Positions 1-64,000 of a stretch of 64,000 nucleotides of DNA are shown piece by piece. Within the stretch, counting starts at the first letter, position 1. Every line of letters begins with the position of its first letter. The stretch comes from Methylothermaceae bacterium. GTDB lineage: Bacteria; Pseudomonadota; Gammaproteobacteria; Methylococcales; Methylothermaceae. Made by a program: the position numbers and the translations under genes. The DNA is taken from the NCBI GenBank assembly GCA_026981855.1, contig JALSIB010000029.1, positions 124,001-188,000 on the forward strand, in the 5' to 3' direction. Below the pieces are notes generated by a model. It was given only the letters and a program-made list of their open reading frames with translations. It had not been told where the DNA came from and made no database searches.

Positions 1-2243
1 AAGTATCTGCCCAGGGCCCAGATGGGGAAGACGTTGCGGTAGGCGGTATAGGTGATGGCGCAGGTATGGTTGAAGACCCCGGAAATCCCTTCCTGGGGCC
101 AGTCACCGTTTTCTTCCTGTCTCGTCATCAGGAAGCGGATGCCTTTTCGAACGGCCGCCGTATCCGGGCAGGCCGCCGCCATCAGGCTGAGCAGCGCCCA
201 GGCGGTGTTGACGATTTGCGACTTGGCATGGGGCACGTATTCTTTCCGCAGGCAGGACTGGAAGGCTTCCCCCCAGCCTCCGTCCCCGTTCTGCCGGTCC
301 AGCAAAAACCGGCAGGCCCTTTGCAAGTGGGGGTCGGCGCGCAGGGCGGCGGTGCCGCCCGCCTGTTTCGCCGCCGCGGCCAGCGCTTCCACCGCGAACC
401 AGGTGCCGTAGGTGAAACACACGCCCCAGGAGCCGAACCAGCCGCCGTCTTGGCGTTGTTTGGCGCGGACGAAGCGGAGGCCGTTTTCGATCGCCCTGTC
501 GATTTCGCCACGCCGGTAGCGGGGGTCTGACTCCCGGTAATGGAGCAGGGCCTGAATACAGGAGGCGGAGCATTCGGTATAGGAATAGTCGATCATGATA
601 TCGCGGAAGATCGCCGCGGGATTGAGCAGTTCCAGCCAGGCCGGTCCCCGCGTGTTTTCGTAGCTGGCCCAGCCGCCATCGGGATTTTGCAGCGAGAGGA
701 TGACATCGACCGCATCCTGCAATCTGTCCCGGCCGATGGGATTGGATCCGGCGGCCTCCAGCACCCCCGAGCGGTGGACCAGAAGCGTGGCATGGAGGCC
801 CAGGGCGGTGCAGTCGGAGATCGGCCAGCCGTGAGGGCGGGTCGAGAACGGCCAGGCCCCCTTGGAAATGTGACGGAAGAAGCGTTCCCTGTCGGCGACC
901 TCTTCCCTGAGCTGTTGCCGCTCGATGAACCGGTAGGCTTTCCTGACCACTTCGGGGAAGTGGCGCTCCATGCCGTTTTCGACGATGGCCTGGGTGGCGA
1001 AGCCGGTGTCCCACAGCTGGGAGCCGTTGTAGCCGTTCATTTTCATCCCGTCTTCGGCCACCCACAGGTAATCCGCCCAGCGCTCGACGTGTTTCCGGAA
1101 TTGCGGCGAGTCCTTGCCGTGGGCGTGCCAGATGCAGATCGAGTTGATCACCTGGTTGACCGGTCCGATATCTATGTATTCCGTCTGCCGGTCTTCCGCG
1201 TCGATGTATTCCAGGATGAATTTCAACGCCCGCTTTCGCAAAGGACGCAGATGGATGCTTTCATAACCGTCGAGAAACACGTTGAGGGTTTTCAGCAAGG
1301 GGGAGGGCGGGTGAAAAAGATCGGTGCGGGCGACCCGGTCGCGGGCGGCCCGCCAGTCGATGGTGGCGTAGTCGCAGGGGTACAGTTCCTGCCTCAATGC
1401 CCGGGTGACCTCGGTTTCGGAAGCGGTGACCCGGTGGCCGAAACAATAGGACATGGGCAGATAGACCATCCGGCAATGGCACCAGTAGCGCCAGGGGTGA
1501 ACGGGCAGAAAACGCGGCAACAGCCACATTTCCGGCATCAGGCTGTGATTGCCTTCCCAGGCGTAGACCCCCAGCACGGATAGGTAGAATTTTCCCCACG
1601 GCGGAATGCCGGTGGCGCCGCCCTGGCTCAAGATCCATTCCCGCGCCCGGGTCAATTCCGCATTGCCCGGATCCTCGCCCAACAGCCGCAACGCCACATA
1701 TTGGAGCACGGTGGTGAACAGCACGGAGGCCCCCTCCAGATGCAACCCCCAGCCGCCGTCGTCGTTCTGGTGGTTGTACATGTAGCGTTTCATCAGGGTC
1801 TGATGGGGCGGTGGAAAAGGTGCTCCGGTGATATGGGAAGCGATGACGAGGCCCGGCAGCAGGAAATGAGGACCGCCGTAATCGCCGGGCCAGTGGCCGT
1901 CGTCCCTTTGCAGACGGCGATAGAAATCGATACCGCGATGGGTGGAGAGAAAGGCCTGGTTGGCCAGAGGATCGCCCGACTCCTCCGGGACTGTTGCGGT
2001 GGCAGGCGGGGGATGCGGCAATTCCAGGGCTTGGTGGCGGTAAAGCCGGTCGGCCGAATTGGAGTTGGCGGATTTGTCGAAGAGGAAATCCCGGGACATC
2101 GCTTCGAGAAACCGCTTGCCTCTGGGGGTCTCCCAGTCCCGGTCTGAGCCGGTGGGAAAGTCCTTTTCCGCAGGGGGGGCAAATCGCCAGACATGGCGGT
2201 CTTCTTCCGGGCGCAGTTTCCAGTATTTCCAAAATTCTTTCAT
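1..2243 (-). CDS. osc: oxidosqualene cyclase (lanosterol synthase type), 3' end cut by window edge
   Basis: Cyclises 2,3-oxidosqualene to lanosterol-type sterol, acting as a monotopic membrane enzyme. Translation on the minus strand gives 747 residues without a stop before the window edge. The last visible residues (FPIWALGRY) match the extreme C-terminus of lanosterol synthases, so only about 10-20 residues are missing. The catalytic motif is SDCTA, with acid D477 and C478; this is the oxidosqualene cyclase form, not the DxDDTA of squalene-hopene cyclases. A second active-site cysteine (YTECSA, C558) corresponds to human C533. Several QW-type repeats (DGGWG, DGGWAS, DGGWFG, DGGWGE) and the OSC segment YLPMSYC are present. 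The residue after DCTA is Leu where eukaryotic enzymes have Glu. The start is the ATG at 2243. The gene is divergent from squalene monooxygenase, the preceding pathway step. Confidence 0.93.
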   Translation of the reverse strand, partial: MKEFWKYWKLRPEEDRHVWRFAPPAEKDFPTGSDRDWETPRGKRFLEAMSRDFLFDKSANSNSADRLYRHQALELPHPPPATATVPEESGDPLANQAFLSTHRGIDFYRRLQRDDGHWPGDYGGPHFLLPGLVIASHITGAPFPPPHQTLMKRYMYNHQNDDGGWGLHLEGASVLFTTVLQYVALRLLGEDPGNAELTRAREWILSQGGATGIPPWGKFYLSVLGVYAWEGNHSLMPEMWLLPRFLPVHPWRYWCHCRMVYLPMSYCFGHRVTASETEVTRALRQELYPCDYATIDWRAARDRVARTDLFHPPSPLLKTLNVFLDGYESIHLRPLRKRALKFILEYIDAEDRQTEYIDIGPVNQVINSICIWHAHGKDSPQFRKHVERWADYLWVAEDGMKMNGYNGSQLWDTGFATQAIVENGMERHFPEVVRKAYRFIERQQLREEVADRERFFRHISKGAWPFSTRPHGWPISDCTALGLHATLLVHRSGVLEAAGSNPIGRDRLQDAVDVILSLQNPDGGWASYENTRGPAWLELLNPAAIFRDIMIDYSYTECSASCIQALLHYRESDPRYRRGEIDRAIENGLRFVRAKQRQDGGWFGSWGVCFTYGTWFAVEALAAAAKQAGGTAALRADPHLQRACRFLLDRQNGDGGWGEAFQSCLRKEYVPHAKSQIVNTAWALLSLMAAACPDTAAVRKGIRFLMTRQEENGDWPQEGISGVFNHTCAITYTAYRNVFPIWALGRY

Positions 2244-2603
2244 TCGCTTTTTCGCTGGCTGGGAATGAATGATGGAGATTTGTTGGGCCGATGGTATCGG
2301 GCCGCCGTGTTTCCGAACATCGAAGCCATCGCCTTTACCGTGCCTGGCACACAATCCTTAGCGATGGCCTGGCCAGCACCGTATAATGAGCCGGATCCCT
2401 TTGTCGGATTTATGGGGCGTGAATGGCTGTTCAGCGTTCAGCCATCTTCCGTATTCTATCATCGCAGCCGTCGTCCTGGGGCGCGGCGGGCGTATGCCGC
2501 GGGACTCCACCGGTGATCTGTTTCGAAAAACGCCGTGAAGACTTGCTTGCGGTGCATTTCCGCTGCGCGGGAAAGGCGGGATGTATCAGTATACGAACGA
2601 TTT
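2244..2603. other. intergenic region between divergent sterol genes, candidate promoter
   Basis: This 360-base gap separates the divergent starts of the cyclase and the monooxygenase. No credible gene is seen in it. A perfect TATAAT lies at 2382-2387 on the plus strand. A weak TTAGCG lies 18 bases upstream (2358-2363). This is a plausible promoter for the monooxygenase, with an untranslated leader of about 210 bases. No clear promoter was found for the cyclase on the minus strand. Confidence 0.4.
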
Positions 2604-4034
2604 ATGATCCACCAGGCCATGCAAACAGATTCCATTTCCTCTTCCATCAAGACCGGTCGCTGCGATGTGTGTGTCGTTGGCGCGGGTGTCGCGGGTGCCA
2701 CGCTGGCCGCCTATCTGGGGCGGCGGGGCGTCCGGGTGGCATTGATCGAAAGGGATTTGTCGGAACCCAAGAAAATCGTTGGAGAGTTGCTGCAACCCGG
2801 CGGCGTGCTCGAATTGGAGCGGATGGGGCTCGCCTCGGTGCTGGAAGGCATCGATGCCCAACCCGTCGAGGGTTACGCCTTGATCAACGATGGGGTTCAA
2901 TTGCGGATTCCCTATCCCGAGAGCTCGGGGAAGCCCCTGTCGGGCCGCGGGTTCCGTTACGGGCGCTTCATTCAGAATCTTCGCCGGGCGGCTGAAGACA
3001 GCCCCAACGTGACCGTGATCGAAGGCCGGGTGAGGGGATTCGTCGAGGATGTTTCAGCCGGCAGGGTGGTGGGGGTCCGCTATGTGGAAAGAACGGAGAA
3101 CCGGGAACAGGCGATCCTTGCTCCCCTGACGGTCGTGTGTGACGGCTGTGTTTCCTCGTTGCGAAACAAGCTGTGCAACTCGGAAAAAAAAGTGTCCGGT
3201 TATTTTCTTGGCCTGTTGCTGGAAGACTGCCGGTTGCCCTGTCCGAATCACGGGCACGTCTTCATCGGCAACGATTCACCTTTTCTTAGTTATCCGGTTT
3301 CTTCCCGCCATGTCCGGGTTCTGATCGATTTTCCCGGCAGGATGCCCAAATTGAAAGGGGAGGCGTTCGGCCACTCTCTGCTCGACCAGGTGGGGGGGCG
3401 ATTGCCGCAAGAGATGCGGGCGGCCTTCGCTGCCGCGGTGGCGAAACGGGACTTCCAGGCCATGCCGAACATCGTCATGCACGCCAACCCGGCCCAGGTG
3501 CCGGGCGCCGTGTTGCTGGGCGATTCCTTGAACATGCGCCATCCGTTGACGGGAGGGGGCATGACGGTGGCTCTGACAGATGTCAGGACCCTGGGTAATC
3601 TGCTGTTGCAGATAGGGGATTTCAGCCGGGAGGAAAAAGTTTCCGAGGCGGTCCGTTCCTATTATGCCTATCGCCACAAGCTCAACGCCACCATCAATAT
3701 CCTGGCCAGTGCCCTGTACGGCGTTTTCACCCAGCCGGACCTCAATGAAGCCTGTTTCGCTTATTTGCAGCGGGGAGGAAAGTATGCGGCCGGCCCGATC
3801 GCCCTGCTTTCCGGTATTTCCAGGGATATCCGCCTGTTGATCCGGCATTTTGCCGCGGTCGCCTGGTTCGGTGCCTACCGGGCGGTCAAGCCTTTGCCGA
3901 CGCCGGCGAGGGTTTTCAAGGCCTACTGTATTCTCAGGCAGGCGATTCGTATCATCGATCCGCTGTTGGCGGCCGAGTATCCGACCTTTGGTACCAGAAT
4001 GGCGTTGAAACTGGCCAGAATCGTCTTTCCCTGA
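2604..4034 (+). CDS. sqmo: squalene monooxygenase (squalene epoxidase)
   Basis: FAD-dependent epoxidation of squalene to 2,3-oxidosqualene, the O2-requiring first step of sterol synthesis. The N-terminal dinucleotide-binding motif is VVGAGVAGATLAAYLGRRG (about residues 24-42), followed by the squalene-epoxidase signature GELLQPGG. The C-terminal FAD motif GDSLNMRHPLTGGGMTVAL ends with the hydrophobic C-terminal helices typical of the family. The frame is open upstream to a GTG at 2535, but those residues look unlike the family. I chose the ATG at 2604 (476 residues); an ATG at 2619 is also possible. It faces away from the cyclase gene, so the two enzymes that turn squalene into a sterol nucleus sit together. 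Confidence 0.93.
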   Translation: MIHQAMQTDSISSSIKTGRCDVCVVGAGVAGATLAAYLGRRGVRVALIERDLSEPKKIVGELLQPGGVLELERMGLASVLEGIDAQPVEGYALINDGVQLRIPYPESSGKPLSGRGFRYGRFIQNLRRAAEDSPNVTVIEGRVRGFVEDVSAGRVVGVRYVERTENREQAILAPLTVVCDGCVSSLRNKLCNSEKKVSGYFLGLLLEDCRLPCPNHGHVFIGNDSPFLSYPVSSRHVRVLIDFPGRMPKLKGEAFGHSLLDQVGGRLPQEMRAAFAAAVAKRDFQAMPNIVMHANPAQVPGAVLLGDSLNMRHPLTGGGMTVALTDVRTLGNLLLQIGDFSREEKVSEAVRSYYAYRHKLNATINILASALYGVFTQPDLNEACFAYLQRGGKYAAGPIALLSGISRDIRLLIRHFAAVAWFGAYRAVKPLPTPARVFKAYCILRQAIRIIDPLLAAEYPTFGTRMALKLARIVFP

Positions 4035-4078
4035 TTTTCCTGCCGGCGCGCGGCTGGTTTTCTGGCCTTCGCCGCTTT

Positions 4079-6733
4079 TTACCGCCTGGTTTTGGGGGGT
4101 GGCCCTTTCGCCGCGAAGGCGGGTAACACCACCAACATGCAAAGCAGGGTCGAAACGATGCCGACAGTCAGCAGTTTTCCCAGGCTGGCGGTACCGGCGT
4201 GGGAGACGAAGGCCAGGCTGATGAAGCTGAAAACCGTGGTCAGGGTGCTGAAAAAGACGCCCTTGGCGGTGCTGGTGTGCAGGATGCGCCATTGTTGTTG
4301 CCGGTTCGTCCGCAACCGGTGGATGAGGTGGATGGCGCTGTCGACACCCAATCCCAGCAGTAAGGGAAGGGCGATGATGTTGGCGAAATTGAAAGGGACG
4401 TCGAGGATCACTGAGGCGCTGCCGGTGGCCAGGCTGACAAGCGCCAGAAGATAGAAGATGAGCAGCGTTTCCTTCAAGCTTCGGAGCACCAGGAGGGTGA
4501 TGACCGCGATCGCGATGGCGGCATTGAAGAAAGCCTGGCGGAACGCGCTGACGACCTCCAAGCCGGACTCCAGGTACTGCACCGGCAGGCCGGTCGCGTG
4601 AGGTTCGACGGCCTTGACCCCGGTGACGAACGCCAGCTGGTTTTCCAATGGGTTCAGATCCTCGCTTGGATAGACTTCGATCCGGAAGATGCCGGTTTGG
4701 CTGATCCAGCGCATCGCCAACGTTTCGGGCAGATCGTCGATATCCTCGACGGGACCGGCTTCAAGCGCCATTGAAAGTTTTTGCATCGCGTGGGGGAGAT
4801 TTCCCAGCAGGCTGTCCTGAAGTTGTTCCAGCTTCCGCAGTTTCGAATCCGGGGTGGCCGTCTCGAGCCGCTCCAACAGGGTATGTACCTGGAGGTCGAG
4901 CCGCTCCAGGGTCTGCCGCGTTGGACCGGCGGGTTCGATAGCCAGCCGGCCGGAAAGCGTGCGGGCCAGGCGATTCAAGGCTTTCATCGGTTCCCTGGGG
5001 TCTGTGATCGCGGCGGGTGCGGGGAAAGAAGCCAGTCCGGGCCCCAGGATCATGGCCAGATCGTCGATGATGGCGAGCTTGTCTTCTTGATCCGGCGGGA
5101 TGAAGCTTTCGATGCTGAGGGTGTGATCCACCACGTCCAGAGACTCCAGGCGTCTGGATTTCGCTTGCGCCGCGGCTCGGTCGGCCGCCAGGACATTGAT
5201 CGTCATCAGGGGGCTGTCCTTTTTCCGCAGCAGCTGTTTGAATGCGATCACCGATTCGGTATTGGGATCCCTGAGGTTGATCGGGCTGAAATCGAATCTG
5301 ACATCCAGCAGCAGAATGCTCCCGCCCACCGCCAGGAGGAAGGAAGCGGCTTGGATTGTCCTGGCATGGCGGAGGGGAAAGAGGTAGATCCATTGCGGAA
5401 GACGGACAGGTTTTCTCTTGTGTCCCGCCGAGTCGGTTTTCGTCAGCGCGAGCAGGGCGGGCAAGGTGGTGAGGGTCACGAAGCAGCTGATGAACATGGC
5501 GCTGCCGGCGATCACGCCCAGTTCGGCGACGCCCTTGTAAGCGGTGGGGATGAAGGCGTAGAAGCCGATGGCGGTGGTGATCGTGCAAAGAATGATCGAT
5601 GGGCCGACGGCGCGCAGGGTTTCGATGATCGTTCGCTTGTCGTGGTTGCCTTGATGGCTCAGCTCCTTGTACTGGAGACAGAAATGAATGGCGTAATCGA
5701 CGCCCAGCCCCAGATACAACACCGCGAATGACACCGAAATCACGTTCAGATGGCCCACCGCGAAGGTGGCGAAACCGGCAGATAGCGACAGCCCCGCCAT
5801 CAGAGTGATCAAGGTCGCCGCGATCAGGATCAGGGAGCCGAGGCCCACGATCAGGCAGATGCTTACCAGGAGGGCCGAAGAGAGCGCCGCCAGCGTGATT
5901 CCCTTGCTGATGCTGAGCAACTCCTCGTGTTCCAGGGCGACTTCACCGGTCAGACGGATGGTCACTTCAGGCTGGGCCTGCGCGAATGCTTCGGTGATGT
6001 GCCGCACCGCTTCGACCGATTTACCGGCGGGGACGAATCGGTCATACTGGAACACCGGCTTGACCAGCAGCAATTGGGTTTTTTTGTTCAGTTCAGGGGA
6101 GGCTTGAAGCATCATCTCCTGCCATGAAAGCCTGCGGGGTGCTCCCCGCAAGACATTTTCGATGGCTGTCGCCATTTCCGGCAACAGCGGCCCGATGCCG
6201 GGGGAGGCGGTTGGATCACCGATCACCGTGCTGACCAGAGAGAGGAATTCGCCGAGGGTGTTGTTTTGTGCCAGGCGGCCGATGAAAGGTTGGGCCCTGG
6301 AGATTTCGGCCGCCACTTTTTCCAGTTGGCCGGTTTTCAGAAAAAGCAGGGCATGGCGATCGAAGAACGCCCCCTGTCCCGGAAGATAGACCGACTGGAC
6401 GTGGTTTTTTTCCAGGGCCAGACGCTCACTCAGCTGGCGGGCCGCCCACAGGCTCTGTTCCGGTGTGGGGGATTCCACCACCACCACGATACAGCGCAGG
6501 TCGTAGGGGAACAGTTGCTGCATCCGCGCCCTGTCTTTCTGGAAGGGCAGGTCGGGCGACAACAGCTTGGTGGTGTCCATGTCGACACCCAGGTTTTCAA
6601 AGGCGTAGAAAAGGCTTGCGGCGCCGAGGGTCAGGGTCAGGCCGATCCAGAGCCAACGGAAGCGAACGATGCCCGTCGCCCAGCCGCTCAGCACCCGGTC
6701 CAATATCCTGTCGGGGTCAGGTTTTGCAATCAC
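4079..6733 (-). CDS. RND-family lipid transporter (HpnN/BstA-like)
   Basis: An 884-residue inner-membrane RND (MMPL-type) exporter. It has two similar halves, each with one N-terminal helix, a large periplasmic loop and a cluster of membrane helices. The paired motifs LGLGVDYAIHF and LLGLGVDSAIHL lie in the equivalent helix of each half. I chose the GTG at 6733, preceded by AAGGAAAG; an upstream ATG at 7018 would add a low-complexity Arg/Pro-rich extension unlike the family. Relatives include HpnN (hopanoid transport to the outer membrane) and the M. capsulatus sterol transporter BstA. Placement beside two sterol genes makes sterol or hopanoid export likely, but this is inferred from position. 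It is convergent with the monooxygenase, 44 bases away. Confidence 0.8.
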   Translation of the reverse strand: MIAKPDPDRILDRVLSGWATGIVRFRWLWIGLTLTLGAASLFYAFENLGVDMDTTKLLSPDLPFQKDRARMQQLFPYDLRCIVVVVESPTPEQSLWAARQLSERLALEKNHVQSVYLPGQGAFFDRHALLFLKTGQLEKVAAEISRAQPFIGRLAQNNTLGEFLSLVSTVIGDPTASPGIGPLLPEMATAIENVLRGAPRRLSWQEMMLQASPELNKKTQLLLVKPVFQYDRFVPAGKSVEAVRHITEAFAQAQPEVTIRLTGEVALEHEELLSISKGITLAALSSALLVSICLIVGLGSLILIAATLITLMAGLSLSAGFATFAVGHLNVISVSFAVLYLGLGVDYAIHFCLQYKELSHQGNHDKRTIIETLRAVGPSIILCTITTAIGFYAFIPTAYKGVAELGVIAGSAMFISCFVTLTTLPALLALTKTDSAGHKRKPVRLPQWIYLFPLRHARTIQAASFLLAVGGSILLLDVRFDFSPINLRDPNTESVIAFKQLLRKKDSPLMTINVLAADRAAAQAKSRRLESLDVVDHTLSIESFIPPDQEDKLAIIDDLAMILGPGLASFPAPAAITDPREPMKALNRLARTLSGRLAIEPAGPTRQTLERLDLQVHTLLERLETATPDSKLRKLEQLQDSLLGNLPHAMQKLSMALEAGPVEDIDDLPETLAMRWISQTGIFRIEVYPSEDLNPLENQLAFVTGVKAVEPHATGLPVQYLESGLEVVSAFRQAFFNAAIAIAVITLLVLRSLKETLLIFYLLALVSLATGSASVILDVPFNFANIIALPLLLGLGVDSAIHLIHRLRTNRQQQWRILHTSTAKGVFFSTLTTVFSFISLAFVSHAGTASLGKLLTVGIVSTLLCMLVVLPAFAAKGPPPKTRR

Positions 6734-7057
6734 GCGTTCTTTCCTTGTTCGACGCGGCTGCGCCGGACAGATCTTCGTCTTCCAGAGGTTGTGTTCGCCC
6801 GAGAGATGGCTTCGGGGAGAAGCGGCTTTCCATTTTTCCGTCCCCAGGCCGGCCTCGGGGGATTGAGCCGGATGGGGCGGTCTGTTTGCGCCGGGAAGAT
6901 GTCTTCGTGACCGGCTCGCTGGAATGCGACATGGTACAATCCCCCGGCCGGTTCCGTTCGGTTCTCGAAGGTCTTGCCATGCCGCAACAACGATAGGGTA
7001 TCGGTCGAAGGATTGCAAGACGGGTTCCTACTGTTCTCTTCATTGGTTTTTTGATTC
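6734..7057. other. intergenic region upstream of bioC and the RND gene
   Basis: A 324-base gap between divergent starts. Open frames exist but show no family resemblance. TACAAT at 6935-6940 on the plus strand could be a -10 element for bioC, but no convincing -35 element is paired with it. Nothing else is recognised. Confidence 0.3.
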
Positions 7058-7831
7058 ATGAGTTGGGACAAACGTTGGATGCGCCGGGCTTTTGGGAAAG
7101 CTGCGACGGATTACGATCGTCTGGCGGTGCTTCAGCGTCGGATAGGGGGCAATCTGTTCGGCGAGCTTCCCGATCTGTCGGTCCCTGGCTGGGTTGTGGA
7201 CTTGGGCACGGGTACCGGCTGGTGTGGCCGCCATTTGCTTGAACGTTATCCGGAGCGGCCGCTGTTGGCGCTGGATATGGCGGAAGGAATGGTGCGTCAG
7301 GCCAGGAATCTCTCGTGCCGTGGCGACGCGGCTTGGGTGGTGGGGGACATGGAAGCGTTGCCGCTGGCGGCGGAAAGTGCCGCCCTGGTGATGAGTAATC
7401 TGGCGTTGCAGTGGTGCTTACGGCCCCGGTGTGCCATTGCTCAGATGGCCCGGGTGCTGCGGCCCGGGGGGCGGTTGTTGCTGTCCACCTTCGTGTCGGG
7501 CACGTTGGAAGAACTGCGCCTTGCCTGGTCGCGGGTGGACGATTACACCCACGTCAACCGGTTCGTCGCCCTGGATACGCTGGAGGCCTGTGTGGAAGCG
7601 GCCGGTTTCCGCAGTTGGCGGGTGTGGGCGCAACCGGTGCGTCTTGAATATCCTTCTCCCATGGCGTTGTTTCACGAACTCAGAGGGATCGGCGCGCACA
7701 ATGTCACTTCCCGGCGGCCTCGTCACTTGATGGGGAAAGGGCGGCTGCAAGCCCTGCGGCAAGCCTATCCCCGCAAAGACGGCAAGGCCCCGGCAACCTT
7801 CGTTTCCGCCTATGTCTCGGCGGTCAAGTGA
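7058..7831 (+). CDS. bioC: malonyl-ACP O-methyltransferase BioC
   Basis: SAM-dependent methylation of malonyl-ACP, which starts pimelate synthesis for biotin. It has 257 residues, the usual BioC length. The N-terminus (residues 8-20) includes the BioC-typical FGKAATDYDR. SAM motif I is VVDLGTGTGWCG (about 47-58), followed by LALDMAEGM and VMSNLALQWC, the BioC form of motif IV. No other bio genes are nearby, so it is separated from the usual bioBFHCD group. Its last 8 bases overlap the convergent ctaG gene. Confidence 0.88.
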   Translation: MSWDKRWMRRAFGKAATDYDRLAVLQRRIGGNLFGELPDLSVPGWVVDLGTGTGWCGRHLLERYPERPLLALDMAEGMVRQARNLSCRGDAAWVVGDMEALPLAAESAALVMSNLALQWCLRPRCAIAQMARVLRPGGRLLLSTFVSGTLEELRLAWSRVDDYTHVNRFVALDTLEACVEAAGFRSWRVWAQPVRLEYPSPMALFHELRGIGAHNVTSRRPRHLMGKGRLQALRQAYPRKDGKAPATFVSAYVSAVK

Positions 7832-8747
7832 CCGCGGTATTCACCTTTCCGGGATGAGAGGATGTCTGGTCGCTGCGGATCCACAGGAACAGGATGACAG
7901 CCGTTCCGATCACGCCCATCATGGCGCCCGGTCCCCAAATGAGCAGTCCTCCGAGTTGTTGATCGAACAAACGATCCACGTCCCAGCGGCCCTGGAGAAC
8001 ATCGTAAACATTATAGAGAGGGGATTTCGCCAGGGTGATCCACGCCCCCAGGAGGGTGTTGGGCACGGTGACGACCCACAGAGCGATCAACCGTATTCCC
8101 AGCGGCAGGCGGGCGGTTTTGCGGGGATCGGCGATCAGCCACCAGAAGAAGAAGCCGCTGACGATCATGCTCAGGTGCATCAGTTCGTGCAGCAGGCGGT
8201 CCTGTACCGCCAGATCATGAATGGACGGGACCTGCCAGAAGATCAAGGTGGCGAGAAAAAGGAGGGGAGCGACCAAGGGGTGACTGAAGAAACCATAAAG
8301 GGTTTGGATGACCCTGTTTCTGACCACAGGGACCAGGACGTGGTGACGGATGGATCTGGGCAGTCCCTGGATCAAAGCTGCCAGGGGCATGGCGAGGATG
8401 GTCAATAGTGGCCCGAGAACACGCAGCAACAGGTGTTCCACTTGATGGATGAAAAGAAAATGATTCGAGAGGGGTTCGATGGGGGATTGTAGGGCGATAT
8501 GGAAACACACCATTCCCAGAAAGAAAGCGAGCGCCTGCCCCGGGGAGGCCGGTTTGCCGCGACGTGACCGCTTCCACCAGCCGCGAAGGTAGACCAGAAC
8601 GATGAATGCAAGCGGCAGGGTGATCGATAAAGTCAGGTTCCACGCCATCCACGGAGAAGTGTCGTCAGGCAAAAGGCCATGGGCGATGGAGGGGGCGGGG
8701 AGAAGGGCCAGCGAGGCGAAGGCTGGGGATTGAAGCGATTGTTTCAT
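7824..8747 (-). CDS. ctaG: cytochrome c oxidase assembly factor CtaG (caa3 type)
   Basis: A polytopic membrane protein of the caa3_CtaG family (unrelated to Cox11/CtaG), required for maturation of caa3-type oxidases, probably for copper insertion. It has 307 residues. After an N-terminal signal-like helix there are several membrane helices carrying conserved histidines (HQVEH, HELMHLSM). I chose the ATG at 8747; a GTG at 8795 adds 16 residues ahead of the hydrophobic start. It reads away from the cox genes but is adjacent to them. No Cox11-type factor is present in the operon. Confidence 0.85.
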   Translation of the reverse strand: MKQSLQSPAFASLALLPAPSIAHGLLPDDTSPWMAWNLTLSITLPLAFIVLVYLRGWWKRSRRGKPASPGQALAFFLGMVCFHIALQSPIEPLSNHFLFIHQVEHLLLRVLGPLLTILAMPLAALIQGLPRSIRHHVLVPVVRNRVIQTLYGFFSHPLVAPLLFLATLIFWQVPSIHDLAVQDRLLHELMHLSMIVSGFFFWWLIADPRKTARLPLGIRLIALWVVTVPNTLLGAWITLAKSPLYNVYDVLQGRWDVDRLFDQQLGGLLIWGPGAMMGVIGTAVILFLWIRSDQTSSHPGKVNTAVT

Positions 8748-8864
8748 ATAATTGACACCAGAACCGATCTTTGGACAGATGCTGCTTTGATCCACGCTTG
8801 CACCATTATGTTTCCATAGGTTACATTAAACCGGATTATCGGTGTGCTTTCTCTCCTGCTGACC

Positions 8865-9338
8865 ATGATTCTGAAGAAAACCTCGATGGGGGGCGGTTCG
8901 TGCCAGTTGATACTGAAACCCAACGCATCCTTGAATCAGGGCCAGGCCAGGATGTTGGTGATGCTGTTTGGTCTTGTGATGGCGATGATGGGGTTCGGCT
9001 TTGCGCTGGTGGGAGCATGGCCCATCCTGCCTTTTTCGGGGGGGGAGTTGCTGTTGCTCGGCGTGGCGCTGCGCTGTAGTATGCGCAAGACCGCTGCTCG
9101 TGAAGTCATCACCATTGCCAACGATGCCATAAAGATAGAGCATCACAGTGGCGGAGAAGTCAAGATCGCCGAGGTTCCGCGCTTTTGGGCGAGAATCGAT
9201 TGGTCGCCGGGGGTGGGCCGCCAATTGATGATCGGATCCCATGGCAAATGGTTCGAGATCGGCGCCTTTCTGGGGGAAGAAGAAAAACGGATGCTGGCCA
9301 AAGCATTACAACAAGATGCCGGCGTCACCGGGTTGTGA
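8865..9338 (+). CDS. DUF2244 family membrane protein
   Basis: A 157-residue protein with two adjacent membrane helices (about residues 30-70) followed by a soluble C-terminal domain containing FWARIDW and GKWFEIGAFL. These are hallmarks of DUF2244 proteins, which are commonly encoded just before cytochrome oxidase subunit II. The role is unknown, presumably oxidase assembly or membrane context. The start is ATG at 8865; a GTG at 8844 is an alternative. It ends 36 bases before coxB and is probably cotranscribed. Confidence 0.8.
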   Translation: MILKKTSMGGGSCQLILKPNASLNQGQARMLVMLFGLVMAMMGFGFALVGAWPILPFSGGELLLLGVALRCSMRKTAAREVITIANDAIKIEHHSGGEVKIAEVPRFWARIDWSPGVGRQLMIGSHGKWFEIGAFLGEEEKRMLAKALQQDAGVTGL

Positions 9339-9374
9339 ATTTTCCGTGGTTGCAAAACTTGAGGGGAGTATTTC

Positions 9375-10499
9375 GTGAGCTTACATAATCTCAAGCGGTC
9401 TTTTGTCGCGATGTTTCTGGGGTTGATGGGGGATGCCGCATGGGCGGACTATAAACTCAATATCCCTGTGGGGCCGGATGAAACCAGCCGGCTGATCTAC
9501 GATTTCCATATGTACGCCATCTGGATCTGCGTGGGTATCGCGGTGGTGGTGTTCGGTGTCATGTTCTATTCGATCATCAATCACCGCAAGTCCAGGCACC
9601 CGGTGCCGGCGACGTTCCACGAGAACACGTTGCTCGAGGTGGTTTGGACGATCATCCCGGTCATGATCCTGATCGGAATCGCCATCCCGGCCACCAAGGC
9701 GCTGATCAAGATAGAAGATACCAGCGATTCCGATATGACCATCAAGGTGGTTGGCTATCAGTGGAAATGGCTGTATGAATATCCCGACGAAGGAATCAAG
9801 TTCTTCAGCAGCCTGGATGCGGCCAGCAACGAGGCCCGGCAGATAGGGTCCGGCATCGATCCCAGTACCGTGCCCAATTATCTGTTGAACGTGGACAATG
9901 CCTTGGTGGTTCCGGTCAACAAGAAGATACGTTTTCAGATCACTTCGGCCGATGTGATTCATGCCTGGTGGGTGCCGGCATTCGGCTGGAAGAAGGACGC
10001 CATTCCCGGTTTCATGAACGCCGCCTGGGTGAAAATAGAAAAACCCGGTGTCTATCGCGGCCAGTGCGCCGAATTGTGTGGTCGTGACCATGGATACATG
10101 CCGATCGTGGTCAAGGCAGTGACCGAAGAGGAATACAGGGCGTGGGTGGCTCGATGGAAACAGGAACATGCCGTGGCCGCTTCCGCCGAATGGTCGATGG
10201 AACAGGCGATGAAGCGCGGCAAGGCCGCCTATAACACCCATTGTGCGAGCTGTCATCAAGCCGATGGCAGCGGAATTCCCGGAACTTTCCCCGCCCTGGC
10301 GGGAAGCGCGGTGGTGACCGGCGATCTGGATCAGAATCTCGAGATCGTACTGGAGGGCAAAAGCGCGATGCCCGCCTTCGGAGCGGATGCAAATATCAGC
10401 GACGAAGATCTGGCGGCCATCGTGACCTACATTCGTAATTCCTTCGGAAACGATACGGGTGATTTGGTCAAACCGGAAGACATCGCGGATATCCGCTGA
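9375..10499 (+). CDS. coxB: cytochrome c oxidase subunit II with fused cytochrome c domain
   Basis: Accepts electrons from cytochrome c through the CuA centre and passes them to subunit I. It has 374 residues: a signal peptide, two membrane helices (about 50-110), then a cupredoxin domain with the CuA ligands in CAELCGRDHGYM. A C-terminal cytochrome c domain follows, with heme site CASCH and a distal Met in SAMPAFG. The fused heme c makes this a caa3-type oxidase. It starts with GTG at 9375 after GAGGGGAG. It heads the coxB-coxA-(peptide)-coxC operon. Confidence 0.95.
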   Translation: MSLHNLKRSFVAMFLGLMGDAAWADYKLNIPVGPDETSRLIYDFHMYAIWICVGIAVVVFGVMFYSIINHRKSRHPVPATFHENTLLEVVWTIIPVMILIGIAIPATKALIKIEDTSDSDMTIKVVGYQWKWLYEYPDEGIKFFSSLDAASNEARQIGSGIDPSTVPNYLLNVDNALVVPVNKKIRFQITSADVIHAWWVPAFGWKKDAIPGFMNAAWVKIEKPGVYRGQCAELCGRDHGYMPIVVKAVTEEEYRAWVARWKQEHAVAASAEWSMEQAMKRGKAAYNTHCASCHQADGSGIPGTFPALAGSAVVTGDLDQNLEIVLEGKSAMPAFGADANISDEDLAAIVTYIRNSFGNDTGDLVKPEDIADIR

Positions 10500-10530
10500 A
10501 TGAATTTGCATCGTAACGAGAGGTAATGTT

Positions 10531-12138
10531 ATGGCAACGGTAGCTGATACGCACGGCGTTGAGCACGAGCACGGCCCGGCAAAGGGCATCATGCGGTGGA
10601 TCACCACCACCAACCACAAGGATATCGGGACACTCTATCTGTGTTTCGCCATGGCCATGTTTCTGGTCGGAGGGCTCATGGCCCTGATCATCCGGGCGGA
10701 GTTGTACCAGCCGGGCCTGCAACTGGTGGATCCCCATTTCTTCAACCAGATGACCACCCTCCACGCTTTGATCATGGTGTTCGGGGCGGTGATGCCCGCC
10801 TTTGCCGGATTCGCCAACTGGATGCTTCCACCCATGATCGGGGCGCCCGACATGGCGTTGCCGCGGATGAACAACTGGAGCTTCTGGGTGCTTCCCTTCG
10901 CCGCCACGATGTTGGTGATCACCCTGTTCCTGGACGGGGGCGCCGTCGCCTCGGGCTGGACGTTGTATCCGCCTCTGGTGCTGCAGATGGGAGACTCTCT
11001 GCCCTTCACCATCTTCACGGTGCATTTGCTGGGCCTTTCTTCGATCATGGCGTCGATCAATATCATCGTCACCATTTTCAATCTGCGGGCGCCCGGAATG
11101 ACGATGATGAAGATGCCCATGTTCGTCTGGACCTGGCTGATCACGGCGTTTCTGTTGATTCTGGTCATGCCTGTCCTGGCGGGCGGGGTCACCATGTTGC
11201 TGACCGACAAATACTTCGACACCAGCTTTTTCGATGCCGCCGGGGGAGGGGATCCGGTATTGTTCCAGCATATTTTCTGGTTCTTCGGTCATCCCGAGGT
11301 GTACATCATCGTCCTGCCGGCATTCGGGATCATCTCCCACGTGATTCCGGTGTTTTCGCGCAAGCCGCTTTTCGGCAAGAATTCGATGGTGTTCGCCACC
11401 GCGGTGATCGGTATTCTATCCATGATCGTCTGGGCCCACCATCAATACACCGTGGGGATGCCTGTTCCGGCCGAATTGTATTTCATGTATGCAACCATGT
11501 TGATCGCGGTTCCCACCGGCGTGAAGGTGTTCAACTGGCTGGCCACCATGTGGAAGGGGTCGCTGACTTTCGAGACCCCGATGTTGCATGCGATGGGATT
11601 TCTGGTGTTGTTCGTCTTCGGCGGCTTCACCGGTATCATGATGTCCCAGGCGCCGGCGGACTTGTATTACCATGACAATTATTTCATCGTCGCCCATTTC
11701 CACTACACCCTGGTCGGCGGGGGCGTGTGGGGGATCTTCGCCGGATTTTTCTTCTGGCTGCCCAAGTGGACCGGGCGGATGTACGATGAACGGTTGGGCA
11801 AGCTGCATTTCTGGTTGTCTTTCCTCGGCTTCAATCTTCTGTTCATGCCGCAGCATTTCCTGGGGCTGGCGGGAATGCCGCGGCGGATTCCGGACTATGC
11901 GGTGCAGTTCACCGAATTCAACCAGATGTCCACCGTCGGCGCTTTCATCTTCGGTTTCTCCCAGTTGCTGCTGATCTACATCGCCTACAAGGCGATCAAG
12001 GGTGAAGGGGAAAAAGCCACTGACGAGGTGTGGGAAGGCGCCAAATCCCATGGTCTGGAATGGAACCTGCCTTCTCCCATGCCCTATCATCACTCCTTTG
12101 AAGGGGTGAACATCGGCAAGGCGATCGAGGACGAATAA
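10531..12138 (+). CDS. coxA: cytochrome c oxidase subunit I
   Basis: The catalytic subunit, with low-spin heme a and the heme a3-CuB centre that reduces O2 to water and pumps protons. It has 535 residues and 12 predicted membrane helices. HPEVYI carries the CuB His and the cross-linked Tyr, and HHQYTVG supplies two further CuB His ligands. The pair of histidines in HFHYTLVGG ligates the hemes, and the N-terminal TTTNHKDIGTLY is typical. An ATG at 10531 follows GAGAGG. It lies 31 bases after coxB. Confidence 0.97.
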   Translation: MATVADTHGVEHEHGPAKGIMRWITTTNHKDIGTLYLCFAMAMFLVGGLMALIIRAELYQPGLQLVDPHFFNQMTTLHALIMVFGAVMPAFAGFANWMLPPMIGAPDMALPRMNNWSFWVLPFAATMLVITLFLDGGAVASGWTLYPPLVLQMGDSLPFTIFTVHLLGLSSIMASINIIVTIFNLRAPGMTMMKMPMFVWTWLITAFLLILVMPVLAGGVTMLLTDKYFDTSFFDAAGGGDPVLFQHIFWFFGHPEVYIIVLPAFGIISHVIPVFSRKPLFGKNSMVFATAVIGILSMIVWAHHQYTVGMPVPAELYFMYATMLIAVPTGVKVFNWLATMWKGSLTFETPMLHAMGFLVLFVFGGFTGIMMSQAPADLYYHDNYFIVAHFHYTLVGGGVWGIFAGFFFWLPKWTGRMYDERLGKLHFWLSFLGFNLLFMPQHFLGLAGMPRRIPDYAVQFTEFNQMSTVGAFIFGFSQLLLIYIAYKAIKGEGEKATDEVWEGAKSHGLEWNLPSPMPYHHSFEGVNIGKAIEDE

Positions 12139-12206
12139 TTCAGTGCTTGATGCATCCTCCTCCGGACGGCTCCGGGGGAGGGTGCCATCGCCGGAGAGGC
12201 CTGTTT

Positions 12207-12314
12207 ATGGATATACGCAAGAAGAATCTGATTTTCGCCGCGGCCTTGGGATTGCTGGTGGTCGTGATCTATATCCTGGCGCTGAAAGATGTCCTGGGAA
12301 AGATTTTCGGATGA
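12207..12314 (+). CDS. 35-residue single-helix membrane peptide in the cox operon
   Basis: A short frame beginning MDIRKKNLIFAAALGLLVVV. It has a basic start, one membrane helix (about residues 8-26) and a C-terminal KDVLGKIFG. A GAGAGG ribosome site lies 6 bases upstream. Many proteobacteria carry a peptide of this size and shape between coxA and coxC, annotated as cytochrome oxidase small assembly protein. Position, ribosome site and topology support a real gene; the exact role is unknown. Confidence 0.7.
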   Translation: MDIRKKNLIFAAALGLLVVVIYILALKDVLGKIFG

Positions 12315-12367
12315 TGAAATGCTTGGGTGTTTGAATTTCGAAGAAAAAAAGACAAGGGGGAGCGGTT

Positions 12368-13240
12368 ATGTCGACAGCGAGCGGTAACTACTATTTGCCT
12401 CATGTGGCCAGATGGCCCATCGTGGGTTCCATCGGCCTGTTTACGATGTTGGGAGGGTTCTCCCTGAAGTTGATAGGCGTCGGTGCGGGTGCTTTTTTCA
12501 TGGCCCTCGGTGCCCTGATCATTATCGGCATGATGTTCGGATGGTTCGGCGAGGTCATCCGGGAAGGGCTGCAAGGGCTCTATAACGACCAGGTGGAACG
12601 CTCGTTCCGTTGGGGCATGATCTGGTTCATCGCTTCGGAAGTGATGTTTTTCGCCTGCTTCTTTGGCAGCCTGCTCTACATCCGGATGTACGTGATTCCC
12701 TGGTTGGGCGGGGAAGGAACCACCGGCGTGGGTGAGTTCACCAACATGCTGTGGCCGGATTTCGCACCCGAGTGGCCCACCAACGGACCGGCAAGAATCG
12801 GCGGGGAGTTCGAGCCCATGGGAGCCTGGGGCATTCCCGCCCTCAACACCCTGATTCTGTTGTCAAGTGGTGTGACCGTGACATGGGCACATTGGGGGTT
12901 GCTGAAGAACAACCGGCCTCAATTTGTCAAAGGACTCATCGCCACCATCGCCCTGGGCTTCACTTTCGTGTTGTTCCAGGCGTACGAGTACTATCACGCC
13001 TATACGGAAATGGGCCTGACTCTGGGTGCCGGTATTTATGGATCCACTTTCTTCATGCTGACCGGTTTCCACGGCATGCATGTGACCATCGGGGCGATCT
13101 TCCTGACCGTGGTGCTGCTTCGGGCCTTGCGGGGGCACTTCGATGCGGAACATCATTTCGCCTTTGAAGCCGCTGCCTGGTACTGGCACTTCGTGGATGT
13201 GGTCTGGCTGGGTTTGTTTATCTTCGTGTACTGGCTCTGA
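12368..13240 (+). CDS. coxC: cytochrome c oxidase subunit III
   Basis: A core membrane subunit that stabilises subunit I and the proton path. It has 290 residues and seven membrane helices. Family motifs include RWGMIWFIASEVMFFACFF, GFHGMHVTIG, HFAFEAAAWYWHFVDVVWL and the final FVYWL. The start ATG at 12368 follows AAGGGGGAGCGGTT. It ends the oxidase structural operon just ahead of a bidirectional hairpin. Confidence 0.96.
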   Translation: MSTASGNYYLPHVARWPIVGSIGLFTMLGGFSLKLIGVGAGAFFMALGALIIIGMMFGWFGEVIREGLQGLYNDQVERSFRWGMIWFIASEVMFFACFFGSLLYIRMYVIPWLGGEGTTGVGEFTNMLWPDFAPEWPTNGPARIGGEFEPMGAWGIPALNTLILLSSGVTVTWAHWGLLKNNRPQFVKGLIATIALGFTFVLFQAYEYYHAYTEMGLTLGAGIYGSTFFMLTGFHGMHVTIGAIFLTVVLLRALRGHFDAEHHFAFEAAAWYWHFVDVVWLGLFIFVYWL

Positions 13241-13260
13241 CCGGAAATTCGATCCGCTTG

Positions 13261-13292
13261 AAAAAGGCGCTACCGGGGTGGCGCCTTTTTTT
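13261..13292. terminator. bidirectional terminator between coxC and the DUF2909 gene
   Basis: AAAAAGGCGC and GCGCCTTTTTTT flank a 10-base loop that itself can pair (CC with GG). It has an A-run on one side and a T-run on the other, as expected between convergent genes. The stop codon of the minus-strand gene lies inside it. Confidence 0.85.
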
Positions 13293-13512
13293 GTTGGACC
13301 GGAGCGGGTCTGATGCCGTGGGGTTTTATCCAGCCCCGGCTGGCGGCGAACAGAAGAAAGAAAAAGAGTACCAGGGACATCGAGATGCGGGTCGTGAGGG
13401 CCTTGGCGGTCCTTGGGGAGTGGCTCTTGTCGTGCAGGAGATAATACAGCGCGGAACCGAGGCTGAAGATGATGCCGACGAAGGCGGTGAAGATGAAGAA
13501 TTTGATCAACAT
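13270..13512 (-). CDS. DUF2909 family twin-helix membrane protein
   Basis: An 80-residue protein with two membrane helices separated by a short basic loop (HDKSHSPRTAKALTTRISMS). This matches the DUF2909 family usually encoded beside SURF1 and coxC in Proteobacteria. I chose the ATG at 13512 (MLIKFFIFTAF); a start at 13560 would overlap SURF1. It is divergent from SURF1 with a 26-base gap. The function is unknown. Confidence 0.75.
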   Translation of the reverse strand: MLIKFFIFTAFVGIIFSLGSALYYLLHDKSHSPRTAKALTTRISMSLVLFFFLLFAASRGWIKPHGIRPAPVQQKKAPPR

Positions 13513-13538
13513 GATTATAACCTGATGGAAATCAGGAC

Positions 13539-14279
13539 ATGGTAAAGACCCCTCGTCCATTTTTCAAAGCGGGATGGCGGTTGACCGGCTTGACCTTTGC
13601 CGCCGTGGCCTTGTTCCTGGCGTTGGGCGCGTGGCAATTGCGGCGGGCCGGGGAAAAACAGGCCTTGTTGGATCTCCAGCAGCGCCAACTGCAGCGGCCT
13701 GCCATCAGGCTCCAAGGGGAAGAAACCCTGGCGGAACTGGGCCGCTATCGCAAAGTGATCGTCACCGGAATTTGGGATCCCGATCACCAGATCCTGCTCG
13801 ACAGCCGGACCTATCGGGGCAAGGTGGGGTATGAGGTCTTGACGCCCCTGGAAACAGGGGGTGGCAAGGTGATTCTGATCAATCGAGGATGGGTGCCGCT
13901 GGGGGGTACCCGGGAACGATTGCCGGATATCAGGATCGAGCGTAAAAAGGTGACGATTCGGGGGCGGACGGATCGCTTTCCCCGCATGGGAATGCAGCTT
14001 CAGGGAATGAGAGCGCCTTCCCCCGGGTGGCCGAGTGTGGTTCAGGAACTGGTTCCCGAAGTGATCGCCGGGCGAATGAACAAACATGTGTTCGACTTCC
14101 AGATAAAAATGGACGAGGATCTGCCGGATGGTTATGTGAGACAGTGGCGATTGGATTACATCAAACCAGAGCGGCATATCGGATATGCGTTGCAGTGGTT
14201 CATCTTTGCGGCGATAGCGCTGGGATTGTGGTTATGGTTTGGTTTCAAGAGAGCCAGGGAGAATGTAACGGGTGACTGA
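13539..14279 (+). CDS. SURF1 family cytochrome oxidase assembly protein
   Basis: Helps insert heme a into oxidase subunit I. It has 246 residues: an N-terminal membrane helix (about 12-33) ending in LGAWQLRRAGEK, and a periplasmic domain with the SURF1 signatures LDSRTYRGKVGYEVLTPL and INRGWVPLG. The second membrane helix near the C-terminus begins at HIGYALQWF. Its end overlaps the next gene by 8 bases. Confidence 0.93.
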   Translation: MVKTPRPFFKAGWRLTGLTFAAVALFLALGAWQLRRAGEKQALLDLQQRQLQRPAIRLQGEETLAELGRYRKVIVTGIWDPDHQILLDSRTYRGKVGYEVLTPLETGGGKVILINRGWVPLGGTRERLPDIRIERKKVTIRGRTDRFPRMGMQLQGMRAPSPGWPSVVQELVPEVIAGRMNKHVFDFQIKMDEDLPDGYVRQWRLDYIKPERHIGYALQWFIFAAIALGLWLWFGFKRARENVTGD

Positions 14280-14883
14280 AGGGAAAAGTTCACGAAGTGG
14301 AATATGGGTGGTGCTGCTGATCTTTTTCATGGGGGCGGCGCCATTTTTCGGGGCGTTGTATCTGGTGAAACATCCGGGTCTGTGGGGTACCCAGGGGAAC
14401 AAGGGAAGGTTGATCCAGCCGCCCGTCCCTGTCCAATACGATGTCTTTCATCCCGTTGCCGGCGATTTGTCCAGAAGGCATCCGCTCAAGGAGATCCGCG
14501 GGCGCTGGGTGATCCTGCATCCTCTGACGGGTGGAAATCAGGAAGACTGTCGCAAGATTCTCGAGGATACGCGCAGGCTGCACCCCCTGTTCAGCAAGGA
14601 TATTCCAAGAGTGCGGCGCCTTGCCGTGTGGAGCCGGCGAACACCTCCGGATCCCGGCTTTCGGGACTGGCTGGAACAGGACCGGGATCTCTATCTGGCC
14701 AAGACCGGCGAGGGTTTCTTTTCGGACCTTGCCGGGCATATTCTCCACGCCCCTTTGCGCTGTGGTCAGGTGGTCATCATGGATCCCTTGGGAAATTTGA
14801 TGATGTGGTATGATGCCGGGTTCGACCCTTACGACCTGTATCATGATTTGAAGCGTTTGCTCAAAGCCTCCCAGATCGGCTGA
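14272..14883 (+). CDS. conserved membrane-anchored protein of the cox cluster, unknown function
   Basis: A 203-residue protein. It has one N-terminal membrane helix (about 11-31), a proline-rich linker, then a soluble domain of about 150 residues, presumably periplasmic. The segment RGRWVILHPLTGG and the ending VVIMDPLGNLMMWYDAGFDP resemble the core strands of thioredoxin-like SCO proteins. The CxxxC copper motif of SCO is absent, with only single cysteines (about residues 84 and 162). Proteins of this kind occur between SURF1 and ctaA in other gammaproteobacteria. The start is the GTG at 14272, overlapping SURF1, which suggests translational coupling. Confidence 0.65.
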   Translation: MTEGKSSRSGIWVVLLIFFMGAAPFFGALYLVKHPGLWGTQGNKGRLIQPPVPVQYDVFHPVAGDLSRRHPLKEIRGRWVILHPLTGGNQEDCRKILEDTRRLHPLFSKDIPRVRRLAVWSRRTPPDPGFRDWLEQDRDLYLAKTGEGFFSDLAGHILHAPLRCGQVVIMDPLGNLMMWYDAGFDPYDLYHDLKRLLKASQIG

Positions 14884-14891
14884 ATCTTCCG

Positions 14892-16895
14892 ATGATCTAT
14901 AGAAAGTTTTTCCTCCTGACCTTGATTTTGATTCTGGCCACCCTGGCGCTGGGGATTTACGTTCGTGCCAGTGGTGGCGGGCTGGCTTGTCCGGATGCGC
15001 CTGCCTGTTTTGGTTCCTGGTGGCCCCCCGAGTCACTGCCCGGCGATGTGCTGAAACAGTATCCCGGGCATTTCTACGATTCCAGCGCCGCGAGGCTGCA
15101 GATGGGGCACCGCTTGCTGGGGGCGGCGACCGGCATCATCCTGGTGGGACTGTTTCTCGCTTCCTGGTGGCAGCGCCGCAGGCTTGTCGCCACAGGCGCG
15201 AGTGCCGTGTTGTTGCTTTTTTGGGGCGTGCAGACGGGATTGGGTGTCATGGTCGTCCACAGTCACCTCATGCCGCTGCTGGTGCTTGCCCACTGGCTGG
15301 TGGCAGTGTCGATGGCCGTGGTCGCCTGGAAAGCGTATTTGCGCCTTTCGCCCGCCGAGTGGGTGACATACACTCATACTGCAGGGTTGCGCAGGCTGGC
15401 GGTTGCCGCCGGATGGCTGATCTTTCTGCAAATGCTCCTGGGGGTGTGGGTGGGCGCCAACTTTGCCGGTCTGTCCTGCCCCGATTTTCCTACCTGTCAT
15501 GGGCAATGGCTGCCGCAAGTGGACTGGGGGGCGTTCGATCCGGCCAGGCTGGGCCTGACCGGCTGGGCGCTTCCCGACCAGGAAGCCAAGATGTTCCTGC
15601 ACTGGCTACACCGGGTCGGGGCGTTGTCGTCTTTTTTGATTTTGTTCCTGCTCGGGATTTCCATCAGTTCCAATCCCAGGGTTCCTCACCTCAGTAAGGG
15701 CGGATTGCTGCTGAATTTCTTGCTGTTGGTGGTGATCGGCCTGGGATTGTCGCTGGTGATCAAGGAGGCGCCACCGGTACTGGTCATGGCGCATGGCGTG
15801 ACGGCCGTGATCATTTTGTTGGTGGTGACCGGTGTGGCCGCGTTTCTGCGTCAAGGGCCGCCGCTTGAGTTGCCGGCAAAGGAGACGGCCGGCGTGCCTG
15901 CGGAAAAGGCGCCGCCTTCGCCAGTCAGGGAAGTCCCGGCCGGGCCCGTCGATCTCTATGCCCGGCTGTCCCAACAATTGGGCAAGACCCGTTCGGGGTT
16001 GACGGGATTCCTCGCTTCCCTGCCCCTTGCGGGAAGGACGCTCGACCAGGAGACGCTCGAAGAGATCGAGACCCATCTGCTGATGGCGGACGTGGGTGTC
16101 GATGCGACCCGGCAGATCATAGACCGCCTGACATCCAGGTTGGCGCGCCACCAGCTTCAGGATGCCGGTGAGGTGATGCGGGCATTGCACGATACCTTGC
16201 TGGAAATTCTGGCGCCCTGCAGCGAGCCGTTGAAAATCGATGCCTCCCAACGGCCGTTTGTGATTCTGGTGGTGGGGGTCAATGGTGTCGGCAAGACCAC
16301 CACCATAGGAAAATTGGCCAAACGACTGCAGAATCAGGGGCACAGTGTCATGCTCGCGGCGGGCGACACCTTCAGAGCGGCAGCGGTGGACCAGCTCAAG
16401 GTATGGGGCGAGCGCAACGGCGTGCCCGTGGTGGCGCAGGAAACCGGCGCCGATTCTGCATCGGTGATTTTCGACGCCTTTCAGGCGGCCAAGGCGAGGG
16501 GAATCAACGTGCTCATCGCCGATACGGCCGGGCGTTTGCATACCAAATCCAACCTGATGGAAGAGCTGGCCAAGATCAAACGCATCATGGCCAAACTGGA
16601 TCCCACCGCCCCCCATGAAGTGCTGTTGGTGCTCGATTCGACCACTGGCCAGAACGCTCTGTCCCAGACCGAACAGTTCAATCAGGCTGTCGGCGTGAGC
16701 GGAATCGTCCTGACCAAACTCGATGGTACTGCGAAAGGGGGCGTCATCTTCGCCCTGGCCAAACGATATGGTATTCCCATCCGTTACATCGGTATTGGAG
16801 AAGGGGTGGACGATTTGCAGGACTTCGATGCCCGGGCGTTTGTCGATGCGTTGTTTGCCGGGCAAAAGGCCATGGAAACCCCGACACTGCATTAG
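14892..16895 (+). CDS. ctaA-ftsY: heme A synthase fused to SRP receptor GTPase (CtaA-FtsY fusion)
   Basis: One uninterrupted 667-residue frame. Residues 1-320 are heme A synthase (COX15/CtaA): eight membrane helices, paired cysteines C33/C39 and C196/C202, and heme-ligand histidines in GHFYD, MGHR, VHSH, LAHW, FLHWLHR and MAHG. Residues 321-352 form a Pro/Glu/Ala-rich linker. Residues 353-667 are the FtsY NG domain: N-domain LYARLSQQLGKTRSGL, P-loop GVNGVGKT (462-469), DTFRAAAVDQ, DTAGR (544-548) and TKLDGTAKGG. The usual acidic A domain of FtsY is missing, and the CtaA helices would tether FtsY to the membrane instead. The gene lies where the cox cluster (ctaA) meets the ftsYEX cluster, so fusion could follow loss of the ctaA stop. 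A GTG at 15894 with its own ribosome site could give free FtsY. Confidence 0.93.
   Translation: MIYRKFFLLTLILILATLALGIYVRASGGGLACPDAPACFGSWWPPESLPGDVLKQYPGHFYDSSAARLQMGHRLLGAATGIILVGLFLASWWQRRRLVATGASAVLLLFWGVQTGLGVMVVHSHLMPLLVLAHWLVAVSMAVVAWKAYLRLSPAEWVTYTHTAGLRRLAVAAGWLIFLQMLLGVWVGANFAGLSCPDFPTCHGQWLPQVDWGAFDPARLGLTGWALPDQEAKMFLHWLHRVGALSSFLILFLLGISISSNPRVPHLSKGGLLLNFLLLVVIGLGLSLVIKEAPPVLVMAHGVTAVIILLVVTGVAAFLRQGPPLELPAKETAGVPAEKAPPSPVREVPAGPVDLYARLSQQLGKTRSGLTGFLASLPLAGRTLDQETLEEIETHLLMADVGVDATRQIIDRLTSRLARHQLQDAGEVMRALHDTLLEILAPCSEPLKIDASQRPFVILVVGVNGVGKTTTIGKLAKRLQNQGHSVMLAAGDTFRAAAVDQLKVWGERNGVPVVAQETGADSASVIFDAFQAAKARGINVLIADTAGRLHTKSNLMEELAKIKRIMAKLDPTAPHEVLLVLDSTTGQNALSQTEQFNQAVGVSGIVLTKLDGTAKGGVIFALAKRYGIPIRYIGIGEGVDDLQDFDARAFVDALFAGQKAMETPTLH
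15878..15896 (+). promoter_or_regulatory. internal ribosome site and GTG start for a free FtsY form
   Basis: AAAGGAG at 15878-15884 stands 9 bases before an in-frame GTG (15894-15896, codon 335 of the fusion), right at the junction of the two domains. Initiation here would make a 333-residue FtsY without the membrane part. This is inferred from spacing and sequence only. Confidence 0.5.
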
Positions 16896-16906
16896 CGCTG
16901 GCCGCC

Positions 16907-17560
16907 GTGTTGCAGTTCGATCAGGTCACCAAGTCCTATCCGGGGAGCGGTGATGTCCTCAGAGGTGTCAGCTTCCAGATAGAGCGGGGGGAAATGGTCT
17001 TTGTTTCGGGTCATTCGGGCGCCGGCAAGAGCACCCTGCTTCGCTTGACGGCTTTGATGGAACGTCCCACCCGGGGCGCGATTCTTCTCAATGGACAAAA
17101 CGTGGGCCGTCTGCCCAATCGCAAGATACCCTTCGTCCGGCGCCGTCTTGGGCTGATATTCCAGGATTATCGGCTGATTCATGACCGGACCGTCTACGAT
17201 AACGTGGCGATGCCCTTGTTGATTGCGGGCTTCGGCCCGGAAGAGACGGACCATCGCACCCGCGCGGCGCTCAACAAGGTCGGGCTGGCGGGGTTCGAGC
17301 GGCGCTATCCGGTCACTCTGTCCGGCGGCGAGCAGCAACGGGTGGGAATCGCCCGCGCCATCGTCACCCGGCCGCCCATGATTCTCGCCGATGAACCCAC
17401 CGGGAATCTCGATCCGGATTTGTCGCTGGAAATCATGGCGATGTTTCGTGAATTCAACCAGGTGGGGGTGACCATGTTGATCGTCAGTCACGACCAGGCG
17501 CTGGTTTCCCGATTTGCCGGCCGGGTGCTGCATCTGGAGCGGGGGCGGCTGGTGGAATGA
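16907..17560 (+). CDS. ftsE: cell division ATP-binding protein FtsE
   Basis: The ABC ATPase of the FtsEX complex, which activates periplasmic amidases during septation. It has 217 residues. Walker A is GHSGAGKST (about 35-43), the Q-loop is IFQDYRLI, the signature is LSGGEQQRV, Walker B is [14 protein letters not shown], and the switch His is in VSHD. It starts with GTG at 16907, 11 bases after the ctaA-ftsY stop, and overlaps ftsX by 4 bases, giving the standard ftsY-ftsE-ftsX order. Confidence 0.95.
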
Positions 17561-18510
17561 GGGCCGGAAAAGACGCTGGCGGCCGGCTGAGGGGGCGGGC
17601 GAGGACTTTTCTGCGGCTGCACGGCCATGCCCTGTTTTCCAGCCTTGGAGATTTGTGGCGTGCCCCTTTGATGACCTGCATGACCTTGATGGTCATTGCC
17701 GTCACCCTGGCCTTGCCCCTGACTTTCTATCTCACCCTGGCCAATCTGCAACGGCTGAGCGGGGGGCTGGAGGAAAGTTGGAAGGTTTCTCTCTATCTCG
17801 ACCCGAAGCTGGATGAAAAACAAGCTGCGCCTTTGTTGGCGCGCCTGAGAAAACAGCCGGCGGTGGCTGCTGTCCATCTGATCGGCAAGGAAGCGGGACT
17901 AATGGATTTCCGGCGCCACAGTGGTTTTGGTGAAGTGCTTGAGGCATTGCCGGAAAACCCGCTGCCGGTGGTCATTGAAGTCACACCCCATCCCCGGTGG
18001 GAAAATCCGCAGCGCCTGGCGGAATTGGTGGCGGCCTGGGAAAAGATTCCGCAGGTCGATTTCGTGCAGTGGAACATGCGCTGGCTGCAGCGGCTCAAGG
18101 GCTGGCTGCAACTGGCGGAGCGTGGCGTGGCCGGCCTTGGCGCATTGCTGAGCCTGACGGTATTGCTGGTGGTGGGCAACACCATTCGTCTGGAACTGGA
18201 AAACCGTCATGAGGAAATCGAGGTGATGAAACTGCTGGGCGCGACCCACCGCTTCATTCGCCGGCCGTTCATCTATTCCGGTTTCTGGTATGGCTCGACA
18301 GGCGGCCTGATGGCCCTGATTCTGGCTTGGCTGTTGAGCGCCGTGATGCGGGCGCCTGCCAAATCCCTGGCAGCCCTGTATGGCGCCGCGTTCGATATCG
18401 AATTCCTTTCCCTTCCTGAAGTGCTGGCTTTTGCCGGTTTCTCCGTGGTTTTGGGTGTCTCGGGTGCGTGGCTGGTGGTCACGCGCCATCTTTGGCGGCT
18501 TCGCATATAA
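17557..18510 (+). CDS. ftsX: cell division protein FtsX
   Basis: The membrane partner of FtsE. It has 317 residues: a cytoplasmic N-terminal stretch, a first helix (about 45-70), a periplasmic domain of about 100 residues that contacts amidase activators, then three C-terminal helices. Family motifs include WRAPLMTCMTLMVIAVTLALP, LENRHEEIEVMKLLGAT and FIRRPF near the second helix. The ATG overlaps the ftsE stop. Confidence 0.94.
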   Translation: MRAGKDAGGRLRGRARTFLRLHGHALFSSLGDLWRAPLMTCMTLMVIAVTLALPLTFYLTLANLQRLSGGLEESWKVSLYLDPKLDEKQAAPLLARLRKQPAVAAVHLIGKEAGLMDFRRHSGFGEVLEALPENPLPVVIEVTPHPRWENPQRLAELVAAWEKIPQVDFVQWNMRWLQRLKGWLQLAERGVAGLGALLSLTVLLVVGNTIRLELENRHEEIEVMKLLGATHRFIRRPFIYSGFWYGSTGGLMALILAWLLSAVMRAPAKSLAALYGAAFDIEFLSLPEVLAFAGFSVVLGVSGAWLVVTRHLWRLRI

Positions 18511-18697
18511 AACCGCTTCTCTGTTCCATTTTGTATCCCGTTTTGGCGGGCCTTTTGCGCGTCATTTTGTTGACCGGTGTCGAGTACAGCGGCCGATCTG
18601 GCCCATGTGCAGGAAAATGCGACACTGCTCCATGAAGCCCTGAAAAAGGGGATGACAGCGTCCTTGGCGGCCTCCTATCGTTTTGATTTCAAACGTT
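18511..18697. other. non-coding stretch after ftsX
   Basis: The first part of a 359-base gap between ftsX and pmoC. A weak hairpin CCCG-TTTTGG-CGGG followed by CCTTTT (about 18538-18556) may end the ftsX transcript. A short open frame crosses it but has no recognisable product and runs into the AT-rich repeats. Confidence 0.35.
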
Positions 18698-18791
18698 TTA
18701 TTGTTTTAACTCAAAACAATAACCATGAAAATATTATGGTTTTTGTTTTGAGTCAAAACTATTACCATAAAATTAATATGGTTTTTTGATC
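18698..18791. repeat. AT-rich tandem dyads upstream of pmoC
   Basis: Two copies of a dyad ACCAT-N9-ATGGT lie at 18722-18740 and 18764-18782, exactly 42 bases apart (four helical turns). The first is the core of an 18-base inverted repeat, ACTCAAAACAATAACCAT (18709-18726) against 18736-18753, with one mismatch. Two further palindromes overlap it: TTATTGTTTT-AACTC-AAAACAATAA (18698-18722) and GTTTTGAGTCAAAAC (18746-18760). The layout suggests a cooperative repressor or activator site for pmoC. Confidence 0.75.
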
Positions 18792-18827
18792 CAGATCAAA
18801 TATCGGGCTGGAGGGCTGCTATAGAAT
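18786..18827 (+). promoter_or_regulatory. pmoC promoter with FNR/Anr-type box
   Basis: TTGATCCAGATCAA at 18786-18799 is a perfect FNR-type palindrome (TTGAT-N4-ATCAA). Downstream lie TATAGA (18820-18825, with an extended TG) and TAGAAT (18822-18827) as -10 candidates. The box centre would be about 40-42 bases before the start of transcription, the class II activator position, and no normal -35 element is present. A CRP/FNR-family regulator is therefore likely. Confidence 0.65.
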
Positions 18828-18869
18828 CTTGCCCGCGTTGTGCACTAACGAGATGTTAAGGAGGAATAA

Positions 18870-19691
18870 ATGGCAACAACGAGTCAGAGTGTGTCTGCTA
18901 AAGAGGTTGAGAAACCTTTGGTGGCGACACGTGGTTTGATTGGGGGTATTGGAGGTTTGACGCTTCTGTACTCATGGGTGCGCTGGTATGAAGGTGTCTA
19001 TGGCTGGTCGGCCGGTTTGGATGCGTTTGCTCCGGAGTTCGAAACCTACTGGATGAATTTCCTGTATACCGAAATTCTGGTGGAGGTTTTGGTGGCGGCT
19101 GCCTTGTGGGGGTATTTGTGGAGAACCCGGCCCAAGGATCTCAGCAAATTGACTCCCAGAGAGGAGTTGCGGAATGGATTTACCTTGATTGTATGGCTGT
19201 GCTGCTATGCATGGGCCGTATACTGGGGCGCCAGCTACTTTACCGAGCAGGATGGAACCTGGCATCAGACGATTGTTCGTGACACGGACTTCACGCCGAG
19301 TCACATCGTTGAGTTCTATGGAGCGTATCCTGTGTACATTATCATCGGGTTCGCCTCGTACATTTATGCGCATACCCGCCTGCCTTATTTCGATTATTCG
19401 AAAAGAGGGCTGTCCCTGGCGTTCACGCTGTTCGTGATCGGTCCTTTCATGATCGTGCCCAATGTGGGGCTGAATGAATGGGGACACACTTTCTGGTTCA
19501 TGGAGGAGTTGTTTGTGGCGCCTCTCCATTACGGGTTTGTGTTCTTCGGATGGTTTACGCTGGGTGTGTTGGGCGTGCTCCTTCAAAGCTTGGCTTGCTT
19601 TGCCAACTTGATTGGTAAAGAGCTTTGCGGTGATGTTTACGATCAGGCCGTTGCCCGGGTTGGTGCCGACCAGGCCACCTGGATGGACTGA
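18870..19691 (+). CDS. pmoC: particulate methane monooxygenase subunit C (solitary copy)
   Basis: The membrane subunit of pMMO (or an ammonia monooxygenase-family relative), which oxidises methane to methanol. It has 273 residues and about six or seven membrane helices. The variable metal-site ligands are present: D128, H132 (DGTWH) and H145 (TPSH). These match M. capsulatus D156, H160 and H173 with a constant offset of 28. The conserved block LNEWGHTFWFMEELFVAPLH follows. A full-strength TAAGGAGG lies at 18857-18864. No pmoA or pmoB is adjacent, and a terminator follows directly, so this is a monocistronic extra copy. It splits the ftsX-rpoH neighbourhood, and its codon use is visibly more AT-rich than its neighbours. 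It could work with PmoAB encoded elsewhere or under special conditions. Confidence 0.96.
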   Translation: MATTSQSVSAKEVEKPLVATRGLIGGIGGLTLLYSWVRWYEGVYGWSAGLDAFAPEFETYWMNFLYTEILVEVLVAAALWGYLWRTRPKDLSKLTPREELRNGFTLIVWLCCYAWAVYWGASYFTEQDGTWHQTIVRDTDFTPSHIVEFYGAYPVYIIIGFASYIYAHTRLPYFDYSKRGLSLAFTLFVIGPFMIVPNVGLNEWGHTFWFMEELFVAPLHYGFVFFGWFTLGVLGVLLQSLACFANLIGKELCGDVYDQAVARVGADQATWMD

Positions 19692-19706
19692 TCACTTCTT
19701 GTTCTT

Positions 19707-19731
19707 GCTCCACAGGGATTGTGGAGCTTTT
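19707..19731 (+). terminator. terminator of pmoC
   Basis: Perfect 8-base stem GCTCCACA / TGTGGAGC with a GGGAT loop, followed by TTTT, 15 bases after the pmoC stop. Confidence 0.85.
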
Positions 19732-19793
19732 CCGAAGCGGGTTGTTCCGTGAACAGCAAGCTTCAAGCAGCCATTGAAATACCTCTTTTGAGG

Positions 19794-19821
19794 AACCGCC
19801 CTGCCCGGGCGGTTTTTTTTT
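19794..19821 (+). terminator. second terminator between pmoC and rpoH
   Basis: Stem AACCGCCC / GGGCGGTT with a 5-base loop and a run of nine T. It may be a back-up terminator isolating rpoH from pmoC. In the original ftsX-rpoH arrangement it may have ended the ftsX transcript. Confidence 0.85.
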
Positions 19822-19845
19822 GGGGGGCGGAACTTCGCAAATAGA

Positions 19846-19872
19846 TTGGCACTCTAAGACACAGAGTGCTAA
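19846..19872 (+). promoter_or_regulatory. CIRCE element (HrcA operator) upstream of rpoH
   Basis: TTGGCACTC-N9-GAGTGCTAA differs at one base from the CIRCE consensus TTAGCACTC-N9-GAGTGCTAA, with exactly nine bases between the arms. TTGGCA (19846-19851) and TAATCT (19870-19875) within it could be the -35 and -10 elements, so bound HrcA would block the promoter directly. Confidence 0.85.
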
Positions 19873-19903
19873 TCTGATAAAAAACAAAAAGGGGGATGGC
19901 AAG

Positions 19904-20770
19904 ATGAGCAACGTATTGGCAATTCCGGAAGTCGGCAAGTCGATCAGTTCAGTCAATCAATATATCGCCGTCGTCAATCGGTTTCCACGCCTCGATACCG
20001 AGGAAGAACGTACGCTGGCGCTGCGTTTGCACCGGGAAAACGATCTGGAAGCGGCGAAAAAATTGATTTTGGCCAATTTGCGCTTCGTGGTGCCGATCGC
20101 CCGGGGATATCTGGGATATGGGCTGCCGCTGGCCGACCTGATCCAGGAAGGCAATATCGGTTTGATGAAGGCGGTCAAACGCTTCGATCCTTCCGTCGGC
20201 GTGCGCTTGATCTCGTTTGCCGTCCATTGGATTCGCGCCGAAATTCACGAATTCATTCTCCGCAACTGGCGGATCGTGAAGGTGGCCACCACCAAGGCAC
20301 AGCGCAAACTGTTTTTCAATTTGCGCAAGGCGAAAAAACGACTCAACTGGCTCAGCCAGAACGAAGCCGAAGCGCTTGCCAGCGATCTCGGCGTGAAGGT
20401 GGAAACCGTTCGGGAGATGGAAAAGCGGATGAACGGAAGCGATATGGCATTCGACCCGGCGGTGGGAGAAGAGGCGGAAGCAGATCACCACTTGGCGCCG
20501 GCCCATTACCTCAGCGGCGAGGTGGAAAACGATCCCGCCTATCAGCTAGAGCGGAATGAATGGAGCCGTCTCGAACATGCGCAATTGTCGCGGGCGTTGG
20601 CCGGTCTCGACGAAAGGAGCCGCGATATCCTGCGATCCCGCTGGCTGGAAGAGAAGAAAATGACGTTGCACCAGCTGGCGGAGAAATACGGAGTTTCGGC
20701 AGAGCGGATTCGTCAGCTGGAAAAGAGCGCCTTGAAAAAGCTCAAGAAAGCCATGTCTGAAGTCGCCTGA
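19904..20770 (+). CDS. rpoH: RNA polymerase heat-shock sigma factor RpoH (sigma-32)
   Basis: Directs RNA polymerase to heat-shock promoters. It has 288 residues: region 2 with NLRFVVPIARGYLGYGLPLADLIQEGN, the RpoH box QRKLFFNLRK (which distinguishes it from RpoD and RpoS), and region 4.2 YGVSAERIRQLEKSALKKLK. The start is ATG at 19904 after AAGGGGGATGG; the open frame upstream crosses the CIRCE element and is not coding. In related bacteria rpoH directly follows ftsX; here pmoC is between them. Confidence 0.95.
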   Translation: MSNVLAIPEVGKSISSVNQYIAVVNRFPRLDTEEERTLALRLHRENDLEAAKKLILANLRFVVPIARGYLGYGLPLADLIQEGNIGLMKAVKRFDPSVGVRLISFAVHWIRAEIHEFILRNWRIVKVATTKAQRKLFFNLRKAKKRLNWLSQNEAEALASDLGVKVETVREMEKRMNGSDMAFDPAVGEEAEADHHLAPAHYLSGEVENDPAYQLERNEWSRLEHAQLSRALAGLDERSRDILRSRWLEEKKMTLHQLAEKYGVSAERIRQLEKSALKKLKKAMSEVA

Positions 20771-20796
20771 TCGGAACAGGCCTTGTCATGAATGGA

Positions 20797-20834
20797 CGGG
20801 GCGTGGTGGAGTGATCCATCACGCCCTGTTTTTT
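20797..20834. terminator. terminator between convergent rpoH and cyoE
   Basis: Inverted repeat GGGCGTGGTGGA (20799-20810) and TCCATCACGCCC (20815-20826), one mismatch, with a 4-base loop and a T-run to 20834. Confidence 0.8.
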
Positions 20835-20839
20835 GTCGA

Positions 20840-21736
20840 TTACAGATAATGATCTATCAGCAACGCTGCGAAAATGCCCATCAGATACAAAATGGAGAAT
20901 CCGAAAGTGCGCATGGCAAGACCCCGGTCATTGGGGTTGCAACGCAATTTCCAGGCCATATAGAGGAAGACGCCGCCAAGCGCGAGGGCGGCCCCAAGAT
21001 AGATCAGGCCGCTCATGTGGGTCAGATAGGGAATCAGGCTGACCACGAACAGCAAAATGGTATAGAGAAACACTTGCAGTCCGGTGAATTCCACTCCATG
21101 GGTCACTGGCAGCATGGGTATGTCCACCTTGGCGTATTCATCGCGTTTGGCGATGGCCAGTGCCCAGAAATGAGGGGGGGTCCATAGAAAAATGATAAGA
21201 AACAGTAACACCGAATTGGGATGGGCGCTGCCCAGAACCGCCACCGAACCCAGGATGGGCGGGACCGCGCCGGCGGCGCCGCCGATCACGATGTTCTGCG
21301 GTGTGGCGCGCTTGAGATAAACGGTATAGACCACTGCATAGCCGATCAGGGACAAAAAAGTGAGAACCGCCGTCTGCCAATTGACCCAAAGCAACAGGAT
21401 CGCCATGGAGGCGATACCCAGTATCGAGGCGAATACCAGCACATGCAACGGTGTCAGCTCACCTTGGGGAAGGGGCCTGTTGTGGGTCCGGCCCATTTCG
21501 GCATCGGCATGGCGGTCGAGATAGTGGTTGAAAGCAGCGGCCGACGCGGCCGCCAGGGCGATTCCCAGGGTGCCGAAGATCAGTGGCCGCAAGGGGACCA
21601 TATCCGGCACGGAGAGAAACATGCCCACGATCGCCGTGAAAACGATCAACGCAACCACCCTGGGCTTGCAGAGTTCAAAATAGGCCTTGAAATTCAGGCC
21701 CGAAGCAGTACCCGCATCGGCGCTATTCGCTTTCAT
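20840..21736 (-). CDS. cyoE: protoheme IX farnesyltransferase (heme O synthase)
   Basis: Adds the farnesyl tail to heme b, giving heme O, the substrate of heme A synthase (CtaA). It has 298 residues with a UbiA-type fold of about nine helices. The first Asp-rich motif is NHYLDRHADAEMGRTHNRPL (about 70-89), followed by the second motif YTVYLKR and the segment WTPPHFWALAI. It is separated from the cox cluster by the ftsEX-pmoC-rpoH block and reads in the opposite direction, but is functionally part of the same pathway. Confidence 0.95.
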   Translation of the reverse strand: MKANSADAGTASGLNFKAYFELCKPRVVALIVFTAIVGMFLSVPDMVPLRPLIFGTLGIALAAASAAAFNHYLDRHADAEMGRTHNRPLPQGELTPLHVLVFASILGIASMAILLLWVNWQTAVLTFLSLIGYAVVYTVYLKRATPQNIVIGGAAGAVPPILGSVAVLGSAHPNSVLLFLIIFLWTPPHFWALAIAKRDEYAKVDIPMLPVTHGVEFTGLQVFLYTILLFVVSLIPYLTHMSGLIYLGAALALGGVFLYMAWKLRCNPNDRGLAMRTFGFSILYLMGIFAALLIDHYL

Positions 21737-21809
21737 AGATACCTGGCGAATCGTTTACAATGAAACAATTCATTTTATACTAAATCCATCGGAATTTACG
21801 GGACGGTTT

Positions 21810-23222
21810 ATGAATGTCTCTGCCATGAATATATTGTTTATCCGGCTGAAATGGCTGCTGTTGCTGTGCTCCTTCCTGCCCACGGTCGCCTGTTCGGCTG
21901 CCAGGGTTCATGAATACGAATTGAAAAATGGCATGAAAGTGGTGGTGAAGGAAGACCACAGAGCCCCCGTGGTGGTTTCCCAGGTCTGGTACAAGGTGGG
22001 GTCGAGTTATGAACACGAAGGGATCACGGGAATCTCTCACATGCTCGAGCACATGATGTTCCAGGGAACCAGGAAGCATGGGCCGGGGGAGTTTTCCCGC
22101 ATCATCGCCGAGCAGGGAGGGCGGGAGAACGCCTTTACCGGTGCCGACTATACGGCCTATTTCGAGACTCTGGAGAAAAGCCGCCTGCCCATCGCCTTCG
22201 AACTGGAGGCGGACAGAATGCGCAATCTGGTGCTGGATGAGAAGGAATATACCAAGGAGAAACAGGTGGTTCTGGAGGAAAGGCGGATGCGCACCGACGA
22301 TCAGCCTCACGCCAAGACCCGCGAGCATTTCATGGCGGTGGCCTTTACCAACGGTCCTTACCGGAATCCGGTCATCGGTTGGCCCGACGATGTCGCCAAT
22401 CTGACGCTGGAAGATCTCAAGTCGTGGTATGAGCGCTGGTATGCGCCGAACAACGCCACGTTGGTGGTGGTGGGCGATGTCGATCCAGGCAGGGTGCTGC
22501 GCTTGGCCAAACGCTGGTTCGGCCCCTTGAAGCCGAGCGAGATTCCGCCCCCTAAGCCCCGTACCGAAGTGGATCAGCTGGGTGAGCGCCAGTTGAAAGT
22601 GGAGGTGCCCGCCAAGCTTCCCTTTCTGATGATGGGTTACAAGGTTCCGGTGCTGGCGAGTTTGCCCGAGGACCGACAATGGGAGGCGTATGCCCTGACG
22701 GTGTTGGCGGGCATCCTGGATGGGGGGGAGAGCGCCAGGTTGTCCACCCGGCTGGTGCGCGGCTCCCAGGTTGCCGCCGCTGTGGGCGCGGGTTACGACT
22801 TGTACGACCGCTTGCCCAACCTGTTTTTGTTCACGGGCACCCCGTCGCAGGGGCATGATCTGGAAGCGCTGGAGCAGGCGTTGCACAAGGAGATCGAAAG
22901 GGTGCGGCAAGAACCGGTTTCCGCCGACGAGCTGGAGCGGGTCAAAACCCAGGTCACCGCCGATGCCATCTATGAGCGCGACTCCATGTTCTATCAGGCC
23001 ATGCAGATAGGATTGCTGGAGACGGTCGGGCTTGGCTGGGAATATCTCGACCGATACGTGGAGCGGATCCGTCAAGTGACGGCGGAACAGGTCCGCCAGG
23101 TGGCGGAAAAATATCTACGCCCTGAACGTTTGACCATCGCCCGGCTTCACCCCTTGCCGATCAAGGAAGGGCAACGGGTCATCCCGGCGGGCGCCAGCGT
23201 GGGAGGTGATCATGTACGCTAA
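21810..23222 (+). CDS. M16 family zinc peptidase (active subunit)
   Basis: An insulinase/pitrilysin-family metallopeptidase, 470 residues, with an N-terminal signal peptide (hydrophobic LLLLCSFLPTVACSA). The inverted zinc motif is HMLEH, with a downstream Glu about 75 residues later (ELEADRM). R/Y-type C-terminal features of M16B are present. It is probably exported to the periplasm. The ATG at 21810 was chosen; one at 21825 is also possible. It overlaps the second M16 gene by 11 bases. Pairs like this usually form an active/inactive heterodimer; the substrate is unknown. Confidence 0.88.
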   Translation: MNVSAMNILFIRLKWLLLLCSFLPTVACSAARVHEYELKNGMKVVVKEDHRAPVVVSQVWYKVGSSYEHEGITGISHMLEHMMFQGTRKHGPGEFSRIIAEQGGRENAFTGADYTAYFETLEKSRLPIAFELEADRMRNLVLDEKEYTKEKQVVLEERRMRTDDQPHAKTREHFMAVAFTNGPYRNPVIGWPDDVANLTLEDLKSWYERWYAPNNATLVVVGDVDPGRVLRLAKRWFGPLKPSEIPPPKPRTEVDQLGERQLKVEVPAKLPFLMMGYKVPVLASLPEDRQWEAYALTVLAGILDGGESARLSTRLVRGSQVAAAVGAGYDLYDRLPNLFLFTGTPSQGHDLEALEQALHKEIERVRQEPVSADELERVKTQVTADAIYERDSMFYQAMQIGLLETVGLGWEYLDRYVERIRQVTAEQVRQVAEKYLRPERLTIARLHPLPIKEGQRVIPAGASVGGDHVR

Positions 23223-24520
23223 TATCCTCGGCCTGATGGCCTTGTGTCTGCTATGGCCCGTCCTGGCCCTTTCAGGTCCCCGGATCGAACATTGGCAAAC
23301 CGACAAGGGAAGCCGGGTCTATTACGTTCATAACCCCGAGTTGCCGTTGGTGGATATTCAAGTGGTCTTCGATGCCGGAAGCGCCCGGGACGGGGATCGA
23401 TACGGGCTGGCGACCCTGACTGCATCCCTGCTCGATTCGGGGGCCGGAGAGTGGGACGCCGACACCATCGCCGGGAGGCTCGAGACCGTCGGCGCAGTAT
23501 TGTCGACCGGCGCTTCCAGGGATACGTCCTGGCTCGATCTGCGCAGTTTGACCGAAACCGCCAAGCTGAAGACGGCCTTGACCACCGCGGCGGAGATCCT
23601 GGCGCACCCCCGTTTCGACCGGAGCGATTTTCTGCGCGAGAAAAAACGTCTGTTGCTGGCGCTCAAACAGCGGGGCGAATCCCCTGGCCAGATCGCGGGG
23701 AGAATGTTTTTCTACGCTCTCTATGGAGAGCATCCTTATGCCCACCCGGTGGAAGGGGAGCCTGAAACCGTAGAAAAGCTGACGCCCGGGGACTTGGCCG
23801 GCTTTCATTCGAAATATTATGTCGCCGCGAACGCCGTGGTGGTCATCGTGGGGGCGCTGGAGCGCGAGCAGGCCGCCGAGGTCGCCGAGCGCCTGACGGT
23901 GGGGCTTCCCCGAGGTGAATCGCCACCGCCGCTTCCCCCCGTCGAATTGCCCGGCAAGGCGCGGACCTTGCGCAAACCTTTTCCATCGGCGCAAACCCAC
24001 CTCTACACCGGGGTTCCGGTTTTGAGGCGGGGCGATCCCGATTACTTCGCACTTTATGTGGGCAATCACGTTCTCGGCGGCGGGGGGTTCACCTCGAGAA
24101 TCGTCAAGCAGGTCCGGGAAGAAAGGGGCTTGTCCTACAGTGCCTACAGTTATTTCAGGCCCATGAAGGGCAAGGGTCCGTTCGTCGCCGGCTTGCAGAC
24201 ACGCAACGACCAGGCCTGGCCGGCACTCGAGGTGTTGCGGCAGACGATCCGGGAATTCATCCGCCAGGGACCGAGCGACGAGGAACTGGAAGCGGCCAAG
24301 AAAAACATCACCGGCGGTTTCGTATTGCGTTACGACAGCAACGCCAAGTTGGCGGACTACGTGGCCATGATCGGTTTCTACGGCCTGCCCCTGGACTATC
24401 TCGATACTTTCGCCAAACGGGTGAATGCGGTGACCCGCCGCCAGATCATCGACGCTTTCCGGCGGCGGCTCGATCCAGCGCGTTTCCAGACCGTCCTGGT
24501 GGGGGGTGGCGCCGTCGCCG

Positions 24521-24537
<17 letters not shown>
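23212..24537 (+). CDS. M16 family peptidase-like protein (non-catalytic partner)
   Basis: A 441-residue M16 protein with a signal peptide. It lacks the HxxEH zinc motif: the matching region reads TASLLDSGAG. It keeps the C-terminal substrate-binding segment GLSYSAYSYF. It most likely pairs with the upstream zinc-bearing M16 protein. The start is ATG at 23212, preceded by GGAGGTG. Confidence 0.88.
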
Positions 24538-25835
<1,298 letters not shown>

Positions 25836-25878
25836 CCAGATCCGGCCTTTTGGCCACAGCCGGTGAGGAAATCCTGGG

Positions 25879-27549
25879 ATGGGGTGGAGAATGCGTCGCT
25901 GTTTGCTGCTGATTCTGCTTGTGGGGGCGGCGGTATCGGCGGCGGAGGTTCCCCCCAAAGCCGCCATTGCCTCGGCCCATCCGCTCGCCACCGCGGCGGG
26001 GATGAAAATTTTGCGTCAGGGAGGCAATGCTTTCGATGCCGCGGTGGCGGTGGCGGCGGCGCTGGCGGTGGTCGAGCCGGCAGGTTCTGGGCTGGGTGGG
26101 GGTGGTTTCTTCTTGTTGCACCGGGCGGCGAGCGGCAGGGCCGTCATGCTCGATGCGCGGGAAAAAGCGCCTCTGGCGGCCGGCCGCGACATGTATCTGG
26201 ATGGGGCGGGAAAGGTGATTGCCCGGGCGTCCATCGACGGGCCGCTGGCTGCGGGAATCCCCGGACTGCCTGCGGCCTTGGCGTATCTGGCGGAAAACCA
26301 TGGCCGTCTGCCCTTGAGCCGGACCCTGGCGCCTGCGATTCGTCTGGCGCGGGAAGGATTCGAGGTGGGGCCGGGGTATTTGCGCCAGGTGGCGCGGCGT
26401 CTGGAGGTTTTGCGGCGCTATCCCCAGACCGCGGCCATTTTCCTGCAAAATGGCGACAAACCCCGGCCGGGCTTCCGTCTGGTCCAGAAGGATCTGGCCA
26501 AGGTGCTGGAAGCCATCGCCGCGGAGGGGAAGGCGGGTTTCTACCGGGGCTGGGTGGCCGAACGCCTTCTGGACTCGGTCCGCGAGGGGGGGGGAATCTG
26601 GCAGGCAAGGGATCTGAAGCGATATCGGGTGGTCGAGCGCCGCCCGGTGGAGGGGGATTTCCGGGGAATCCACATCGTTTCCGCGGCACCTCCATCCTCC
26701 GGCGGGGTGGTGCTGCTGGAGACCCTGAACATCCTGTCTCCCTATGCCATGCATACGCTGGCGCCTGTTACCCTCAAACACCTGGTGGTGGAGGCGTGGC
26801 GCCGGGCCTACCGGGATCGTGCCCTGTATCTGGGAGATCCCGACTTCGTCCACATCCCGCTGGCGCGGCTGCTCAGCCCCGACTATGCGGCGGGGTTACG
26901 GGCGGCTGTCCGCCTGGACAAGGCGCTTCCCAGCGATTACCTCAATCCGGCTCCGGAAAAAGCGGAAGGAGCCGACACCACTCATTTCTCCATACTCGAC
27001 CGGGAAGGCAACCGGGTGGCGGCGACTTTGAGCGTCAATTACCTGTTCGGTTCCGGTTTCGTGGCCGGGGGGACGGGGGTGCTGCTCAACGACGAGATGG
27101 ACGATTTTTCCATCAAGCCGGGGACGCCCAATATTTATGGCCTGGTGGGGGGGGAGGCCAACGCCATCGCGCCCGGCAAGAGAATGCTCTCCAGCATGAC
27201 GCCGACTTTCCTCGAAACCCGGGACCGGGTCGCGATAGTGGGGACGCCGGGGGGCAGCCGGATCATCTCCATGGTGACCCTGGCGGTACTGGATTTTGCC
27301 GCAGGGTTTCCGCCCTCCCTGTGGGTCAAATGGCCCCGTTACCACCATCAATACCTGCCGGATGAAATCCAGTTCGAGCCCGGTGCCCTGAGTGCGGCGG
27401 AACGGCGCACCTTGCAGGCGATGGGCCATCGCCTGCATCCTTTGGCCAGCCGTTATGGCAATATGCAGGCGATTCTCTGGGACAAGAAGAAGGGCACGGT
27501 GGAGGCGGCCTCCGACCCCCGGGGCGAGGGCGCAAGCAGCGTGGAATGA
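25879..27549 (+). CDS. ggt: gamma-glutamyltransferase
   Basis: A periplasmic glutathione hydrolase/transpeptidase, made as a precursor that cuts itself into two subunits. It has 556 residues and a signal peptide (LLLILLVGAAVSAAE). The autocleavage and catalytic nucleophile is T367 in ADTTHFS. Substrate-binding segments LDAREKAP, GGSGF-like FGSGF and GTPGGSRII follow. The start is ATG at 25879, preceded by GAGGAAA. It overlaps the next gene by 4 bases. Confidence 0.94.
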   Translation: MGWRMRRCLLLILLVGAAVSAAEVPPKAAIASAHPLATAAGMKILRQGGNAFDAAVAVAAALAVVEPAGSGLGGGGFFLLHRAASGRAVMLDAREKAPLAAGRDMYLDGAGKVIARASIDGPLAAGIPGLPAALAYLAENHGRLPLSRTLAPAIRLAREGFEVGPGYLRQVARRLEVLRRYPQTAAIFLQNGDKPRPGFRLVQKDLAKVLEAIAAEGKAGFYRGWVAERLLDSVREGGGIWQARDLKRYRVVERRPVEGDFRGIHIVSAAPPSSGGVVLLETLNILSPYAMHTLAPVTLKHLVVEAWRRAYRDRALYLGDPDFVHIPLARLLSPDYAAGLRAAVRLDKALPSDYLNPAPEKAEGADTTHFSILDREGNRVAATLSVNYLFGSGFVAGGTGVLLNDEMDDFSIKPGTPNIYGLVGGEANAIAPGKRMLSSMTPTFLETRDRVAIVGTPGGSRIISMVTLAVLDFAAGFPPSLWVKWPRYHHQYLPDEIQFEPGALSAAERRTLQAMGHRLHPLASRYGNMQAILWDKKKGTVEAASDPRGEGASSVE

Positions 27550-28349
27550 TCGATCTTCTGCGTGGATTCGGGCGGCATCAGGTGGTGGTGTGGCGCCTCT
27601 CCCTCGATCTCCCCGACCCCTTGCTGCGGTATTGTCTGGAGGTGCTTTCGCCGGATGAAAGCGCGCGCATGAGGAAATTTCATCGCCCCCACCACCGGCG
27701 CCGTTATGGCGCTTCCCAAGGGTTGCTGCGCTGGTTGCTGGCAGCCTGCCTGGGTAGGACACCGAAATCCCTGCAATTTGTCCGCCATCGGTGGGGGAAA
27801 CCCTGTTTGCGCGATGGCGGGGATCTGAATTTCAATATTTCCCACAGCCGAGAATGTCTGCTGGTCGCCGTTTCCAGGTATGTGGCGATCGGCGTGGACG
27901 TGGAGGCCGTTCACCCCCTCCATTCGATGGAGGCCATGGCCAGGCGTTGCTTTGCCGCGCCGGAGCTGGCGTATTGGTCCGGCCTGCCGCGGGGGGAAAA
28001 GCAGCAGGCGTTCTTTCGTCTGTGGACCTTGAAAGAAGCCTTGATGAAAGCCACCGGCCGGGGGTTGGGGATGGGGGTCGAGCGATGTGTGTTCTCGCTG
28101 GATCCGCTGCGTTTGTTGGCATTGCCCGCCGAATATGGCGGGCCGGACGACTGGTGGCCGTACGAGCTGGCCGCCGGCGGCGGTTTCAAGGCGTCGTTGT
28201 GCGTTCAGGGCGGGGAGGTGAGGGTGACGCAGCACGCCCTGCCGGCGGAAGTCTTACTCTCCCTCTCTCCGCAGGCAGCGGCCGCTCAGGGCGTCGAAGA
28301 TGGGGGTGGGTCCACGGAGGTTCCCCACAGGACCGGGCACGAGCAGTAA
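27546..28349 (+). CDS. 4'-phosphopantetheinyl transferase (Sfp/HetI type)
   Basis: Transfers phosphopantetheine from CoA to carrier proteins. It has 267 residues. FNISHS, IGVDVE and FRLWTLKEALMKA carry the Mg and CoA-binding residues of the family. Conserved sequence ends near position 28250, and the last about 33 residues, rich in Ala/Gly, are encoded opposite the end of tsaC. This suggests loss of an earlier stop. Possible substrates are fatty acid or polyketide acyl carrier proteins encoded elsewhere. Confidence 0.9.
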   Translation: MIDLLRGFGRHQVVVWRLSLDLPDPLLRYCLEVLSPDESARMRKFHRPHHRRRYGASQGLLRWLLAACLGRTPKSLQFVRHRWGKPCLRDGGDLNFNISHSRECLLVAVSRYVAIGVDVEAVHPLHSMEAMARRCFAAPELAYWSGLPRGEKQQAFFRLWTLKEALMKATGRGLGMGVERCVFSLDPLRLLALPAEYGGPDDWWPYELAAGGGFKASLCVQGGEVRVTQHALPAEVLLSLSPQAAAAQGVEDGGGSTEVPHRTGHEQ

Positions 28350-28832
28350 ATCCGCCCGCCGGCCGAAATAGCGGCGCAGCGACAGCGCCGAGAGGGCGGG
28401 GGGGCTTTGGGCGGGGTTGGCGCTGGTGGAGACCAGGGGGGCGCCGAAAGCGCGACACAGGGCGGCGGCGACAGGGTGAGCCGTCACCCGTGTCGCCACC
28501 GTGGCGTGACTTCCCCGTATCCAGGCGGGGCAGGTGGGGGAAGCGGGCAGGATCCAGGTGACGGCTCCCGGCCACGAACGCAGGATTTGAGGGAACCTTT
28601 CTTTCGGTGGCGGGAGGATGAATGGCATAAGTTGCCCGAAGTCCGAAGCGATCAGGATCAGGCCCTTTTCCACCGGCCGCTGCTTCAGCGTCAGAATCCT
28701 TTCGACCGCTTCCAGATTCCAGGGGTCACAGCCCAGTCCCCAGACGCCTTCGGTGGGGTAGGCGATCAAGCCGCCGGTTTTCAAGTGTCTGACAGCCTTG
28801 CGCAGACGCCAGCGCGGGAGGGGTGACATCAT
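28254..28832 (-). CDS. tsaC: threonylcarbamoyl-AMP synthase TsaC (YrdC)
   Basis: Makes threonylcarbamoyl-AMP for the t6A37 tRNA modification, which TsaD (encoded at 55366-56457) completes. It has 192 residues, the short YrdC form. Signatures are GGLIAYPTEGVWGLGCDP, LKQRPVEKGLILI, PGAVTWILPA and PLVSTSANP. It starts 4 bases after the topA stop (double ATG). Its end overlaps the convergent phosphopantetheinyl transferase by 96 bases. Confidence 0.94.
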   Translation of the reverse strand: MMSPLPRWRLRKAVRHLKTGGLIAYPTEGVWGLGCDPWNLEAVERILTLKQRPVEKGLILIASDFGQLMPFILPPPKERFPQILRSWPGAVTWILPASPTCPAWIRGSHATVATRVTAHPVAAALCRAFGAPLVSTSANPAQSPPALSALSLRRYFGRRADLLLVPGPVGNLRGPTPIFDALSGRCLRREGE

Positions 28833-28835
28833 GGC

Positions 28836-31151
28836 TCAACCGGCGGTTTTTGCGAGCGGCTGCGTTTGCGGGGCCTCGCCTTCGCAGGGGGTGACATAAC
28901 CGCATTGTTTTTGCGGGCAGACCTTCTCGGTGCCCCGGCGCTTGGTGGTCTTCAGGGTCAGGATCGGCCAGCCGCATTCCGGGCAGGGCTCGGCGAGCGG
29001 CGGGTTCCAGACCGCATACTTGCATTTGGGGTAGCCGGCGCACGAGTAGAAGATCTTGCCGTTGCGGGACTTGCGTTTGAGCAGGTTGTTCTGTTGGCAT
29101 TGGGGGCAGGGTACGCCGGTGTCCTCGGGTTTCTCCAGCGGTTCGATGTGGCGGCACTTGGGATAATTGCCGCAGCCGATGAACTTGCCGTAGCGGCTGG
29201 TCTTGATCTGAAGTGGGCCGCCGCACTCGGGGCATTCGCGGTCCAGAGCCTCCGGTTCCGGGGCGCTGTTGTCGCCATCAAGGTTGCGGGTGTACTTGCA
29301 CTCGGGGAAATTGCTGCAGCCGATGAAACGGCCGTTGCGTCCCAGGCGGATGGACAGCTGCCCGCCACACTCGGGGCACTTTTCGTCGAGCGGTTCCTGG
29401 GTCACGTCCTTGCGCTGGACGCTGGTTTCCTTGTCTTGCACCAATTGTCTGAAGGGGTGCCAGAAGGCTTTCAGCAGTTCCAGCCATTTTTCCTCGCCGC
29501 GGGAGACCGCATCGAGCCGGTCCTCGAGATCGGCGGTGAAATGATAGTCGACGTAACGGGTGAAATGCTCGGTGAGGAACTTGTTGACGATCCGGCCGAT
29601 GTCGGTCGGTTTGAAACGTTTGTTCTCCAGGGTCACATAGTCCCGGTTGAGCAGAGTGGAGATGATGCTGGCGTAGGTGGAAGGGCGGCCGATGCCGTAT
29701 TCCTCCAGCGCCTTCACCAGGCTGGCTTCGGTATAGCGGGGGGGCGGCTCGGTGAAGTGCTGCTCGGCCAGAATGTCCTGCAAGGTCACCCGTTGCCCTT
29801 CCTCGAGCGGAGGCAGCATCTTGTCCTCCCCCTCCTTGGCGCTATCGTCCCTGCCTTCCTGATAGACGGTCATGAAGCCCGGATGGGCGATGACGGAACC
29901 GGTGGCGCGGAACAGGTTTTCCGGGCCGCCGCAGGCCAGGTCCACGGCCACGGTGTTCAGGGTGGCATGGATCATCTGGCAGGCGACGGTGCGCTTCCAG
30001 ATCAGCTCGTAGAGGCGGAACTGATCGGTACTGAGATGGGGCTTCAGCATTTCGGGAAGGCGGCGCACCGAGGTGGGGCGGATGGCCTCGTGGGCCTCCT
30101 GGGCGTTCTTGGATTTGGTCCTGAAGACCCGCGGTTTGGCGGGCAGGTATTCCTTGCCGTAGCGCTGGGCGATGAGGTCATGGATCTCCATGACCGCGTC
30201 CTGGGCCAGTTGGGTGGAGTCGGTACGCATGTAGGTGATCAGGCCCACGGTTTCGCCGCCGATATCGATGCCTTCGTACAGTTGCTGCGCCACCGACATG
30301 GTGCGCCGGGTGGTGAATCCCAGTTTGCGCGAGGCTTCCTGTTGCAGGGTCGAGGTGATGAAGGGCGGTGCCGGATTGCGCTTGCGCTGCTTTTTCTCCA
30401 CCTTGACCACGGTGAGATGACCGTGGGCCGACTCCAGCAAGGTTTGGCGAACCGATGTGGCCTGTTCTTCGGTGGTATGGCTGAACTGCTTGACCTTCTC
30501 GCCCTGGTATTGCAGCAACCGGGCCTTGAAAGCCTGTTGCTCGGCCTGGCAGGCGGCTTCGATGGTCCAGTATTCCCGGGGCTCGAAGTTCTCGATCTCG
30601 ATCTCGCGTTCGACGATCATTCTCAAGGCGGGGCTTTGGACCCGGCCCGCCGACAGTCCCCGGCGGATCTTCTTCCACAACAGCGGAGAAAGGTTGAAGC
30701 CCACCAGATAGTCGAGCGCCCGGCGCGCCTGTTGGGCATTGACCAGGTTCATGGACAATTCGCCTGGATGTTTCAGGGCGTCCTGAATGGCGCGGCGGGT
30801 GATTTCATGGAAAACGATGCGGTGGGTGGGCTTGTCGCGGATGCTCTTGTCTTTTTTCAGGATCTCCAGGATGTGCCAGGAGATGGCCTCGCCTTCACGG
30901 TCCGGGTCGGTGGCGAGAAACAATTCATCGGCTTGTTTCGCCGCCTGTTTGAGGGTTTGGACGTGCTTCTTGTTTTTGTCGATCAGCTCGTATTTCATGG
31001 CGAAATCATGTTCCGGATCGACAGCGCCCTCCTTCGGTACCAGGTCGCGCACGTGACCGTAGGAGGCCAGCACTTTGTAGCCTGGTCCCAGGTATTTGGC
31101 GATGGTTTTCGCCTTGGCGGGCGATTCGACGATAACGAGATTCTGAGCCAT
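28836..31151 (-). CDS. topA: DNA topoisomerase I
   Basis: Relaxes negative supercoils through a 5'-phosphotyrosine link. It has 771 residues. The Toprim domain begins LVIVESPAKAKTIAKYLG, with acidic DPDREGE. The catalytic tyrosine is in YMRTDST (about residue 320). The C-terminal part (about 590-760) carries four Cys4 zinc ribbons (CPECGG, CPECGG, CPQC, CPECGW). It lies in the LysM-dprA-smg-topA-tsaC cluster. Confidence 0.97.
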   Translation of the reverse strand: MAQNLVIVESPAKAKTIAKYLGPGYKVLASYGHVRDLVPKEGAVDPEHDFAMKYELIDKNKKHVQTLKQAAKQADELFLATDPDREGEAISWHILEILKKDKSIRDKPTHRIVFHEITRRAIQDALKHPGELSMNLVNAQQARRALDYLVGFNLSPLLWKKIRRGLSAGRVQSPALRMIVEREIEIENFEPREYWTIEAACQAEQQAFKARLLQYQGEKVKQFSHTTEEQATSVRQTLLESAHGHLTVVKVEKKQRKRNPAPPFITSTLQQEASRKLGFTTRRTMSVAQQLYEGIDIGGETVGLITYMRTDSTQLAQDAVMEIHDLIAQRYGKEYLPAKPRVFRTKSKNAQEAHEAIRPTSVRRLPEMLKPHLSTDQFRLYELIWKRTVACQMIHATLNTVAVDLACGGPENLFRATGSVIAHPGFMTVYQEGRDDSAKEGEDKMLPPLEEGQRVTLQDILAEQHFTEPPPRYTEASLVKALEEYGIGRPSTYASIISTLLNRDYVTLENKRFKPTDIGRIVNKFLTEHFTRYVDYHFTADLEDRLDAVSRGEEKWLELLKAFWHPFRQLVQDKETSVQRKDVTQEPLDEKCPECGGQLSIRLGRNGRFIGCSNFPECKYTRNLDGDNSAPEPEALDRECPECGGPLQIKTSRYGKFIGCGNYPKCRHIEPLEKPEDTGVPCPQCQQNNLLKRKSRNGKIFYSCAGYPKCKYAVWNPPLAEPCPECGWPILTLKTTKRRGTEKVCPQKQCGYVTPCEGEAPQTQPLAKTAG

Positions 31152-31236
31152 GAAAAGTATCGTGGGTTTTGTTTGCGTGGTTGACGGTCAGTGATTAGAG
31201 GTAACGGGGCGGCTGTCGTTCAGGTTTCGCGCGGCA

Positions 31237-31701
31237 TCAGTGCAGCGCGACCGGAATGTTGTCATAGACCAGGTCTTCCATGCGCTCGAAGGCGGCTTCC
31301 TGGTCCGGTTGGCTGAACAACACCATCAGGACGATCCATTTCAGGTTCTCCAGGGTGAGATCCTCCGAACCCAGGGCCATGGCACGGTCGATGACCAGTT
31401 CCCGGTTGGAGGGGCTCAAGATACCGCTTTGTTCCAGGAACAGCAGCAGCCCGCGGCATTCCTGGTCCAGCTTGGCCAGTTCATCGGCCGCATAGATGCG
31501 GAAGGTTTCGATGGTGGTCTGGATGGGCTGTCCATTGGAAAGCGATTCGAGCCACAGGAATGCCTTGTCTATGTCATTTTGGGGGAAGCCCGCCGCGACC
31601 AGCTCATTGCGTATGGAGTCGGGGTCGGGCATTTGTTCCGGGTCTTCATCCATGTAGTTTTCGAACAGATAGAGCAGTACGTCAAATACGTTTTCTTTCA
31701 T
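31237..31701 (-). CDS. smg: Smg protein (DUF494)
   Basis: A 154-residue all-helical acidic protein with the Smg N-terminus MKENVFDVLLYLFENYMD and the segment WIVLMVLFSQPDQEAAFERME. It is almost always encoded between dprA and topA. The molecular role is not established. It is 27 bases after dprA and 85 bases before topA. Confidence 0.93.
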   Translation of the reverse strand: MKENVFDVLLYLFENYMDEDPEQMPDPDSIRNELVAAGFPQNDIDKAFLWLESLSNGQPIQTTIETFRIYAADELAKLDQECRGLLLFLEQSGILSPSNRELVIDRAMALGSEDLTLENLKWIVLMVLFSQPDQEAAFERMEDLVYDNIPVALH

Positions 31702-31728
31702 GGCGCTATTCCAGGCCTTGGATCCGGT

Positions 31729-32835
31729 TCAGCGAATCCGTTGATAACAACCTCCCGCAACCGATGCGACATGGCCTTCCAGTTCAAGGATGAGCAACAT
31801 GGATGCGATATCCTCGGGGGGAAGTCCCGTTTCGTCGACCAATTGGTCTACCGGTGTGGGAGCGTAATCGATTTTATTCAATAAGTCTTGATATTCGTCA
31901 GCGAGTTCATTCGAATTGCCGGGCAAGGGCGGTTGTTCCGCTTCGGATGTTACAGCAGGGGAGAGAAGATTCAAGGCCTCCAGCACCTCTTCCACCGTTT
32001 CGACCAATCTGGCGCCCTGGCGGATCAATGCGTTGCAACCCTTGGCCTGGGGATTGTGGATGTCTCCGGGAACGGCCATGACCTCCCGGCCCTGTTCCAG
32101 CGCATAACGAGCGGTGATCAGAGAGCCGCTGTTGCGGGTGGCCTCGATCACCAGCGTACCCAGCGCCAAGCCGGAAACGATCCGGTTGCGCCGAGGAAAA
32201 TTCCGGGGGCGTGGTGGCGTACCCGGAGGGAATTCTGACACGATTGCGCCCTGGCTGACAATCTCCACAGCGAGATTTTTATGGGCGCCGGGATAAATTC
32301 TGTCCGGCCCGGTGCCGGCCACGGCAACGGTCCTGCCGCCTCCATCGAGGGCGCCGCGATGGGCCGCTCCGTCGATGCCCAGGGCCAGTCCGCTGGTGAT
32401 CACAAGGCCGAGTTTCGCCAGCTCCCGAGAAAATTCCCGGGTCAGCCGCCGGCCCTGGTCGGTGGGCCGGCGGCTGCCGACGATGGCCAATTGGGGTTTG
32501 GCGAGGGCTTCCAGGCTGCCACGCACGAACAGAACCAGGGGGGGAGAGGAAATCTGCTTCAATTGTGGCGGGTAATCCGTATCCGCCCAGGTGAGAATAT
32601 GGCATTGAGGTTGCGAGCCCCAGTTCAGCGACCGTTCGACCTGTTCCCAGCGGGGGCGGTTCAGGGCTTCGACGGTTCGTGTCTCCAGCCCCAGGGCGCG
32701 CAGGTTGGCCGCCGGTTGGCGAAAGATTTCCCCCGGGTCGCCAAAAGCCTCGAGCAGACGGGTGGCCCGCCGCGCGCCCATTCCCGGCGTCTGTGCCAGG
32801 GCGAGCCAGTGACGCAGGCATTCCCCGCCGTTCAA
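31729..32835 (-). CDS. dprA: DNA processing protein DprA (Smf)
   Basis: Binds incoming single-stranded DNA and loads RecA during natural transformation. It has 368 residues from a TTG at 32835, which is preceded by GGAGG at a good distance; an open frame continues to 32988 but lacks family sequence. A SAM-like N-terminus comes first. The Rossmann core has AIVGSRRPTDQGR, TSGLALGIDGAAHRGAL and FPRRNRIVSGL. A winged-helix C-terminus (PTPVDQLVDETGLPPEDIAS) follows. Confidence 0.93.
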   Translation of the reverse strand: MNGGECLRHWLALAQTPGMGARRATRLLEAFGDPGEIFRQPAANLRALGLETRTVEALNRPRWEQVERSLNWGSQPQCHILTWADTDYPPQLKQISSPPLVLFVRGSLEALAKPQLAIVGSRRPTDQGRRLTREFSRELAKLGLVITSGLALGIDGAAHRGALDGGGRTVAVAGTGPDRIYPGAHKNLAVEIVSQGAIVSEFPPGTPPRPRNFPRRNRIVSGLALGTLVIEATRNSGSLITARYALEQGREVMAVPGDIHNPQAKGCNALIRQGARLVETVEEVLEALNLLSPAVTSEAEQPPLPGNSNELADEYQDLLNKIDYAPTPVDQLVDETGLPPEDIASMLLILELEGHVASVAGGCYQRIR

Positions 32836-32956
32836 GGGACAGCCTCCGATCGAAGCCCGGGGCGTTGAAAACCGGAATGGGTCGGCGGAGGACGCCGGAG
32901 GAAATGGATAGCCATCCTTGGCCGGGGAGGAGCGCCATGCAAGGCGGCCAGCGGAA

Positions 32957-34018
32957 TCAAAGTTCCGGTGCGGTGACCAGGTCGCCAAGGTGAATCGCCA
33001 GGCTCGCTTTCATGACGATGCCGTAGCTGACCCGTTCGAAGGGGCGGAAAATCATCACGAGGCCGGCCTTTTCATCGGGCAGGGTGATCCACCTGGAGGC
33101 CCCTTCCTTGACCCAGTCGCGCATTTTTTGCCCATGCCGCCAGACCCGCAGCACATGTCCCTTTTCGAGTCCGTCCCGCAGCCCCTGGTCGATCACTACC
33201 AGGTCGTACTGGCCGATCTGGGAAACCCCGTCGAGCACCTTGATGATGTGTCCGCGGACGCTTTGCGGGGCGGGTTTGGGGTGATAGTCCAGGGCCAGTT
33301 GTTCCTCGATGACCGGCAGTAACCGGTCGCCCACGATCACTTCACGGACGCTGCGGTCGATGATCAGGGTGGCGGGATCCCCTCCGCGTTGCAGATGGGT
33401 GTCGGCGACATACAAGGCGTTATAGCCCAGTTCCTCTTCGGTCTCGGGGTTCTTCAGAACATCGTCACGGCGAAAAACGGTGTATCCCGACACGGTTGCC
33501 CCGTTCGCCGCCTCTTCGAGTCCCCGGACATAGATGGTATCGCCGCTGCCGCCGATCAACCGGTTGTCGGCGAGGCTGACGATATAGGGGGCGCTTTGGA
33601 TCTCCTGCTTGGTGACGACCTTGGGTGAGGTGAGGAACTGGCGCACCGCGTCATAGGGGATGGTGGGAATGGCTTCGGCGATCGGGGTGGATCGGACCCT
33701 GGGCCGGAGGCGTTCTGTTTCCGAACCATGCCGGCCGCGTTCGAGGGTCAGGGTGGGCTGACCGTTCACATACTCGAGCACGATCACGTCTCCCGGATAG
33801 ATCCAGTGGGGATCTCGAATCTGGGGGTTGACCTTCCAGATCTTCGGCCAGTCCCAGGGCCGGTTCAAAAACCGGGCGGCGATGTCCCAAAGCGTGTCCC
33901 CCTTGACGACGGTGTAGCGTTGGGGGTGGTCGGGCGCCAGGGAGACGTTTTCGGCCAGGGATATCATGCTGCTGCAACTGAAAATCACGATCATCAGCAG
34001 AGAACGGAGACGGTGCAT
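32957..34018 (-). CDS. LysM domain-containing exported protein
   Basis: A 353-residue protein with a signal peptide (RSLLMIVIFSCSSMISLAEN). One LysM domain follows (YTVVKGDTLWDIAARFL, about 33-80, with WIYPGDVIVL), which binds peptidoglycan. The rest is a conserved domain found with LysM in gammaproteobacterial proteins encoded next to dprA; its function is unknown. The start is ATG at 34018, with GGAGGA upstream. It is divergent from def. Confidence 0.88.
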   Translation of the reverse strand: MHRLRSLLMIVIFSCSSMISLAENVSLAPDHPQRYTVVKGDTLWDIAARFLNRPWDWPKIWKVNPQIRDPHWIYPGDVIVLEYVNGQPTLTLERGRHGSETERLRPRVRSTPIAEAIPTIPYDAVRQFLTSPKVVTKQEIQSAPYIVSLADNRLIGGSGDTIYVRGLEEAANGATVSGYTVFRRDDVLKNPETEEELGYNALYVADTHLQRGGDPATLIIDRSVREVIVGDRLLPVIEEQLALDYHPKPAPQSVRGHIIKVLDGVSQIGQYDLVVIDQGLRDGLEKGHVLRVWRHGQKMRDWVKEGASRWITLPDEKAGLVMIFRPFERVSYGIVMKASLAIHLGDLVTAPEL

Positions 34019-34161
34019 GACGGGGGTTCCTCCAGCAATAGGGTGGATGGGTGGCAAGGAAACTTTGTCCGGAACGAAGGGTCTTCGATTACATGATGCG
34101 TATTCAGTTCGTCTCATCCCGTTTGGATACGGCTGGCGTGATTCCCAGCCTGTTCCTGTCG

Positions 34162-34190
34162 TTCAAAGTCTAGTGCAATTCGGCTAAAAT
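34162..34190 (+). promoter_or_regulatory. sigma-70 promoter of the def-fmt operon
   Basis: TTCAAA (34162-34167), a 17-base spacer, then TAAAAT (34185-34190), about 32 bases before the def start codon. The def ribosome site is AGGAGG at about 34211. Confidence 0.6.
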
Positions 34191-34221
34191 GCCAGAACCG
34201 AGACCCGCTTAGGAGGCGATC

Positions 34222-34752
34222 ATGGCCTTGTTGGATATTTTGGAATTTCCCGATGAGAGACTGCGCAAGCAGGCCAAACCCGTTCCGGTCGTGGACGATT
34301 CGATCCGCCGGCTGGTGGATGACATGTTCGAAACCATGTATGAGGCGCCTGGTGTCGGATTGGCGGCGACGCAGGTGAACGTGCACAAACGAATCATCGT
34401 CATCGACGTATCCGAGGAAAAGGATCAGCCGTTGTGTCTGATCAACCCCGAGATCCTGTCCAGGGACGGGGTCGAGGAGCGGGAGGAGGGCTGTTTGTCC
34501 GTGCCCGGGATTTTCGAGAAGGTACGGCGGGCCGAAAGCATCCGGGTGCGCGCCCTGGATCGTGAGGGTGAACCCTTCGAACTCGAGGCGGAAGGGCTTC
34601 TGGCGGTCTGTATTCAGCATGAGATCGATCATCTCGATGGCAAATTGTTCGTCGATTATCTTTCTCCCCTCAAGAGACAAAGAATTCGCAAGAAGTTGAT
34701 CAAGAGCAAACGTCAAAGCAAAGAAAAGACCCCTGTCGCGGCCGCGATCTGA
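34222..34752 (+). CDS. def: peptide deformylase
   Basis: Removes formyl from the initiator Met of new proteins. It has 176 residues. The three family motifs are GVGLAATQ (about 44-51), EGCLSVP with the Cys metal ligand, and QHEIDHLDG with the HExxH pair. The C-terminal tail is highly basic ([17 protein letters not shown]) and may contact the ribosome. The stop overlaps the fmt start by one base. Confidence 0.97.
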
Positions 34753-35675
34753 TGCGTATCGTTTTCGCCGGCACGCCCCAGTTCGCCGTGCCCAGCCTCG
34801 AAGCATTGTTGGCGGGCGACCATTCCATGGTCGCTGTTTACACCCAGCCGGATCGCCCCGCGGGCCGGGGGCGCAGATTACAGGCGAGCCCGGTCAAAAG
34901 GTTGGCACTCGAACATCGGATTCCGGTGATGCAACCGCAAACGTTGCGCAGTGAAGCGGAGATCGACGCCTTTGCCCGCTTGCGGCCTGATCTGTTGGTG
35001 GTGGCGGCTTACGGGTTGATCCTGCCGGCCGGGATTCTTTCCATCCCGACGGTGGGGGCGATCAACGTCCATGCCTCCCTGTTGCCTCGCTGGCGGGGCG
35101 CCGCCCCCATTCAAAGGGCCATTCTGGCGGGCGACGAGGAAACGGGGGTCACCATCATGGAGGTGGTGGAGGCGCTCGATGCAGGTCCGATGCTGCTGAA
35201 AAAGGCGATCCCCATCGATCCCCACGAGACCGCGGGGGAGCTTCATGACCGTCTGGCCGCATTGGGGGCCGAGGCCTTGTGTGAAGCGCTTTCGCAGCTC
35301 GAAACGGGAAAGGCGCAGGCCATTCCCCAGGATGAGTCCGAAGTCACGTATGCCGTCAAAATCACCAAGGAAGAGGCCGGGATCGATTGGAGCCTGCCGG
35401 CACAAACCCTGGCCAGGGCGGTGAGAGCCTTCAATCCCTGGCCGGTGGCTTTTACCCACTTCGATGAGCAGGTGCTCAGAATCTGGCGTGCCGAAGCCAT
35501 CCCGGCGCGAAGCGAAGACATTCCGGGAACCATCGTCGAAGCGAGAAGGAACCTCGAGGTGGCGACTGGAGAAGGGCGTTTGAGGTTGCTGGAAGTCCAG
35601 CTTCCCGGCGGCCGCCGCCAGCCTGCCCAGGCATTCCTCAATGCCCACCCTTGCTTGGGATGCCGGTTGCGGTGA
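34752..35675 (+). CDS. fmt: methionyl-tRNA formyltransferase
   Basis: Formylates Met-tRNA for initiation using 10-formyl-tetrahydrofolate. It has 307 residues. The N-terminus is RIVFAGTPQFAVPSLEAL. The formyl-transfer core has NVHASLLPRWRGAAPIQRAI, with the catalytic Asn/His/Asp set completed by GVTIMEVVEALDAGPML. The C-terminal OB domain begins near INPW-like FNPWP. The def-fmt-rsmB order is standard. Confidence 0.97.
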   Translation: MRIVFAGTPQFAVPSLEALLAGDHSMVAVYTQPDRPAGRGRRLQASPVKRLALEHRIPVMQPQTLRSEAEIDAFARLRPDLLVVAAYGLILPAGILSIPTVGAINVHASLLPRWRGAAPIQRAILAGDEETGVTIMEVVEALDAGPMLLKKAIPIDPHETAGELHDRLAALGAEALCEALSQLETGKAQAIPQDESEVTYAVKITKEEAGIDWSLPAQTLARAVRAFNPWPVAFTHFDEQVLRIWRAEAIPARSEDIPGTIVEARRNLEVATGEGRLRLLEVQLPGGRRQPAQAFLNAHPCLGCRLR

Positions 35676-35682
35676 TTGCCTT

Positions 35683-36969
35683 GTGAGTCACGTTCGCCGC
35701 CTCGCCGCCCAGGTATTGGCCCGGGTCGCGCGGGGAAATTCCCTCAACGATGTCCTTCCACCCGTCCTGGAATCTGTAACCGGCCGCGACAGAGCGTTCT
35801 TGCAGGCCTTGTGTTTTGTTTGCCTGCGCCACTATCACCGCCTGGATTTCATCCTTTCCCGGCTGTTGCAAAAGCCCATCAAGGATGCCGAGATCCATGC
35901 GCTGGCGCTGGTGGGGCTGGCCCAGATCGGAAAGATGGGCGTCAAACCGCATGCGGCGGTGGCGGAAACGGTCTCGGCCAGCGGACGGAAGCGTTGGGCC
36001 AGATCCTTGTTGAATGCATTGTTGCGAAATTATCTTCGCCGCCAGGCGGACCTGGAAGCGGCCGCCGATACGGATTACCAGGCGTCGGTCAGTCATCCGG
36101 CCTGGCTCAGGCGCCGGATAGAGCGTGCCTGGCCACGCCAGGCCGAAAATATCATGAGAGTCAACAATACCCAGCCCCCCTTGGTGTTGCGGCTGAATCC
36201 CGGCCGATCCAAACGTGATGCGTATCTGGAACGGCTCCGGTCGATCGGTCTTTCGGCTCGGGGCATGGAGGGTGTTCCGACCGCCATCGAGCTGGAGCGG
36301 CCGGTTGATGTGGCCGAGCTGCCGGGTTTTTCCTCGGGTGTGGTGTCGGTACAGGACGGTGCCGCCCAGTTGGCCGCCCCTTTGCTTGCCGTGCGGCAGG
36401 GCATGCGGGTGTTGGATGTGTGCGCCGCCCCCGGTGGCAAGACGGCCCATATTCTGGAGACTTGTCCGGAGGTGGAGGAACTGGTGGCCGTGGACGTTTC
36501 CCGTTCGCGCCTGGACAAGGTGAAACAGAATCTTGACAGGCTGGGCGACGCTGGCCGGGTGAAGCTGGTCTGCGCCGATGCCCGGACAACGCAGTGGTGG
36601 GATGGACGCCCTTTCGACAGGATCCTGCTGGATGCGCCGTGTTCCGCCACCGGCGTCATCCGCCGCCATCCCGACATCAAGATCCTGCGGCGGGAAGAAG
36701 ATGTTTCCACCTTGGCCGGGCTTCAGCTCGAGATTCTGGAGGCGGTATGGCCGCTTCTGGCGCAAGGGGGTGTGTTGCTCTATGCCACCTGCTCCATCCT
36801 GCCCGAGGAAAACGAAAAGCAGATCCAGGGTTTTGCCGCCCTTCACCGCGATGCCAGGGTATTGCCGATCGAGGCCGATTGGGGGACGGCGACGGGGATC
36901 GGACGTCAGATCCTTCCGGGGAAAATGGATGGATTTTATTATGCCAGACTGGAGAAATGCGTAGTTTGA
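35683..36969 (+). CDS. rsmB: 16S rRNA (cytosine967-C5)-methyltransferase RsmB
   Basis: Methylates C967 of 16S rRNA. It has 428 residues from a GTG at 35683, 7 bases after fmt; an ATG at 35641 would overlap fmt by 35 bases and add residues unlike the family. An N-terminal NusB-like RNA-binding domain comes first (about 1-140). The SAM domain has VLDVCAAPGGKTAHIL, then DAPCSATG with the first Cys, and the catalytic Cys in YATCSILPEEN. Confidence 0.94.
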   Translation: MSHVRRLAAQVLARVARGNSLNDVLPPVLESVTGRDRAFLQALCFVCLRHYHRLDFILSRLLQKPIKDAEIHALALVGLAQIGKMGVKPHAAVAETVSASGRKRWARSLLNALLRNYLRRQADLEAAADTDYQASVSHPAWLRRRIERAWPRQAENIMRVNNTQPPLVLRLNPGRSKRDAYLERLRSIGLSARGMEGVPTAIELERPVDVAELPGFSSGVVSVQDGAAQLAAPLLAVRQGMRVLDVCAAPGGKTAHILETCPEVEELVAVDVSRSRLDKVKQNLDRLGDAGRVKLVCADARTTQWWDGRPFDRILLDAPCSATGVIRRHPDIKILRREEDVSTLAGLQLEILEAVWPLLAQGGVLLYATCSILPEENEKQIQGFAALHRDARVLPIEADWGTATGIGRQILPGKMDGFYYARLEKCVV

Positions 36970-37637
36970 GTCAGCCGGCGGCGGGGGCAGGACAATGGCG
37001 TGAAGCGATCCCCCCCGTTGCAGGCGCCCTGCCGCTGGGATTTTCGAAATGGATCGGCCGCCTCCCGGGCACGGGGTTGATCGATGTCCTCCGGGCTGGC
37101 GTGTGGTGCCTGTTGTGCTTGTGGCCGTTGCCGGCGGCCCTGGATGATTATGGTTTCCGGGTCCGGCATGCGTTTTTGGCTTTCCAGCAGGATGCGATCG
37201 CCTTGACCGCCGGCATCGATTACCGTTTCAGTGACACTCTGGTAGAAGCGCTGGAGCGGGGGGTGCCCCTGACCCTGACGGTGACCACCCGCATCCGTCA
37301 GCCCCGCCGGGGGCTTTGGGACGAAACGGTGTGGCGGCGGGATCTGGATTTCCGTATTCAATATTACCCACTGTCCCAGGTATACCGGGTGGTGGACGAA
37401 ACCAATCGTTTTCAGCGCAGTTTCCCCCGGCTCGATTCGGCATTGGTGGCCTTGGGGGAATTGAACGAAATCGTTTTCACCATGGAAGAGGGTTGGGCGC
37501 CCCCCCGCTTTTCCTATGGCGAGGTGAAAGTGTGGCTCAATATCGAAAGGTTGCCCTGGGCGTTGCGCCCGATCGCCTATTTTTCTCCTGACTGGCGGCT
37601 GTCCTCCAATCCTTATCGATGGGAGATCCGGCGATGA
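36957..37637 (+). CDS. DUF4390 domain protein
   Basis: A 226-residue protein. A hydrophobic stretch (about 45-63, VWCLLCLWPLPAALDDYG) looks like a late signal peptide, so a downstream start is possible. The DUF4390 domain follows, with LTVTTRIRQPRRGLWD, RIQYYPLSQVYRVVDE and SALVALGELNEI. It is regularly encoded between rsmB and the NtrY-like kinase. The function is unknown; an envelope role is likely from the export signal. It overlaps both neighbours. Confidence 0.8.
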   Translation: MRSLSQPAAGAGQWREAIPPVAGALPLGFSKWIGRLPGTGLIDVLRAGVWCLLCLWPLPAALDDYGFRVRHAFLAFQQDAIALTAGIDYRFSDTLVEALERGVPLTLTVTTRIRQPRRGLWDETVWRRDLDFRIQYYPLSQVYRVVDETNRFQRSFPRLDSALVALGELNEIVFTMEEGWAPPRFSYGEVKVWLNIERLPWALRPIAYFSPDWRLSSNPYRWEIRR

Positions 37638-39835
37638 GGTTGCCGCTGAGTCTGTTGGTGGTCGTCCTGTTCGGAATCATCCTGGTGCCGCTGCACTTGA
37701 TGAGTTCCGCGACCCAAAAAGCTTCCGAGCTCAATCAGTGGTACTCCTGGTTACTCCTGATCAACGTCCTGGGGAGCGCATTACTGCTTGGCCTGGTCGG
37801 GGCGAACATCTGGTGGCTGATCCGGCAGTTCCGCAAGCGTGCCGCGGGCTCCCGGCTGGCGTTGCGGATGGTGTTGCTGTTCGTGTTTCTGGCGCTGACC
37901 CCGGCGTCGATCGTGTTTTACTATTCCTTTCAGTTTCTGCATCGCAGTATCGACAGCTGGTTCGACGTGGAGATTGATCAGGCCATGGAGAGCTCCCTGG
38001 AATTGGGCAAGGCGGCGCTCGACCAGCGGATGCAGGGGCTGAGGCAACGCACCTTGCGGCTGGCCGGGAAGCTGGCCGAGGTGCCGGAAGACGTCAGAGT
38101 CATCGAGTTGAACCGGTTGCGTGAACGCAGCGGGGCCTCCGAGATGACGCTGCTGACCCGCCAGGGGCGTATCATCGCCACCAGCGGCGCCGGTGTGGAT
38201 CTGATGCTGCCGAGCATGCCGGACCCTTCCATTCTGGCTCTGGCCAGGAAAAGCGGATACGTGGGGCTCGATCCCGCGCCGGGCCCTGTGGTGCGAAAAG
38301 ATGAAGAAGCCCGTTTGCAGGTCAGGGTATTGCTTCCATTGCAGCTGGAAAGCCCCGTCTTTCTGCAGGCGCTCTACCCGCTCCCTTACCGTATCAATCA
38401 GCTGGCCAGAACGGTGGAGAAGGCTTATGCCCATTATCAGCAAATGGGTTATTTACGCCGTTCGCTGAAGTTCAGTTTTTCCCTCACCCTCGCCCTGACG
38501 TTGCTCCTGAGCATGCTGGCTTCCATCTGGGCCGCCTTCCTGAGCATCCGCCGCATCGTGGCGCCGGTCAAGATGCTGGTTCAGGGAACCCGGGCGGTCG
38601 CCCAGGGAAATCTGGACCAACGGTTGCCGATTCTGCAAAAGGACGACATGGGGTTTCTGGTCAGTTCGTTCAACACCATGACCAACCGCCTGGCGCAGGC
38701 CCGGGACGAGGCCGAGCGGTCCAGGCGCCAGGTGGAGGACCAGCGGACCTATCTGGAGACGGTGCTGGGCCATCTGTCTTCCGGGGTGCTGACCTTGAGC
38801 GATCAAACCCGGCTGCGGACCGCGAATCAGGCCGCCGAGGCCATTCTGGGGGTCGATTTCGCCACCATCAGCGGCAAGCCGCTTCGCTCTCTGGCGGAAG
38901 AAAATCCGGCGTTGTCGGATCTGGTCCAGCTGATCCGCGCCCGGCTGCTGGAAAGCGAAGAGATCTGGCAGGAAGAGGTGGTCATCAAGGATCAGCAGGG
39001 ACAGAAGGTTTTGCTCTGCCGCGGCAGCCCGCTGCTGGGGGCGGACGGCCGGCGCAGTGGCGCGGTGCTGGTGTTCGACGACATCACGGCGCTGGTGCAG
39101 GCGCAAAAGTATGCCGCCTGGAGCGAAATGGCGCGGCGGCTGGCGCATGAAATCAAAAATCCCCTGACCCCGATTCAGCTCGCCGCCGAACGGCTCGAGC
39201 GCAAACTCAAACCGCAGGTGGGCCCGGAAGGGGCGGCGGTGCTGGAACGCTCGACCCATACCATCGTCCAACAGGTGGAAGCGCTCAAAACGATGGTGAA
39301 CGCTTTCTCGGAATATGCGAGGCTGCCGAAGCTTCAGCCCCAACCGGTGGATATGGGTATACTGATAGAAGAAGTGCTGGCCCTCTACCCCCCCGATGCA
39401 GGGGTGATGTTCCAGCTGGAGCTGGATTCCGGGCTGCCTGTCTTGTCGGCTGATCCGCTGCGCCTGCGCCAGGTCTTGCACAATCTGATCAAGAATGCGC
39501 TGGAGGCGGGAACGCCGCCCGTCCACGTGAAGATTTCCCTGCGCCTGGTCAAGGATGCGGGCCGGGTGGGGCTGGAGTGGGTGGTCGAAGATGACGGGCC
39601 CGGTGTGGCGCCGGAACAGGCGGAACAAATCTTCGATCCCTATGTGACGACGAAATCGAGGGGGACGGGGCTGGGGCTCGCCATCGTCAGGAAGATAATC
39701 GAGGAACACGGCGGGACGATCCGTCTTGACCGGCAATTCGGGCGGGGCGCCCGGTTCGTCATCCGCCTGCCGGTGGAATCCAGAGCGCATCCGGGAAAAT
39801 CCGGAGCGCCCAGAAATGACAGAGTAGAGACATGA
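37634..39835 (+). CDS. ntrY: NtrY-like sensor histidine kinase
   Basis: A membrane sensor kinase of 733 residues. Two N-terminal helix regions (about 1-100) enclose a periplasmic sensing segment (about 110-275), followed by another helix and a HAMP domain (about 300-360). A PAS domain and the HisKA phosphosite HEIKNPLTPIQLAAERL follow. The ATPase domain has NLIKNALEAG, DDGPGV and GTGLGLAIV. It starts with ATG overlapping the DUF4390 stop (ATGA) and overlaps ntrX in the same way. It sits beside potassium uptake genes; the signal is unknown. Confidence 0.92.
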   Translation: MRLPLSLLVVVLFGIILVPLHLMSSATQKASELNQWYSWLLLINVLGSALLLGLVGANIWWLIRQFRKRAAGSRLALRMVLLFVFLALTPASIVFYYSFQFLHRSIDSWFDVEIDQAMESSLELGKAALDQRMQGLRQRTLRLAGKLAEVPEDVRVIELNRLRERSGASEMTLLTRQGRIIATSGAGVDLMLPSMPDPSILALARKSGYVGLDPAPGPVVRKDEEARLQVRVLLPLQLESPVFLQALYPLPYRINQLARTVEKAYAHYQQMGYLRRSLKFSFSLTLALTLLLSMLASIWAAFLSIRRIVAPVKMLVQGTRAVAQGNLDQRLPILQKDDMGFLVSSFNTMTNRLAQARDEAERSRRQVEDQRTYLETVLGHLSSGVLTLSDQTRLRTANQAAEAILGVDFATISGKPLRSLAEENPALSDLVQLIRARLLESEEIWQEEVVIKDQQGQKVLLCRGSPLLGADGRRSGAVLVFDDITALVQAQKYAAWSEMARRLAHEIKNPLTPIQLAAERLERKLKPQVGPEGAAVLERSTHTIVQQVEALKTMVNAFSEYARLPKLQPQPVDMGILIEEVLALYPPDAGVMFQLELDSGLPVLSADPLRLRQVLHNLIKNALEAGTPPVHVKISLRLVKDAGRVGLEWVVEDDGPGVAPEQAEQIFDPYVTTKSRGTGLGLAIVRKIIEEHGGTIRLDRQFGRGARFVIRLPVESRAHPGKSGAPRNDRVET

Positions 39836-41187
39836 ACGACAAGACGACGATATTGGTTGTGGACGACGAACCGGATATCTGCCAGTTGGTGCAGGATATT
39901 CTCGAGGACGAGGGATTCCAGGTGTTGACCGCCGCCAATGGTGCCGAGGCGCGGGAATATTGGCAATATGAACATCCCGATCTGGTGTTGCTGGATATCT
40001 GGATGCCGGACGTGGACGGGGTCAGCCTGCTCAAGGAATGGAACGAAGGCGGAATGGGCAGCCCCGTCATCATGATGTCCGGCCATGGAACGGTGGAGAC
40101 GGCGGTCGAGGCTACCCGGCTGGGGGCTTTCGACTATCTGGAAAAACCCCTCTCCATGGCCAAGCTGCTTTCCACCGTGGAAAGAGCCCTGGAGTCCTCA
40201 CGGGCCGGGCGTGGCGGGTCGGCTCAGGCGGAGTCGGTCCATATCGAGCCCGTCGGCAAGAGCGCGGCGATGGAGCGCCTGCGCGATCAGGTCAAAAGGC
40301 TGGCGCAATACGATACCCGCGTTTTGTTCGTCGGCGAACCGGGGACCGGCAAGGAGACCTTCGCCCGTTACCTGCACAAGCACAGCCACCGCCGCGAGGG
40401 GCCTTTCGTCCCGGTGGCGCTTGGTACCATCGCGCCGGAATATTCGGCGGTGGAATTTTTCGGCAAGGAAGAGGGTGACAGCATCCACCGGGGGTTGCTC
40501 GAACAAGCCACCGGGGGCACCTTGTTCCTGGACGAGGTGGGAGACATGGATACCGAGACCCAGCTGCGCCTGGTGAGCGCCCTGGAATCCAAGACGTTTC
40601 TCCGGGTCGGCGGAAGCCGGCAGGTGGAGGTGGACGTGCGGGTGCTGGCCTCGACCCGGCGCAACCTGGAGGAAGAGGTGAAGGCGGGGCGTTTCCGCAA
40701 GGATTTGTATTACCTGCTCAATGAGGTCTCGCTTCCCATTCCCGCCTTGCGGCAGCACAGCGAAGACGTTCCGGAGTTGCTGAATTTCTACGTCGATTAT
40801 TTCGTTACGGGGGAAAAACTGGCGTTTCGGCGTTTTCCGGTGGCAGTGCAGAATTTTCTCCGCAACTATGCCTGGCCCGGCAATGTCCGCGAGCTGAAGA
40901 ACCTGGTGCATCGGCTGCTGATTCTCGGCAGTGGCGAAGAAGTGGAACTGGACGAAGTGAAGACCGCCCTGGGGGAAATCATCACCAAGGAATCGGTCGA
41001 TGCGCCCGAGTTCTACGATCTGCCCCTGAAGGAGGCCCGCGAGCGTTTCGAGAAAGCCTATCTGGAATATCACCTCGACCGCCACGGCGGCAGCGTCGCC
41101 CGCCTGTCCCAGGCGATCGGGATGGAACGCACCCATCTGTACCGCAAGCTGCATTCTTTGGGAATCAAGTTCAAGGACAAACGCTGA
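39832..41187 (+). CDS. ntrX: NtrX-like response regulator lacking GAFTGA
   Basis: A 451-residue partner of NtrY. The receiver domain (1-120) has the phosphoacceptor Asp in LVLLDIWMPD and LEKPLSMAKL. The AAA+ domain (about 140-370) keeps Walker A GEPGTGKE and Walker B GGTLFLDEVGD. The sigma-54-contacting GAFTGA loop is replaced by GKEEGDSIHRG. The C-terminal Fis-type helix-turn-helix is GSVARLSQAIGMERTHLYRK. Loss of GAFTGA is known in NtrX proteins and argues for action independent of sigma-54. Confidence 0.9.
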   Translation: MNDKTTILVVDDEPDICQLVQDILEDEGFQVLTAANGAEAREYWQYEHPDLVLLDIWMPDVDGVSLLKEWNEGGMGSPVIMMSGHGTVETAVEATRLGAFDYLEKPLSMAKLLSTVERALESSRAGRGGSAQAESVHIEPVGKSAAMERLRDQVKRLAQYDTRVLFVGEPGTGKETFARYLHKHSHRREGPFVPVALGTIAPEYSAVEFFGKEEGDSIHRGLLEQATGGTLFLDEVGDMDTETQLRLVSALESKTFLRVGGSRQVEVDVRVLASTRRNLEEEVKAGRFRKDLYYLLNEVSLPIPALRQHSEDVPELLNFYVDYFVTGEKLAFRRFPVAVQNFLRNYAWPGNVRELKNLVHRLLILGSGEEVELDEVKTALGEIITKESVDAPEFYDLPLKEARERFEKAYLEYHLDRHGGSVARLSQAIGMERTHLYRKLHSLGIKFKDKR

Positions 41188-42563
41188 TGAAAATCCTGGT
41201 GTTGGGCGCGGGCCGGGTCGGAACCAGTGTGGTCAGCAATCTCGCCCAGGAATCCTACGACGTGGTGGTGGTCGATACCGACCCCGAGATCCTCCGGGAT
41301 CTGCGTGACCGCTTCGACATCGCCACGGTGATGGGCAATGCCGCCCACCCCCCCGTCCTGGAAAAGGCCGGGGCGGCCGGGGCCGACCTGGTGGTGGCGG
41401 TGACCAGCGACGACGAGACCAACATGCTGGCCTGCCAGATTTCCCATACCTTGTACCAGGTGCCGAAGAAAATCGCCCGCATCAGGGCGATCGAGTATAC
41501 CCAACATCCCGGAATGTTCGGGCCCGGTGGCGTGGCGGTGGACGTGGTGATCAGCCCGGAGCAGATCATCAGCGACTTCATCAGCGGCTTGCTGGCCTAT
41601 CCCGGCGCTTCGCAGGTGCTGGATTTCGCCGATGGCCGGGTGCGCCTGGTTTCGGTACGGGCGATAAAGGGAGGCCCCCTGGTGACCCATCCCATTCGCG
41701 AGCTGCATCAGCACATGCCCCGGGTGCATGCCCGGATCACCGCCGTGTTCCGTCAGGGGCGGGCCATCGTCCCTACCGGAGACATGATCATCGAGCCCGG
41801 TGACGAGGTGTTTTTCGTCACCTCGCGGGAGGAAATCAAGGCCGTCATGGGCGAACTGCGGGGGTGGGACCGGCCCTACAAGCGGATCATGTTCGCCGGT
41901 GGGGGGCATATCGGCAAGCGGGTCGCCAAGGCCCTGGAACACCGGTTTCAGGTGAAAATGATCGAGAAGGATCCCGCCCGGGCGCGCAAGGTGGCGGAGG
42001 ATCTGGACAATACGGTGGTGTTGGTGGGGGATGCCGCCGACCGCGACCTGCTGCTCAACGAGAACATCGAAAACGTGGATGTCTTTTGCGCCATCACCAA
42101 TGATGACGAGGCCAACATTCTTTCCGCCATGCTGGCCAAAAAACTGGGGGCGCGGCGGGTGATCAGCCTGATCAACCGGCCGGCTTACGCCGACCTGGTC
42201 GAGCGCAATCTGGTGGATCTGGTGATATCGCCGCAGGAGGCGACCATCGGCAGTCTGCTGCGGCATGTGCGCAGGGGGGACGTGGTGCAGGTCCATTCGC
42301 TTCGCCGCGGCGCCTCCGAGGCCATCGAGGCCGTGGCCCACGGTTGTCCCGGCAGGTCCAGGGTGGTGGGGCGGACCATAGAAAAGCTCAAGCTGCCGCC
42401 GGGGGTGGTGCCGGGCGTTTTGGTCCGGGGCAAGGAAGTGATCCAGGCTCACCACGACACCCGCATCGAGGAGGACGATCACATCATCATGTTTCTGCTC
42501 GACAAAAAACTGATTCCGGCGGTGGAAAAGCTGTTCGCCCCGTTGCCGGCGAGGGCCGCCTGA
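41187..42563 (+). CDS. trkA: Trk potassium uptake regulator TrkA
   Basis: A peripheral NAD(H)-binding protein that gates TrkH. It has 458 residues in two repeated halves, each an RCK-N Rossmann domain plus an RCK-C domain. The first begins KILVLGAGRVGTSV and the second IMFAGGGHIGKRVAK (about residue 234). The start shares one base with the ntrX stop. Confidence 0.96.
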   Translation: MKILVLGAGRVGTSVVSNLAQESYDVVVVDTDPEILRDLRDRFDIATVMGNAAHPPVLEKAGAAGADLVVAVTSDDETNMLACQISHTLYQVPKKIARIRAIEYTQHPGMFGPGGVAVDVVISPEQIISDFISGLLAYPGASQVLDFADGRVRLVSVRAIKGGPLVTHPIRELHQHMPRVHARITAVFRQGRAIVPTGDMIIEPGDEVFFVTSREEIKAVMGELRGWDRPYKRIMFAGGGHIGKRVAKALEHRFQVKMIEKDPARARKVAEDLDNTVVLVGDAADRDLLLNENIENVDVFCAITNDDEANILSAMLAKKLGARRVISLINRPAYADLVERNLVDLVISPQEATIGSLLRHVRRGDVVQVHSLRRGASEAIEAVAHGCPGRSRVVGRTIEKLKLPPGVVPGVLVRGKEVIQAHHDTRIEEDDHIIMFLLDKKLIPAVEKLFAPLPARAA

Positions 42564-42565
42564 TT

Positions 42566-44026
42566 TTGCGAAGCGTGGTTCAGGTTCAGGTAGTGCTGCG
42601 GATCACCGGCGCCCTGTCGGGGTTCTTCAGTTTCACCATGTTGCCTCCTCTGTTGATATCGTGGTTTTATCACGACGGCGCCCATGTGCCGTTCCTGATC
42701 GCTTTCGTCCTGATTCTGCTGGCGGGGCTGGCGTTGTGGTTCCCTTTCCGTCACGCCAATCGTGAACTCCGGGTGCGCGACGGGTTCCTGGTGGTGGCCC
42801 TGTTCTGGGTGATCCTGGGGTTGACCGGCGCGGTGCCTTTCACCTTGTCGGAAAATCCACACATGTCGGTGACCGACGCCGTGTTCGAGTCCATTTCCGG
42901 CCTCACCACCACGGGGGCCACGGTGATTTCCGGTCTCGACCATTTGCCGCCGTCGATCCTCTATTATCGCCAGCAGCTGCAATGGCTGGGGGGGATGGGA
43001 ATCGTGGTGCTGGCGGTGGCGGTGTTGCCATTGTTGCGGGTCGGGGGGATGCAGCTGTACCGGGCCGAGACGCCGGGCCCGATGAAGGACAGCAAGCTGA
43101 CGCCGCGGATCGCCGAGACCGCCAAGGCGCTTTGGGGGGTCTATCTGGGCCTGACCATCCTCTGTGGTCTCAGTTACTGGGCGGCGGGCATGTCGCCGTT
43201 CGACGCCCTGGGCCACGCCTTCTCCACCATCGCCATCGGTGGTTTTTCCACCCATGATCAAAGCATCGGCTTTTTTCACAACCCGGTCATCGAACTGATC
43301 GCCACGTTGTTCATGCTGATCGCCGGGATCAATTTCGCCCTCCATTTCGAGATCCTGCGCCATCATCGGCCGGGCATCTACCGTCTGGACAGCGAGGTTC
43401 GCGCCTATCTGGGATTGTTGTCCATATTGGTTTTGCTGCTTTGTGGCTACCTTTGGTGGCAGGTGGAGATGAAACCCGTCGAGGCCATCCGGCAGGGATT
43501 GTTTCAGACGGTTTCCTTCATGACCACGACCGGCTTTACCAGCAGTGATTATACTGGCTGGCCGCCTTTCGCCCAGGTGTTGTTGATTCTCGGTGCATTC
43601 ATCGGCGGATGTGCCGGTTCCACCGCCGGTGGAATCAAGGTGATCCGGGTGGTGTTGCTGTACAAGCAGGGGGTGCGGGAAATTCTGCGGCTGATTCATC
43701 CGCAGGCGGAAATCCCGGTCAAGGTGGGCCGGATTCCGGTCCCTCCCCGGGTGGTGGAGGCGGTGTGGGGGTTCTTCTCTCTGTACGTGGTGTCGTTCGC
43801 TGTCATCATGGTGTTGATGATGGCGGCGGGGCTGGATCAGGTCACCGCTTTCGCCGCCGTGGCGGCCACGTTGAACAATCTCGGGCCCGGCCTTGGGGAG
43901 GTGGCGGCAGGTTTCATGACCATGCCCGATACGGTGAAATGGCTGGCGGGTTTCGCCATGTTGCTGGGACGTTTGGAAATCTTCACCTTGCTCGTCCTGC
44001 TGGCGCCGGCTTACTGGAAAAGTTGA
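42566..44026 (+). CDS. trkH: Trk potassium uptake channel TrkH
   Basis: Membrane potassium channel/transporter, 486 residues. It is built from four helix-pore-helix repeats with selectivity-filter segments such as SGLTTTGATV, FSTIAIGGFST, TTTGFTSSDY and LNNLGPGLG. I used the TTG at 42566 (GAGG about 11 bases upstream); a GTG at 42575 fits equally well. It directly follows trkA, giving a complete ntrYX-trkAH unit. Confidence 0.93.
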   Translation: MRSVVQVQVVLRITGALSGFFSFTMLPPLLISWFYHDGAHVPFLIAFVLILLAGLALWFPFRHANRELRVRDGFLVVALFWVILGLTGAVPFTLSENPHMSVTDAVFESISGLTTTGATVISGLDHLPPSILYYRQQLQWLGGMGIVVLAVAVLPLLRVGGMQLYRAETPGPMKDSKLTPRIAETAKALWGVYLGLTILCGLSYWAAGMSPFDALGHAFSTIAIGGFSTHDQSIGFFHNPVIELIATLFMLIAGINFALHFEILRHHRPGIYRLDSEVRAYLGLLSILVLLLCGYLWWQVEMKPVEAIRQGLFQTVSFMTTTGFTSSDYTGWPPFAQVLLILGAFIGGCAGSTAGGIKVIRVVLLYKQGVREILRLIHPQAEIPVKVGRIPVPPRVVEAVWGFFSLYVVSFAVIMVLMMAAGLDQVTAFAAVAATLNNLGPGLGEVAAGFMTMPDTVKWLAGFAMLLGRLEIFTLLVLLAPAYWKS

Positions 44027-44028
44027 AC

Positions 44029-44613
44029 ATGGGAAGCGATCTCAGGGTCAAATGGGACCGGATCCATAGCGGTGGCGATTGGCCGAACCCGGCGAGGGTG
44101 CTGACCGACTTCGCTCATTTGCTGCCATCGCGGGGAAAAGCGCTGGAAGTGGCCTGCGGTCTGGGTTCCAATGCGTTGTTTCTGGCCCGGCGGGGGATGA
44201 GTGTGGAGGCGCTGGATCTTTCGCCGGTGGCCATCTCCAGATTGCGGGAAAGGAGCGGGGGCCTGGATTTGGCGGCGCGGGTGTGTGACGTCACTTCGTG
44301 GGCGTGGCCGCGGGAGGCGTATGAGGTCATCGTTGTCAGCCGTTTTCTGGATCGAGCCCTGTGCCCGAAAATCCAATCCGCGCTGAAGCCGGGTGGTTTG
44401 TTGTACTATCAGACTTTCGTCAAGGAGAAAGTCTCGGCCAGGGGGCCTTCCAATCCGGATTTTCTCCTGGATGTCAATGAGTTGCTGCGCCTGTTCCAGG
44501 GGCTGATCGTCAGGGCCTTCCGGGAAGAGGGAGGTCTGGGGGATGTGAGCCTGGGATGGCGCGACGAAGCCTGTTTGGTCGGTCAAAAAAACTGGAGGAA
44601 ATGCCATGAGTGA
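44029..44613 (+). CDS. class I SAM-dependent methyltransferase
   Basis: A 194-residue methyltransferase. SAM motif I is ALEVACGLGSNALFLA (about 38-53), then VEALDLSPVAISRL. The middle VCDVTSW and VVSRFLDR take the place of motif II. It resembles TehB/TPMT-like small-molecule methyltransferases, but I cannot name the substrate. It starts 2 bases after trkH and overlaps the rhodanese gene by 8 bases. Confidence 0.8.
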   Translation: MGSDLRVKWDRIHSGGDWPNPARVLTDFAHLLPSRGKALEVACGLGSNALFLARRGMSVEALDLSPVAISRLRERSGGLDLAARVCDVTSWAWPREAYEVIVVSRFLDRALCPKIQSALKPGGLLYYQTFVKEKVSARGPSNPDFLLDVNELLRLFQGLIVRAFREEGGLGDVSLGWRDEACLVGQKNWRKCHE

Positions 44614-45010
44614 ATCCCGGATTCTCAATTTGAAACCCCCCGCCGCCTGGCAATTCATGCAGGAACATCCCGGCGCCGTGTTGATCGATGTCCGCACCAC
44701 CTGCGAGCACTTGTTCGTCGGTCACCCCCCTGGCGCGATTCTCATTCCCTGGAAGGATGGTCTGCCGATGCAGCCACATCCGGATTTCGCCGGCGCGGTC
44801 AGGGAGATGGTGCCGGACCCCGCCACGCCCATCCTGTTCCTGTGCCGCAGCGGTCACAGGTCCATGGAGGCGGCCAAAACCATGGCGGAGGAAGGGTACC
44901 GGACCCTGGTCAATATCGATGAGGGTTTCGAAGGGCCTTTGGACGAAAACAAACATCGTAGTACACTGGGAGGTTGGCGTTTCCATGGTCTTCCGTGGGA
45001 ACAGCAATGA
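44606..45010 (+). CDS. rhodanese-like domain protein
   Basis: A 134-residue single rhodanese domain, soluble. The start of the domain is [20 protein letters not shown]. The active-site loop is CRSGHRS with the catalytic Cys. It may serve in sulfur transfer, or as a partner of the upstream methyltransferase with which it overlaps. No export signal is visible. Confidence 0.88.
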
Positions 45011-45127
45011 GCTTCAGTGTCCGGTATAAGGACGGGAAGTGATCTTCCGCCGCCGGGCTGGATGATGTCCAGCCGTTCCATGCCGCTGGGGTGAGCCGTT
45101 TCAATCATTTTCAGGAGTATTTCAGTC

Positions 45128-46945
45128 TTGACCCAGAATATCCGCAATATCGCCATCATCGCCCACGTGGACCACGGCAAAACGACCCTGGTGGACAAGC
45201 TGCTGCAGCAGTCGGGCGTCTTTGCCGAGCACGAAAAACCGACCGAACGGGTAATGGATTCCAACGACCTCGAGCGGGAGCGGGGCATCACCATTCTGGC
45301 CAAGAATACTTCCCTCAAATGGCGAGAGCACCGGATCAACATCGTCGACACGCCGGGCCATGCCGATTTCGGTGGCGAGGTTGAACGGATCCTGTCGATG
45401 GTGGATTCGGTGTTGCTGCTGGTCGATGCGGTGGAGGGGCCCATGCCCCAGACCCGCTTCGTGACCCAGAAGGCCCTGGCGAAAGGGCTCAAACCCATTG
45501 TGGTGATCAACAAGATCGACCGTCCCGGTGCGCGCCCAGACTGGGTGCTCGATCAGACTTTCGATCTGTTCGACCGGCTCGGCGCCAGTGACGAACAGCT
45601 CGATTTTCCCGTCATCTACGCTTCCGCCCTCAAGGGATACGCCGGTCTCGATCAGGAGGTCGCCGGCGGCGACATGACGCCCCTGTTCGAGGCGGTGGTC
45701 GAGCATGTTCCGCCACCGCCGGTGGACGAGGAAGGTGCCTTGCAACTGCAGGTCACCAGCCTGGATTACAATTCCTATGTCGGCGTCATCGGGGTGGGCA
45801 GGATCCAACGGGGACGACTGAAGCGCAATCAGCAGGTGACGGTGGTGGACAGGGAAGGCCGCAGCCGGAGCGCCAAGGTGGCGCAGGTTTTCGGTTTCGA
45901 GGGGCTGAACCGGATCGAGGTGGAAAGCGCGGGCGCGGGAGACATCGTCGCCTTCTGCGGCATCGATCCCCTCGACATCTCCGACACCCTCTGCGACCCG
46001 GTCAGGGTCGAAGGATTGCCGCCACTGACCGTGGATGAACCCACCGTCAGCATGACCTTCCAGGTCAATACCTCGCCTTTCGCCGGGCGGGAAGGCAAGT
46101 TTCTCACTTCCCGCCATCTGCGCGAACGTTTGCTCAAGGAGCTGCGGCATAATGTTGCCCTGCGGGTGGAGGAAGGCGAGGATCCTGACAAGTTCCGGGT
46201 TTCGGGGCGCGGCGCGCTGCATCTGTCGATCCTCATCGAAACCATGCGCCGGGAAGGCTATGAGCTGGCGGTCTCGAGGCCGGAGGTCATTTTGAAGGAA
46301 GTCGACGGCGAACTGTGCGAGCCCTACGAGCGCGTCACCCTGGAGGTGGACGAGGCGCATCAGGGGACGGTGATGGAGAATCTGGGCACCCGCAAGGGCG
46401 AATTACAGGATATGGCCATGGACGGCCAGGGACGGGTCAGGCTGGAGTATCTTATTCCGTCGCGGGGGTTGATCGGCTTTCAGACCGAATTTCTCTCGGC
46501 GACCTCGGGCTCCGGGCTGTTCTATCATGTATTCGATCACTATGGCCCCATCAAGCCGGGCGATATCGGACGCCGCATCAACGGCGTGTTGATTTCCAAC
46601 ACCGCGGGCAAGGCGCTGGCGTTCGCCCTGTTCAATCTGCAGGAGCGGGGGCGGCTGTTCGTCGGCCATGGCGACGAGGTGTATGAAGGCATGATCGTCG
46701 GAATCCATTCGCGCAGCAACGATCTGGTGGTCAATCCCACCAAGGCCAAGCAGTTGACCAATATCCGCGCCGCCGGCAACGACGACAACCTGCTGCTGAC
46801 GCCGCCGATCCGTTTCAGCCTCGAACAGGCGTTGGAATTCATCGACGAGGACGAATTGGTGGAGGTGACGCCCGACGCCATCCGCTTGCGCAAGCGTTTC
46901 CTCAAAGAGCACGAGCGCAAGCGCGCCATGCGGGCGGCTGGCTGA
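45128..46945 (+). CDS. typA: ribosome-associated GTPase TypA/BipA
   Basis: A translational GTPase that helps 50S assembly and stress growth. It has 605 residues. G1 is [10 protein letters not shown] (about 12-21), the switch includes [13 protein letters not shown]3 is DTPGHADF and G4 is NKIDRP. Domains II, III and V and the TypA C-terminal domain follow. It starts at a TTG (45128) with AGGAG upstream. It is a single gene between the rhodanese and the his operon. Confidence 0.95.
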
Positions 46946-47063
46946 AAAACAGGCTCCACGCCGGTCTCCCTGCCGGCGAGGCTTTCGAATCGGATCACCT
47001 GTCTCTTGGGCCGATGCGTTACCTGTTTGAATGACGTGGCCCTGCCCGCTCAGGGCCTGCGCT

Positions 47064-47092
47064 TTCATCGCTGCGGTCAGGCAGGGTATGAT
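47064..47092 (+). promoter_or_regulatory. candidate promoter of the his-tat gene run
   Basis: TTCATC (47064-47069), a 17-base spacer and TATGAT (47087-47092), ending 29 bases before hisB. Upstream of it, a hairpin CGCCGG / CCGGCG (46959-46978) may end typA. No leader peptide with a run of His codons was seen. Confidence 0.45.
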
Positions 47093-47121
47093 AAGGATTT
47101 TTCACCGAAGACCACGAACCC

Positions 47122-47721
47122 ATGACTCAATCCCGTCAGGCTGTGGTGGAACGCAGCACCCTCGAAACCCGGATCACCGTCGGAGTCGATCTGGATGGCA
47201 GTGGCAAGAGCCGTTTCGAAACCGGTATTCCGTTTCTCGAGCACATGCTCGACCAAGTGGCGCGGCATGGCCTCATCGACCTGGATATCAGCGCTGACGG
47301 TGATCTGCATATCGATGCCCATCACACGGTGGAGGATATCGGTATCACCCTCGGTCAGGCGGTTGCCGAGGCCGTCGGTGACAAGCGGGGGATCTATCGC
47401 TATGGCCACGCCTACGTTCCTCTGGACGAGGCGTTGTCGCGGGTGGTGCTGGATCTGTCCGGGAGGCCGGGGCTGGTCTATGAAGTGGCTTTCCCCCGCG
47501 CCATGATCGGCAGCTTCGATGTGGACCTGTTTCGCGAGTTCTTCCAGGGGTTCGTCAATCACGCCCAGATCACCCTTCATATCGACAATCTGCGGGGCCG
47601 GAACGCCCATCACATTGCCGAAACGATGTTCAAGGCTTTCGGCAGAGCCTTGCGGGCCGCGTTGACCGTTGACGAACGTCAGGCCGGGATCATTCCCTCC
47701 ACCAAGGGAACGTTGGTATGA
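47122..47721 (+). CDS. hisB: imidazoleglycerol-phosphate dehydratase
   Basis: Dehydrates imidazole-glycerol phosphate in histidine synthesis. It has 199 residues, the monofunctional form without the HAD phosphatase domain of enteric HisB. Metal-binding motifs [10 protein letters not shown] and [13 protein letters not shown] are both present, with the N-terminal [10 protein letters not shown]. It begins hisB-hisH-hisA-hisF-hisI-hisE, with all neighbours overlapping or closely spaced. hisG, hisD and hisC are not in the window. Confidence 0.97.
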
Positions 47722-48356
47722 ATCGGGTGGCGGTGATCGATTACGGGATGGGAAACCTCCATTCCATCACCAAGGCGCTGCAACATGCCGATGGCGATGC
47801 CCGGGTTGTCGTCACCGCGGAGGCTGGGGCGATTCTGGCCGCCGACCGGGTGGTGTTTCCCGGCGTGGGCGCGATCGCCGACTGCATGCGGGCCCTCACC
47901 CGGCTGGGGTTGGTGGAAGTCATCCACGAAATCGCCGCCACCCGCCCTTTGCTCGGGATCTGCCTGGGGATGCAGGCGCTTCTCGATCACAGCGAGGAAG
48001 GCGGGGGGGGACATTGCCTGGGCATCCTTCCGGGGACGGTGGTGCGCTTCCCCCCCGGTCTGCGCGATGAGCGCGGAAATGTACTGAAGATTCCCCACAT
48101 GGGATGGAACCAAGTCTGTCCCACCAAATCCCATCCACTGTGGTCCGGGATCGCCGACGGCAGCCGCTTCTATTTCGTCCACAGCTACTATGCCAGGCCG
48201 GAGCGTAGCGAAGACATCGCGGCCACCTCCAATTATCCCCGGCCCTTTGCCTGCGCGCTGGCGCGCGACAATTTGTTCGCGGTGCAGTTTCATCCGGAAA
48301 AGAGTCAGCGGGTGGGACTGCAGTTGTTGAAAAACTTTCTTCATTGGTCACCTTGA
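47718..48356 (+). CDS. hisH: imidazole glycerol phosphate synthase, glutaminase subunit
   Basis: Supplies ammonia from glutamine to HisF. It has 212 residues with a class I glutamine amidotransferase triad: nucleophile Cys in LGICLGMQ (about residue 82) and His/Glu in QFHPEKS. The first strand [10 protein letters not shown] is typical. It overlaps hisB by 4 bases. Confidence 0.97.
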
Positions 48357-48368
48357 GAGAATGAAGCC

Positions 48369-49100
48369 ATGTTGTTGATCCCCGCAATCGATTTGAAAGA
48401 GGGCAAGTGTGTTCGTCTGCGTCAGGGCAGGATGGAGGACGATACGGTTTTTTCCGATGATCCCGTCGCCATGGCCGGCCGCTGGGTGGATCTGGGCGCG
48501 AAGCGTTTGCACCTGGTCGATCTCGATGGTGCTTTTGCCGGCAAACCCAGAAATGCCGGGGTCATCCGGGCCATCACCGAGGCCTTTCCGGAAGTGGACG
48601 TGCAGGTGGGAGGCGGTATCCGGGACGAGGATACGATTCAGGAATATCTCAATGTCGGGGTGCGGTATGTCATCATCGGCACCAAGGCCGTCAGTGCGCC
48701 TCATTTCGTCGAGGACGTGGCCATGGAGTTCCCTGGTCATATCATCGTCGGTCTCGATGCCAAGGAGGGCAAAGTGGCGATCGACGGCTGGTCCAAACTG
48801 TCCCGTCACGACGTGGTCGATCTGGCCATGCGTTTCGAAAACGACGGGGTCGAAGCCATCATCTACACGGATATCAGCCGGGACGGCATGATGGGCGGGG
48901 TCAATGTGGAAGCCACCGCGCGCCTGGCCGAAGCGATCCATATCCCGGTGATCGCCTCCGGCGGGATTCACGATCTGGACGACATCAGGGCCTTGGGCGA
49001 AGTGGCCGACAAGGGTGTGATCGGGGCCATCACCGGCCGGGCCATCTACGAGGGGAGCCTGGATTTTGCCGAGGCGCGGAAACTGGCGGAGCAGTATTGA
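48369..49100 (+). CDS. hisA: ProFAR isomerase
   Basis: Isomerises 5'-ProFAR to PRFAR. It has 243 residues in a beta/alpha barrel, with the two half-barrel Asp residues in IPAIDLK and YTDISRDG and phosphate-binding GGGI and ASGG segments. Its stop shares a base with the hisF start. Confidence 0.97.
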
Positions 49101-49858
49101 TGGGACTGGCCAAACGCATCATTCCCTGTCTCGATGTCGATCACGGGCGGGTGGTGAAAGGGGTGCGGTTCGTCGATATCCGTGACGCCGGCGATCCGGT
49201 GGAGATTGCCCGCCGGTACGACCAGGAAGGCGCCGATGAGCTCACCTTCCTCGATATCACCGCCAGCCACGAGGAGCGCGAGACCATGGTCCACGTGGTC
49301 GAGGACGTGGCGGGGTGTGTCTTCATTCCCCTGACGGTGGGGGGCGGCATCCGGACCCTGGAGGACATCCGCAGGATGCTCAACGCAGGTGCCGACAAGG
49401 TGGCCATCAATACCGCCGCGGTTTTCAATCCCGAGTTCGTCCGCCAGGCTTCCCAACGTTTCGGCTCCCAGTGTATCGTGGTGGCGATCGATGCCAAGCG
49501 GGTCGGTGACCACTGGGAGATCTTCACCCACGGAGGCCGCAAGCCCACAGGGATCGATGCAGTGGAATGGGCCGCCAGGATGGAGGCGCTGGGTGCCGGA
49601 GAGATCCTGCTCACCAGCATGGACCGGGATGGCACCAAGGCCGGGTTCGACATTCCCCTGACCCGCAGTGTCAGCGAGCGGGTCGGTATTCCCGTGATCG
49701 CATCGGGGGGTGTCGGCAGGCTTGAACATCTGGCCGAAGGAATTCTGGAAGGCAAGGCGGATGCGGTGCTGGCCGCCAGTATCTTCCATTTCGGCGAATA
49801 CAGCATTCACCAGGCCAAAGCGTATCTGGCTTCCCGGGGAATCGAGGTGAGGGTGTGA
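49100..49858 (+). CDS. hisF: imidazole glycerol phosphate synthase, cyclase subunit
   Basis: Uses ammonia channelled from HisH to form imidazole-glycerol phosphate and AICAR. It has 252 residues in a barrel homologous to HisA, with [15 protein letters not shown] and [13 protein letters not shown] bearing the two catalytic Asp residues. It overlaps hisI by 4 bases. Confidence 0.97.
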
Positions 49859-50241
49859 ACGATTGGCTCGATGAAGTGAAATGGAACGAAGCGGGGTTGG
49901 TGCCGGTGATCGCCCAGGAAGAGGGCAGCGGCCGGGTTCTGATGCTGGCGTGGATGAATCGTGAAGCCCTGAGATTGACCGCGAAGGAAAAAGTGGCCGT
50001 GTACTGGTCCAGATCGAGGCGGAAGTTGTGGCGCAAGGGGGAAACCTCGGGAAACCGCCAACGGGTGCGTGAAATCCGCCTCGACTGCGACGGTGACACG
50101 GTCCTGCTGACGGTACGCCAGGAAGGCGGGGTGGCCTGTCATACGGGGCGTCACCATTGCTTCTACCGCCGGCTCGGAGCATCCGGTTGGCAAAGCGTCG
50201 AACCCGTGATCAAGGATCCTGAGGTGATGTATGGCCGCTGA
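49855..50241 (+). CDS. hisI: phosphoribosyl-AMP cyclohydrolase
   Basis: Opens the adenine ring of PR-AMP. It has 128 residues, the separate HisI form not fused to HisE. Motifs are [27 protein letters not shown] and the metal site DCDGDTVL followed by [11 protein letters not shown]. It starts with GTG and overlaps hisE by 11 bases. Confidence 0.96.
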
Positions 50242-50554
50242 CGTGTTGTTGGAACTGGCGCGGGTTTTGGAAGACCGCAAACAGGCCGACCCCGGCGGTT
50301 CGTATGTGGCTTCCCTGTATGAGAAGGGACTGGATACGATCCTGAAGAAAGTGGGAGAGGAAGCGACCGAAACGGTGATCGCCGCCAAAGGCGGGGATCG
50401 GAAACAGTTGATCCACGAAACCGCCGACTTGTGGTTCCATACTTTGGTGCTGTTGGCGCACCAGGGGTTGGGGCCCGAAGCGGTACTGCAGGAACTTGAG
50501 CGGCGTTTCGGCCTGTCCGGGCTGGAAGAGAAGGCCGCGCGTAACGAGACATGA
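50231..50554 (+). CDS. hisE: phosphoribosyl-ATP pyrophosphatase
   Basis: Hydrolyses PR-ATP to PR-AMP. It has 107 residues in a helical MazG-like fold, with [11 protein letters not shown] and ETADLWFH supplying the acidic metal ligands. It is the last his gene, 12 bases before tatA. Confidence 0.95.
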
Positions 50555-50566
50555 GGAAATCATCAA

Positions 50567-50824
50567 ATGGGCATTAGTATCTGGCAATTGTTGATCGTAT
50601 TGGTCATCGTGCTGCTGCTGTTCGGCACCCGCAAGCTGCGCAATCTGGGATCCGATCTCGGGGGGGCGATCCGCGGCTTCAAGGAAGCCATGAGCGGTTC
50701 CGAGGAGGAGGCCGGGCAACAAAATCAGACCGGGCAGCTGGAAGAGGGTGGCAAAGATGAACATTCCTCAGGCGGACAGGTCAAAACGGACAAGCGTGAC
50801 ATCCCCGAAAGGGAAGAGTTGTAA
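50567..50824 (+). CDS. tatA: Sec-independent translocase protein TatA
   Basis: A pore-forming unit of twin-arginine export. It has 85 residues: one N-terminal helix ([15 protein letters not shown]), the hinge [14 protein letters not shown], an amphipathic helix and a charged tail. The tat genes are probably read from the his promoter, an order common in Proteobacteria. Confidence 0.95.
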
Positions 50825-50827
50825 TCC

Positions 50828-51121
50828 ATGTTCGACATCGGATTCTGGGAGCTGAGTCTGGTCGGCCTGATCGCCCTGCTGGTGATCGGGCCGGAGCAGT
50901 TGCCCGGCGCGATCCGCACCACGGCTTTCTGGCTGCGACGGGCGCGCAACGTCGCTTCCACCATGCGCGCGGAGGTGGAGCGTGAACTGGCGCTGGAGGA
51001 AGTCAAGGCTTCCCTGGAACAGGATATCCCGCTGCAGGAACTGAAATCTCTGGAAAAAGAACTGAAACAGCCCCTCGAATCCTCAACCGACAAGATCTCC
51101 AGGAATGACAACCTCTCCTGA
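50828..51121 (+). CDS. tatB: Sec-independent translocase protein TatB
   Basis: A substrate receptor with TatC. It has 97 residues and the TatB N-terminus [26 protein letters not shown], with the conserved Glu and Gly-Pro hinge, then a long charged amphipathic helix. It overlaps tatC by 17 bases. Confidence 0.95.
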
Positions 51122-51884
51122 TCCGCCTCCGGCGGGGTCGGAAGGGCGGGAGATGCCCTTCATCGATCACCTGATCGAACTCAGAAGCCGGTTGCTCAAG
51201 ATCGTGGCGGTGGTGCTGGTGGCGTTTCTCGGACTGGCGCCTTTCGCCGACCGCATCTATACCTATCTGGCGGGGCCGCTGCTCAGACATCTTCCCGCTG
51301 ACAGCACCATGATCGCCATCGATGTGGCCTCGCCTTTTCTCACTCCGTTCAAGCTGGCCCTGGTGGTGGCCATATTCGGCACCCTTCCGCTGATCCTGTA
51401 TCAGGTGTGGGGGTTCGTGGCGCCAGGGTTGTACCGGCACGAGAAACGGTTGCTGTTGCCGCTGCTGGTGGCCAGCACCTTGCTGTTCTACGCCGGTGCC
51501 GCTTTTGCCTACTTCGTGGTGCTGCCGCTGGTGTTTCAGTTCATGACCGCGACGGCGCCCCAGGGGGTGGCGGTGATGACCGACATCAGCCGTTATCTGG
51601 ATTTCATCCTGACCTTGTTCTTTGCCTTCGGCATCGCTTTCGAAGTGCCCATCGCCACCATTCTTTTGGTGTGGAGCGGCATCACCACCCGCCAAAGCCT
51701 GGCCCGCAAGCGTCCTTACGTGATTGTCGCGGCCTTCGTCGTCGGGATGCTGCTGACCCCCCCCGACGTGATCTCCCAGACATTGCTGGCGGTGCCGATG
51801 TGGATCTTGTATGAGCTGGGATTGCTGTTTTCCCGGCCCTTCGCCCCTGAAAGAAAAGGGTTGAATGTGCCAGAGGGTGAATGA
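51105..51884 (+). CDS. tatC: Sec-independent translocase protein TatC
   Basis: The core twin-arginine receptor, 259 residues and six membrane helices. The family N-terminus [16 protein letters not shown] and the segments [17 protein letters not shown] and [10 protein letters not shown] are present. It ends the his-tat run. Confidence 0.96.
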
Positions 51885-51939
51885 TCCCTGTCCGCCAAAA
51901 ACAAAGGCCGCCCAAACAAGCGGAAACGAAGGAATTGAA

Positions 51940-52407
51940 ATGACGATGGTAACAAAGAGGATTGATTTGACTATGAGAAGAGACGCAATGCACAGATCTG
52001 CCAAGGGATTTACCCTGATCGAACTTTTGATCGTACTGGCGATTCTGGGAATGCTGGCGGCCCTGGTGGGCCCCAGGCTGATGAACGCCCTGGGACAGGG
52101 TCAGACCAAGACCACCCGATCCCAGATCGAGATGCTCGCCACCGCGCTGGACAATTTCCGTCTCGACAATGGCCGCTATCCGACTGAACAGGAGGGGTTG
52201 GAAGCCCTGGTAAAGGCGCCGGAAGGAATGGTGAACTGGAACGGGCCTTATTTGCGCAAGAAGAAGGTGCCGGTCGATGCCTGGGGTTTTCCGTTCCACT
52301 ATCAGATTCCACCGCAGAAAGGCGGAATGGATTATGACCTCTATTCGCTGGGCGCGGACAACGCCGAGGGCGGCGAAGGGGAAAACGCCGATATCGGCAA
52401 CTGGTGA
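51940..52407 (+). CDS. gspG: type II secretion major pseudopilin GspG
   Basis: The major pseudopilin of the type II secretion system, 155 residues from ATG 51940 (AAGGA upstream); ATGs at 51973 and 51988 would give a shorter, more usual leader. The prepilin peptidase site KGFTLIELLIVLAIL is followed by the hydrophobic helix. The globular domain has the calcium-loop region typical of GspG (YPTEQEGLEALVKAP, DAWGFPFHY, DYDLYSLGADN). It stands alone, without other gsp genes. Confidence 0.92.
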   Translation: MTMVTKRIDLTMRRDAMHRSAKGFTLIELLIVLAILGMLAALVGPRLMNALGQGQTKTTRSQIEMLATALDNFRLDNGRYPTEQEGLEALVKAPEGMVNWNGPYLRKKKVPVDAWGFPFHYQIPPQKGGMDYDLYSLGADNAEGGEGENADIGNW

Positions 52408-52419
52408 CAGGATGCTGTC

Positions 52420-53223
52420 TTGAACGAGTTGGTATTGTTGCTGCCGCTGTATCTGATCTGTGGTGCGGTGGCGGGGTTATTGGCAGGGTTGTTCGGACTG
52501 GGGGGCGGCATCATCCTGGTGCCGGCACTGTTGTTCCTGTTCGCTTGGCAGGGGTTCCCGGCTGAAACCATTGTGGTCACCGCGGTGGCGACCTCTCTGG
52601 CCACCATCGTGGTCACCGGACTGTCTTCGACCCTGGCGCATCATCGGCTTGGTTCCCTGCAGTGGCCGGTGGTCGGACGCATGCTTCCGGGAATCGTGTT
52701 GGGAGCGGTTGTGGGCGCCTGGTTGGCGGACCGGCTGCCCGCCGGGTGGCTGGCGACGCTGTTTGCGGTGTATCTGATCGCCGTCGCCATCCAGATGGGG
52801 TGGCGCTGGCAGCCCAGTCCCGGAAGCGGGGTGCCGAAGCCCGCCTGGCTGGCCACCGCCGGTGGCGCGATCGGGATGCTGGCGGCCATGCTCGGGATCG
52901 GTGGTGGAACCTTGACGGTTCCATTGCTGGTACGCTGGGCTTTCCCCATGCGTACCGCGGTCGCGGTTTCCAGCGCCTGTGGCTTGCCTATCGCCGCCGC
53001 CGGAACGGTCAGTTACGGGATTCTCGGATGGAATACCCCGGGCCTGCCTGCGGGGAGCCTGGGATATGTTTATCTGCCGGCCTTTTTCGGCATCGTCGCT
53101 TCCAGCATTCCGGTCGCCCCCCTCGGTGCGGCGCTGGCGCATCGCCTGCCGGCCCAGAGGCTGAAACAGCTGTTCGCCATCATTTTGCTGCTGATCGCTT
53201 TGCGGATTCTCCATGCTGGATAA
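52420..53223 (+). CDS. TauE/SafE family sulfite exporter-like permease
   Basis: A 267-residue membrane protein with about eight helices and two inverted halves. Each half carries a Gly-rich motif: GLFGLGGGIILVPAL in the first and AMLGIGGGTLTVPLL in the second. It belongs to the TauE/SafE anion permeases; the substrate is unknown (sulfite, sulfonate or another organic anion). It starts with a TTG 12 bases after gspG and overlaps the pteridine reductase by 11 bases. Confidence 0.88.
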   Translation: MNELVLLLPLYLICGAVAGLLAGLFGLGGGIILVPALLFLFAWQGFPAETIVVTAVATSLATIVVTGLSSTLAHHRLGSLQWPVVGRMLPGIVLGAVVGAWLADRLPAGWLATLFAVYLIAVAIQMGWRWQPSPGSGVPKPAWLATAGGAIGMLAAMLGIGGGTLTVPLLVRWAFPMRTAVAVSSACGLPIAAAGTVSYGILGWNTPGLPAGSLGYVYLPAFFGIVASSIPVAPLGAALAHRLPAQRLKQLFAIILLLIALRILHAG

Positions 53224-53941
53224 GGTGGCTCTGGTGACCGGGGCCGCCCGCAGGATCGGGGCCGGCATCGCCGAGCGGCTGCACGCCGAAGGTTACAATC
53301 TGATCCTGCATTTTCGCGCCTCGCACCGGGAGGCGCTGGCGTTGAGGAAGCGTTTGGAAGACCGGCGGCCGGAATCGGTGGTGCTGGTGCGGGCGAATCT
53401 GGAATCCCTGTCCGCCGTGGAGTCCCTGGTGGCTGAAACGGTGGGTATTTGGGGGCGCCTGGATGCGGTGATCAACAATGCGTCGGTTTTCTATCCCACC
53501 CCCTTGGGCGAGGCCACGGAAACCCATTGGGATGAACTGCTCGCCAGCAATCTCAAGGCGCCTTTCTTTCTTTCCCAGGCCGCCTATCCTCAGCTCAAGC
53601 GCTGGCATGGATGTATCGTCAACCTGGTGGACATCTACGGTTTGCGGCCCCGTCCCGGTTTTCCCATCTACAGCGTCGCCAAGGCGGGGTTGGCCGCCAT
53701 GACCCGTTCCCTGGCCCTGGAGATGGCGCCCGATGTGCGGGTGAACGGGGTTGCGCCCGGCGCCATTCTATGGCCGGAAAGGCCTGTCGATGAGGCCGAG
53801 AAGAACGACTTGCTGGAAAACATCCCCCTCCGGCGGATGGGAGAGGTGGCGGATATCGCCAAGGCCGTCAGGTATCTGGTGTGCGACGCTGACTATGTGA
53901 CCGGCCAGATTCTGCCCGTGGATGGGGGGCGCAGCCTATGA
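53213..53941 (+). CDS. pteridine reductase (short-chain dehydrogenase)
   Basis: An NADPH-dependent reductase of 242 residues. The cofactor motif TGAARRIG (TGxxxRxG) is the pteridine-reductase variant of the SDR motif. NNAS and catalytic YSVAK follow. The closest known roles are reduction of dihydrobiopterin, dihydromonapterin or folate (PTR1/FolM). The adjacent convergent folK-folB supports a pterin role. It ends with a 6-base overlap with folK. Confidence 0.85.
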   Translation: MLDKVALVTGAARRIGAGIAERLHAEGYNLILHFRASHREALALRKRLEDRRPESVVLVRANLESLSAVESLVAETVGIWGRLDAVINNASVFYPTPLGEATETHWDELLASNLKAPFFLSQAAYPQLKRWHGCIVNLVDIYGLRPRPGFPIYSVAKAGLAAMTRSLALEMAPDVRVNGVAPGAILWPERPVDEAEKNDLLENIPLRRMGEVADIAKAVRYLVCDADYVTGQILPVDGGRSL

Positions 53942-54427
53942 TTCCAGTTTCCTTTGCTTGATCCGCCCGCGATCGAAAGACCGCCAAAGCTCCCTGTAGG
54001 TTTTTCCCAGCACCGGGTGTCGCCTCTCCGGTGCGATTTCCGCCAACGGTTCCAGCACGAAGGCGTAACGCAGGATGTCGTCCCGGGGAAGCAGTTGCCT
54101 GCCGTCGGCCGGGTCTTTCAGGATCAGGTCGCCGTAGAGGATCAAATCCAGATCGAGCGTCCGTGAGGCGAATTTTCTGCTGCCGGGGCCGCGGCCATGG
54201 CGTTGCTCGATTTCCTTGAGGGTTTCGTATACTTTTTCCACCGGCAATCCGGTTTCGAACGCCGCCACCAGATTGTGGAAGGGGGGGCCTTCGAATCCCT
54301 CGGCCTCGCTTTCGTAGATGCTGGAAATCTGGAGGGGGCCGAAAGCCTTTTCGAGTTCTTCGAGCGCCTGGGGGATATGCCGTTCGCGCTCCAGGTTGCT
54401 GCCGATGCTGACGAAAACCTTAGTCAT
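53936..54427 (-). CDS. folK: HPPK (6-hydroxymethyl-dihydropterin pyrophosphokinase)
   Basis: Pyrophosphorylates 6-hydroxymethyl-dihydropterin in folate synthesis. It has 163 residues. Family motifs are VFVSIGSNLERE, RTLDLDLILYGD and LPRDDILRYAFVLEPLAEI. The start is ATG at 54427, inside the end of folB (8-base overlap). Confidence 0.95.
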   Translation of the reverse strand: MTKVFVSIGSNLERERHIPQALEELEKAFGPLQISSIYESEAEGFEGPPFHNLVAAFETGLPVEKVYETLKEIEQRHGRGPGSRKFASRTLDLDLILYGDLILKDPADGRQLLPRDDILRYAFVLEPLAEIAPERRHPVLGKTYRELWRSFDRGRIKQRKLES

Positions 54428-54782
54428 CGGGCCGCTTTCCCCTCTCGATGATGATGCCCACATCGCTGGCGCCCCGGATGGCGCCCTTCTTGTTCAGAAC
54501 CAGCTTGACCCAGGGCACGGAAAACTCGTTCAGGATGATTTCGGTGATCTTCTCCGCCAGCGTCTCCACCAGAAAAAAGTCGCTGTTTTCGACAAACTGG
54601 ATCAACCGCTTGGCCACCGCCTTGTAGTCGATGGTGTGCTCGATATCGTCGGAAGCCGCCGCCTTGCCGATGTCGGTGGCCATTTCCAGGTCAAGGATCA
54701 CGGTTTGTCTGATTTCCCGTTCCCATTCGTAGATGCCGATGATCGTCTCGATCTCAAGTCCGCGCAGAAATATAATGTCCAT
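54420..54782 (-). CDS. folB: dihydroneopterin aldolase
   Basis: Cleaves dihydroneopterin to 6-hydroxymethyl-dihydropterin, the substrate of FolK. It has 120 residues with FLRGLEIETIIGIYEWERE, the catalytic Lys in the C-terminal VLNKKGAIRGA, and TIDYKAVAKRL. Upstream on the minus strand, TTAGCG - 16 bases - TATAAC (about 54799-54826) may be its promoter. Confidence 0.94.
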   Translation of the reverse strand: MDIIFLRGLEIETIIGIYEWEREIRQTVILDLEMATDIGKAAASDDIEHTIDYKAVAKRLIQFVENSDFFLVETLAEKITEIILNEFSVPWVKLVLNKKGAIRGASDVGIIIERGKRPDD

Positions 54783-54863
54783 CTTTGCTTTGTTGTTATA
54801 CAGTCTCGGGTTCGTTCGCTAACATGAGCCTTAGAGTGACACATTGACGAGGAGAATGGCAAG

Positions 54864-55451
54864 GTGTGGGATTGGTTGTGGCTGCCTTTGGGCTATTTGA
54901 TGGGTTCCGTTTCCAGCGCGGTGATCGTTTGTAAACTCTGGGGGCTGCCCGATCCGCGCACCACCGGTTCCCACAATCCCGGCGCGACCAACGTGCTGCG
55001 GGTGGGAAACAAGGCCGCCGCGGCTGTCACTTTGTTCGGCGATGTCTTCAAAGGCTGGTTGCCGGTGGCGCTGGCGAAGGGAATGGGCGCCGGCTCCGTC
55101 ATTGTCGCCGCCACCGCTCTGGCGGCTTTTTTGGGCCATTTGTATCCACTTTTCTTCCGTTTCAAGGGGGGAAAAGGCGTGGCGACTTCTCTCGGGGTGT
55201 TGACCGGGATGCATTGGGGGTTGGGGCTGTTGCTGGCTGCCACCTGGATCGCCGTGGCCAAACTGAGCAGGATTTCATCGCTGTCGGCGCTCACGGCTGC
55301 GGCTCTGGCGCCATTCTATGCTTTCTGGCTGCTGCGCGATCCCGTCACCACCTTTCTGGTGGCGCTCATTTCTTTCTTTCTGTTTTGGCGTCACCGGAGC
55401 AACATTCAGCGCCTCCTGCGCGGGGAGGAAGACCGGATCGGTGATCGATAG
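54864..55451 (+). CDS. plsY: glycerol-3-phosphate acyltransferase PlsY
   Basis: Transfers the acyl group from acyl-phosphate to glycerol-3-phosphate, the first step of phospholipid synthesis. It has 195 residues and about five helices. The three PlsY motifs are [31 protein letters not shown] and [20 protein letters not shown]. It starts with GTG after GAGGAGA. Its ending matches the normal PlsY C-terminus, although its last 86 bases lie opposite tsaD. Confidence 0.95.
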
Positions 55452-56457
55452 GCGGCAGATCCTCGAGATTCCAGCGGGCCCTGGCCTGGATGGCGGCGCC
55501 CGCCCTTTGCCCGGCTGACAGGCGCAGGCTGCCGGCGAAGGCGATCATGGCGCCGTTGTCGGTGCAAAATTCGTGGCGGGGCAGAAACAGTTCGGCATTT
55601 TCCCGCTCCGCCACCGTGTTCAGGCGGTTGCGGATCGCCTGATTGGCGCACACGCCTCCTGCGGCGACCAGCTTTCCAATGTGGGTCTGGCGGAGCGCGC
55701 GGCGGCATTTGATGGCGAGCGTGTCGGCCACGGCATCCTGAAATGCCCGGGCAATATCGGCCTTGTCCTGGGGGGTTCCCCGGGTCGCGGCGAGGGTGTT
55801 CAGGGTGAAGGTCTTGAGTCCGCTGAAGCTGAAATCCAGTCCCGGTCTGTCGGTCATCGGCCGGGGAAAGCGAAAGCGTTCGGGATCGCCTTGCCGGGCC
55901 AGCTTTTCCAGTTCCGGGCCGCCGGGATATCCCAGTCCGAGCATTTTGGCCACCTTGTCGAAGGCTTCGCCGACGGCGTCGTCGACCGATTCGCCCAGTA
56001 CCTGGTAGTCGCCCAATTCCTTGACCTGGATCAGTTGGGTATGGCCGCCGGAAATGAGCAGGGCCACGAAGGGCGGTTGTAACTTGTCGGTGTCCAGCAG
56101 CGGGGCGAGTAAGTGGCCTTCCATGTGATGGATCGCCACCACCGGGATACCGAGCGACCAAGCCAGGCTGTGACCCACCGAAGCGCCCACCAGGAGCGCG
56201 CCTATGAGCCCGGGGCCCGCTGTGTAGGCGATGCCGTCCAGCCGCGTCAGGGACAGACCGGCGGCGTTCAGGGTCTCCCGGATCAAGGGCAGCAGCCTGC
56301 GAATATGATCCCGGGAGGCAAGCTCCGGCACGATGCCGCCGTAAGGGGCATGGAGCTTGACCTGACTGTAGAGGCGGTGACTCAGCAGGCCAAGTTCCCG
56401 ATGATAGACCGCCACGCCGGTCTCGTCGCAGGAGGTTTCGATTCCGAGAACATACAT
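55366..56457 (-). CDS. tsaD: tRNA threonylcarbamoyl transferase TsaD
   Basis: Transfers threonylcarbamoyl to A37 of tRNAs, using the product of TsaC. It has 363 residues. The ATP/metal core includes [13 protein letters not shown], the metal His pair in [14 protein letters not shown], and [11 protein letters not shown]-like [11 protein letters not shown]. The normal end of the family is at [10 protein letters not shown]. About 28 extra residues (PPIDHRS... to a KTERKK end) are read from the strand opposite plsY and look like a run-on past a lost stop. Confidence 0.95.
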
Positions 56458-56468
56458 GGAATGTCAGG

Positions 56469-56497
56469 TTCTAATGAAGAGAATTTACGAGTATAAT
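56469..56497 (+). promoter_or_regulatory. promoter of the rpsU-dnaG-rpoD operon
   Basis: TTCTAA (56469-56474), a 17-base spacer, and perfect TATAAT (56492-56497). About 75 bases separate it from rpsU, which has AAGGAG 5 bases before its ATG. Confidence 0.6.
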
Positions 56498-56571
56498 TTA
56501 TCGTTTACCCGTCTGTCTTCAGAGATGGATGTTTTGCTATGTCGATCAACCGGAATTTTCAAGGAGAATAG

Positions 56572-56805
56572 ATGCCTGCAATTCGAGTCAAAGAGAACGA
56601 GCCGTTCGATATCGCCCTGCGCAGATTCAAACGGGCCTGTGAAAAAGCCGGCGTGCTGTCGGAAGTCCGCCGCCGTGAATATTACGAGAAACCCACCGCG
56701 GCGCGCAAGCGGCAGGCGGCGGCGGCGGTGAAGCGCCATCTCAAGCGTTTGTCGCGCGAGCGCTACGCGCTGGAAAACCTGCGCAAAGGCCGTTCGATCG
56801 CCTGA
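56572..56805 (+). CDS. rpsU: 30S ribosomal protein S21
   Basis: A small basic ribosomal protein near the anti-Shine-Dalgarno end of 16S rRNA. It has 77 residues (slightly longer than the usual 71) with [23 protein letters not shown] and [13 protein letters not shown]. It is the first gene of the macromolecular synthesis operon; the stop overlaps yqeY by one base. Confidence 0.96.
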
Positions 56806-57254
56806 TGAGCATCAAGGCGCGGATCCACGAAGAGATGAAAGCCGCCCTCAAAGGGGGGGACAAGGCGCGTTTGTCCACCATTCGCCTGATCATGGCTGCG
56901 ATCAAACAGCGGGAAGTGGACGAGCGGGTGGAACTGGACGATAGCCAGGTGCTGGCGGTCCTGGACAAGATGGCCAAGCAGCGCCGCGAGTCGATCGGCC
57001 AGTATCGCGATGCCGGTCGCGACGACCTGGCGCGGAAGGAGGAAGCCGAGCTGGAGGTCATCCTGTCCTATTTGCCCGAAGCGCTTTCCGAAGAGGAAAT
57101 CGGGCGGTTGATCACTTCCGCCATCGAGGAGGCCGGCGCCACAAGCATGCGCGACATGGGCAAGGTCATGGCCAAACTCAAACCGCAAATCCAGGGAAGG
57201 GCCGATATGGGTCAAGTGAGCGCCCGGGTCAAGGCGGCGCTCGCTCGAGCCTGA
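56805..57254 (+). CDS. yqeY: GatB/YqeY domain protein
   Basis: A 149-residue protein of the YqeY family, related to the tail domain of GatB. Motifs are LSTIRLIMAAIKQREVDER and DMGKVMAKLKPQIQGRADMGQVS. Its role is unclear, possibly tRNA-related. It sits between rpsU and dnaG, as in many gammaproteobacteria. Confidence 0.93.
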   Translation: MSIKARIHEEMKAALKGGDKARLSTIRLIMAAIKQREVDERVELDDSQVLAVLDKMAKQRRESIGQYRDAGRDDLARKEEAELEVILSYLPEALSEEEIGRLITSAIEEAGATSMRDMGKVMAKLKPQIQGRADMGQVSARVKAALARA

Positions 57255-57269
57255 GCGTATATCGCCTGG

Positions 57270-58982
57270 ATGGCAGGGCGGATTCCCCGGACGTTTATCG
57301 AAGAGTTGTTGGAGCGGGCGGATATCGTCGAGGTGATCAACGCCCGCGTTCCCCTCAAGAAGGCGGGCCGCAATTTTGTGGCCCGCTGTCCGTTTCATGA
57401 CGAGAAGACGCCCAGTTTCACCGTCAGCCCGCAAAAACAGTTCTATTATTGTTTTGGTTGTGGCGCCACCGGTTCCGCCATAGGATTTCTGATGGAGCAC
57501 GATCACCTCAGCTTTCCCGAGGCGGTCGAGGCGTTGGCGGGGCACTATGGAATGAGCGTTCCGCGCGAAGGCGGGGAATCGGAGGATGCGCGGGATGATG
57601 AAAAGCGCCGCCGGCGGGATACCCTGTTGAAACTGAATCAGGAGGCCGCGGTTTTCTTTGCCCGCTGCCTGCGACAAGAGGGTGGGAAAGAGGCGGTGGC
57701 GTATTTGCGTTCGCGGGGTGTCGATGGGAAAACCGCGCGGCGCTTCGGGCTCGGCTATGCCCCCCGGGAATGGCGGGCCTTGTGTTCGAGGTACGAACCC
57801 GCCGTTCTTTTGGAAGCCGGCTTGGCCATCGAGCGGGAAGGCGGTGGCCACTATGACCGGTTTCGCCATCGGATCATGTTTCCGATTCGCAACCGCCGGG
57901 GGCAGGTCGTCGGCTTTGGCGGTCGCTCGATGGGGGAAGCAGGCCCCAAATACCTCAATTCCCCGGAGACCCCCGTTTTCCACAAGGGGAGAGAAGTCTA
58001 TGGATTATACGAGCTTCTCGAAGCGGAGGGACGGCCGCCGCGCATTCTGGTCGTGGAGGGGTACATGGATGTCATCGCCCTGGCGCAGCAGGGTATTCGG
58101 TATTCGGTGGCGACCCTGGGTACGGCGGTCACCAAAGAACATTTACAGCTTTTGTTCCGTTACAGCGATTCGCTGATTTTTTCCTTCGATGGCGACAAAG
58201 CGGGCAGGAAAGCGGCGTGGAAAGCCCTCGAGGAGGCTTTTCCCCTTCTTGGAGAGGGGCGGAAAGTCGCTTTTTTGTGGCTTCCGGAAGGTGAGGATCC
58301 CGATTCGATGGTGAGGAAAGAAGGCGCCGAGGCGTTTGCCAAAAGGCTCCAAAGCGCAGAGCCGCTGTCTGAGTATTTCTTTCGGGCCTTGGCGGAGGGG
58401 CTGGATCTTTCCAGGATCGAAGACAAGGCCGACCTGCACAAGCGTGTCACGCCTTACTTGAAGCGACTTCCGCAGGGGGCTTTCCGGGCGATGATGCGAT
58501 CCCGGCTGACGGAACTTGCAGGACATGCCGGCGTCCAAAAGGGGAATTGGCAAAGTGGCCACGATCGGCAAACTGCTTTTCTGCCCCGGCCGAGTCTGGA
58601 GGATCGCCTGGTGGCTTTACTGGCCCGGAATCCCGGATTGTACCGGCGCCTGCCCGAATCCCTCAGGCAGGCGGGAGTCGGTGGTCAATGCGGGGAATTC
58701 ATCGAGAGGGTGTTTTCCGAAATGGAACAAAACCGGGAACAGCGCCTTGAGGACCGCCTTCGCGGCACGCCTTATCATCAGCGTATCCGGGTGTGTCTGG
58801 CGCAAAAGGAGTTTCATTCGCTGCAGGATCCCGCCGACGAGGTGCTCGACATCGCCTCCGCCATGGAAAAGAAAGTGTATCAGAAGCGCCTGGAGAATTT
58901 GGCGCGCAAGGCCGATACGACAGGTTTGAGCCGGGAAGAAAAAGAAGAATTGCGCCGCCTCATGCAATGGAAACATGCATGA
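57270..58982 (+). CDS. dnaG: DNA primase
   Basis: Makes RNA primers at the replication fork. It has 570 residues. The N-terminal CHC2 zinc ribbon is CPFHDEKTPSF plus YYCFGCG. The Toprim domain has LVVEGYMDVIALAQ and SFDGDKAGRKA. The C-terminal helicase-binding domain is short and degenerate compared with E. coli. It lies between yqeY and rpoD. Confidence 0.96.
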   Translation: MAGRIPRTFIEELLERADIVEVINARVPLKKAGRNFVARCPFHDEKTPSFTVSPQKQFYYCFGCGATGSAIGFLMEHDHLSFPEAVEALAGHYGMSVPREGGESEDARDDEKRRRRDTLLKLNQEAAVFFARCLRQEGGKEAVAYLRSRGVDGKTARRFGLGYAPREWRALCSRYEPAVLLEAGLAIEREGGGHYDRFRHRIMFPIRNRRGQVVGFGGRSMGEAGPKYLNSPETPVFHKGREVYGLYELLEAEGRPPRILVVEGYMDVIALAQQGIRYSVATLGTAVTKEHLQLLFRYSDSLIFSFDGDKAGRKAAWKALEEAFPLLGEGRKVAFLWLPEGEDPDSMVRKEGAEAFAKRLQSAEPLSEYFFRALAEGLDLSRIEDKADLHKRVTPYLKRLPQGAFRAMMRSRLTELAGHAGVQKGNWQSGHDRQTAFLPRPSLEDRLVALLARNPGLYRRLPESLRQAGVGGQCGEFIERVFSEMEQNREQRLEDRLRGTPYHQRIRVCLAQKEFHSLQDPADEVLDIASAMEKKVYQKRLENLARKADTTGLSREEKEELRRLMQWKHA

Positions 58983-59052
58983 AAACAGATATTATTACAG
59001 TTATAATACTTGGTTCCCCTTCGCGGAGATGATCAATCGTCAGGGTTAATTT

Positions 59053-60852
<1,800 letters not shown>

Positions 60853-60865
60853 TCACACAACTTTC

Positions 60866-60942
<77 letters not shown>

Positions 60943-61259
60943 AGAAAATCAAAGCCCTGGCGGATTGCTCCGGTAGGGCTTTTTTCACGGTGCTATGCGG
61001 GTGCTATGTTTGAACGCAAAAACGCTCAATCTTGTGCAGTCATCGGTAACAAAAACCCACCAGGGTCTCCCCAGGTGGGTTTGGATTGGGGACGTTTCGC
61101 AGCTCTCAGGCGCTCTTAGGCGGATCGATTGGTTTCCGGTGTCGAATCCTGAGAATCGAGGATGGCGATCCTATAGGGTCATCTGTCGAAGGGTTTTTAC
61201 GGCGTATTACAAATGGGTCTTTCTTGGATTCCACTGGTCTTGTTTCATCATGGTTCCTC
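60943..61259. other. attachment-site region between tRNA-Ile2 and the mobile element genes
   Basis: 317 bases with no credible gene. It holds a terminator (60951-60985), a 9-base direct repeat GGTGCTATG at 60989-60997 and 61000-61008 (11 bases apart, one helical turn), and a second hairpin AAACCCACC / GGTGGGTTT (61053-61082). The left attachment site is expected at the tRNA 3' end. No integrase gene is present on this side. Confidence 0.45.
60951..60985 (+). terminator. terminator after rpoD-tRNA
   Basis: AAAGCCCT and AGGGCTTTTTT flank an 18-base loop that can itself partly pair (GGCGGA with TCCGG). It lies 9 bases after the tRNA. Confidence 0.7.
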
Positions 61260-61667
61260 TCACCATCCAAGTTCAGACGGATCGATCTCCTTGTCGCCGA
61301 TCTTCAGAATCACGTGGCCGCCAGCCTGGCCGCTGATTTCCCGGCGCTCGATGAAATCGCCCTGGACCTTGGCCAGCAGTTCCGATGCTTTCAGCCGGTC
61401 CTTCATCTCGGCGGTCTCGTCGTACATGATCTTCGTCCACCAGCGCTGGCGGGCCTTGGCGTCGGCGATGGCGTCTTCGGCGATGGCCTGGCGAAGCTCT
61501 TCCAGCCTTAGCGCGATCTTAGCCTTTTCCAGCAGCCGGCAGGCGGCCACGTGGATGGCTTCAGGCTTCATCCTGTCGGCATCGTAGGCGCGGCGGTAGG
61601 CTTCCGAAGCATTCCCGGTCTTGACGTACTCCAGGCAGAAGGTTTCCTGTTTGGCGGTCAATTTCAT
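61260..61667 (-). CDS. phage terminase small subunit (Terminase_2 type)
   Basis: Recognises phage DNA for packaging. It has 135 residues. The N-terminal DNA-binding helix-turn-helix is LTAKQETFCLEYVKTGNASE, then AYRRAYDADRMKPEAIHVAA, as in Terminase_2 proteins. A helical oligomerisation region follows (ALRLEELRQAIAEDAIADAK, WWTKIMYDE). The start is ATG at 61667 with AGGAG upstream; a longer frame to 61988 overlaps the preceding gene and is not supported. No large terminase subunit follows; the next gene downstream is the tRNA. Confidence 0.85.
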   Translation of the reverse strand: MKLTAKQETFCLEYVKTGNASEAYRRAYDADRMKPEAIHVAACRLLEKAKIALRLEELRQAIAEDAIADAKARQRWWTKIMYDETAEMKDRLKASELLAKVQGDFIERREISGQAGGHVILKIGDKEIDPSELGW

Positions 61668-61714
61668 TGTGTTGTCTCCTGAGTTTTGGGCATCCCTGCC
61701 CGTTTGGCGGTCCA

Positions 61715-62311
61715 TCAGGCGGCATTGCCGAATTTCAGTTCCCGCTCGATTTGGTAGCGTTCCAGGGCGATATGCCGGGAACGCGGTCCCCTGGTCGGTT
61801 CTTCCCAGCCGAATCGATCCGGTGAAACCGGATCTCGGGAAAGCACCGTGTGGACGAATTTTTCCATACGGTGCCCCAGATCGACCAGCGAACCGCCGGC
61901 GGCGGACCAGGCGATCATCAGGCGCTGCAATTCCTCCCGAATCCTGTCTTCGGCCTCCGGCAGGATTGCTTGATAGCGTTCGTGCCAAAACGCTTCCACG
62001 GCCCGCTGCGAGTCCCGTTCGGCCAGGAATAATTCCTGCTTGAGGCGCGGCACTTCCCGTTCCAGGGTGGCGCGGGCTTCGGCGGCAGCGTCCCGCTGGG
62101 CGCGGGCCTTCGTCAGGGCTGCGGCTGCTTTCGTGATCTGGTTCAGGCTGCCCTCCAGGGTGGCGCGGCGGTGCGTTTCCTCGGCCGCTTCCACCTCTTC
62201 GATGGCGTCCGCCTCCCGTTCCCTGGCCTGTTCCAGCCGCGCCAGGGTGTCCGCCAGCTTCCGTTCGGCCGCGTGGAATCGGTCGATGGCCTGTTTGATT
62301 TCAGCGCTCAT
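61715..62311 (-). CDS. coiled-coil protein of the mobile element, unknown function
   Basis: A 198-residue protein. The first about 130 residues are a strongly predicted coiled coil, very rich in Ala/Glu/Arg (RLEQAREREADAIEEVEAAE). A C-terminal part with WEEPTRGPRSRHI follows. Not recognised. The start is ATG 62311 with GGAGG upstream; it overlaps the upstream gene by 11 bases. It could be a structural or scaffolding-like protein, but this is not supported by a motif. Confidence 0.65.
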   Translation of the reverse strand: MSAEIKQAIDRFHAAERKLADTLARLEQAREREADAIEEVEAAEETHRRATLEGSLNQITKAAAALTKARAQRDAAAEARATLEREVPRLKQELFLAERDSQRAVEAFWHERYQAILPEAEDRIREELQRLMIAWSAAGGSLVDLGHRMEKFVHTVLSRDPVSPDRFGWEEPTRGPRSRHIALERYQIERELKFGNAA

Positions 62312-62558
62312 GGATGGCTTTCCTCCGCTGCTCATAGATGTAGTCCGGGTTCGGCATTCTGTTCTCTAGGGTCGGTTCCGGTTCCGCCCTGACCGGATTG
62401 CGGCGTTTCTCGTAAATCTCCCGAAGGCTGAGACTGGCTTCCTGGCTGAATGATGCTGGCCCCTGAAGCCGGCGGATTTCGCCGTCCACCAGGGCCAGCT
62501 CGGCCATCAGCGCCAACCGCCGCGTTTCCAGGCGGCGAAGTTTGTCTTGATCATGCAT
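62301..62558 (-). CDS. small mobile-element protein, unknown function
   Basis: An 85-residue charged helical protein, with a first half likely coiled coil (LETRRLALMAELALVDGEIR) and two similar motifs IYEKRRNP and IYEQRRKA. Not recognised. It is coupled by overlap with the coiled-coil gene downstream. Confidence 0.6.
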   Translation of the reverse strand: MHDQDKLRRLETRRLALMAELALVDGEIRRLQGPASFSQEASLSLREIYEKRRNPVRAEPEPTLENRMPNPDYIYEQRRKAIHER

Positions 62559-62633
62559 GGCAGGGTCTCCGATTGGTTACAATGGTTGTGGATCGCTCGC
62601 CACCCTTCGGGGTGGTTTTTTTGTGGTCTCATC

Positions 62634-63020
62634 TCAGAACGGGATCGGGTCGTCCCGGAATCCGGTATCTGGTGCTGGTGACGGCGCCTTCTTCCGCCCC
62701 CCGCCAGGTCGCACCGTCCGGCTGGATACAATAGTATCCGCAATCAGGTTCAGGCTGGTGCGTTCCTGCCCGTCCTTGCCGGTCCACCGGCTTTGGGTAA
62801 AGCGGCCGGTGGCGGCGATCATTTCGCCCTTTTTGTGCCTGGCCATCGTCTCTGCCTGCTTGCCGAAGGCCAGGACCGACACCCACACGGTTTCCTCGGT
62901 CTCGGCGTTGTTGGGGGTGGCGTCCACGGCCAGGCTGGCGATGGCCATGGGTTTTCCGCTCGCGGTGGTGCGTTCCTGGGTGTCTTTGGCAAGCCTGCCG
63001 TAGATCGATGCGTGGATCAT
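62634..63020 (-). CDS. ssb: single-stranded DNA-binding protein (mobile element copy)
   Basis: Protects single-stranded DNA during replication of the element. It has 128 residues: an OB fold with KPMAIASLAVDA and WVSVLAFGKQAE, and an acidic-hydrophobic C-terminal tip DDPIPF that recruits partner proteins. It is more divergent and shorter than chromosomal SSB. The start is ATG 63020 after GGAGA; it overlaps the preceding gene by 4 bases. Confidence 0.88.
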   Translation of the reverse strand: MIHASIYGRLAKDTQERTTASGKPMAIASLAVDATPNNAETEETVWVSVLAFGKQAETMARHKKGEMIAATGRFTQSRWTGKDGQERTSLNLIADTIVSSRTVRPGGGRKKAPSPAPDTGFRDDPIPF

Positions 63021-63445
63021 CTGCCTTCTCCGTTTGATTTCGTTCCAGATTCTGGCGGCGGATTCATCCGCCGCAGCCATTCGGCGTGTTCCAGGTCTCG
63101 GGCTTTGATGCGGATCGGGCGGCCGGATGGGCTCCAGCACTCGACCACCGGCCCGGTGCGGCCGGAATCGTCGAATCTCGGCCAGGCGGGGTGCCGGCGG
63201 GTACATTGCCATTGTCCCTCGATGCGTTGATGAAGGGTTTCGGTGCGGCAGGTGTCGCAACGGCGCATGGTCAGACGGTCTCCGGTTTCATTGGCGGCGG
63301 TCAGTTCCTGGATGATTTCCGCCTTGTGGCGGCGGATGAATTGCCGTTGCCTGGGTGACAAGCGGCTGAAGGGTTCCACCAGCAGCTTGTTTCCTTCCAG
63401 GGAAAGACGGAATCCAGCCTTTTGGATCGGTTCCAGGTAGGTCAT
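63017..63445 (-). CDS. TubC_N-like docking protein with zinc-ribbon
   Basis: A 142-residue protein. The N-terminal about 50 residues (GFRLSLEGNKLLVEPFS, LSPRQRQFIRRHKAEIIQEL) resemble the TubC N-terminal docking fold, often encoded beside phage and plasmid primases. A Cys motif CDTCRTE...CTRRHPAWPRFDD follows and may bind zinc. It probably interacts with the replication protein encoded upstream. The start is ATG 63445 with GGGAGGG upstream. Confidence 0.65.
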   Translation of the reverse strand: MTYLEPIQKAGFRLSLEGNKLLVEPFSRLSPRQRQFIRRHKAEIIQELTAANETGDRLTMRRCDTCRTETLHQRIEGQWQCTRRHPAWPRFDDSGRTGPVVECWSPSGRPIRIKARDLEHAEWLRRMNPPPESGTKSNGEGR

Positions 63446-63459
63446 GGGGAAACCCTCCC

Positions 63460-64000
63460 TCATATTTCACCGATGTCGCGGCCATCGCCGTTGGGTTTGG
63501 GTGGATTTTTTTCCAAGTCGTCAAAACTCGGTGGGGAATGTGGGGAAGGTGGGGAAACCCCGCATGGTTCCTTGGGTTCAGCGTTCCCCACCTCAGGTGG
63601 GGAAGTGGGGAAAGTGGGGAACTCGACATGAACTGCCGCGCCACCTTCCCCACCTTCCCCACTTTCATTCCCACAAGTGGGGAACCCTGTAGGCCGCATT
63701 GATTCTAGGGTTTCCCCACCTTCCCCACTTAAAATCGACGACTTTACTTTGTAGCCGTAGATTTTCTCGCTGCTTACCGTGATACTGCTGGTCCGGTGCC
63801 TGCTGTCCTTGCGGATCAATAACCCCGAATCGTCCAACGCCTGCAGGGTCTCGGCCTTGTTGGCACCGGCCAACGCCTCGGTAAAACCTTCCCTGGTGAA
63901 GAAATAAAATCCGTCCCGGACGAAACCCACCCGATCCTTGGGGATGTCGCCATCCAGGCGCTCGAACCTGGATTCATGGCGCAGGATGAAGGCCCGCAGG
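63460..64000 (-). CDS. C-terminal part of a DUF927-type phage/plasmid replication protein (5' end outside window)
   Basis: The frame is open to the right edge. The visible 179 residues start LRAFILRHESRFERLDGD and continue VGFVRDGFYFFTREGF, then KAETLQALDDSGLLI. This is the winged-helix-like tail seen at the end of DUF927 helicase/primase-like proteins of integrated elements. The last about 80 residues are a low-complexity Gly/Glu and Pro/Ser stretch encoded by the GTGGGGAA repeats. The catalytic part lies outside the window, so the family call is moderate. Confidence 0.6.
   Translation of the reverse strand, partial: LRAFILRHESRFERLDGDIPKDRVGFVRDGFYFFTREGFTEALAGANKAETLQALDDSGLLIRKDSRHRTSSITVSSEKIYGYKVKSSILSGEGGETLESMRPTGFPTCGNESGEGGEGGAAVHVEFPTFPTSPPEVGNAEPKEPCGVSPPSPHSPPSFDDLEKNPPKPNGDGRDIGEI
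63531..63728. repeat. cluster of 12 GTGGGGAA octamers in both orientations
   Basis: Seven forward copies (start 63531, 63540, 63549, 63597, 63605, 63614, 63677) and five reverse copies TTCCCCAC (start 63584, 63646, 63655, 63712, 63721) lie within 198 bases. Groups of two or three are spaced 8-9 bases apart. Opposed groups can pair as hairpins. It lies inside the 3' end of the replication protein gene and could be an iteron-like replication site or only a repeat-encoded linker. Confidence 0.8.

Follow-up and report, generated by a model that had tools for sequence, protein, structure and literature searches.

Between ftsX and rpoH in the Methylothermaceae genome analyzed here lies a lone pmoC whose promoter probably carries a class II activator site for an FNR-type regulator; this dedicated orphan copy evolved separately and would be switched on at low O2. 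Of the pmoC copies, the one at the ftsX-rpoH place is, by its promoter architecture, probably the one turned on when O2 is low, so that one class of orphan pmoC gains a specific predicted regulator, signal and set of partner genes. The window (the whole 64,000-nucleotide stretch of DNA that was analyzed) and one further contig contain the features listed here; B denotes the palindrome AACCAT-N9-ATGGTT.

17557..18510, + strand: ftsX (PF18075/PF02687; synteny), upstream neighbor that defines the conserved place
18698..18781, + strand: tandem 42-bp repeat; its two units, 81% identical, contain both the B palindromes and those of the GTTTTGAnTCAAAAC type
18721..18741, + strand: B palindrome copy 1, AACCATGAAAATATTATGGTT, center ~-103
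18763..18783, + strand: B palindrome copy 2, TACCATAAAATTAATATGGTT, center ~-61; matched by a similar palindrome at this position in G005 and by a degenerate one in G001 and G009
18786..18799, + strand: FNR-type box, TTGATCCAGATCAA, a TTGAT-N4-ATCAA dyad, predicted center -41.5; position shared with G005, G001 and G009
18822..18827, + strand: -10 hexamer TAGAAT, 36 nt past the box start, without a matching -35; predicted +1 ~18834
18858-18864, + strand: ribosome-binding site AAGGAGG of pmoC
18870..19691, + strand: lone pmoC, 273 amino acids, AmoC family (PF04896, E 4e-113), in a distinct PmoC clade (tree)
19795..19821, + strand: intrinsic-terminator-like hairpin after pmoC, ACCGCCCtgccCGGGCGGTTTTTTTTT, read from the sequence and absent from the terminator-scan list
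19904..20770, + strand: rpoH, sigma-32 type (Sigma70_r2/r4), with ATG at 19904 and a TTG ORF start at 19820; neighbor outside the switch
L200 (G000:C43), 21748-21761, - strand: FNR box of the candidate small RNA upstream of nqrA

Promoter of the lone pmoC

As the initial annotation had claimed, a perfect TTGAT-N4-ATCAA box precedes pmoC; it is the sole perfect one of the window, and the 42-bp segment running from it through the -10 hexamer (TTGATCCAGATCAAATATCGGGCTGGAGGGCTGCTATAGAAT, 18786-18827) likewise occurs once there. By itself the box is weak evidence, and it is the comparison among genomes that gives it strength. A box is expected in ~0.2% of 200-bp upstream regions at this composition, four further sites in the window match with one mismatch (a number equaled by 3 of 100 shuffles), and the genome contains 12 perfect boxes versus none with a reversed-pattern control. 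These counts were not relied on, because several of the 12 are inside ORFs and one box is repeated inside pqqB in four genomes.

TAGAAT was chosen over an overlapping -10 candidate for its hexamer offset, which is common to all four orthologues. With TAGAAT as the -10, transcription would start near 18834 and the box would be centered at -41.5, the class II position and within the 40 to 42 bases proposed earlier. The promoter scan reported no ordinary sigma-70 -35/-10 pair at the box and -10, which bears out the earlier reading that a normal -35 is lacking. The promoter thus shows the marks of class II: the dyad, a predicted -41.5 center with fixed -10 spacing, and no consensus -35. A possible sigma-54 promoter (GG-N10-GC at 18806-18819) was set aside because it is not conserved in the orthologues. 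Rfam matched no known RNA at the box-bearing promoters considered here.

Conservation and specificity

The order ftsX-pmoC-rpoH found in the window's genome (G000, 2.75 Mb) also occurs in three other genomes of the genus: a Methylothermaceae MAG (G005), G001, taken as Methylomarinovum caldicuralii IT-9, and G009, taken as M. tepidoasis IN45 (PMC10950024). All 4 of these intact loci carry an FNR-type box 76.5-78.5 bp before the ATG (TTGATGTTGATCAA in G005, TTGATCTGGGTCAA in G001 and TTGATCTAGGTCAA in G009), and in 4 of 4 a TAnnnT hexamer (TAGAAT, TACCCT, TAGATT or TAATCT) starts exactly 36 nt past the box start, although the flanks, the N4, the intervening bases and the distance to the ATG all differ. 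TAnnnT occupies 2.6% of positions there. For independent sequences, one shared offset in all four would arise by chance at ~4e-7, but the four are not fully independent. The G005 hexamer (TACCCT) is a poor -10. In G006, pmoC at the ftsX-rpoH place has decayed to a ~24-codon fragment (L123, G006:C153) and the box is broken.

The box is not a general pmoC trait, a notion rejected once the other pmoC upstream regions proved to be without it. The pmoCAB operons of the genus have no box and instead show CTTGACA-N17-TAGACT-type promoters, the second orphan pmoC likewise lacks one in G001, G009 and G002, and of 79 upstream regions of pmoC taken from other genomes 78 have no perfect box, the exception being the orthologue in L015.

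The pmoC locus and its product

The lone PmoC scores over the NCBIfam TIGR03078 cut-off and keeps the metal-ligand motifs TDFTPSH, NEWGH and APLHYGF. In the tree, PmoC proteins of the ftsX-rpoH place form their own clade (support 100/99), an addition to the initial annotation; their identity to the relatives' operon PmoC is mostly 70-82%, and the second orphan PmoC shares 97-98% identity with the PmoC encoded in its own genome's operon. Because a hairpin follows pmoC and rpoH starts at 19904 with a CIRCE-type repeat of its own, the pmoC between ftsX and rpoH probably forms a separate, monocistronic transcript. That inverted repeat (TTGGCACTC-N9-GAGTGCTAA, window 19846-19872) has a similar counterpart before rpoH in G006 and suggests HrcA control of the heat-shock sigma factor gene. 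No pmoA and only one pmoC were found in the window's own assembly. We did not take this pmoA absence as real, since it probably reflects the collapse of near-identical copies during assembly; relatives with complete genomes have two operons.

Shared regulon and candidate small RNA

A search of six genomes for the box followed by N21-22 and TAnnnT returned 18 matches versus 1 for the reversed control. Those in the window's genome precede pmoC, bacteriohemerythrin, narK, a candidate small RNA 5' of nqrA, a 53-amino-acid membrane protein and one doubtful place, with 35-36 nt from box start to -10 in the promoters other than that of pmoC. Bacteriohemerythrin genes were located via the protein and not via the box, and in all 8 of the 8 genomes carrying one the upstream region contains an FNR-type box whose -10 lies at 35-36 nt (the G004 box has two mismatches). 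Downstream of narK come narG (TIGR01580, 2077 bits) and ORFs readable as narH, narJ and narI. The search for the same box before other low-O2 genes, proposed earlier as a check, thus led to bacteriohemerythrin and narK-narGHJI. The methanotroph bacteriohemerythrin gene bhr is strongly induced in hypoxia (PMC12607906), and in Escherichia coli, where 19 of 23 FNR-activated promoters with a known start have their site at -41.5 +/-4, narK, narGHJI and the small RNA fnrS are class II targets (PMC3688515). Together, the shared box and -10 spacing define a predicted low-oxygen regulon that is coherent.

The predicted transcript 5' of nqrA, ~92-95 nt long, is found in G000, G001, G002, G005 and G006 (L200, L192, L193, L167 and L195) and has a terminator, an anti-Shine-Dalgarno CCTCCTT and a nearly invariant core, TTTCAGCCATTTATCCTCTGGGAAGGG. 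In a post hoc comparison with 90 background leaders, which gave -17 +/- 4 kcal/mol, this core was predicted to pair at -30 to -33 kcal/mol with the second orphan pmoC of G001 and G009 in its start region; it pairs neither with the rpoH-linked pmoC nor clearly with operon pmoC. The pairing with the second orphan's leader is only a lead. It bears on a rather unlikely scheme in which O2 would control a swap of pMMO subunits: the FNR-type regulator would raise the PmoC isoform and bacteriohemerythrin, while an FNR-driven small RNA would pair with the start region of another pmoC copy and lower its translation, so that PmoAB would receive the low-O2 PmoC.

The 53-58-amino-acid single-helix membrane protein (MAEEKEKDYFW...; L225 ~1696-1857 in G000:C45, and L190 in G006:C1) has an FNR-type class II promoter, and no family match was found for it. 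Elsewhere, at L186 (G001:C1:276427) and L196 (G009:C1:390935), an FNR box with TATAAT is followed ~110 nt on by a terminator-like hairpin, possibly a second FNR-driven small RNA in Methylomarinovum.

FNR-type regulator

The genome encodes one FNR-type protein (240 amino acids, L126:1412-2134), the kind of homologue whose absence, according to the initial annotation, would tell against its proposal. It aligns over nearly its full length with solved FNR and has all four cluster cysteines (C-X2-C-X5-C, plus SYC aligned with VC of solved FNR), which are also present in the genus relatives covering those regions; FNR-type relatives occur throughout the genus. Its recognition helix (LALATVSR) has Ala at the position of Glu-209 in E. 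coli FNR (VETISR), a major contact to the box (PMC4505428). Every genus homologue covering the region (L174-L181) likewise reads A-xx-SR rather than E-xx-SR, with Ser and Arg kept. At 210.4 bits the protein misses the NCBIfam PRK11161 Fnr cut-off of 228, yet this is by far its best model. We therefore call it FNR-type, not FNR, since the recognition-helix Glu is absent and the cut-off is missed. The 20 regulon sites read TTGAy-c-t/c-g/a-G-r-TCAA, which the pmoC box fits fully; despite what the helix and the score show, the DNA motif is thus FNR-like in practice.

Under the class II activator reading, the single four-cysteine regulator would hold a [4Fe-4S] cluster at low O2 and dimerize. Bound to TTGATCCAGATCAA at -41.5, the dimer would bring sigma-70 polymerase to TAGAAT. 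The product, a PmoC isoform, could then join PmoA and PmoB. Alternatively, an FNR-type protein might bind the box while the signal is NO or nitrate respiration, not low O2, with the B palindrome as a nitrate- or NO-responsive site. The same promoter type before narK-narGHJI and the presence of a second conserved palindrome fit this, but we hold it to be improbable, as only the FNR-type regulator and one CRP were found in the genome, with no DNR or NNR. In addition, M. caldicuralii has neither denitrification genes nor hemerythrin (PMC10950024), and G001, taken as its strain IT-9, keeps the pmoC box nevertheless, an observation that speaks against the NO/nitrate signal and also weighs against the reading we prefer. 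Other points weighing against the latter are the recognition-helix Ala, the missed Fnr cut-off, the poor G005 -10 and the conserved B palindrome.

Besides the FNR-type protein, the matches in the genome comprised that CRP (over the NCBI CRP cut-off) and one weak ArsR-type match; no second FNR-, DNR- or NNR-like protein was found there. Accordingly, of the O2- or NO-sensing CRP/FNR-family activator first suggested, the family member gains support from the single protein with four cysteines, and a separate NO-sensing DNR does not.

Second palindrome

A second conserved palindrome, AACCAT-N9-ATGGTT, stands 5' of the pmoC box and was not part of the initial annotation. In the tandem repeat, palindromes of the two kinds (GTTTTGAnTCAAAAC and ACCAT..ATGGT) alternate with centers ~21 bp apart; the tandem form was observed in the window's genome alone, with no such repeat found in the relatives. 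The GTTTTGAnTCAAAAC palindromes were considered as weak FNR sites and discarded, their TTGA/TCAA half-sites being 1 bp apart, not 6, and hence not those of FNR dimers. Near-perfect A/T-rich B sequences occur at only three places in G000, two at pmoC and one at the promoter of the small membrane protein. G005 has one, at pmoC; of the two in G006, one is at the membrane protein promoter and the other at the decayed pmoC place. B resembles an operator used by a second regulator of narrow scope, and its conservation suggests that FNR is not the sole input. Added to the class II activator scheme, such a regulator, bound at ~-61 (and ~-103), would tune output.

It is quite improbable that the B regulator acts as the main switch, with the FNR-type site as a helper and some other main signal such as copper or membrane stress. 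The restriction of near-perfect B sites in G000 to pmoC (two) and the membrane protein promoter, and the persistence of a B-like sequence at the decayed G006 place, would suit such a switch, whereas B is degenerate in G001 and G009 while the FNR box and its spacing are intact, and -41.5 is the standard activator position. Very improbable indeed is a repressor site or chance match with pmoC transcribed from another promoter: FNR boxes do arise by chance, as the intragenic ones attest, but position and spacing are conserved in four genomes, the scan reports no other sigma-70-like promoter on the + strand between box and pmoC, and the promoter shares its regulon with low-O2 genes.

Relation to known systems

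The proposed promoter resembles E. coli FNR class II promoters (narGHJI, narK, fnrS) in having TTGATN4ATCAA near -41.5 and a -10 without a good -35, and the regulon resembles that of E. coli in including narK and a small RNA (PMC3688515). Unlike in E. coli, the target here is a methane monooxygenase subunit, an extra AACCAT-N9-ATGGTT lies upstream, and the recognition helix has Ala. Like the orphan pmoC of Methylococcus capsulatus (pmoC3), Methylohalobius crimeensis and M. tepidoasis (two orphans each in the latter two), the rpoH-linked copy is outside pmoCAB and keeps the metal-ligand motifs; unlike them, it belongs to its own clade. Orphan pmoC copies have been counted previously (PMC10950024, PMC4463540), and the explanations proposed for them extend from neutral duplication to a part in pMMO activation (PMC4688376). 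In the open-access literature, we found no report tying FNR to pmoC or orphan pmoC control and none assigning an O2 regulator to an orphan pmoC.

Methylacidiphilum fumariolicum SolV likewise uses different pMMO gene sets at high versus low O2, although there whole pmoCAB operons switch and the excerpted account names no regulator (PMC3404531), whereas here a single subunit gene has an FNR-type site. Nitrosomonas europaea amoC3 is also a divergent lone C-subunit gene that lies apart from the operon and is regulated separately. It reportedly belongs to a sigma-E-type stress response, and its regulator and signal differ from those proposed here. The reading we favor would tie methane oxidation to an O2 sensor and bears on aerobic methanotroph life in hypoxic water and at vents; the genus has two cultured relatives with complete genomes.

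Additional observations

At the decayed pmoC place of G006 (L123), the upstream palindrome and a terminator-like hairpin are still there. G001 has a partial second rpoH copy between ftsX and pmoC (L131 5740-5958), as might follow from a rearrangement of the pmoC-rpoH segment. Finally, window 14892-16895 contains an apparent ctaA-ftsY fusion, a 667-amino-acid ORF with a CtaA/COX15 domain at residues 5-312 and an FtsY-like SRP54 GTPase at 381-655.
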